From: Bacillota bacterium
Lineage (GTDB): Bacteria > Bacillota_I > Bacilli_A > Erysipelotrichales > Erysipelotrichaceae
DNA: 36,662 bases
Assembly (NCBI GenBank): GCA_023249475.1
Contig: JAHFCO010000024.1
Span: 1-36,662 of the forward strand
Direction of reading: 5' to 3'
The translations under genes and the position numbers were made by a program. The notes beneath the pieces were generated by a model. The model was not told the DNA's origin, ran no database searches, and worked only from the letters and a program-made list of their open reading frames with translations. Shown in pieces: positions 1 through 36,662 of this stretch (position 1 is its first letter; every line of letters begins with the position of its first letter).

Positions 1-4
1 TCAC

Positions 5-119
5 ATCCGGTGGTTATGGCAAAGTGGTCACACCTGTTCCCATCCCGAACACAGAAGTTAAGCACTTTAGCGGCAAAACTAGCTATGCATGCCATAGTGA
101 AGATAGCTCGCTGCCGGAT
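5..119 (+). rRNA. rrf: 5S ribosomal RNA
   Basis: The segment carries the conserved 5S core (CCCATCCCGAACACAGAAG at about 41-59, followed by TTAAGC) and a closing helix I formed by ATCCGG at 5-10 and CCGGAT at 114-119. The length of about 115 bases is slightly short for a bacterial 5S, as in mollicutes. It sits at the very start of the window and is followed at once by a terminator, so it is probably the last gene of an rRNA operon whose 16S and 23S genes lie upstream outside the window. Exact ends are estimated from the helix. Confidence 0.95.
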
Positions 120-125
120 TCGAAG

Positions 126-149
126 AAGCCCTAGAAATAGGGCTTTTTT
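126..149 (+). terminator. Terminator of the rRNA operon
   Basis: An 8-bp perfect stem (AAGCCCTA/TAGGGCTT) with a GAAA tetraloop runs directly into a T tract. It lies 6 bases after the 5S gene. Confidence 0.93.
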
Positions 150-234
150 CATTATTGATCGATTTACTTGTGAAATTTGGGCGAATAATTTCAACATTTG
201 AAGATGAAACTTAGACAAAACAACATTATTTCAC

Positions 235-264
235 TTGCATGGACCCGATAAAGCATGATATAGT
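235..264 (+). promoter_or_regulatory. Promoter for the HD-domain gene
   Basis: TTGCAT at 235-240 and TATAGT at 259-264 are separated by 18 bases. TG at 256-257 gives an extended -10 (TGATATAGT). The start codon of the next gene lies 33 bases downstream. The stretch 150-234 before it shows nothing else. Confidence 0.6.
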
Positions 265-296
265 GTGCGCGTTTTGATTAACGTCGAAGGAGCACC

Positions 297-839
297 ATGA
301 AACCCGTACTGCACAAACACAACATTGAACTGAGCGATAAAGCGCAGCACATAGAATTCGTCTCGATGATCGAGGACCTCTGGGACCACCCGTATGTCTT
401 GGAACTGGACGGGTTCGGCCAGCATCTCAACACCTCGCGTCGCCAGCACTCGCTCAACGTGGCTTACTACGCCTACCGTATGTCCAAGCGCTTCGACCTG
501 AACGTCCAGGACGCCGTACGTGGCGCGCTCCTGCACGACCTCTATCATTACGACTGGCGTACCGAGCAACCGGTCGCCGGAAGACATGTGAACGTCCATC
601 CCAACCAAGCCTTGGAGAACGCACGCAAGATCACGGAAGTATCCGAGGTCATGGCCGATTGCATCGTCAACCATATGTGGCCGATGGGGGAAGGGAAACC
701 GCAAAGCAAGGAAGCCTGGATCGTCCAAGCCTCCGACAAACTGTGCGCCCTGCTTGAAATCACCACGCAAATCGCCCATAAGGCCGCCCATTTGAACCTA
801 GCACCGATGATGGTCGGTATCCTACTCTTCGTCAAATAA
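297..839 (+). CDS. HD-domain phosphohydrolase
   Basis: A 180-residue soluble protein with the metal ligands of the HD superfamily in the expected order: His51, the His80-Asp81 pair in LLHDLYHYD, His101, His126 and Asp147 (ASDK). HD proteins hydrolyse phosphate esters, often of nucleotides or cyclic nucleotides, but the substrate cannot be read from the sequence. The start is supported by AAGGAG at 287-292. It has its own promoter and a terminator that begins in its stop codon, so it is a single-gene unit between the rRNA operon and the SanA-like gene. The family is certain; the function is not. Confidence 0.85.
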   Translation: MKPVLHKHNIELSDKAQHIEFVSMIEDLWDHPYVLELDGFGQHLNTSRRQHSLNVAYYAYRMSKRFDLNVQDAVRGALLHDLYHYDWRTEQPVAGRHVNVHPNQALENARKITEVSEVMADCIVNHMWPMGEGKPQSKEAWIVQASDKLCALLEITTQIAHKAAHLNLAPMMVGILLFVK

Positions 840-860
840 CGCTGAAAAGCGTTTTTTTCT
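838..860 (+). terminator. Terminator after the HD-domain gene
   Basis: AACGCT and AGCGTT form a 6-bp stem closed by a GAAA loop and followed by a run of T. It overlaps the last two bases of the stop codon. Confidence 0.85.
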
Positions 861-889
861 TGTGGAGGGGATGTAAGGCATGGTACGCT
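860..889 (+). promoter_or_regulatory. Possible promoter for the SanA-like gene
   Basis: TTGTGG at 860-865 and TACGCT at 884-889 are 18 bases apart, with TG at 881-882 giving an extended -10 (TGGTACGCT). The same TGGTAnnCT form recurs at 11391 and 15486. The match is moderate, but a promoter is needed after the terminator. Confidence 0.4.
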
Positions 890-910
890 AGACAGGCAGG
901 GGGAAAAGGT

Positions 911-1591
911 ATGCTGAAAACAAAGAGAAGTCTGTTGATCATAAAATCACTCGGTGTCGCCGTGATTCTCGGCCTCCTGATCCTTTTCGGCGTGAGCGCC
1001 TACGTCGTCGTTTCCACAAGCGGCCGCATCAAGACGCTCGATGAGGTCGCGGGGGATCGCTACGACTGCATCCTTGTCCTTGGCGCCGGGGTGTGGGAAG
1101 GCAACAAACCCAGTCCGATGCTTGAAGACAGACTATTGAAAAGCATCGAACTATACAAAGCCGGGATCGCCCCCAAGATCATCATGAGCGGCGACCATGG
1201 CACGGAAAGCTATGACGAAGTCAACGTCATGAAGAAATATGCGATCGACCACGGGGTGCCTTCCGAAGACATCTTCATGGACCATGCGGGTTTCTCCACC
1301 TATGACAGCGTCTATCGGGCGATCCACATCTTTGAGGCGAAGAAGGTTCTGATCGTGACCCAGGAGTACCATCTCTATCGGGCGCTTTATATTGCGAATC
1401 AGCTCGGTTTGTCTGCGGATGGCGTGGCGGCTGAGAAGATCGCGTACAGCAACCAATGGATCCGGGATCTTCGTGAAGTCTTGGCCCGCGACAAAGACGT
1501 GGTCAAGAGTTTCCTCAAACCCAAATCGACCTATCTTGGCGATCCGATCCCGCTGGATCAAAGCGGCGATGTGACCAACGATCAAGACTGA
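911..1591 (+). CDS. SanA/YdcF-like DUF218 membrane protein
   Basis: A 226-residue protein with one N-terminal membrane helix (about 8-34) and an outward DUF218 domain. Family motifs are visible: ILVLGAGV (54-61), SGDHG (93-97), DHAGFSTYDS (124-133) and EYHLYRAL (152-159). In other bacteria SanA-type proteins affect envelope barrier function and vancomycin tolerance, and YdcF binds S-adenosylmethionine; the reaction is not established. The start at 911 is chosen because the helix begins there and a G-rich ribosome site (898-904) precedes it; an in-frame TTG at 860 lies inside the terminator. The gene ends with TGA, showing that TGA is a stop codon here. Confidence 0.85.
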   Translation: MLKTKRSLLIIKSLGVAVILGLLILFGVSAYVVVSTSGRIKTLDEVAGDRYDCILVLGAGVWEGNKPSPMLEDRLLKSIELYKAGIAPKIIMSGDHGTESYDEVNVMKKYAIDHGVPSEDIFMDHAGFSTYDSVYRAIHIFEAKKVLIVTQEYHLYRALYIANQLGLSADGVAAEKIAYSNQWIRDLREVLARDKDVVKSFLKPKSTYLGDPIPLDQSGDVTNDQD

Positions 1592-1612
1592 ATCGACCTT
1601 TCCGGAAATCCC

Positions 1613-1640
1613 TTGACAAACGAAACCGTTCTGTTAAAAT
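1613..1640 (+). promoter_or_regulatory. Promoter of the rplJ-rplL operon
   Basis: A perfect TTGACA at 1613-1618, 16 bases of spacer and TAAAAT at 1635-1640, with TG at 1632-1633 as an extended -10. Transcription should begin near 1647, just ahead of the L10 leader. Confidence 0.85.
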
Positions 1641-1662
1641 ATACATGTTATCAATATACCAT

Positions 1663-1760
1663 AGACAGCAACCGCCACTTGGCTTAATCCGTTGCCGAGG
1701 TAGAAAGCAAAACGAACTTTCAAACCTGTGCTGTCTTTAGGCACGGGTTTATTATTTGCG
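1663..1760 (+). promoter_or_regulatory. L10-type ribosomal leader RNA
   Basis: The leader upstream of rplJ has features of the Firmicutes L10 leader, where the L10/L12 complex binds its own mRNA: AGACAGCA (1663-1670) is exactly complementary to TGCTGTCT (1729-1736), enclosing a GGCTTAATCC...GCCGAGGT segment that resembles the kink-turn binding part. The closing helix shares bases 1729-1731 with the 5' arm of the terminator hairpin at 1722-1750, so the two folds exclude each other, the hallmark of attenuation. The family assignment is from memory of the motif; the pairings are read directly. Confidence 0.8.
1722..1757 (+). terminator. Attenuator hairpin in the L10 leader
   Basis: AAACCTGTGC (1722-1731) pairs with GCACGGGTTT (1741-1750), 10 bp with one G-T pair and a 9-base loop, followed by a T-rich run (ATTATTT). 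It competes with the closing helix of the L10 leader and lies 46 bases before the rplJ start codon. Confidence 0.75.
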
Positions 1761-1795
1761 GGTATATTGTAATGTCACAAGGAGGTGTACGACAA

Positions 1796-2290
1796 ATGAA
1801 CCAATCGATAATCGACACGAAGATTGAACTGGTCGGCGAAATCACGGCGAAGTTGCGTGAAGCGCAGTCCAGCGTCATCGTAGAGTATCGCGGGCTAACT
1901 GTCGCCGAAGTCACCCAACTCCGTCGTCAACTGCGTGCCGAAGGGATCGAATTCAAAGTCTATAAGAACTCGATGACCCAACGTGCCGCCGATGAACTCG
2001 GATACGGAGCTTTGGCCGAAAGCCTGACCGGTCCCAACGCGATCGCTTTTGGTAGCGACGCTGTTGCGCCAAGCCGTATTCTCACGAAGTTTGCCAAGAA
2101 ACACAAGAAACTCGTCGTTAAAGGCGGGGTTGTGGAAGGCAAAGTCGTCGATACGGACACCATCAAAATGCTGAGTGATCTACCTGGACGTGATGGAATG
2201 ATCGCAATGCTGCTCGGGTGCCTGCAATCCCCGATCCGCGATTTCGCTTATGCCCTTAAGCAAATCGCCGAAAAACAGGAACAACAATAA
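1796..2290 (+). CDS. rplJ: Ribosomal protein L10
   Basis: A 164-residue L10, which anchors the L7/L12 stalk to 23S rRNA and is the autoregulator in this operon family. The N-terminal part has the typical [20 protein letters not shown] pattern, and the C-terminal helix that holds L12 dimers is present. The start at 1796 follows AAGGAGGTG at 1779-1787; an in-frame ATG at 1772 lies before that ribosome site and is rejected. rplL follows 14 bases downstream. rplK and rplA, normally just upstream, are absent. Confidence 0.97.
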
Positions 2291-2304
2291 GGAGGAATAC
2301 CCAC

Positions 2305-2676
2305 ATGGCTAAATTAACTGCCCAAGAAGTCATCTCTTCGTTGAAGGAAATGACCATTCTCGAATTGAACGAACTCATCAAGGCGATCGAAGCCGAATTC
2401 GGCGTAACCGCCGCCGCTCCGGTCGCTGTCGCCGCCGTCGCTGAAGTCGCCGAACCGACCGGACCGGTCGAAGTCGATCTCGTATTGAAGGAAGTCGGAC
2501 CGTCGAAAGTCGGCGTCATCAAAGTCGTCCGCGAAATCACCGGCCTTGGCTTAGTTGAAGCTAAAGGATTGGTTGACAAAGCTCCGATGGCGATCAAAGA
2601 AAAGATCAAACCCGAAGAAGCTGCAGAACTCAAGAAGAAATTGGAAGAAGCTGGCGCTGTCGTCGAAATCAAGTAG
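2305..2676 (+). CDS. rplL: Ribosomal protein L7/L12
   Basis: A 123-residue L7/L12 of usual length. The N-terminal dimerisation domain (about 1-32), the Ala/Val-rich flexible hinge (about 33-55) and the C-terminal factor-binding domain with [19 protein letters not shown] are all clear. It forms the stalk that recruits EF-G, EF-Tu and initiation factors. AAGGAGG lies 10 bases before the ATG. It is cotranscribed with rplJ. Confidence 0.98.
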
Positions 2677-2715
2677 TTTCATTAACGTCAGAACCCAACC
2701 GAGGGAGGCGATCGT

Positions 2716-3306
2716 TTGAAACACTATTTCACCGACAATCGCGAACTACCAAGTGACCGGAAGGAGATATCTTTCCGGTTTTTGGGTTATGACTATCGAT
2801 TCGTCAGCGACGCCGGCGTCTTTTCGAAAGGCGAAGCGGACGAAGGATCCCTGTTACTCGTCAAGACGGTGCTTGAAGAACCCCTTCAATCACCGCTCTT
2901 GGATCTGGGATGCGGTTGGGGACTCATGTCGCTTCTGTTGAAGCACGTGCGACCGCAGTTGCAGATCGTCGGAACCGACATCAACCCCCGTGCCATCGAA
3001 TGTGCGCGCGAGACATCGCTGAAGTTGAACCTACCGGCCACGTTTCTGGTCGGCGACGGGACATCCGCGCTGAGCGACCCGTTTCAAACCGTGATCCTCA
3101 ACCCGCCCATACGGGCCGGCAAAGACGTCGTGTACCGTCTGTTCCAAGAAAGTTATGATATCCTAACCAAGTCGGGCTGTCTTTATGTGGTGATCCGTCG
3201 CCAACAAGGCGCCGCCAGTGCCGCGAAGGAACTGGAACGCATCTTCGGGAACGTTTCCCGGATCGCGTTGAAACGAGGGTTCGAAGTTCTCAAAGCCTCG
3301 AAATGA
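2716..3306 (+). CDS. RsmC/YbxB-like class I methyltransferase
   Basis: A 196-residue SAM-dependent methyltransferase with motif I LDLGCGWG (62-69), an acidic ribose-binding residue at Asp88 and the N6/N2 amino-group motif NPPIRAGK (129-136), as in the RsmC family that methylates guanine N2 of 16S rRNA. B. subtilis has ybxB at the same place between rplL and rpoB, which supports orthology. The start is TTG at 2716, placed 6 bases after GGGAGGCG; no better ATG exists in frame. The stop is TGA, and the rpoB promoter begins two bases after it. The target nucleotide is inferred, not shown. Confidence 0.85.
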   Translation: MKHYFTDNRELPSDRKEISFRFLGYDYRFVSDAGVFSKGEADEGSLLLVKTVLEEPLQSPLLDLGCGWGLMSLLLKHVRPQLQIVGTDINPRAIECARETSLKLNLPATFLVGDGTSALSDPFQTVILNPPIRAGKDVVYRLFQESYDILTKSGCLYVVIRRQQGAASAAKELERIFGNVSRIALKRGFEVLKASK

Positions 3307-3307
3307 C

Positions 3308-3344
3308 TTGACATCTTGACATTAGTTTGCTATCATAATAAATT
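3308..3344 (+). promoter_or_regulatory. Tandem promoters of rpoB-rpoC
   Basis: Two overlapping sigma-70-type promoters. P1: TTGACA at 3308-3313, 17 bases, TATCAT at 3331-3336 with TGC before it. P2: TTGACA at 3316-3321, 17 bases, TAAATT at 3339-3344. The two -35 boxes are 8 bases apart and both have the ideal spacing. The leader of about 70 bases to the rpoB start shows no strong hairpin. P1 is the better match. Confidence 0.8.
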
Positions 3345-3416
3345 GCATAAATAGTTAATTTAAACTGGGGTAAACTGCCTTTTTTGCATTTTATCCTACC
3401 TGAAAGGATGGCGTCC

Positions 3417-6400
3417 ATGGAAAAAAATCAGACTTACCGTATTGTTGAAAACGGTAAAAAAGCGAAACGCCGTGACTACTCAAAAGTCAGCGGATCCCTG
3501 TTACTTCCCAACCTCGTCGAGATCCAAACGGATTCGTTCGAGTGGTTTAAAAAAGAGGGGATCAAAGAAGTCTTCGATGAGATTTATCCGATTTACAACT
3601 ATGGCGGCAACATTAAACTGAAGTTTGCGGAATATGATTTCGGAACACCGAAGTATTCGGTCAACGAATGCAAAGTCCGCGAGGCGAATTATGCCGCTCC
3701 TTTGAAAGCAAGAATGGAATTGGAAATCGTCGATCCTGCGACGGGTGAAGTCTACAACAAATGGGAAGAAGTCTTCCTGGGGGATTTCCCCTTGATGACC
3801 GATACCGGTACCTTCATCATCAACGGGGCGGAACGCGTCATCGTTTCACAGATCGTCCGTTCCCCCGGCGCTTACTATAGCATCGGGTTGGACGACAAAA
3901 CCGGTCGTGAAACCTTCGAGAGCGAATTGATCCCAAGCCGCGGTACGTGGCTGGAATACATGACCGACGCAAAGAAAGCGGCTTTAGGCCGTATTTTGAA
4001 CGTTAGCATCGACCGTAAACGCAAGATCCTCTCCACGATCCTGTTCAAAGCCTGCGGGATGTCGCTGAACCTTGAAAAAGGGGACGACGCGTTCGATACG
4101 ACTTCCTTCAAGGTTTTCCTACAGTCGTTGGGACTCACCGTCCACGACGTCGAAGTCGAAAACGAACAACGCGAATACCTGAATCTCTATATGTTGCTTT
4201 ATACCGCTTTCTTCGGGAACTACGAAGAAATCGTGAATACCCTGGCGGCCGACAAGATCAAGACCGCCCAGGAAGCGATGTACGAAATCTACGAAAACCA
4301 ACGTTCCGATGAAATCGCGACCTTGGACGGAGCCGTCAACCTGATGAACTCCAAGTTCTTCGACCATCGCAGATACGACCTGACCAAGGCCGGACGGTTT
4401 AAACTCGGGAAGAAACTGGGCGTCTATGGACGTTTGGAAGGCCACCGTGTCGCCGAAGATATCCTGGATATCAACGGCAAGGTCGTCATCGCCAAAGGCA
4501 CCCTGATCAACCGCCGCGACCACCAACAATTCACCGATTCCTTAAAGAGCGGCATGCATATGACCGCCTTCCCGTTCAACCCCTTGTTCTCCCATCCGGA
4601 GAACGTCAGCGTTTCGTCCTCCCTCAACAAAGCGTTGATCGGCCGCATCCTGGCGAAGGACGTGGAAGAACTCAACCTGTTTGTCGGGACCGTCATCACT
4701 GAAGAAGAAGCGGCGAAATTGGCGACCACCGTCGAAACCGTCGAAATCTACGGAGGCTTGGTCGCCCACAAAGTCCGTTTGACCAAAGGCAACTATCGCG
4801 CCGTCATGAACTACGGGCAACGTCTGTTCGCCCTTGGCCGCTTGACGGTCAATGGCCAGGACGTCCTTAGCGAAGGCGGGGAATTGGTCGCCGACCGTTT
4901 CTTGGCCGATACGCAAGTCACCCGTCTCTCCAACGATCAGGAAAACGTCTGCATCAAGCTCGTCAACGACGGGGTTGAACTGGATGCCTGGTTGGTCGGC
5001 GCCGCCGTCCAACAAGTCTTGATCTACGGATCCGACAGCGAACACGTCGTCAAAGTCATCGGGATCGACCCGCTGACCACCAAGAAAACCGTCACGGTTT
5101 CCGACATGGTCGCCTCCTATTCCTATTTATTGAACCTGATGGACGGGATCGGCGATGTCGACGACATCGACCAATTGGGCAACCGCCGTATCCGTACGGT
5201 CGGGGAACTCATCCAAAACCAGTTCCGTATCGGTCTTAGCCGGATGGAACGCGTCGTCAAGGAAAGAATGTCGATCACAGAAACGTCCGGTTTGACACCC
5301 AAGAACCTGACCAACATCCGTCCTCTGACCGCCGCGATCAAAGAGTTCTTCTCTTCCTCGCAGCTGTCGCAATTCATGGACCAAACCAATCCGTTGGCCG
5401 AACTTACCAACAAACGCCGTATCTCCGCGCTGGGACCGGGTGGTCTCACCCGTGAACGCGCCGGCTACGAAGTCCGTGACGTTCACTCCTCCCACTACGG
5501 TCGGATCTGTCCGATCGAAACCCCTGAAGGTCCCAACATCGGGTTGATCTCCAACCTGACCTCCTATGGCCGCGTCAACGAATACGGGTTCATCCAAACC
5601 CCGTACCGTATCGTCAAAGAAGGTGGGATCGTCACCGAGGATGTCATCTATCTCTCATCCGACGACGAACTCGAATATGTCATCGCACAAGCCAACGAAG
5701 TCATCGGCGGCAAGTTGGTGAACGAAGAAGTCGTTGTCCGCTATAAAGGCGAAAACGTCTTGGCGAAGCGCGAAACGGTCGAACTGGCCGACGTCTCGCC
5801 GAAACAGATCGTTTCCGTCGCGACCGCCTGTATCCCGTTCTTGGAAAACGACGATGCGTCGCGCGCCTTGATGGGCGCCAACATGCAACGTCAGGCCATC
5901 CCGCTGCTTCGTCCCAATTCGCCCTATGTCGGCACCGGGATCGAACACCGTGTCGCCACCGACTCCGGCAGCGCCCTGATCGCCAACGGCAACGGCGTGG
6001 TTTCCTACGTCGACGCCAACAAGATCGTGGTCTCCGAAGACACCGGCAACAAAGTCTACGAACTGCAGAAATTCAGACGTTCCAACCAAGGAACCTGCAT
6101 CAACCAGAAGCCCATCGTCAAGAAGGGCGAATTGGTCGACCGCGGGGATGTCCTGGCGGACGGACCGGCGATGCAGAACGGCGAATTGGCGCTTGGCCAA
6201 AACGTCACCATCGCGTTCATGACCTGGTATGGCTACAACTATGAAGATGCCATCATCATGTCCGAACGTTTGGTCAAAGAAGACGTCTACACTTCGATCC
6301 ACATCGAAGAATACGATATCGAAGTCCGCGAAACGAAGCTTGGCCCGGAAGAAATCACCCGCGACATCCCCAACGTCAGCGAAAACGCATGCCGTCACCT

Positions 6401-7544
6401 CGACGCACGCGGGATCGTCATGGTCGGTGCGGAAGTCAAAGAAGGCGACATCCTGGTCGGCAAAGTCACTCCGAAGGGACAATCCGAAGTATCACCGGAA
6501 GAGAAACTCCTCTTGGCGATCTTCGGCGAGAAATCCCGCGAAGTCCGCGACAACTCCTTGAAAGTCCCCCACGGCGGATCGGGCATCGTCCAATCCGTAC
6601 GGATGTTCAAACGCTCCGAAGGCCATGAACTGCCTCCAGGGGTCAATGAAGTCGTCAAAGTCTACATCGTCCAGAAACGTAAGATCTCCGAAGGCGACAA
6701 GATGGCCGGACGTCACGGAAACAAAGGCGTCATCTCCAAGATCCTCCCGATCGAAGACATGCCGTTCTTGCCCGATGGCACCCAGGTCGACATCATGTTG
6801 AACCCGTTCGGCGTTCCGTCGCGTATGAACATCGGCCAGGTTTTGGAAATCCACCTCGGCATGGCCGCCAAGAAACTCGGCGTCAAGTTCGCCACCTCCG
6901 TTTTCGACGGCATCAACAACGATGAACTGAAGTCCATCATGGATGAAGCCAAAGTCAACCCCGATGGCAAGACCGTCCTCTTTGATGGTCGCACCGGCGA
7001 ACCGTTCGACGAACGCATCTCGGTCGGCGTCATGTACATGATCAAGTTGGCCCACATGGTCGACGATAAACTCCATGCCCGTGCCACCGGTCCGTATTCC
7101 TTGGTCACCCAACAGCCGTTGGGAGGCAAAGCGCAAAACGGCGGACAACGTTTCGGGGAAATGGAAGTCTGGGCGCTGGAAGCCTATGGCGCCGCCCATA
7201 CCCTGCAGGAAATCCTCACCATCAAATCCGACGACATCGTCGGACGTACGAAGACCTACGAAGCCATCATCAAGGGCAAGGACATCCCTGAACCGGGCGT
7301 CCCCGAATCGTTCCGCGTCTTGAAACACGAACTCCAGGCCTTGGCCATCGACGTTCGCCTACTCGACGAAGAAGGATCGGAAGTCGACATGAAGAAGATC
7401 GAGACCGAAGAAACCTTCGCCCCGATCCTTCCCAGCGACCTGATGCCGGACATGGGCACCTTGGTCATCGACGATGAAGAAGACCTGCCGGAAGCGATGC
7501 ATGTCGGTTTTGATTTCGAAGAAGAAATCGAAGGAGGTAAATAA
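3417..7544 (+). CDS. rpoB: RNA polymerase beta subunit
   Basis: A 1375-residue beta subunit, longer than the roughly 1190 residues of Bacillus and close to mollicute RpoB. It contains the rifampicin-pocket region (about 650-685, SQLSQFMDQ to ISALGPGG), the [16 protein letters not shown] block and the C-terminal [21 protein letters not shown] block. Codon 665 is AAC (Asn) where E. coli has His526. The start at 3417 is chosen because GAAAGG (3402-3407) gives good spacing only for this ATG; the ATG at 3408 sits on the ribosome site. The stop overlaps the rpoC start (TAATG), implying coupled translation. An extra region at about 340-500 is noted in the findings. Confidence 0.98.
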
Positions 7545-10500
7545 TGAGTATCAATAACTTTGCCTCGATTCAAATCAGTCTGGCGTCTCCCGCCCGTATC
7601 CGGGAATGGTCCCACGGCGAAGTACGCAAACCTGAAACGATCAACTACCGCTCCCAAAAACCCGAACGCGACGGCTTGTTCTGCGAACGCATCTTCGGTC
7701 CGTCGAAAGACTGGGAATGTTACTGTGGTAAGTATAAGAAAGTACGCTACAAAGGGGTCGTCTGCGACCGTTGCGGCGTCGAAGTCACCAAGTCTTCCGT
7801 CCGTCGCGAACGCATGGGTCACATCGAACTTGCGGCGCCGGTCGCCCATATCTGGTATCTGCGCGGCATCCCTTCCCGGATGGCCTTACTGTTAAACATC
7901 ACCCCGAAGAACCTGGAAGAAGTCGTGTACTTCGTCAGCTGGGTGGTCGTCGAACCCTACGATACCCCGCTTGAAACGAAACAGATTTTGACCGAGCGCG
8001 AATACCGCGAATACAATGCGAAATTCGGAGCGGGACGTTTCGTCGCCATGACCGGCGCCGAAGCCGTCAAAGCCCTGCTTGAAAAAGTGGATCTGGAAAA
8101 AGAACACAAACAAGTCATACTCGATCTGGAAGGCGCCCAGGGCGACAAACGCAAGAAACTGATCAAGCGTTTGGAAACCATCGATGCGTTCCGTCATTCG
8201 GGCAACATGCCGGAATGGATGGTCTTGTCCGTCCTTCCCGTCATCCCCCCGGATCTGCGCCCGATGCTTCAGTTGGACGGCGGACGTTTCGCCACCAGCG
8301 ACCTCAACGACCTCTACCGCCGCGTCATCACCCGCAACAACCGTTTGAAAAAACTGTTGGAACTGGGGACGCCGGCCATCATCGTACAGAATGAAAAACG
8401 TATGCTTCAGGAAGCGGTCGACGCCCTGATCGATAACGGACGCCGTTCGAAACCGATCACCGGTGCCGGCGGAAGGGCGCTCAAATCGCTCTCCCACTCC
8501 CTGAAGGGAAAACAAGGACGTTTCCGTCAGAACTTGCTTGGAAAGCGCGTCGACTTCTCGGGTCGTTCGGTTATCGCCGTCGGACCGGATTTGAAGATGT
8601 ACCAATGCGGGATCCCGCGTGAAATGGCGATCCAGCTGTTCAAACCCTTCGTCATCAATGAAATCGTCAACCGTCAGATCGCCGGCAATCCGAAAACCGC
8701 GGAAAAGCTGATCGATCGTCAAGACCCGCGTGTCTGGGACATCGTCGAAGATGTCATCCACCAACACCCCGTCTTGCTGAACCGCGCACCGACCTTGCAC
8801 AGACTGGGTATCCAAGCCTTTAAACCGAAGCTGGTCGAAGGCCGCGCCATCCGTCTGCATCCCTTGGTCACCCCTGCGTTCAACGCCGACTTCGACGGCG
8901 ACCAAATGGCCGTCCACGTCCCTCTTTCCGAAGAAGCGCGTGCGGAAGCCGAAATCCTGATGTTGGGTTCCAACAATATCTTGGGTCCCAAAGACGGAAA
9001 GCCCATCGTTACGCCTTCCCAGGACATGGTCTTGGGGAACTTCTACCTCAACATGGAAGAACGCGCCGATGAATTCTTCAAGAAAGCCGACTTGTTGGAA
9101 CTGCTTGGAGACAAAGAAACCGGTGCGATGTGGCGTACGTTCGGAGAGAGCGAAGGCCATCTCTACAAGAACATGAACGAAGCGCTGATGGCCTATGAAA
9201 ACAAACAGATCCATCTGCACACCCGCATCGTGTTACCCGCCCATGCCTTGAAGAAGACGTCGTTCGCGGCGGACAAGCTGGACAAGTACATCGTGACGAC
9301 CGTCGGGAAACTGATCTTCAACGAAATGTTCCCGGCCGACTTCCCCTACCTCAACGAAATCACCAAGGCGAACTTCATCGAAACCCCCGACCGCTACTTC
9401 ATCGAACACGGTGAAGACCTGAAGGCGTACGTGGCCAACCTGAAGTTGAGCGGCGAATTCAAGAAGAAGGACCTCGGCTTGATCATCACGGAAGTCTTCA
9501 ACCGTTATTCAACCAAGAAAACCTCCGAAATCCTCGACCAGATCAAGGACAACGGATTCAAGTTCTCCACCGTCGCCGGGATGACCGTCTCGCTGTCCGA
9601 CATCAACGTTGCGCCCAATAAGCAAAAATACGTCGAATACGGAAAAGAAAAAGCGGCCGAACTGATGAAACTCCTCAAACGCGGACGCTTGACGCCTCAG
9701 GAATGGGAACGTCATCTGACGCAGTTGTGGGATCAGATCAAATCCGACATCGGGAAAGAACTCATGGAAAACCTCCCCCGTAAGAACCCCATCAACATGA
9801 TGGCGACTTCCGGTGCGCGTGGTAACGCCTCCCACTTCACCCAGTTGGCGGGGATGCGCGGATTGATGGGGAAACCGACCCAATCCAAATCGAAGAAGGA
9901 ATATACCTCTTCGATCATCGAAGTTCCGATCTATTCGTCCTTCCGTGAAGGACTCAACGTATCCGAGTTCTTCATCTCGACCCACGGGGTTCGTAAAGGC
10001 TTGACCGATACCGCGCTGAAAACCGCGGAATCCGGTTACCTGACCCGTCGTTTGGTCGACGTCGCGCAAGATGTCATCGTCATCGAAGAAGACTGCGGCA
10101 CCGACCGCGGCTATTTGGTCGAAGACATCCTCGACCGTAAGACCAATTCGGTCATCGAAGGCATCTACGACCGCTTGGTCGGACGTTTCGTCAAAGAAAC
10201 CGTCATCGACCCCGCCACCGGCGAAGTGATCCTGGAAGCCGATGAATTCATCTCCGAAGCCATCGCGACCAAGATCGTCGCGTCCGGCATCAAACGCGTC
10301 TTCATCCGCAACACCTTCACCTGTGATTCAACCTACGGGGTATGTAAGAAGTGCTACGGCCGCAACATGGCCACCGGCAAGATCGTCGAAATCGGCGAAG
10401 CGGTCGGGATCATGGCCGCCCAGTCCATCGGGGAACCGGGGACCCAGCTGACCATGCGTACCTTCCACACCGGCGGCGTCGCCGCTGCCGAAGGGGGAGA

Positions 10501-11350
10501 CATCACCCAGGGTCTGCCGCGTGTCGAAGAACTCTTCGAAGCGCGTTGCCCCAAGCACGCCGCGCTCTTGGCGAGGATCGACGGTGAAATCACCGAGATC
10601 ACCGAACTCGACGGACGCAACGGCACCCGCATCGTCATCTCCAACGACAAGGAATCGATCGAACATCTGGCCGCGACGAACTCCATCGTCCGTAACTGGC
10701 TGAAAGTCGGGACCTACATCTCCGCCGGGGACAAACTGACCGAGGGTCAGGTCAATCCGAAGGAACTCTTGGATGTGGCCGGCGTCGCCGAAGTGCAGAA
10801 ATACATCATCAAGGAAGTCAAGAAAGTCTACCAGTCGCAAGGGATCGAAATCTCCGACAAACATATCGAAGTCATGATCCGTCAGATGATGCGCAAAGTC
10901 GTCGTCGTCGACGGTGGCGACACCGGCATGTCCGCGGGCATCCAGCTCAGCTTGCCGATGATCACCAACATCAACCGTAAGATCCTTCTTGCGGGCAAGA
11001 CGCCGGCCTTATTCAAACCGACGTTGTTGGGAATCTCCAAGGCGTCCGTCGAGACCGATTCGTTCCTCTCCGCCGCCTCCTTCCAGGAAACCACCAAGGT
11101 TCTTACCGACGCCGCCATCAAAGGCAAAGTCGACACCCTGATGGGCTTGAAAGAAAACGTCATCATCGGGAAATTGATCCCGGCGGGAACCGGTTCCAAA
11201 GCGTACCGCGAAACCTCCGAACAGATCAAGGATCTGGCGAACACCTTCCGTGCCGAACGTGAAGAACGCAACGCCATCCTGCAGGAAGAACATTCCTTGC
11301 CGGAAGAGATGACACGCGGAATGGACGACCTTCGCGAAGAAGCCGAATAA
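7544..11350 (+). CDS. rpoC: RNA polymerase beta' subunit
   Basis: A 1268-residue beta' subunit. Visible parts are the N-terminal zinc ribbon (Cys59, Cys61, Cys74, Cys77), the catalytic Mg-binding loop NADFDGD at 447-453, the bridge/trigger region with [20 protein letters not shown], and the second zinc site [11 protein letters not shown] at about 926. It forms the active-site half of the RNA polymerase core. Its ATG overlaps the last base of the rpoB stop, and GGAGGT inside rpoB is its ribosome site. A terminator starts 5 bases after the stop, so rpoB-rpoC end here and do not continue into rpsL. Confidence 0.98.
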
Positions 11351-11355
11351 ACACG

Positions 11356-11383
11356 AGACAACCGGAAACGGTTGTCTTTTTTT
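11356..11383 (+). terminator. Terminator after rpoC
   Basis: AGACAACCG and CGGTTGTCT form a perfect 9-bp stem with a GAAA loop, followed by seven T. The 3' arm contains the likely -35 box of the next gene. Confidence 0.95.
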
Positions 11384-11399
11384 CAATCTTTGGTATGCT
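11372..11399 (+). promoter_or_regulatory. Promoter overlapping the rpoC terminator
   Basis: TTGTCT at 11372-11377 and TATGCT at 11394-11399 are 16 bases apart, and TG at 11391-11392 gives an extended -10 (TGGTATGCT). The -35 lies in the terminator stem, so one DNA segment ends rpoC transcription and starts the next unit. Confidence 0.6.
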
Positions 11400-11417
11400 T
11401 ACCATGGAGGAATTCCT

Positions 11418-11693
11418 ATGACTAAATCAAGCCGTTTCATCGCGATGATCGTCCTCATCTTCTCTTTTTTGATCATGATCCAATCCACGGACATCCTCAG
11501 GATCGCCCGCGCTTCAAGCGAAGGGACAAGCCGGGGCGTATACCTGCTGGGCGGGATCATCACCCTCGGTAAAAATGTCCCTGTCTCAACCATCCCCTCG
11601 ATGATCATGCCCTTTCTCATCGTGTCGTCGCTTCTGACGATCGTGACCATCGTTTTGCTTGTGTTTGTGAAGGAAAAGAAAAGCCAGTCTTAA
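11418..11693 (+). CDS. Small two-helix membrane protein, unknown
   Basis: A 91-residue protein I do not recognise. It has two hydrophobic helices (about 6-22 and 62-85) joined by a segment of about 40 residues with Gly and Ser, and ends in a short Lys-rich tail (VKEKKSQS), suggesting both ends are cytoplasmic and the loop external. The start has a clear GGAGG seven bases upstream, and there is a promoter and a terminator, so expression is plausible. It is a single-gene unit convergent with the NagZ-type gene. Function unknown. Confidence 0.7.
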   Translation: MTKSSRFIAMIVLIFSFLIMIQSTDILRIARASSEGTSRGVYLLGGIITLGKNVPVSTIPSMIMPFLIVSSLLTIVTIVLLVFVKEKKSQS

Positions 11694-11724
11694 AAAACCG
11701 TCGGGATTCCCCGGCGGTTATTTC
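11692..11724. terminator. Bidirectional terminator
   Basis: AACCGTCGGG (11696-11705) pairs with CCCGGCGGTT (11710-11719), 10 bp with one G-T pair and an ATTC loop. A-rich sequence precedes it and T-rich sequence follows, so it can terminate both the plus-strand small gene and the minus-strand glycosidase gene, whose stop codon lies in the stem. Confidence 0.88.
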
Positions 11725-12947
11725 TTTCTCAGTGCAGTGAACCATTCATTGATCTTCCCCACATCCACTTGATCGTGGGGTGTCTGATCGATCTTGAAGC
11801 GCAGTTTCAACCGTAAGATCCGTCGTACTTTCTGATCCAGCATCTCCATCGAAATATCTCCGTCCAACACCGCTTTCTTCAGCGCCGCCACGGCTTTGAA
11901 CGGATCCCTTCGCCCATGGCTGACCATGACGATGTCCGCCCCGGCTTTGATGGACAACACGGCCGCTTCCGCTTGCGTATGGTCGGCGGAAATCGCCCCC
12001 ATCCCCAGGTCATCGGTGACGATCACACCATCAAACTTCAGCTGATTCCTCAACAATCCCGTCATGACGGCATAGGACAGGGTCGAAGGCACCTTCGCAT
12101 CGACCTTGCTTAGGATGATGTGTCCGACCATGATGGCCGGGATGTCCCGCTCGATCGCATAGGCGAAAGGATAGAGTTCGACCGTGTTCAACCGATCCAA
12201 CGGATGCTTGACGATCGGGGTGCCGGCATGCGAATCCACCGCCGTATCGCCATGTCCCGGGAAATGTTTGACCACCGGGATGACCCCGTGTTCCTCCATC
12301 CCGCGCGCCATCAGGACCCCGAGTTCGGCGACGACCTGCGGATCCGTGGAGAACGACCGCGAACCGATGACCGATCCGGACTTTCCGTTATCCACATCCA
12401 ACACCGGGGCGAAATTCATGTTGAAGCCATAGTCATCCAAGGCATAACCGATCGCCCTGCCTTCTTCGTAAGTGAGATTCAATACGTTTTTCTTCATCAT
12501 CGTCCGTGCGCCCGGAAGGTTCGCGATTTCCGAAGGCAAGCGACTGACCGACCCGCCTTCCTCATCGATCGACAAGAACGGCGGGATCTTGCTTTCGATC
12601 CGCTTGAACGTGTTCAACAGACCGACCAACTGCGGCGTCGACTCGACATTGCGTCCGAAAAAGATCAACCCGCCAAGCTTCGCCTCGGTGATCAAGTCTT
12701 CCGTCACCTCGTCGACCGACGTTCCGTAAAACCCCGCGATCACCAATTGCCCGACCTTCTCTTCCAACGTCATCGACGCCAATAACTTCTCCACCGGGTC
12801 GCTCGGGACAAGATCGATGGTTTCCTTACTCGGGAAGGGAAGCAATGTATCCTTGATCGCCGGGACCGAGCGGTCGAAAGTACGGTCGCTTACGCAACCG
12901 CCCATCAACACCGCGCTTAATCCCATTAAGACCATCGTTTTTCGCAT
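11718..12947 (-). CDS. Beta-N-acetylhexosaminidase, GH3 NagZ type, lipoprotein
   Basis: A 409-residue glycoside hydrolase family 3 protein. The NagZ-specific acid/base motif KHFPGHG...DSH (227-240, His240) and the nucleophile motif TDDLGMGA (311-318, Asp312) are intact; such enzymes remove terminal beta-GlcNAc, classically from peptidoglycan fragments. The N-terminus (MRKTMVLMGLSAVLMGGC) is a lipoprotein signal with Cys18, although position -3 is Met rather than Leu. The start at 12947 is preferred because it begins the signal peptide and has AAAGGAAG upstream; an in-frame ATG at 12995 overlaps the promoter. The cell-surface location suggests glycan scavenging or wall turnover. GH3 assignment firm; substrate inferred. 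Confidence 0.88.
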   Translation of the reverse strand: MRKTMVLMGLSAVLMGGCVSDRTFDRSVPAIKDTLLPFPSKETIDLVPSDPVEKLLASMTLEEKVGQLVIAGFYGTSVDEVTEDLITEAKLGGLIFFGRNVESTPQLVGLLNTFKRIESKIPPFLSIDEEGGSVSRLPSEIANLPGARTMMKKNVLNLTYEEGRAIGYALDDYGFNMNFAPVLDVDNGKSGSVIGSRSFSTDPQVVAELGVLMARGMEEHGVIPVVKHFPGHGDTAVDSHAGTPIVKHPLDRLNTVELYPFAYAIERDIPAIMVGHIILSKVDAKVPSTLSYAVMTGLLRNQLKFDGVIVTDDLGMGAISADHTQAEAAVLSIKAGADIVMVSHGRRDPFKAVAALKKAVLDGDISMEMLDQKVRRILRLKLRFKIDQTPHDQVDVGKINEWFTALRKK

Positions 12948-12966
12948 GTTCGTCTTCCTTTCCAAA

Positions 12967-12995
12967 ATTATACCGTAATGAAACGCAAAAACCAA
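12967..12995 (-). promoter_or_regulatory. Promoter of the NagZ-type gene
   Basis: On the minus strand a perfect TATAAT (12972-12967) follows TTGGTT (12995-12990) after 17 bases. It lies 19 bases before the chosen start codon. Confidence 0.6.
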
Positions 12996-13260
12996 AGAAA
13001 TCCTGGAAGATATGTTAAAACGAGTCTATCCAGGTTAAGACCCATGCGTAACTCGTTCTTCGCCGATACTTTCTCGTTTTTTCTCTTTACCCGGCGACAC
13101 ATTCCCTTTGTTTTGTGCTACGATTCTAGTACAGAACCACTATAAGGGAAATCCCGATCGTGACGCGTCCGGAAGTGCGACGCTACGCCACGATCGTAAT
13201 TAAAAGATTGGCATTGTGAAGGTATATCTTGATTGGATAAGCCAAAAAGGGGGGCAAGTC
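12996..13260. other. Divergent intergenic region with inverted repeats
   Basis: No gene is seen between the divergent NagZ-type and DUF4259-like genes. The region holds two interleaved inverted repeats: CCTGGA (13002-13007) with TCCAGG (13029-13034), and ACGAGT (13020-13025) with ACTCGT (13051-13056). A weak extended -10, TGCTACGAT at 13116-13124, without a good -35, could drive the plus-strand gene. A longer hairpin at 13155-13196 is listed separately. This is also where base composition shifts towards the AT-rich island. Confidence 0.5.
13155..13196 (+). repeat. Long imperfect hairpin in the 5' leader
   Basis: CGATCGTG (13155-13162) pairs perfectly with CACGATCG (13189-13196), and inside it GCGTC (13165-13169) pairs with GACGC (13179-13183). 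The 13 paired bases are split by an asymmetric internal loop. No T tract follows, so it is not a terminator. It lies 64 bases before the start of the DUF4259-like gene and could be a leader RNA structure or a protein-binding palindrome. Confidence 0.6.
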
Positions 13261-14166
13261 ATGGGTGCTTGGGGAACAAAGTTGTATCAGGATGACGTGG
13301 CACAAGATGTAAAGGAACAGTATAAGGAATTATTGAAAAAAGGAAAGAGTAACGAAGAAGCGACACGGCAAGTTCTCGATGAATATCGGCCAATGTTGAA
13401 TGACATCGATGATGGCCCGGTGTTTTGGTTTGCTTTGGCAGAAACACAATGGAGTCTTGGACGACTACTACCGGAAGTCAAAGAACAAGCCTTGGCTTGC
13501 ATTGATAAGGGGACTGATCAAGCAAGATGGGAAAGAGAAAACCCGAAGAAAGCACCTGAACGAAAGAAAATTCTGGAAGACTTGCGAATCAAACTGAATT
13601 CTCCGATGCCACCGATGAAGAAGATAGCACAGCCCAAAAGTTATATGTGTGAATGGAAAATCGGAGATGTCTATGCTTATAAACTTGAGAGTGATTATGC
13701 CCGCGAGAAGGGGGTCTATGGTCGTTATTTCCTATTCCAGAAAATAGATGAGACAGTAGATTATCCCGAACACATCATTCCCGTTGTGTGGGTTAAGATT
13801 ACCGATGGTGATGTTCTTCCTTCAAATGAGAAAGAATTCCTAGATTTGAAATATTTCATAATAGGGAGAACCTATGTAGCGAACATTTTCCCATCACTAC
13901 TCAAGAGTCGTCCCATCGGAGAACAAGTATTCGAGAGGACAGGCAGAGAATTTGAAATTGATGAATTTGGACGGTTACCCAAATATCGGATATATTTAGT
14001 CAATACATCTAAACGGATAATTCCAAAAAAAATCACTTTTGTTGGAAACTACTCAACAAATCATCCGCCTAAGAATGAGTACATCAAAGATGATGAATAT
14101 TACGGTCAAGGCTTTTTATGGAAATGGTTTGAGGAATGTATGCTACCAATATTCGATATTCAATAG
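13261..14166 (+). CDS. DUF4259-like protein
   Basis: A 301-residue soluble protein. The N-terminus MGAWGTKLYQDDVAQD and the DDGPVFWFALAETQWSLGRL segment (about 52-75) match a widespread uncharacterised family related to DUF4259, often followed, as here, by a segment of the WKIGDVYAYKL type (about 135-145). The remaining C-terminal half is not recognised. The start at 13261 is set by the conserved MGAWG and by the AGGGGGG ribosome site; a GTG at 13216 is less likely. No signal peptide or membrane helix. Codon use is visibly more AT-rich than in the ribosomal genes, suggesting recent acquisition. Function unknown; similar proteins can occur near toxin-immunity loci, which is only a hint. Confidence 0.75.
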   Translation: MGAWGTKLYQDDVAQDVKEQYKELLKKGKSNEEATRQVLDEYRPMLNDIDDGPVFWFALAETQWSLGRLLPEVKEQALACIDKGTDQARWERENPKKAPERKKILEDLRIKLNSPMPPMKKIAQPKSYMCEWKIGDVYAYKLESDYAREKGVYGRYFLFQKIDETVDYPEHIIPVVWVKITDGDVLPSNEKEFLDLKYFIIGRTYVANIFPSLLKSRPIGEQVFERTGREFEIDEFGRLPKYRIYLVNTSKRIIPKKITFVGNYSTNHPPKNEYIKDDEYYGQGFLWKWFEECMLPIFDIQ

Positions 14167-14483
14167 GGATTTGTAATTCTTGGTAGGATTAGTTTATGTA
14201 TGCAATTCTCAAAATATCATGACCATACAATTTTTTGAAAATGGAAAAAACACTGTATTGAAATGCACGAAGATGGATTGAATGATCTACTGAAATTAGT
14301 TTGATATCACTACGATCGATTTGCACTTAATGTTCAATTCACTCAATGGTGAAAATAAATCCTCTTAATGATTAGTTTCAAAATAGTAATACTTTGGATA
14401 AACATGAGGATTTGTGCAGTCACTGGTAACGATTGCTTATGATTCAATTTTGCACTTGATCAATAGTCTGAAATGGAGAAAAA
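14167..14483 (+). other. AT-rich gap without intact gene
   Basis: A 317-base stretch with no intact reading frame. One plus-strand frame (about 14229-14342) reads KWKKHCIEMHEDGLNDLLKL followed by V, a TGA, then YHYDRFALNVQFTQW and further stops; this looks like decayed coding sequence but is weak evidence. The short element TTTGCACTT occurs twice (near 14319 and 14448). No convincing promoter or terminator was found. Confidence 0.4.
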
Positions 14484-14978
14484 ATGTTAATTTTCGAAAC
14501 TAATAGCTTTCTAGCAGATGTTCTTTGGTTGTACTGGTCGTGGTTTTGTTTTATTGGACTTCTGATTTGTGTAATCATATCTTACTTTGACTTAGTCGTA
14601 TATTGGAAATATAACAAGATTTCATCCTACATTATTATGATAATCGGTACTTCTATGCTATCCGTAATGATTACTTGGTATATTGCGATTCCTATAATTC
14701 TTGTTGTTGATTTTCTAATTTTCTCTGGGGCAAATTCGAAATCGGAAATTCAAAAAGTGTATGATCAGAGTATTCAGGGAGGTATTTCACCTCGCGAAGG
14801 AAAGAGGAAAAAACAAATTCAAGAATTCAAGAGACTCTCGATTCAAGATCAAGAAAAGTATCTTTCAACGATTCCTGACATTTTAAAGATGAGATTAAAT
14901 TCCAAAGTTTTCTATCTCGTTACTGCAGGAATACCAATTCTCTTTGCATTGGCGATTTGGTTTATTGTTGGGTATTGA
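14484..14978 (+). CDS. Membrane protein, unknown
   Basis: A 164-residue protein not recognised by family. It has hydrophobic helices at about 12-38 and 49-80 (the latter possibly two), a charged soluble segment at about 81-140 containing KRKKQIQEFKRLSIQDQEK, and a last helix at 142-162. GGAG lies 5 bases before the ATG. The DNA is markedly AT-rich. It ends with TGA, and the lipoprotein gene follows 35 bases later, so the two may be cotranscribed. The basic segment between the helices is probably cytoplasmic. No function can be assigned. Confidence 0.7.
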   Translation: MLIFETNSFLADVLWLYWSWFCFIGLLICVIISYFDLVVYWKYNKISSYIIMIIGTSMLSVMITWYIAIPIILVVDFLIFSGANSKSEIQKVYDQSIQGGISPREGKRKKQIQEFKRLSIQDQEKYLSTIPDILKMRLNSKVFYLVTAGIPILFALAIWFIVGY

Positions 14979-15013
14979 GATTATTCTTGAAGTCACAAAA
15001 AAGAGGAGAAAAA

Positions 15014-15367
15014 ATGATAAGAAAAAACTGGTACATACTCATCTTAATTTCGATTCTTGCATTGTCTGGTTGTGATGAAGGCCTTAGGTACAATAGGATT
15101 GAAATTGAAAAATACCCTTCGAAACTTGTGTATTATATTGGAATGGATAATGAACTTGATTTGAGTGATGGGAAGATAAAATTAACTACAATTGATGGAA
15201 CAACAAGTATTTTTGGAATAGAGGAAGTGTTACCCGGTGGGAATAGAGCTTTTGAAATAACGCATTCAGTCGATTTTGCTAAACCAGGCTTTTATACTGT
15301 GGAAATACGTAGAACCTCAGACCTAAGTGTTCAATTAATTATCCAAGTTGTTGACCCAGAATCCTAA
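15014..15367 (+). CDS. Lipoprotein with bacterial Ig-like domain
   Basis: A 117-residue secreted lipoprotein. Residues 1-20 form a signal peptide with a perfect lipobox LSGC (Cys20). The remainder resembles a single Big_3-type immunoglobulin-like domain: KLVYYIGMDNELDLSDGKIK, then a Thr-rich strand, then FAKPGFYTVEI near the end. Such domains act as surface adhesion or spacer modules. The start at 15014 is chosen because it begins the signal peptide and GAGGAG lies 6 bases before it. AT-rich like its neighbour. It has no partner domain, so it is a minimal Ig-only lipoprotein. Confidence 0.7.
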   Translation: MIRKNWYILILISILALSGCDEGLRYNRIEIEKYPSKLVYYIGMDNELDLSDGKIKLTTIDGTTSIFGIEEVLPGGNRAFEITHSVDFAKPGFYTVEIRRTSDLSVQLIIQVVDPES

Positions 15368-15463
15368 GGATAGATTCGAGATTGATATAAGATATGCTAT
15401 TGATTTTGTATTGTAAATTGTTTTCGATAAATATAATTCATAATGCTTGTCTATGTTATATCA

Positions 15464-15494
15464 TTGTTTAAGGTAGCGACCAGTGTGGTATACT
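15464..15494 (+). promoter_or_regulatory. Upstream promoter of the str operon
   Basis: TATACT at 15489-15494 with TG at 15486-15487 forms an extended -10 (TGGTATACT). TTGTTT at 15464-15469 is 19 bases away, so recognition probably rests on the extended -10. A GAATGAT/ATCATTC hairpin (15517-15534) begins shortly after the start point. Confidence 0.6.
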
Positions 15495-15516
15495 GTAGAG
15501 GCATTTTCATTAAGGT

Positions 15517-15702
15517 GAATGATGAAGATCATTCTTCACGAAATGGAGATGTATCATGGTTGAAAGGGTCGGACGGATTCACAAATCAACACTTGACAAA
15601 GGGCTCGATTCCTTATAAAATGAATACGCTTATGGGAGTAGTACGGTTTCCGCGAGGAGACTATATATTACGCCCCGGAATGGCACACCCGGAAATGTGT
15701 GC
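15517..15702 (+). promoter_or_regulatory. Structured rpsL leader
   Basis: The leader holds two clear hairpins: GAATGAT/ATCATTC with a GAAG loop (15517-15534), present only in transcripts from the upstream promoter, and GCACAC/GTGTGC with an 8-base loop (15683-15702), which ends 10 bases before the AAAGGAG ribosome site (15713-15719) and would be in both transcripts. No T tract follows either. Possible translational control; not matched to a named leader family. Confidence 0.45.
15593..15621 (+). promoter_or_regulatory. Main promoter of the str operon
   Basis: A perfect TTGACA at 15593-15598, 17 bases, and TAAAAT at 15616-15621. It lies about 100 bases before rpsL. Confidence 0.8.
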
Positions 15703-15727
15703 AGAAAACACGAAAGGAGAACCAACT

Positions 15728-16150
15728 ATGCCAACAATCAACCAATTGGTCAGCCAAGGCCGCACAAACAAGGTGTACAAATCGAAATCCCCTGCTTTGA
15801 ACAAGGGGCTCAATACACTGCAACGCCGCCCTACCGACATTTCTTCCCCTCAAAAGAGAGGTGTCTGCACCCGCGTCGGAACGATGACCCCCAAGAAGCC
15901 GAACTCCGCGCTTCGTAAGTACGCCCGTGTCCGTTTAAGCAACGGAATGGAAGTTACCGCGTACATCCCGGGAATCGGACACAACTTGCAAGAACACAGC
16001 GTCGTGCTCATCCGCGGCGGTCGTGTCAAAGACTTGCCTGGGGTCCGTTACCACATCATCCGTGGAACATTGGACTGCGCCGGTGTTAGCGCACGCAGAC
16101 AAAGCCGTTCGCTCTACGGTGCAAAACGCCCGAAGAAAACTGCAAAATAG
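15728..16150 (+). CDS. rpsL: Ribosomal protein S12
   Basis: A 140-residue S12, part of the decoding centre. The conserved [16 protein letters not shown] block with the streptomycin-sensitive Lys is intact, as is the later [16 protein letters not shown] block. AAAGGAG (15713-15719) sets the start at 15728; the open frame continues upstream to 15443 but crosses the promoter, so those residues are not part of the protein. It is the first gene of the str operon, and rpsG follows after 27 bases. The ribosomal L7Ae-like gene found before rpsL in many Firmicutes is absent. Confidence 0.98.
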
Positions 16151-16177
16151 CACTCACTCACGAAAGGAGAATGAATC

Positions 16178-16648
16178 ATGCCTAGAAAAGGGTTTATAGC
16201 CAAGCGGGATGTATTGATCGATCCGATCTACAACTCCAAACTTGTTACCAAACTAATCAACCGCATTATGATCGACGGCAAACGCGGCGTCGCACAAACC
16301 ATATTGTATAACGCGTTCGACATGATCGAGGCGAAAACCGGACGTCAGCCGATGGAAGTCTTCGAACAAGCCCTCGGAAACGTCATGCCGATGCTTGAAT
16401 TGAAGGCACGTCGTGTCGGCGGTTCCAACTACCAAGTACCGGTCGAAGTTTCGGCCGAACGTCGTTTGACTTTAGGTTTACGTTATATCGTCAACTATGC
16501 GCGTCTGCGTAACGAGAAGACGATGGAACAACGTTTAGCCAACGAAATCATGGATGCAGCCAACAATGTCGGAGCTTCCGTCAAGAAACGCGACGATCTG
16601 CACAAAATGGCTGAAGCCAACAAAGCCTTCGCTCATTACCGCTGGTAA
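16178..16648 (+). CDS. rpsG: Ribosomal protein S7
   Basis: A 156-residue S7 of standard length, which nucleates assembly of the 30S head. The N-terminal [13 protein letters not shown] and the [13 protein letters not shown] block are typical, and the protein ends in the usual AFAHYRW. AAAGGAG precedes the ATG. It is second in the str operon, with fusA 27 bases downstream. In E. coli S7 represses this operon; no comparable site between rpsL and rpsG is visible here. Confidence 0.98.
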
Positions 16649-16675
16649 TCGTGAGGTTGAAAGGAGAATCCAAAA

Positions 16676-18754
16676 ATGGCACGTGAATATTCACTTGCGA
16701 ACACTCGCAATATCGGGATTATGGCGCACATTGACGCCGGCAAAACGACGACAACTGAACGCATTCTCTTCTACACCGGAAAGACCCACAAAATCGGTGA
16801 AGTCCACGACGGTGCTGCGACCATGGACTGGATGGCTCAGGAACAAGAACGCGGGATTACCATTACTTCGGCGGCGACCACTGCACAGTGGAAAGGCAAC
16901 CGGATCAATATCATCGATACTCCGGGTCACGTCGACTTCACCGTAGAAGTCGAACGTTCCCTCCGTGTACTTGACGGTGCGGTCACCGTGTTGGACGCGA
17001 AGTCAGGCGTCGAACCGCAGACCGAAACCGTATGGCGTCAAGCGACGCGCTACGGCGTTCCGCGTATCGTATTCGTCAACAAGATGGATGCGACCGGGGC
17101 CGACTTCTACATGTCCTTCCGTTCGATGCAGTCCCGCTTAGGGGCGAAAGCGACGCCGTTACAACTCCCGATCGGGGTTGAAAACTACTTCGACGGCTTG
17201 ATCGACTTGGTCGATCGTAAAGCCCGTATCTTCTCAGGCGATAAGACGGTCGACGATACGTTCACCGAAATCCCTGCGGAATACAAGGAAAGCGTCGAAG
17301 AATACAGAATGAAACTGATTGAGATGGTCGCCGACTTCGACGAAGAGATCATGATGTGCGTTCTGGAAGGGGAAGACCCGACCGTTGAACAACTGAAAAA
17401 AGCCATCCGCACCGCGGTATGTACCGGTGAATTCTATCCGGTCCTCTGCGGCGCAGCCTACAAGAACAAAGGTGTCACCGCGATGTTGGATGCGGTCGTC
17501 GACTACCTGCCTTCGCCTCTGGATGTCCCGCACATCAAAGGACATTTGGAAGACGGCACGGAAGAAGAACGCCCCTCGACCGATGAAGCCCCGTTCGCCG
17601 CTTTAGCTTTCAAAATCATGACCGACCCGTTTGTCGGCCGTCTCACCTACTTCCGTGTTTACTCCGGACAGTGCAAGAGCGGTTCATACGTCCTCAATGC
17701 GACCAAAGACAAACGTGAACGTTTCAGCCGTATGCTTCAGATGCATGCCAACCACCGTGAAGAAATCACCGAAGTCTATTCGGGCGACATCGCGGCGGCG
17801 GTCGGTTTGAAGGATACGACAACCGGAGATACGCTCTGCGACGAGAAACATCCGATCATCCTGGAAGCCATGAACTTCCCGGAACCGGTCATCAACATCG
17901 CGATCGAGCCGAAATCCAAAGGCGACCAAGACCGCATGGGCTTGGCGCTCTCGAAGTTGGCCGAAGAAGATCCGACGTTCCGTACCTTCACCGATCCGGA
18001 AACGAACCAGACGATCATCGCCGGGATGGGTGAACTCCACCTCGACATCATCGTGGATCGCATGCGTCGTGAATTCAAGGTCGAAGCCAATGTCGGCGCC
18101 CCGCAAGTCGCCTACCGCGAAACGATTCGTCAAGCGGCCGATTGCGAAGGCAAGTTCGTACGTCAATCCGGCGGACGCGGCCAATACGGCCACGTCTGGG
18201 TCAAGTTCGAACCCAACGAAGAAGGCAAGGGATTCACGTTCGTCGACGGCTTGGTCGGCGGCACGGTTCCCAAAGAGTTCGTAAAGCCGACGATGGAAGG
18301 TCTGATGTCCTCCCTGAGCGGCGGGTTGATCGCCGGTTATCCGGTCATCGACATCAAGGCGACGCTGTTCGATGGTTCCTACCACGACGTCGACTCCTCG
18401 GAAATGGCGTTTAAAGTCGCCGCATCCCTGGCGTTCAAAGAAGCCGCCAAGAAATGTAAGCCGGTCATCCTCGAACCGATCATGGAAGTCGAAGTCACGG
18501 CTCCCAATGAATACTTAGGTTCGGTCATGGGTGACGTATCCAGCCGTCGCGGCACCATCAAGGATCAGGAAGAAAGAGGAAACGCGATCATCGTCAAAGC
18601 CCACGTCCCGCTATCGGAGATGTTCGGCTATGCGACCGACCTGCGCTCTTTCACCCAAGGACGCGGCAGTTACTCCATGCAGTTCTGGCAATATGTGGAA
18701 GTGCCCAAGAGCATCGCCGAAAAGATTGTCAAAAAGAACACTGGAGCCAACTAA
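16676..18754 (+). CDS. fusA: Elongation factor G
   Basis: A 692-residue EF-G, the GTPase that drives translocation. The G1 loop [14 protein letters not shown], switch [13 protein letters not shown]3 DTPGHVDF and G4 NKMD are intact in the first 145 residues, and domains II-V follow with the usual [14 protein letters not shown] block in domain IV. Length is normal. AAAGGAG lies before the start. The stop lies at the base of an inverted repeat that also contains the tuf promoter. Confidence 0.98.
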
Positions 18755-18787
18755 ACCCTTGCCATTGAACGGGGTTTAGAATAAAAT
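18751..18787 (+). promoter_or_regulatory. tuf promoter inside an inverted repeat
   Basis: TTGCCA at 18759-18764, 17 bases, and TAAAAT at 18782-18787 make a good promoter for tuf. The -35 lies in the loop of an 8-bp inverted repeat, CTAAACCC (18751-18758) with GGGTTTAG (18772-18779). The repeat could form a hairpin after fusA, but no T tract follows, so some read-through into tuf is likely. Confidence 0.7.
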
Positions 18788-18828
18788 AGAAGTGCATTCA
18801 CGAAACTGTACCAGGAGGAACAATATCA

Positions 18829-20013
18829 ATGGGAAAAGAGAAATTTGACAGATCCAAACCGCACGTAAATATCGGAACCATCGGTCACGTTGACCACGGC
18901 AAAACGACACTGACTGCGGCGATCACCCGCTATTTGGCAAAATCCGGCATGGCCAAAGAAATGAAGTACGATCAGATCGACGGCGCTCCGGAAGAAAAAG
19001 CCCGCGGTATTACCATTAACACCGCACACGTCGAATACCAAACGAAATCCCGCCACTACGCTCACGTAGACTGCCCGGGACACGCCGACTATGTTAAAAA
19101 CATGATCACCGGCGCCGCCCAGATGGATGGCGCGATCCTCGTCGTCGCCGCGACCGACGGACCGATGCCGCAAACCCGCGAACACATCTTGTTGGCTCAC
19201 CAAGTCGGTGTTCCGCACATGGTTGTTTTCTTGAACAAATGCGACATGGTCGACGATGAAGAATTGATCGACCTCGTTGAAATGGAAGTCCGTGAATTGT
19301 TGACCGCCAACGGTTTCGATGGCGACAACGCTCCGGTCATCCGCGGATCCGCTTTGAAAGGCGGCGAAGGCGACCCGGTATGGGAACCCAAGCTGCAAGA
19401 ATTGATGGATGCCGTCGACTCCTACATCCCGAATCCGAAACGTGAAACCGACAAGCCGTTCTTGATGAGCGTCGAAGACGTCTTCACCATCACCGGACGT
19501 GGAACCGTCGCGACGGGCCGTGTTGAACGCGGCGTGTTGAAACTCGGCGAAGAAGTCGAAATCATCGGTTTGAGAGATACCCGCAAGTCCGTCGTTACCG
19601 GAATCGAAATGTTCCGCAAACTGTTGGACGAAGCGACCGCAGGGGACAACATCGGCGCATTGCTGCGCGGTGTCAACCGTGAAGAAGTCGAACGTGGCCA
19701 AGTCATCGCGAAGCCGGGTTCGGTTAAGCCGCACACCAACTTCGATGCCCAGGTTTACGTACTGAGCAAAGAAGAAGGCGGACGTCACACTCCGTTCGTT
19801 GCGAACTACCGTCCGCAATTCTACTTCCGCACGACCGACGTCACCGGCGTCATCAAACTGCCGGAAGGCGTTGAAATGGTTATGCCTGGCGACAACGTCG
19901 TCATGACCGTTGAATTGATCGCTCCGATCGCCGTTGAACAAGGTACGACCTTCTCCATCCGTGAAGGTGGACGTACTGTCGGCGCCGGCAACGTAATCAA
20001 AATCATCAAGTAG
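18829..20013 (+). CDS. tuf: Elongation factor Tu
   Basis: A 394-residue EF-Tu of standard length that delivers aminoacyl-tRNA to the ribosome. The P-loop GHVDHGKTT (19-27), switch region [13 protein letters not shown]3 [12 protein letters not shown] and G4 NKCD are intact, followed by domains II and III. AGGAGG lies 9 bases before the ATG. It has its own promoter and terminator, so it can be expressed above the rest of the str operon. Confidence 0.98.
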
Positions 20014-20019
20014 TCATTC

Positions 20020-20047
20020 AAAGCCGGAGCGATCCGGCTTTCTTTCT
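20020..20047 (+). terminator. Terminator after tuf
   Basis: AAAGCCGGA and TCCGGCTTT make a perfect 9-bp stem with a GCGA loop, followed by CTTTCTT. The T tract is interrupted by C, so read-through into the HAD gene 15 bases later is possible; that gene has no other clear promoter. Confidence 0.9.
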
Positions 20048-20061
20048 TGTTGGAGGTACAC

Positions 20062-20721
20062 ATGAAACAGATCACCACCATCCTCTTCGACATGGACAAC
20101 ACCCTGATCGACCGACAACTCGCCGCACGGGCGCTGATGCACCATATCGTGAACACGGATTTCGCCACCGTGAAATCCCAGGAAGAGATCGAAACCATCG
20201 TCGACCGCATGATGGTCCTCGACGATGAAGGGGCGACCCCCAAAGACATCCTCTTCTCCCAATACATCGCGGAATTCGGTATCAAAGAACACACTTGGGA
20301 GCATTACAACCATCTCTGGTGGGAACATCTGGGTGAATACACGACCCCTTATCCCAATGCCATCGAAGTCTTGAAGACCTTGAAGGGTAAATACCGATTG
20401 GGTATGATCACCAACGGCAATGGCAAGACACAACGTGTCAAGATCGCCAAACTCGGATGTGAACCCTACATGGAAATCATGCTTGTGAGCGGGGAAGAGG
20501 GGATCCATAAACCTGATGCGAGGATTTTCCAGAAGGCGTTGGATCTGATGGGTGTCGGCGCTGAGGAAACAATCTTCGTCGGCGACAGCTTGAAATTCGA
20601 CATCGAAGGATCGATCGCCGTCGGAATGACGCCGATCTGGATCCATCCGGATCCCTACAAGACAACCGACCTGCCGGTCAAACGCATCTACAAGATCGAG
20701 GAGTTACTGGAATTGTTGTAG
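20062..20721 (+). CDS. HAD-superfamily hydrolase
   Basis: A 219-residue soluble phosphatase of HAD subfamily IA. Motif I is FDMDNTL with nucleophile Asp10 and Asp12, motif II is ITNGNG (Thr117), motif III Lys150, and motif IV GDSLKFDIEG (Asp175, Asp180). A helical cap domain occupies about 15-90. Relatives of the YjjG type dephosphorylate nucleoside monophosphates or sugar phosphates; the substrate here is unknown. The start at 20062 follows GGAGGT. No separate promoter is evident, so it probably depends on read-through from tuf. Confidence 0.85.
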   Translation: MKQITTILFDMDNTLIDRQLAARALMHHIVNTDFATVKSQEEIETIVDRMMVLDDEGATPKDILFSQYIAEFGIKEHTWEHYNHLWWEHLGEYTTPYPNAIEVLKTLKGKYRLGMITNGNGKTQRVKIAKLGCEPYMEIMLVSGEEGIHKPDARIFQKALDLMGVGAEETIFVGDSLKFDIEGSIAVGMTPIWIHPDPYKTTDLPVKRIYKIEELLELL

Positions 20722-20762
20722 AAAAGAAACGGGAAGGGAACAGTTTCGTCACACATCTTGCG

Positions 20763-20791
20763 TATGATGTCTTCATAGACCCAAGGGTCTA
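20763..20791 (+). promoter_or_regulatory. -10 box and palindrome before the ferritin-like gene
   Basis: TATGAT at 20763-20768 is a good -10, but no clear -35 is present. Eight bases later lies the palindrome TAGACCCAAGGGTCTA (20776-20791), two 7-base arms with a 2-base centre, placed around the expected transcription start and ending at the ribosome site AAGGAG. The missing -35 plus an operator-like palindrome suggest a regulated promoter. Confidence 0.5.
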
Positions 20792-20802
20792 AGGAGACCA
20801 TT

Positions 20803-21444
20803 ATGAAAAACAAATCAAGAGTCACACGATTCTTGCTGATCGGTGTCGTCATCGCAGGGTTGGCGGGATGCGCGATCGCCAATCCATGGAGTCAATCCAA
20901 TGACGTCGGCAAAGGTCGATCCGACTGGAACACCGCTCGAGGATACCAGCAATCCACCGCGAATCCGCTGGACAACCCGACCTATCCGCAACCCAGCGTG
21001 ACTTACGACGAAAGTTCTTATACGATCGAAGAGATGCTGACGATGGCAATCCAGGACGAAACCCTGGCACGCCAGGAATATGAAAGCATCCTCGAGGAAT
21101 ACGGCGACATCCGTCCGTTCACCAACATCATCCAAGCCGAGGTCAAGCACATCGAAATGCTGGAACCGTTATTCGCAGCCTATAAGATAACGATACCGGA
21201 AGACGATGCGATCGACCACGTCGTACTACCGGAGACGTTGGAAGAAAGCTATGCGATCGGCGTGCAGGCCGAAGTCAACAACATCGCGATGTATGAAAGG
21301 TTCCTCGAAGAAGACGTGCCGGAAGATGTCCAAGACGTTTTCCAACGCTTGATGAGCGATTCCTACAAGCATCTTGAAGCGTTCGCGCGGCACGTCGAAG
21401 GGAATTCGGGAAGAAACGGCCGTTCAAACGGCAGATCCTCGTAA
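20803..21444 (+). CDS. Ferritin-like DUF2202-type lipoprotein
   Basis: A 213-residue lipoprotein with signal peptide and perfect lipobox LAGC (Cys23), a Ser/Pro-rich linker (24-70) and a four-helix ferritin-like domain (about 72-200). Candidate di-iron ligands are Glu86 (QDETLARQEYE), Glu113 and His116 (EVKHIE), Glu157 (QAEVNNIAMYE) and His190 (YKHLEAF). This pattern fits the DUF2202 family; the chemistry, such as metal storage or peroxide or oxygen reduction, is unproven. It ends in a Gly/Arg/Ser-rich tail. AAGGAG supports the start. The cell-surface location and an operator-like palindrome upstream suggest a stress- or metal-regulated role. Confidence 0.8.
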   Translation: MKNKSRVTRFLLIGVVIAGLAGCAIANPWSQSNDVGKGRSDWNTARGYQQSTANPLDNPTYPQPSVTYDESSYTIEEMLTMAIQDETLARQEYESILEEYGDIRPFTNIIQAEVKHIEMLEPLFAAYKITIPEDDAIDHVVLPETLEESYAIGVQAEVNNIAMYERFLEEDVPEDVQDVFQRLMSDSYKHLEAFARHVEGNSGRNGRSNGRSS

Positions 21445-21451
21445 AAAGCGC

Positions 21452-21480
21452 TCGACAAGCCTCTTGTTTTAGGGTATAAT
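21452..21480 (+). promoter_or_regulatory. Promoter P1 upstream of the S10 operon
   Basis: TCGACA at 21452-21457, 17 bases, and a perfect TATAAT at 21475-21480. A terminator follows only about 40 bases after the expected start. Confidence 0.75.
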
Positions 21481-21524
21481 CGACATGTTGCCGCCATAAA
21501 CGGGGCATCGAAACAAACACTCAG

Positions 21525-21553
21525 AAAGTACTTGCAATCGCAGGTACTTTTTT
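21525..21553 (+). terminator. Terminator between the two S10-operon promoters
   Basis: AAAGTACTTGC (21525-21535) pairs with GCAGGTACTTT (21540-21550), 11 bp with one G-T pair and an AATC loop, running into six T. It can end the ferritin-like gene's transcript and also any transcript from P1. Confidence 0.92.
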
Positions 21554-21561
21554 GCTATAAT
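21532..21561 (+). promoter_or_regulatory. Promoter P2 of the S10-spc-alpha operon
   Basis: A consensus extended -10, TGCTATAAT (21553-21561), with TTGCAA at 21532-21537 after 18 bases. The -35 lies in the loop side of the terminator stem, so terminator and promoter overlap. This is the likely main promoter for the 28-gene cluster. Confidence 0.8.
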
Positions 21562-21567
21562 ATACTC

Positions 21568-21672
21568 TGCATCCGCATGGACGTGCGAGGTTGCCGGCAC
21601 ACTGATAAACGTTGTCATGGTCAGTGAGAAGCACGGGGAATTCGCATCGAGCGGGATCGTCACAAGACGATC
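21568..21672 (+). promoter_or_regulatory. Structured leader of the S10 operon
   Basis: The leader before rpsJ folds locally into several hairpins: GTGC and GCAC closing GTGCGAGGTTGCCGGCAC (about 21583-21600), CACTGA/TCAGTG (21600-21626) and GATCGTC/GACGATC with an ACAA loop (21655-21672), the last ending 8 bases before AGGAGG. S10 operons of other bacteria are regulated through such leaders by L4. The regulator is inferred; I could not match a named family. Confidence 0.55.
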
Positions 21673-21694
21673 AATGGATAGGAGGAAGCATTCC

Positions 21695-22006
21695 ATGGCG
21701 AAAAACAGCATTCGTATCCGTCTGAAAGCTTACGAACATCGGGTATTGGACACGGCGACCCAGAAGATCGTCGCGGCCGCCAACGACCACGGTGCCAAGA
21801 AAGTAATCGGACCGGTACCCCTTCCGACCGAGAAACAGGTCGTTACCATCTTACGTGCGGTTCATAAGTACAAGGATTCCCGCGAACAATTCGAAATCAG
21901 AACGCATAAGCGCTTGATCGAAATCGTCGGACCGACTGCGGAAACCATCGACGCGCTTAGCCGTCTCGAGTTACCCAGCGGCGTCGATATCGAAATCAAG
22001 CTTTAG
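21695..22006 (+). CDS. rpsJ: Ribosomal protein S10
   Basis: A 103-residue S10 (also NusE) with the typical [14 protein letters not shown] start, the [10 protein letters not shown] loop and the QFEIRTHKR block. The start at 21695 follows AGGAGG; the frame stays open upstream to 21617 but this lies in the leader. It opens the S10-spc-alpha cluster, and rplC follows 14 bases later. Besides its place in the 30S head, S10 joins the NusB antitermination complex. Confidence 0.98.
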
Positions 22007-22020
22007 CGAGGAGGGAAATC

Positions 22021-22707
22021 ATGAAAGGTATTCTAGGACGTAAACTGGGCATGACGCAAGTCTTCACGGTCGATGGAACATTGGTTCCGGTCACCGTCGT
22101 CGAAGTCTCGCCGAATGTCGTATTACAGAAGAAAACAATCGAAACCGACGGTTATGAAGCCGTTCAGTTAGGTTATGAAGACGTAAAGATCCAACGTGCG
22201 ACCAAGGCCGCGCAAGGACATGCTTCAAAAGCCAACACCGCCCCGAAGAAGAGCATCCGCGAAATCCGTGGAAACGAAATGTTCAACTTCGAAGTCGGAG
22301 CCAACGTATCCGCGGATTTGTTCGCAGCCGGCGAAATCGTCGACGTCAGCGGGATTTCCAAGGGTAGAGGGTACAAAGGCGCCATCGTTCGTAACAACCA
22401 ACGCATGGGACCCAAGACCCACGGTTCAGGCCCGAACCGCAGACATCCGGGTTCCTTGGCGACGATCGGACGTAACAACGGGATCATCAATAAAGGACGC
22501 ATCATGGCCGGTCATGAAGGTACATATGCGACAACCAACCAGAATTTGGAAATCATGAAAGTCGACACCGAATTAAACGTCATTTTGGTCAAAGGAAACG
22601 TTCCGGGACCGAAGCGCGGTCTGGTTGTCATCAAATCCGCAGCGAAGAACACGCCGGCCGTCAAGGCGAAGGTTCTTGTCAACCGCGCTGCAGCGAAGGA
22701 GGAATAA
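22021..22707 (+). CDS. rplC: Ribosomal protein L3
   Basis: A 228-residue L3, an early 50S assembly protein reaching to the peptidyl transferase centre. The N-terminal KGILGRKLGMTQVF and the central loop GSGPNRRHPGSLATIG with its modifiable region are conserved. The C-terminal tail of about 15 Ala/Lys-rich residues is slightly long. GAGGAGG lies before the ATG, and rplD starts 3 bases after its stop. Confidence 0.98.
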   Translation: MKGILGRKLGMTQVFTVDGTLVPVTVVEVSPNVVLQKKTIETDGYEAVQLGYEDVKIQRATKAAQGHASKANTAPKKSIREIRGNEMFNFEVGANVSADLFAAGEIVDVSGISKGRGYKGAIVRNNQRMGPKTHGSGPNRRHPGSLATIGRNNGIINKGRIMAGHEGTYATTNQNLEIMKVDTELNVILVKGNVPGPKRGLVVIKSAAKNTPAVKAKVLVNRAAAKEE

Positions 22708-22710
22708 TCC

Positions 22711-23340
22711 ATGCCTACGATCACAGTCTTAAATCAAGAAGGAAAAGCTTTACATGAACTTGAATTGGCTGCGGAAGTCTTTGGGATCGACCCCAATCCG
22801 CAAGCGATCTTCGATACCGTATTGATGCAACGCGCATCGCTGCGCCAGGGCACTCACAAAGTCAAAAACAAACGTGAAGTCGCCGGCGGCGGACGCAAGC
22901 CGTTCCGTCAAAAAGGTACCGGACGCGCACGTGCCGGTTCCATCCGCTCTCCGCAGTGGAGAGGCGGCGGTATCGTCTTCGGACCGACCCCGCGTAGCCA
23001 CAGTTTCCGCATCAACCGCAAAGTGCGCCGTTTGGCACTGAAGTCGGTCTTGTCGGAAAAAGCGATCGCCAACGAAATCGTCGTCGTCGATGCCTTCAAG
23101 ATCGATACGCCGAAAACGAAGGAATTCGTAAAAATCCAAAGCGCTTTGAATTTGACAAGCAAGACCCTCTACATCTTCTCAGCCGAAGAAAATTGGGAAA
23201 ACGCCTATCTCTCGCTGCGTAACCTGCCCAACGCGCTCTTCATGACCGTCGAAGGCATCAACGTATACGACTTGATGAACGCCGACAAGCTTGTCTTTAC
23301 CGAAGCCGCTGTCAAATTGACCGGGGAGGTATGGGCCTAA
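22711..23340 (+). CDS. rplD: Ribosomal protein L4
   Basis: A 209-residue L4 with the conserved basic loop [16 protein letters not shown] (about 69-84) that lines the peptide exit tunnel. In E. coli L4 represses its own operon at the S10 leader; the structured leader here would be the candidate target. AAGGAGG precedes the ATG. The stop TAA shares its last base with the rplW start (TAATG), indicating coupled translation. Confidence 0.98.
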
Positions 23341-23624
23341 TGAGTAACAACGCTCGCGATATCATCATCCGTCCGATCATCACGGAAAAATCCATGAAGT
23401 TGCAGGAAACGGATAACAAAGTGACGTTTGAAGTAAAGAAGGGTGCCAATAAGACGGAAGTACGTCAAGCCATTGAAACCATCTTCGCTGTCAAAGTCGA
23501 AAAGGTGAACATCCTCAATGTTCGCCCCAAGTCCAAGCGTGTTGGAAAATACACCGGTACGACCAGCGCAGTGCGCAAAGCGGTCGTGAAGTTAGCCGAA
23601 GGACACAAAATCAACCTGTTCTAG
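23340..23624 (+). CDS. rplW: Ribosomal protein L23
   Basis: A 94-residue L23, which sits at the tunnel exit and docks trigger factor and SRP. The [14 protein letters not shown] start is typical. The ATG at 23340 is chosen over the one at 23331 because GGGGAGGT (23323-23330) directly abuts the latter and leaves no spacing. A gap of 63 bases to rplB contains an inverted repeat. Confidence 0.96.
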
Positions 23625-23648
23625 AGCAGGAAGCAAATATCGGAAGAA

Positions 23649-23676
23649 TTACGCGATTTCCGGAAAACATGCGTAA
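23649..23676 (+). repeat. Inverted repeat before rplB
   Basis: TTACGC (23649-23654) and GCGTAA (23671-23676) flank a 16-base loop, and the 3' arm touches the AAGGAGG ribosome site of rplB. Pairing could limit access to the site. No T tract, so not a terminator. This is the largest gap inside the S10-spc-alpha cluster. Confidence 0.4.
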
Positions 23677-23687
23677 GGAGGAAAATC

Positions 23688-24521
23688 ATGGGAATTAAAA
23701 AGTACAATCCGACGACGCCGGGTCGCCGCGGGATGTCTACGCTGACCTTTGACGAAATCACAGTCAGCAAACCCGAGCGGTCGCTTGTTGAAAGCTTAAA
23801 CAAGCAAGGCGGACGTAATAACAACGGGCGGATCACGACCCGTCACCAAGGCGGTGGACATAAACGTCAATACCGCATCATCGACTTCAAACGTGACAAA
23901 GACAATATTCCGGCGAAAGTAGCGACGATCGAATACGATCCCAACCGCTCCGCCAACATCGCGCTGCTTCATTACGCCGATGGCGAAAAACGTTACATCC
24001 TCGCTCCGAAGGGGTTGACCGTCGGTCAAGTCCTCGTCAGCGCAGTCTCCGCCGACATCAAGGTCGGCAACGCGATGGAAATGGGGAAGATGCCTGACGG
24101 TACCTTCATCCACAACGTCGAACTGAAACCCGGCAAGGGCGGCCAGTTGGCCCGTTCCGCCGGTGTCTCCGCACAGATCCTTGGTCAGGAAGGCCGTTAC
24201 GTCATCGTACGTCTGGCTTCCGGCGAAGTTCGCCGTATCCTGAGCAATTGCCGCGCGACCGTCGGTCAAGTCGGTAACGAAGATCACAACCTGGTGAACG
24301 TCGGTAAAGCCGGCCGTACCCGTTGGATGGGTGTCCGTCCGACCGTACGCGGCGCCGTCATGAACCCGGTCGACCATCCGCACGGCGGGGGCGAAGGGAA
24401 AAACCCTGTCGGGCGTAAAGCTCCGATGACCCCGTGGGGCAAAAAAGCCATGGGCATGAAGACGCGTAAGAAGAAACAGGCGTCGACGAAATTGATCGTC
24501 CGTCGCCGCAACGGAAAGTAA
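23688..24521 (+). CDS. rplB: Ribosomal protein L2
   Basis: A 277-residue L2 of usual length, needed for subunit joining and peptidyl transfer. The [19 protein letters not shown] block near the N-terminus and the C-terminal [10 protein letters not shown] block with the functionally important His are intact. AAGGAGG is 6 bases before the start. rpsS follows after 20 bases. Confidence 0.98.
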
Positions 24522-24541
24522 ACGAAAGGAAGGAATGAAAC

Positions 24542-24817
24542 ATGAGTCGTAGCTTGAAAAAAGGGCCGTTCTGTGATGACTACCTGCTGAAACGGGTAGA
24601 GAAACTGAACTTGGTCCACAAGAAAGAAGTCATCAAAACTTGGTCTCGTCGTTCTACCATCTTCCCGCAATTCGTCGAACACACCTTTGCGGTCTACAAT
24701 GGTAAAGAACACGTTCCCGTCTATGTCACCGAAGATATGGTCGGACACAAATTAGGCGAATTCGTCCCGACCCGCAAATTCGGCGGTCACGGCGGCGACG
24801 ATAAGAAGGCAGGTTAA
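24542..24817 (+). CDS. rpsS: Ribosomal protein S19
   Basis: A 91-residue S19 in the 30S head, near the A-site tRNA and S13. [33 protein letters not shown] and [16 protein letters not shown] are all conserved. AAAGGAAGG precedes the ATG. rplV begins only 4 bases after the stop, so translation is probably coupled. Confidence 0.98.
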
Positions 24818-24821
24818 GCGC

Positions 24822-25157
24822 ATGGACGTAAAATCAACAGCTAAAACGCTACGTGTCCGCCCCATCAAGGCACGTCTCGTACTCGATTTGATTCGTGGGA
24901 AAAACATCGTAGAAGCCACCGCGATCCTGAAGTTCATGCCGAACAAAGCCGCGGAAGCGACCGGAAAAGTATTAAAGTCCGCCATCGCGAACGCAGTCAA
25001 CAACCATTCGTTGGATCAAAGCAAACTGTATGTCAAGGCTTGCTATGCCGATGAAGGCGTCGTTCTGAAGCGCTTCATGCCCCGTGCCAAGGGCCAATCT
25101 GCTCAGATTTTAAAGCGTACCAGCCACATTACCGTTGTGGTTGCGGAACGCGAATAG
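24822..25157 (+). CDS. rplV: Ribosomal protein L22
   Basis: A 111-residue L22 whose beta-hairpin lines the exit tunnel. [16 protein letters not shown] near the start and the [19 protein letters not shown] hairpin followed by RTSHITVVV are typical. There is no strong ribosome site (only AGGCAGG in rpsS), in line with coupling to rpsS. Confidence 0.98.
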
Positions 25158-25167
25158 GAGGATCAAC

Positions 25168-25968
25168 ATGGGTCAAAAAGTTAGTCCGGTAGGGTTCCGC
25201 ATCGGCATTATCCGCGATTGGGAATCCCGTTGGTACGCCGAAAAAGAATACGGTACCCTTCTTCTGGAAGATATCAAAATCCGCGAATACATCTTTAAGA
25301 ATCTGAAAGCCGCCAATGTTTCCCGCGTCGAAATCGAACGTTCGAAGAACCGCGTCGAAGTCTTGGTACGTGCCGCCCGTCCTGCCGTCATCATCGGTCA
25401 GGAAGGCGCCGTCGCCAAAACCGTGAAAGCGGCGTTGGAAAAACTTACGGTCGGAAAGACCGTCCACCTGCGTGTGTTGGAAATCGCCAACCCGGACCTG
25501 GACGCCACCATCGTCGCCCGTAAAATCGCCGAACAGCTCGAACAACGCGCTTCGTTCCGTACGGCGCAGAAGAAAGCCATCCAAGCCACCATGCGTGCAG
25601 GCGCCAAGGGAATCAAAACCATGGTCTCCGGCCGTTTGGGAGGCAACGATATCGCTCGTTCCGAAGGCTATGCCGAGGGCATCGTTCCTCTACATACGCT
25701 GCGTTCCGACATCGATTTCTCGGTGTGTGAAGCCGCGACGACCTACGGACGTCTGGGTGTAAAGGTTTGGATCTGCCGCGGCGAAGTCTTGCCGGGACAA
25801 ATGGTCAAAGAACCCGAAGCGCCGAAAAACACCGGTTTCGACCGCGACAAGAAACGTCGCGACAACCGTGGGGATCGCCCCGCAGCCGCCAATCGTGATC
25901 GCCGTCCGCGCACCGAAACCGCAGCCGCTCCTGCGACACCCGCCACTGAAGTAGAAGGAGGGAAGTAG
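25168..25968 (+). CDS. rpsC: Ribosomal protein S3 with long tail
   Basis: A 266-residue S3 at the mRNA entry site. The N-terminal [20 protein letters not shown], the KH-type segment around [11 protein letters not shown] and the [14 protein letters not shown] block are conserved. After about residue 220 a charged, low-complexity tail rich in Arg, Asp, Ala and Pro is added; Bacillus S3 lacks it. The start at 25168 follows AGGAGG; upstream in-frame codons lie inside rplV. The gap to rplP is 5 bases. Confidence 0.97.
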
Positions 25969-25973
25969 TCATC

Positions 25974-26390
25974 ATGTTAATGCCGAATCGTACGAAGTAC
26001 AGAAGACCTCACCGTGTGAGCTACGAAGGTCGCGCTAAAGCCGGCCGCTCCATCGTCTTCGGTGAATACGGTCTGGTCGCCGAATCCGGCGCCTACGTCA
26101 GCAACCGACAAATCGAATCCGCCCGTATCGCGATGACCCGTCATATGCGCCGCGGCGGCAACGTTTGGATTAAGATTTTCCCGCACATGGCGATCACGAG
26201 GAAGCCGCTCGAAGTCCGCATGGGTTCCGGTAAAGGGGCTCCTGAAGGATGGGTAGCCGTCGTTTCCCCGGGCCGCATCATGTTTGAAATCGGCGGGGTC
26301 GACGAAGAAACGGCGCGCGAAGCGTTCCGTCTCGCCGGCCACAAACTGCCGGTCAAGACTCGTTTCGTTAGAAAAGGTGAGGAGGAATAG
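25974..26390 (+). CDS. rplP: Ribosomal protein L16
   Basis: A 138-residue L16 that helps position A-site tRNA. The start is set by the family-typical [22 protein letters not shown] lies about 12 bases upstream within the end of rps[18 protein letters not shown] and the [19 protein letters not shown] block are intact. rpmC starts 2 bases after the stop. Confidence 0.98.
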
Positions 26391-26392
26391 TC

Positions 26393-26590
26393 ATGAAAAA
26401 CGATCTACGTGAAAAAAGCAATGCTGAATTGCTGAAGCAAGTCGACACGCTCAAAGAAGAACTGTTCACCCTCCGTTTCCAACAGGCGACGGGGCAATTG
26501 TCCAGTCCGGCGCGTATGCGTGAAGTCCGCAAGACCATCGCCCGTATCAAAACCGTTCTCACCGAGCGCACGCTCGGCGAGCGTAAATAG
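26393..26590 (+). CDS. rpmC: Ribosomal protein L29
   Basis: A 65-residue L29, a two-helix protein near the tunnel exit. The [20 protein letters not shown] helix and the C-terminal [13 protein letters not shown] helix are typical. GAGGAGG inside rplP provides the ribosome site. rpsQ follows after 13 bases. Confidence 0.97.
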
Positions 26591-26603
26591 GAGGTTGACA
26601 GTA

Positions 26604-26864
26604 ATGGAAAGAACAAGTCGCAAAGTATACCGCGGTACCGTGATCTCCGATAAAATGGAAAAAACGATCGTCGTCGAAGTCTCGACCTCGAAACGTCATC
26701 CGTTATACGGCAAACGCGTAAAGTATTCGAAGAGTTTCAAGGCGCACGACGAGTTGAACGAAGCCAAAACGGGTGATGTAGTGGAAATCATGGAAACCCG
26801 TCCGCTCTCCGCAACGAAGCGTTTCCGCTTAGTCAAAGTTATCGAAAAGGCCGTTGTGCTTTAG
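26604..26864 (+). CDS. rpsQ: Ribosomal protein S17
   Basis: An 86-residue S17, an OB-fold primary binder of 16S r[21 protein letters not shown] and the [19 protein letters not shown] block are conserved. The ATG at 26604 follows GGAGGT; the frame is open further upstream only within rpmC. Confidence 0.98.
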
Positions 26865-26882
26865 ACCGGAGGATGAACATTC

Positions 26883-27251
26883 ATGATCCAAAATGAAAGT
26901 AGATGCCGGGTAGCCGATAATACCGGCGCTAAAGAAGTCCTGGTCATTCGCTGCTTGGGTGGTAGCCGTCGCCGTTATTCCAATATCGGGGATATCGTCG
27001 TCTGCACCGTCAAAGAAGCGACACCGGGCGGAACCGTCAAGAAGGGTGAAGTCGTCAAGGCTGTCATCGTTCGCACTGTCCGCGGCGTACGCCGTGACAA
27101 CGGAACCTACATCAAATTTGACGACAATGCCGTCGTCATCATCAAAGACGACAACACGCCGAAAGGGACCCGTATCTTCGGCCCCGTGGCGAGAGAGCTC
27201 CGCGACAAGGATTTCATGAAAATCGTATCCTTAGCGCCGGAAGTCCTGTAG
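26883..27251 (+). CDS. rplN: Ribosomal protein L14
   Basis: A 122-residue L14 of standard length, at the subunit interface. [19 protein letters not shown], the [13 protein letters not shown] block and the C-terminal [12 protein letters not shown] are nearly invariant. GGAGGAT lies 8 bases before the ATG. First gene of what is the spc operon in other bacteria, but cotranscribed here. Confidence 0.98.
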
Positions 27252-27261
27252 GGAGGTAGAC

Positions 27262-27570
27262 ATGAAGATCAAAAAAGGCGATAAAGTCAAAGTCATTACC
27301 GGGAGTTCCAAAGGAACGATCGGAGAAGTCTTAAAGGCGTTCCCGAAAGACGAAAAAGTGCTCATCGAAGGAGTCAACCTGGTCAAGAAGCATTTGAAAC
27401 CGACCCAGGCCAATCCGGACGGAGGCATCGTCGAAAAGGAAGCCCCGATCCACGTATCCAACGTCGCGATCTACGACGCGAAAGCGAAGAAGGCGGGACG
27501 TGTCGGGTATAAGGTCGAAAAAGGCAAGAAAGTCCGTATCATCAAACAAACGGGCGCCGTTGTGAAATAA
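27262..27570 (+). CDS. rplX: Ribosomal protein L24
   Basis: A 102-residue L24, an assembly initiator of the 50S subunit. The KOW motif [19 protein letters not shown] is at the N-terminus, followed by [27 protein letters not shown] precedes the ATG. The gap to rplE is 15 bases with AAGGAGG. Confidence 0.98.
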
Positions 27571-27585
27571 AGGAGGAACAGCAAC

Positions 27586-28128
27586 ATGAATCGGCTCAAC
27601 GAAAAATATGTAAATACAGTCGTACCCGCGTTGGTGAAGCAGTTCAACTACTCCTCCGTCATGCAGGCACCGAAAGTCTTGAAGGTTGTTGTCAACATGG
27701 GGGTCGGCGACGCGATCGCCAATGCGAAAGCGTTGGAAGAAGCGGTTTCCGAAATGACCCAGTTGACCGGCCAAAAACCCGTCATCACGAAAGCCAAGAA
27801 ATCCATCGCGAACTTCAAACTCCGCGAAGGGATGTCGATCGGCTGCAAAGTCACCTTGCGTGGCGAAAAAATGTATGAATTCCTCGATAAGTTGGTGAAT
27901 GTCGCCCTACCGCGCGTTCGCGACTTCCGCGGTGTCAGTATCAACGCCTTCGACGGCCGCGGCAACTACACCCTGGGCGTCAAGGAACAATTGATTTTCC
28001 CCGAAATCAACTTCGACAAAGTCAATAAAGTACGCGGGATGGACATCGTCATCGTCACATCGGCCAACACCGATGAAGAAGGACGCGCATTGCTGAAAGA
28101 ACTCGGCATGCCGTTCGAGAAGAAATAG
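27586..28128 (+). CDS. rplE: Ribosomal protein L5
   Basis: A 180-residue L5, part of the 5S RNP in the central protuberance. The [20 protein letters not shown] block, [18 protein letters not shown] and [20 protein letters not shown] are conserved. AAGGAGG is 8 bases before the start; rpsN follows after 12 bases. Confidence 0.98.
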
Positions 28129-28140
28129 GAGGACAAGAAC

Positions 28141-28326
28141 ATGGCAAAAACATCTCTGATCGTCAAATCGAAACGTCCTCAAAAATTTCAAGTGCGTGCC
28201 TACACCCGCTGCGAACGCTGCGGACGTCCCCACGCTGTATTGCAAAAGTACAAACTCTGCCGTATTTGCTTCCGTGAGTTGGCTTACAAAGGCCAGATCC
28301 CGGGTGTGAAAAAGGCGAGTTGGTAA
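28141..28326 (+). CDS. rpsN: Ribosomal protein S14, zinc-binding type
   Basis: A 61-residue S14 of the short type-Z form with four zinc ligands in CERCGRPHA and LCRICFREL. The longer zinc-free form is missing from this locus. The type-Z protein at this position between rplE and rpsH is usual for Bacillota. AGGAGG precedes the ATG. Confidence 0.98.
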
Positions 28327-28341
28327 GGAGGAACATACGTC

Positions 28342-28740
28342 ATGATGATTACGACCGATCCCATTGCGGATATGCTGACACGTATTCGTAACGCCGTCAA
28401 CGTGCGTCACGAAACCGTCGAAGTTCCGTCAAGTAAGGAAAAATTAGAAATCGCCCGAATCTTAAAAGAAGAAGGCTTCATCACGGGGTTCGAAGTGAGC
28501 GGCGACTTGGCGAAAGTCATCACCATCACCTTGAAGTACGGTGAAAACAAAGAAAAAGTCGTCAGTGGTTTGAAACGCATCTCGAAACCGGGATTGCGCG
28601 TGTACGTCGAAGTCGACCGTCTCCCGCGCGTCCTTAACGGTCTAGGCATTGCGATCATCTCCACCAGCCACGGTCTGTTGACCGACAAACAAGCCAGAAA
28701 ACAAAATGTCGGCGGCGAAGTGCTCGCCTACATCTGGTAA
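28342..28740 (+). CDS. rpsH: Ribosomal protein S8
   Basis: A 132-residue S8, a primary 16S binder; in E. coli it represses the spc operon. [15 protein letters not shown] at the N-terminus and [21 protein letters not shown] near the C-terminus are typical (the latter read in parts). Two adjacent ATG codons (28342 and 28345) are possible; the first has better spacing to GGAGG at 28327-28331. Confidence 0.97.
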
Positions 28741-28758
28741 GACACGGAGGAATGAAAA

Positions 28759-29304
28759 ATGTCACGCATCGGAAATAAATCGATTACCATTCCCGCCGGC
28801 ATTGAAGTCACGATCGCCCAAGGGAATGAGGTGACTGTCAAAGGACCCAAAGGGGAACTGAAACGCGTTTTCAGCCCGCTCATGAAAATCGAGCTGAACG
28901 ACGGTATCCTGACTGTCGCGCGCCCCAATGAAGAAAAACACACCAAACAATTGCATGGTACGACCCGCGCACTCATCGCCAACATGATCGAAGGAGTCCA
29001 TAACGGATTCAAGCGTTCGTTGGAACTGGTCGGTATCGGGTATCGTGCCAACATCGTCGGGACGAAGCTAACCATCAACATCGGTTACTCTCACCCGGTC
29101 ATCTTCGAAGTCGAGGAAGGCATCAAGATCGAATGTCCCACCAACGCCGAAATCGTCGTCTCGGGCATCGACAAGCAACGTGTCGGGGAATGGGCGGCCA
29201 ATATCCGCGCAGTCCGCAAACCCGAACCGTACCTCGGCAAAGGAATCAAGTATAAAGGTGAAATCATCCGCCGTAAAGAAGGAAAAACGGCAGGTAAGAA
29301 ATAA
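28759..29304 (+). CDS. rplF: Ribosomal protein L6
   Basis: A 181-residue L6 near the sarcin-ricin loop. [17 protein letters not shown], the KGPKGELKR block and the C-terminal [20 protein letters not shown] signature are present. GGAGGAAT precedes the start. rplR follows after 21 bases. Confidence 0.98.
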
Positions 29305-29325
29305 CGGAAAGGAGAAACTGAACAC

Positions 29326-29682
29326 ATGCTTAAGAAAATTTCGAAGAATGTTGAACGTCAACGTCGTCATGCGCGCGTTCGCACCAAGGTTACAGGTACT
29401 CCGGAACGTCCTCGCCTGAACGTATTCCGTTCCAACGCGCATATCCATGCGCAACTGATCGATGATGTCGCGGGTGTAACGCTCGCAGCGGCAAGTTCCG
29501 TGGAAATGAAATTGGAAAAAGGTGGAAACATCGACGCGGCGAAAGCGGTCGGTGCGGAAATCGCCAAACGTGGCCTCGAAGCGCAGATCAGTGAAGTCGT
29601 ATTCGACCGTGGCGGTTATCTCTATCACGGACGCGTCAAGGCACTGGCTGAAGCAGCCAGAGAAGCCGGACTGAAATTCTAG
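29326..29682 (+). CDS. rplR: Ribosomal protein L18
   Basis: A 118-residue L18 that carries 5S rRNA into the 50S subunit with L5. [20 protein letters not shown] and the [20 protein letters not shown] signature are conserved. AAAGGAG precedes the ATG; rpsE begins 8 bases after the stop. Confidence 0.98.
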
Positions 29683-29690
29683 GAGGCACC

Positions 29691-30212
29691 ATGGAACAAC
29701 AACAACAACGCAGACCTAGACGGTTTGAAAAAGAAGCGAAAGAATTCGAAGAACGCGTAGTCACGATTAACCGTGTCACGAAAGTCGTCAAGGGCGGACG
29801 TCGTTTCCGTTTCGCCGCATTGGTCGTCATCGGGGATAAAAAAGGCCGTGTCGGTTTTGGTACCGGCAAAGCCAACGAAGTCCCAGATGCGATTAAGAAG
29901 GCGATCGAAGACGCCAAGAAGAATCTCGTCCGTATCCCGATCGTCGGAACCACCATTCCGCACATGATCGTCGGAAACTACGGCGCAGGATCCGTCCTGC
30001 TTCGTCCGGCGACCGAAGGTACCGGCGTTATCGCCGGCGGTCCGGTCCGTGCCGTGCTTGAATTAGCCGGTGTCGGAGACATCTTGACGAAATGCTTGGG
30101 ATCCCGTACCCCGATCAATATGGTACGTTCGACGATGGCGGCTCTCACGAGTCTGAAAACCGTCGAGCAAGTTGCCCGTCTGCGCGAAATCAAACGCGAA
30201 GACGTGCGCTAA
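29691..30212 (+). CDS. rpsE: Ribosomal protein S5
   Basis: A 173-residue S5 involved in decoding fidelity and mRNA helicase activity. Both signature regions, [20 protein letters not shown] and [19 protein letters not shown], are intact. AGGAGG lies 5 bases before the ATG. rpmD, expected next, is absent: rplO begins 15 bases after the stop. Confidence 0.98.
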
Positions 30213-30227
30213 GGGGAGGAAACAACC

Positions 30228-30671
30228 ATGAAACTACATGAATTGCATTATACCGAAGGAGCCCGCAAAGGAAGCGTAAAACGCCTCGGACGCGGACAAG
30301 GTTCGGGTACAGGGAAAACGGCCGGTAAAGGTCACAAAGGTCAAAACGCACGTACCGGAGGCGGAGTCGCCCTCGGATTCGAAGGCGGACAGACCCCCTT
30401 ATTCCGTCGTTTACCGAAACGCGGATTCACCAACTTTACACGCGTCGAGTACGCCATCGTCAATGTCGGCACGCTCAACTGCTTCGAAGAGGGTACGGAG
30501 ATCACTCCGGAACTCCTGATCGAAACGGGACTCGTACGTAAAGAGTTGAACGGAATTAAAATCCTCGGCGTCGGAGCCTTGGAAAAGAAACTGGTCGTCA
30601 AAGCCCATAAGTTCTCCAAGTCCGCCGTCACCTTGATCGAACAAGCAGGCGGCAAAGTCGAGGTGATCTAA
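30228..30671 (+). CDS. rplO: Ribosomal protein L15
   Basis: A 147-residue L15, a late 50S assembly protein. [19 protein letters not shown], the [10 protein letters not shown] block and the C-terminal VEVI end are typical. GGGGAGG precedes the ATG. It directly follows rpsE, and secY starts one base after its stop. Confidence 0.98.
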
Positions 30672-30672
30672 C

Positions 30673-31965
30673 ATGATCAACACATTCATCAACTTGTTCA
30701 AGAGTAAAGAGATCCGTACAAAGATCTTCTTTACCTTGGGCATGTTGTTCATCTTCCGACTCGGAGCCGGTATCCCGGCGCCGATGGTTGACACCGCTGC
30801 CTTATTGGAAGGTGTCAGCGACGTTTCCGTCTTGGGTATCATGAACTTGCTTGGCGGTGGCGCACTCCAACGTTTCTCCATCTTCGCGATGGGCGTCGGA
30901 CCCTACATCACGGCCTCGATCATCGTCCAGCTTTTGGCGATGGATGTCATCCCTGCCTTAACGGAGATGCAGAAGTCGGGAGCTCAGGGAAGAAAACAAC
31001 TGGACAAGGTCACCCGTTACCTCGGCGTCGTCCTCGCCCTGTTCCAATCGTTTACGATGACCTACGCGTTCGATGTCAATTATGGCATCCTCAACGACGC
31101 GGGTTTCGCAACCTATTTGTACGTTTCCGTCGTCTTGGCGGCAGGGACCATGTTCCTGCTGTGGATCGCCGACCGCATCTCCGCCTATGGGATCGGCAAC
31201 GGCGTTTCCATCATCATCTTCGCCGGGATCGTTTCGAACATTCCCTTCCAGTTTTCTTCGGTTTTCAAAACCATGGTCGACACTTCAAGCAGCGCCGCCA
31301 TGTTCAACGGTTATCTGAATTTCGGCCTCTTCGTGTTGATGTACATCCTGATTATCGTGTTGGTCATCTTCATGTCGCAAGCCGTTCGTAAAATCCCGAT
31401 CCAATATACGTCAAGTAACATGGGGAAGGCGAAAAACGACATCACCTACCTGCCTTTGAAAATCAACTCCGCCAGCGTTATCCCGGTCATCTTCGCCTCC
31501 GCGGTCATGACCGCCCCGGCGACGGCCTTCAGTTTCTTCAGTGAGACGCAAGGCTTGTACAGCTGGTTCAGCGACATCTTCAACTTCCAGAAACCTCTGG
31601 GATTGACGATCTACGCGATCCTGATCATCCTGTTCACGTTCTTCTATACGAACCTGCAGGTCGATCCGGAAAAGATCGCCGAAAACCTCGGCAAACAGGG
31701 GACCTACATTCCGGGCATCCGTCCGGGATCGGAAACCAAATCCTATCTCAAGAAAGTCCTCAACCGTATTACGGTTCTGGGTGCCTTGTTCCTCACCTTC
31801 GTCGGTGTATTGCCCTACCTGCTGCCGATGATCTCCAACCTCCCCACCAGCATTTCCGTGGGCGGGACCGGAATCATCATCGTCGTCGGCGTCGCGCTTG
31901 AAACGATGAAGGATTTGGAAGGTCAGCTGACCCAACGTCAATACCGCGGGTTCGTGAATCGATAG
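30673..31965 (+). CDS. secY: Preprotein translocase subunit SecY
   Basis: A 430-residue integral membrane protein with the ten-helix layout of SecY, the channel of the Sec translocon. The RLGAGIPAPMVDT start of the plug region, the NLLGGGALQRFSIFAMGVGPYI loop (read in parts), and the last cytoplasmic loop with RPGSETKSYL and QLTQRQYRGF are recognised. It begins one base after rplO and its ribosome site (GAGGTG) lies in the end of rplO, so translation is coupled. The normal spc-operon position. Confidence 0.98.
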   Translation: MINTFINLFKSKEIRTKIFFTLGMLFIFRLGAGIPAPMVDTAALLEGVSDVSVLGIMNLLGGGALQRFSIFAMGVGPYITASIIVQLLAMDVIPALTEMQKSGAQGRKQLDKVTRYLGVVLALFQSFTMTYAFDVNYGILNDAGFATYLYVSVVLAAGTMFLLWIADRISAYGIGNGVSIIIFAGIVSNIPFQFSSVFKTMVDTSSSAAMFNGYLNFGLFVLMYILIIVLVIFMSQAVRKIPIQYTSSNMGKAKNDITYLPLKINSASVIPVIFASAVMTAPATAFSFFSETQGLYSWFSDIFNFQKPLGLTIYAILIILFTFFYTNLQVDPEKIAENLGKQGTYIPGIRPGSETKSYLKKVLNRITVLGALFLTFVGVLPYLLPMISNLPTSISVGGTGIIIVVGVALETMKDLEGQLTQRQYRGFVNR

Positions 31966-31975
31966 GAGGGAAGCG

Positions 31976-32626
31976 ATGAACATTCTGATTATGGGCGCCG
32001 CCGGCAGCGGAAAAGGAACCATGTCCAAGAAAATACTGGAACGTTACGACATTCCACACATTTCGACGGGCAACATGTTCCGTTCCGCCATCACCGAAGG
32101 CACCGAATTGGGTCGAAGCGCTAAACTCTATATGGACCAGGGTCACTTGGTCCCTGATGAAATCACGATCGCGATGGTTCGCGAACGTCTGAAAAAGGAT
32201 GATTGCCAACGGGGCTACCTGTTGGACGGATTCCCCCGTACCCTCGGGCAGGCGATCGCCTTCGAATGGATCTCCGCCGCCATCGGCAAGCCCGTCCAAG
32301 CCGTCATCAACCTGACGGTCAACCTGGACGACCTGGCCTCCCGCATCACGGGGCGCCGGCTCTGCCAGAAATGCGGCGCCATCTATCACATCACCCACCA
32401 ACCCCCAAAGGTCGACGGGATATGCGATGTCTGCGGCAACGGATTGATCCATCGTTCGGACGACACCATCGAGCAGTTGGCCGTACGCTTAAGAGAACAC
32501 GTCATCATGACAAGACCCGTCTTGGACCACTATCGCAATCTGAAACTTGTCTACAACGTCGACGCATCACGGGACATCGAAACCGTGTGGGCGGACGTGG
32601 ACAAGATTCTGGCGAACCTGCGATGA
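31976..32626 (+). CDS. adk: Adenylate kinase, zinc-LID type
   Basis: A 216-residue kinase that interconverts ATP + AMP and 2 ADP. The P-loop is GAAGSGKGT (7-15), and the AMP site shows STGNMFRSAI and LDGFPRT. The LID carries a four-Cys zinc site, CQKCGAIYH and CDVCGNG, as in Gram-positive bacteria. AGGAGGG precedes the start. The stop TGA overlaps the map start (ATGA), showing coupling and use of TGA as stop. Confidence 0.98.
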   Translation: MNILIMGAAGSGKGTMSKKILERYDIPHISTGNMFRSAITEGTELGRSAKLYMDQGHLVPDEITIAMVRERLKKDDCQRGYLLDGFPRTLGQAIAFEWISAAIGKPVQAVINLTVNLDDLASRITGRRLCQKCGAIYHITHQPPKVDGICDVCGNGLIHRSDDTIEQLAVRLREHVIMTRPVLDHYRNLKLVYNVDASRDIETVWADVDKILANLR

Positions 32627-33399
32627 TCAGCACGAAATCGCAGCGTGAGATCGAACTGATGCGCATTGCCGGGGAAATCGTCGCGAAAGCGCACGATGCC
32701 CTGATATCTTCCCTGAAACCCGGAATCACCACGCGCGACATCGACGCGATCGTCGAACGAGTGATCCGGGAGAACGGGGCGACGCCCTCGTTCAAGGGCT
32801 ACAACGGCTTTCCGGCCGCCGCATGCACATCGATCAATTCCACGCTTGTCCATGGAATCCCCGATTCCACCGTACTGAAGGACGGAGACATCATCTCAGT
32901 CGATATCGGCGCTTGTTTTAAAGGTTATCACGGCGACAGCGCCTGGACCTACGCCATCGGAAACGTATCGCCCGAAGCGCTGCATCTGATGGAAGTCACG
33001 AAGCAAAGTCTCTTTGAAGGCCTGAAGAAAGTCAAACCCGGGAATCGGATCTCGGACGTGTCCAACGCCATCGGCGAATACGTCTACGGTTTCGGTTACA
33101 CGGTGCCCTTCGAATATACCGGTCACGGCATCGGCGCGCAACTGCACGAAGATCCGTCCATCCCCAACTATGGGGAACCGGGTCGCGGCGCCCTCTTGAA
33201 AAAGGGGATGTGCCTGGCGATCGAACCGATGGTGCATATGGGGAAACCTTTCACCAGAGTGCTTAGCGACGACTGGACCGTGGTCACACGGGACGGTTCC
33301 CTCGCGGCACACTATGAACATACGGTCGTCGTAACCGACGACGGGTATGAAATCCTAACCGTTTTAAGAAACAAGGAGGATCACTCACAGAATGGGTAA
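32623..33399 (+). CDS. map: Methionine aminopeptidase type I
   Basis: A 258-residue enzyme that removes the initiator Met. Metal ligands are visible in [19 protein letters not shown] (two Asp), [12 protein letters not shown] (His), AIEPMV (Glu) and YEHTVVV (Glu). The start at 32623 overlaps the adk stop by 4 bases; in-frame codons upstream lie inside adk and are not part of the protein. It lacks an N-terminal zinc finger, as expected for this type. The infA start overlaps its end by 8 bases. Confidence 0.97.
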
Positions 33400-33610
33400 A
33401 CAAGACGTCATCGAAATCGACGGCATCGTGGAAGACACGCTTCCCAATGCCATGTTCAAGGTGAAGCTAGCCAACGGACACATGATCCTGGCCCACGTTT
33501 CCGGTAAAATCCGCATGCATTACATTCGCATTTTACCGGGTGACCGTGTCACCGTTGAGATTTCACCCTACGATCTAACACGTGGGCGCATAACATTCAG
33601 ACATAAATAA
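33392..33610 (+). CDS. infA: Translation initiation factor IF-1
   Basis: A 72-residue IF-1 of exact family length, an OB-fold that blocks the A site during initiation. [20 protein letters not shown] and the [19 protein letters not shown] block are typical. Its ATG lies 8 bases before the end of map, and the ribosome site AAGGAGG (33374-33380) is within map. Confidence 0.98.
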
Positions 33611-33630
33611 ATGTCATCAGGAGGAAACGC

Positions 33631-33744
33631 ATGAAAGTAAGACCGTCTGTCAAACCCATATGCGATAAGTGCCGCATCATTAAACGCAAAGGCCGCGTAA
33701 TGGTAATTTGTGAAAACCCGAAACACAAACAACGTCAAGGGTAA
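33631..33744 (+). CDS. rpmJ: Ribosomal protein L36
   Basis: A 37-residue L36, easily missed for its size. [20 protein letters not shown] followed by [17 protein letters not shown] gives the classic C-x2-C-x12-C-x4-H zinc ribbon. AGGAGG lies before the ATG. It stands in its usual place between infA and rpsM. Confidence 0.97.
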
Positions 33745-33764
33745 TAAGGAGGTAACACAGAAAA

Positions 33765-34130
33765 ATGGCTCGTATTGCTGGAGTTGACATCCCGCGCGAC
33801 AAGCGCGTAGTGGTGTCCCTAACCTACGTATACGGAATTGGTCGCACCATTTCCGAACAAATCTTAGCAACCTGCGGAATCAGCGAAGACCTCCGTGTCA
33901 AGGATCTATCCGAAGACCAAGTCAACGCCATCCGTAAAGAAGTCGACAAAATCAAAGTCGAAGGCGATCTTCGTCGTGAAGTCAACCTGAACATCAAGCG
34001 ATTGATGGAAATCGGGAGCTACCGTGGAAGCCGTCATCGTAAAGGATTACCGGTTCGCGGTCAACGTTCGAAAACGAACGCGCGTACCAGAAAAGGTCCG
34101 CGCCGCACTGTCGCGAACAAGAAGAAATAG
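33765..34130 (+). CDS. rpsM: Ribosomal protein S13
   Basis: A 121-residue S13 in the 30S head forming the inter-subunit bridge. [20 protein letters not shown] and the C-terminal [18 protein letters not shown] are conserved. AAGGAGG is 11 bases before the start. rpsK follows after 17 bases. Confidence 0.98.
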
Positions 34131-34147
34131 GGTAGGAGGAACGAAAC

Positions 34148-34549
34148 ATGGCAAAAGTAGCAGCTACGAAAGCAGCAAGCCGCAAACGTCGCGTTCGTAA
34201 GAACGTTGCCCGCGGTATCGCGCATATCCACTCCACCTTCAACAACACGATCGTCACCATCACGGATGAAAAAGGAAATGTCATTTCCTGGTCTTCCGCC
34301 GGTGCCCTCGGATACAAAGGTTCCAGAAAGTCTACGCCGTTCGCGGCGCAGCTCGCCGCCGAAGCAGCCGCGAAAGCCGCTGTCGACCACGGTATGAAGA
34401 CCGTCGAAGTCAACGTCAAAGGTCCGGGTCCCGGACGCGAAGCCGCGGTACGCTCCTTGCAGACCGCCGGTCTTGAAATCAACGTCATCAACGACGTGAC
34501 GCCGATTCCGCACAACGGATGCCGTCCGCCGAAACGGCCCCGTGGTTAA
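34148..34549 (+). CDS. rpsK: Ribosomal protein S11
   Basis: A 133-residue S11 on the 30S platform. The [19 protein letters not shown] block, the [14 protein letters not shown] block and the [15 protein letters not shown] end are nearly invariant. AGGAGG precedes the ATG. rpsD, found next in some bacteria, is absent here, as usual in Bacillota. Confidence 0.98.
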
Positions 34550-34573
34550 ACTAACGGTGAGGAGGGCTATTTA

Positions 34574-35533
34574 ATGCAAAAATTCGAACGCGCCAATTTC
34601 GAAGTCAAAGAATACATCGAATCCGACCATTACGGGAAGTTCGTCATCGAACCGCTCGAACGTGGATTCGGGACGACGATTGGTAACGCTTTAAGAAGGG
34701 TTTTACTCTCCTCTCTACCGGGTGCTGCCGTATATTCGATCAAGATCGACGGCGTTTATCATGAATTCACTTCCATTCCCGGCGTTGAAGAAGATGTCAC
34801 GACCATCGTCTTGAATATCAAAGACCTGATCATGACGATTTCCGACGATGATGCCTATACCCTGCGGATTTCCGCCAAGGGTCCCAAGGTCGTCACCGCC
34901 GCGGACATCGAATGCCCGACGAATGTGGAAATCCTAAACAAAGACTTGGTCATCGCGACGCTTGAACAGGGCGGTGTCCTTGAAATGGAAATGAAAGCCC
35001 GTAATGGACGGGGTTATGTCAGTGCGGATGCGAATAAATCCTTGTATCAAGGATCTTCGCAAGGCATCGGCACCATCTATACGGACTCCATCTACACACC
35101 CGTAGAACGTATTTCGTACAACGTCGAACCGACCCGTGTCGGACAAGACCTGAAATACGACAAAGTCATATTTGAAATCTGGACCGATGGATCCATCACC
35201 CCGCAAACCTCGTTGGCGTTGGGTGCCAAGATCCTCATCGACCACCTCGAATTGTTCACGGAAATCTCCGACAACGTCAATGACCTCGATTCGGTCATGA
35301 AGGACGCCAACGGTGAAATCGTCAACAAGGGCTTGGTCATGATGATCGAAGACCTGGATCTCTCTGTGCGTTCCTACAACTGTTTGAAACGTGCCGGTAT
35401 CCAGACGGTCGAAGAGCTGACCCAACGTTCGGAAGACGAAATGATGCGTGTTCGGAATCTGGGTAAGAAATCCTTGAAAGAAGTCAAAGACAAACTGTTC
35501 GAGCTGGGTCTTGGCTTCAAATCCTACGAATAA
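34574..35533 (+). CDS. rpoA: RNA polymerase alpha subunit
   Basis: A 319-residue alpha subunit. The N-terminal dimerisation domain shows [20 protein letters not shown] and [10 protein letters not shown] (about 25-56); the C-terminal domain (about 255-319) with [19 protein letters not shown] and [15 protein letters not shown] contacts UP elements and activators. An intact C-terminal domain means promoter upstream elements can be read. GAGGAGG precedes the ATG. Confidence 0.98.
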
Positions 35534-35553
35534 ACCTAAGGAGGAGAAGAACC

Positions 35554-35916
35554 ATGTGGAATCGTAAATTTGGACGTAAAGCCGATCACCGCAAAGCCAT
35601 GTTGAGAAACTTGGCGACCAGCCTGATCGTTTACGGTAAAGTAGAAACAACCGAGATGAAAGCGATGGACCTTCGTTCCGTCGTCGATGAACTCATCACG
35701 AAAGCCAAAGTCGGGGATTTGCACGCTCGCCGTCAAGTCGCCTCGTATCTTAAGAATGTCGTCGTCAACAAAGAAACCGGGCAAACCTCGCTTCAGAAAC
35801 TGTTCGACGAAATCGCGCCCAGGTATGCCGACCGCAACGGCGGCTATACCCGTGTCATGAAAACCACCACGCGCCGCGGTGACGCGGCCGAAATGGCCAC
35901 CATCGAATTGGTCTAA
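35554..35916 (+). CDS. rplQ: Ribosomal protein L17
   Basis: A 120-residue L17 near the tunnel exit. [20 protein letters not shown] and the C-terminal [20 protein letters not shown] block are conserved. AAGGAGG lies before the start. It is the last gene of the supercluster; its stop codon is the first part of the terminator stem. Confidence 0.98.
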
Positions 35917-35945
35917 AAAGGAGCGAGCAATCGCTCCTTTTTCTC
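35915..35945 (+). terminator. Terminator of the S10-spc-alpha cluster
   Basis: AAAAAGGAGCGA and TCGCTCCTTTTT form a perfect 12-bp stem with a GCAA loop, followed by CTCTTT. The A and T ends allow use on either strand. Confidence 0.95.
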
Positions 35946-35987
35946 TTTGCGACCAAGCACATCCAAAGCGTAATGTGCGACGAGTTA

Positions 35988-35996
35988 TGATACAAT
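35988..35996 (+). promoter_or_regulatory. Extended -10 promoter before the unknown membrane protein
   Basis: TGATACAAT is a good extended -10; no convincing -35 is present at the right distance. It lies 21 bases before the start codon and after the cluster terminator. Confidence 0.5.
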
Positions 35997-36016
35997 AACG
36001 TAAAGGAGGCCTCTCC

Positions 36017-36493
36017 ATGAAAAAAGTCATCCCCGTATTAGCATTCCTTGGTCTGGCGGCCGCGGGCTATGCCGCCTACCGCAAATACAAAGAAGAGAAG
36101 AATCCGAAGAAGGCGTTGAATCCGGAAGAATGGGCGCACTTCAGCGATGAAACCGATGTGGAAACGCCGGCGGAAGTCGATGAGAACGCAAAGCAAAGCT
36201 ATCGCATCCAGGCACGCTTGATGGCGGATGGGTATGGCGAGAACGACACGGTCGATCTTGTCCATCAAGTCCGTTTTCAAAGCGCGAACGAGATGTTCGC
36301 CTTCGTGAAGGAAGCGAAACAGAAGAAGTACCATCTGGATGAAGCCGGGGCGGACAACACCGTTTCGGTCCGCTTGCGCATCAGCGCCGATGCGGATTCG
36401 ATCTACCAAAGCATTCTGGACATCGCACAACTGGCATATACGAACAAAGGCTCCTATAAAGGATTCACCCGTTCGGTAACGGACATCGAATAG
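36017..36493 (+). CDS. Membrane-anchored protein, unknown
   Basis: A 158-residue protein not recognised by family. One N-terminal helix (about 4-22, VIPVLAFLGLAAAGYAAY) is followed by a Lys/Glu-rich linker and a soluble domain (about 60-158) with alternating hydrophobic strands and helices (for example SYRIQARLMADGYGENDTVD and SVRLRISADADSIYQSILDI). The topology suggests a short membrane anchor with the domain in the cytoplasm, given the basic residues after the helix. AAAGGAGG lies 7 bases before the ATG. It lies between rplQ and ecfA, which are usually adjacent in Bacillota. Confidence 0.75.
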   Translation: MKKVIPVLAFLGLAAAGYAAYRKYKEEKNPKKALNPEEWAHFSDETDVETPAEVDENAKQSYRIQARLMADGYGENDTVDLVHQVRFQSANEMFAFVKEAKQKKYHLDEAGADNTVSVRLRISADADSIYQSILDIAQLAYTNKGSYKGFTRSVTDIE

Positions 36494-36515
36494 CAGCGCA
36501 TCGAGGAGGTACAGT

Positions 36516-36662
36516 GTGAAACCGATTGAGGTCAAACATCTCAAATTTTCGTACGACCAGGAAACGGACGTCGTCAGAGACGTCAGTTTTTCTGTGGAAC
36601 GCGGAAGCTATACAACGATCATCGGTCATAACGGCAGCGGTAAATCGACCATCGCCAAGTTA
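36516..36662 (+). CDS. EcfA-type ABC transporter ATPase, partial
   Basis: The first 49 codons of an ABC ATPase, open to the window edge. The Walker A motif GHNGSGKST is complete, preceded by the A-loop region LKFSYDQETDVVRDVSFSVE. Position after the alpha operon matches the ecfA1-ecfA2-ecfT genes of Bacillota, which power energy-coupling-factor vitamin uptake. The start is GTG at 36516, 7 bases after GAGGAGG. The remaining protein, including Walker B and the ABC signature, lies outside the window. Confidence 0.85.
   Translation, partial: MKPIEVKHLKFSYDQETDVVRDVSFSVERGSYTTIIGHNGSGKSTIAKL

Follow-up and report, generated by a model that had tools for sequence, protein, structure and literature searches.

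The ribosomal-protein leader (r-leader) of the Firmicutes S10 operon is said to go back to earlier work by Yao in 2007, and Li et al. reportedly described in 1997 two promoters of the S10-spc-alpha cluster of Bacillus subtilis, a likeness to the present two-promoter locus that is drawn from the paper's title alone. Small RNAs of the 3'-UTR class have their own promoter and use the terminator of the mRNA. According to PMC7247131, the Firmicutes S10 r-leader had already been established, and that work extends it in Clostridia. Intrinsic terminators that abut or overlap the next promoter are a further point of comparison. A literature search, with subscription papers mostly outside it, turned up no description of an S10 promoter with a terminator inside it.

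The leader and the terminator-promoter junction at this locus are known in kind; the point of interest is the predicted nesting of a terminator within the conserved S10 promoter. With a probability of roughly 0.78, positions 21523-21561 are read here as a dual-use segment in which the terminator of the upstream unit would be written into the -35 region and spacer of the conserved promoter P2, next to a probably lineage-specific promoter, P1, that would yield an RNA of ~66 nt. As RNA, transcribed by a polymerase that comes from the ferritin-like gene upstream or has started at P1, the segment would fold as a terminator and transcription would end near 21552; as DNA, it would be the promoter that starts the S10 operon and its conserved leader afresh. 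This stop at the RNA level and fresh start at the DNA level would thus insulate the operon from upstream read-through, with no room needed for a separate terminator. The anatomy of the locus, its conservation and recurrence, compensatory changes in the stem and a complementary distribution with separate terminators are observed; promoter activity, termination, insulation and the P1 RNA would follow from them.

The window, meaning the whole stretch of 36,662 nucleotides that was analysed, belongs to a genome of 2.09 Mb in 60 contigs (G000), whose nearest named relatives by S10 are mostly Erysipelotrichaceae. In order, the genes here are fusA, tuf, a HAD hydrolase gene, a ferritin-like gene (20803-21444, + strand; Pfam hits to DUF2202/Rubrerythrin), rpsJ for ribosomal protein S10 as the operon's first gene (21695-22006, + strand; Pfam Ribosomal_S10, E 1.2e-33) and the remaining S10 cluster; the fusA and tuf assignments, like those of the later ribosomal genes, come from reading the translations. 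The ferritin-like gene, which is the upstream unit and codirectional with the operon, lies between the HAD gene and the S10 operon and is 13% diverged in a congener; its translation reads as having a hydrophobic, lipoprotein-like N-terminus. The interval from its stop codon (21444) to rpsJ (21695) contains P1, a hairpin and its T-run, P2 and the leader. The promoter-terminator-promoter order of the original prediction was recovered, with P1 at 21452-21480, the hairpin at 21523-21553 and P2 at 21532-21561. Elsewhere in the window, at 1613-1763, a promoter-like TTGACA-16-TAAAAT with a preceding TG stands directly before an Rfam L10 leader (RF00557, 63.3 bits).

P2 (+ strand) is composed of TTGCAA at 21532-21537, 18 nt and TATAAT at 21556-21561, with an extended -10 TGC at 21553-21555. 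It shows the two hexamers, spaced by 16-18 nt and kept in relatives, of a sigma-70-type promoter, and holds the same position before the leader in those relatives. Of 144 Erysipelotrichales loci in families f1 and f2, 142 allowed placement of P2, the exceptions being a contig that was too short (L198) and a locus where the script misplaced it (L159). Among 138 automatic placements, the distance from the -10 to the leader motif is 25-28 nt at 111 of 114 f1 loci and 28-32 nt at all 24 f2 loci. A P2-type promoter also precedes the leader at 67 of the 69 non-Erysipelotrichales Bacilli and Clostridia loci that match the leader model R1 (L086 and L063 received no P2 call), and the printed examples are mostly TTGCAA or TTGCAT with TATAAT. 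The predicted S10 promoter that is conserved here is P2, not P1.

Downstream of P2, the S10 leader RNA (21564-21697, + strand) reaches up to the rpsJ start codon. An alignment of 70 leaders, one per genus, contains 15 consensus pairs, 10 of them with double changes. R1, a covariance model built from Erysipelotrichales leaders, finds one site just upstream of rpsJ in 73 of 75 sources, with no match in L095 and L106, and also detects leaders of Bacilli and Clostridia; the window scores 97.3 bits, its own leader being among the sequences from which R1 was built. As a structured RNA directly before rpsJ that is homologous with Bacilli leaders, the window leader belongs to the wider Firmicutes S10 class. 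It shares its position, conserved core and pairing with the Rfam family RF03136 (S10-Clostridia) but scores 14 bits against a cut-off of 35.1, and so carries no Rfam annotation; at four other loci, L059 and L066 in Bacilli and L092 and L108 in Clostridia, the same family scores 35.5-39.1 bits. Below that cut-off yet homologous by R1, the leader is therefore known in kind and missed by Rfam here, which means that the S10 leader of Erysipelotrichales lies under the Rfam threshold, at least in the window.

The predicted intrinsic terminator (21523-21553, + strand) is a 13-pair stem (21523-21535 with 21540-21552) around a 4-base loop (21536-21539), with TTTTTT at 21548-21553. Its folding energy of -15.7 kcal/mol (z -5.9) is equalled in 0 of 200 shuffles, and a stable stem-loop followed by a T-run is the form expected of a Rho-independent terminator. 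The P2 -35 overlaps the 5' arm and the loop, which bears out the proposal that P2, with its extended -10, begins inside the terminator. A simple terminator scan omitted the hairpin, presumably because its stem includes the T-run, and scanning from the ferritin-like gene to P2 returned no terminator besides the nested one. The terminator would accordingly serve the codirectional ferritin-like gene, as had been suggested. Hairpin and P2 are identical at 39 of 39 bases in the congeneric genome G001, a pair that offers no stem change to compare for compensation.

The rule for scoring nesting was strict, requiring no fewer than 8 contiguous pairs and 3 G-C, plus a T-run, a 5' arm extending to the -35 and a 3' arm ending before the -10. 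By this rule, 18 of 142 loci, spread over 10 of 70 genera, have a terminator-like hairpin over the P2 -35 and spacer, whereas shuffling flank and spacer separately with composition kept gives an expectation of 0.2 and at most 2 in 200 runs; these counts, like the p values for nesting, ignore shared ancestry. One of the 143 loci scanned, the non-hit L159, has no qualifying hairpin by eye and was set aside to give 142; L174, whose 10-base loop exceeds the limit of 9, was entered as a non-hit, and L032-L037, partly duplicates of other genomes counted, were excluded from the Erysipelotrichales locus counts. A looser energy test gives 10 of 49 at p ≤ 0.01, and a generic scan covering 950 promoter-like sites in an earlier set of the loci returned 12 with such a hairpin, 11 of them near S10 (9 at P2) and 1 elsewhere. 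Congeners show paired changes in the stems, namely one G-C to A-T pair in g2, one in g33, two pairs in g24 and two in g37; the remaining stem differences are one-sided and preserve pairing. The nested hairpin is absent from all 67 other Bacilli and Clostridia loci with P2 (18/143 versus 0/67, p 0.001, ancestry ignored). The predicted nesting is a recurrent variant within Erysipelotrichales. The A-rich flank before the -35 and the T-rich spacer favour pairing, and shuffles that keep this composition do not reproduce the nesting.

Upstream neighbours, called by ORF length, are distributed in a complementary way. The called upstream gene is codirectional at 13 of 13 hairpin loci, none of which (0/13) has a separate terminator; at codirectional loci lacking the hairpin, a separate terminator is found in 50 of 80 (Fisher p 1.4e-5, ancestry ignored). 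With gaps of at most 130 nt the proportions are 0 of 11 and 19 of 29 (p 1.9e-4, ancestry ignored), and the median gap to the upstream gene is 60 nt at hairpin loci and 167.5 nt at the others. At the 34 loci whose neighbour is on the opposite strand, the hairpin is never seen. By scan, 30 of the 80 codirectional non-hairpin loci have neither feature, so a terminator is either not always needed or not always detected.

Two checks for Rfam families, rRNA among them, covered 18 and 20 of the loci. In several sister-family genomes the S10 promoter has a same-strand 5S rRNA gene ahead of it. This is the case at the hairpin loci L118, L121 and L219, where the gene is ~330, 100 and 80 nt from P2, and because it is on the S10 strand, the nested hairpin there may end an rRNA operon. 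At the other two hairpin loci with no called gene, L132 and L187, no tRNA gene was found upstream; among the 13 with a called gene, L115 shows 5S and 23S sequence ~900 nt upstream with a called ORF between. Upstream rRNA is also found without a nested hairpin at L215, L220 and L224, of which L220 and L224 have a separate terminator.

Junctions of a similar kind occur elsewhere in the window's own genome, where 35 distinct sites have five T just before a -10 and 10 of these, P2 included, have a hairpin; nesting or abutting is therefore not unique to S10. Most of these have a weak -35. Of the other hairpin sites, four (L239, L242, L260 and L272) are flanked on either side by called codirectional genes, the downstream gene of L239 beginning 820 nt on, and at the last three a hairpin with its T-run ends just before the -10 between those genes, an arrangement common in this genome. 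Like them, the S10 site has a hairpin and T-run directly ahead of the -10; it differs from terminators that merely abut a promoter in covering a conserved -35 and spacer, and in doing so ahead of one and the same operon across 10 of 70 genera. It is this recurrence that sets S10 apart, at a promoter that is conserved and has a genuine -35.

P1 (+ strand) is a promoter-like TCGACA (21452-21457) and TATAAT (21475-21480) at 17-nt spacing, which begins 8 nt past the last base of the ferritin stop codon and agrees with the consensus at 11 of 12 positions. When 21445-21531 was put through 5000 dinucleotide shuffles, this grade was reached 0 times, and 10/12 in 0.4%; sites of at least 11/12 across the window number 4 on the + strand and 0 on the - strand. 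Both hexamers are identical in G001, the sole other genome of the genus compared. The P1 RNA (21487-21553, + strand) would be ~66 nt long, a length that presumes a start near 21487 and an end at the T-run, and is predicted to form two independent hairpins, one small and at the 5' end, the other being the terminator; no alternative fold is seen. Given that fold and a promoter kept at the genus level, P1 would most likely give a short RNA ending at the shared terminator, in keeping with the expectation that its transcripts should stop after ~66 nt. As a promoter, P1 is probably genuine, though specific to this lineage. By anatomy alone, a promoter just past the stop codon that uses the ferritin-like gene's terminator fits the 3'-UTR class of small RNAs; the body of the predicted RNA is not well conserved.

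Alternatively, P1 could be a chance look-alike that gives no transcript, with only the nested terminator and P2 real. No upstream promoter-like site of 11/12 was found in other Erysipelotrichales genera (141 loci scanned), and the 6 substitutions separating G001 from the window across 21445-21522, all outside the 12 hexamer bases of P1, are not significant (chance ~1/3), both of which suit a coincidence. The 11/12 match with its perfect TATAAT, unequalled in the shuffles, and its retention in the congener argue the other way, and we regard coincidence as a real but somewhat doubtful possibility. Conservation of the two promoters in relatives, on which the original prediction had set store, holds for P2 and, for P1, in the only congener, and fails for P1 in other genera. 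A conserved family-wide upstream P1 was rejected, sites of at least 10/12 occurring at 14 of 141 loci versus 8.4 ± 2.8 in shuffles. At L017, a second promoter-like TTTACA-16-TAAAAT lies ~80 nt upstream of the P2 -35, a spacing close to that of P1 in the window; an imperfect hairpin that carries a T-run overlaps this site.

Two other roles considered for the P1 RNA were rejected. Its blocks GTTGCCG, ATAAAC, GGG and GCATCGA (21481-21522) occur in the same order in the leader (21564-21694), not clearly above chance; taken as a decoy or incomplete copy of the leader, the RNA is equalled by 2.3% of shuffles and by 4.9% of window 42-mers. As an antisense RNA to the leader it is matched in pairing by 92% of shuffles. 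The small frame ATGTTGCCGCCATAA from 21485, considered as a leader peptide, opens ahead of the expected RNA start.

A more ambitious idea, which we think improbable, makes the superposition a control device: a polymerase from the ferritin-like gene, an rRNA operon or P1 would pause or be released on the P2 core, transiently covering and tuning the S10 promoter and coupling ribosomal-protein synthesis to the neighbour, with P1 added in the genus to set the brake. Less likely still is an attenuator, in which P1 would be a regulated S10 promoter whose leader RNA toggles between the terminator and an antiterminated state. P1, terminator and operon do stand in the right order for it. However, forbidding the terminator stem makes the fold of the P1 RNA 15.7 kcal/mol worse and leaves the terminator 5' arm unpaired, so no competing antiterminator is seen; folding of the P1 transcript thus lacks the mutually exclusive structure that marks a transcription attenuator. 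In addition, the operon would start afresh at P2 further downstream, P1 is confined to the genus, and in the congener the RNA body has changed at 4 of 42 bases versus 0 of 39 for hairpin and P2. The earlier suggestion of an attenuated leader reading into the ribosomal cluster under antitermination is thus not sustained, P2 being the conserved S10 promoter that would feed the known leader. Repressor sites commonly lie over the -35 and spacer, and the inverted repeat sits just there, yet the reading that a dimeric repressor of P2 uses it as its operator, with terminator likeness incidental, is the least probable of all, because the stems differ in sequence from species to species whereas position and T-run are retained, and because the hairpin alternates with separate terminators.

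Read as a terminator written into P2, the segment is a natural case in which one sequence of ~40 bp must satisfy both promoter and terminator, in many genera and before the same essential operon. Given this dual constraint, the compensatory changes and the alternation with ordinary terminators, it may be used to test how termination and initiation share sequence, and the nested element suggests that compact insulator-promoters of this kind may exist.
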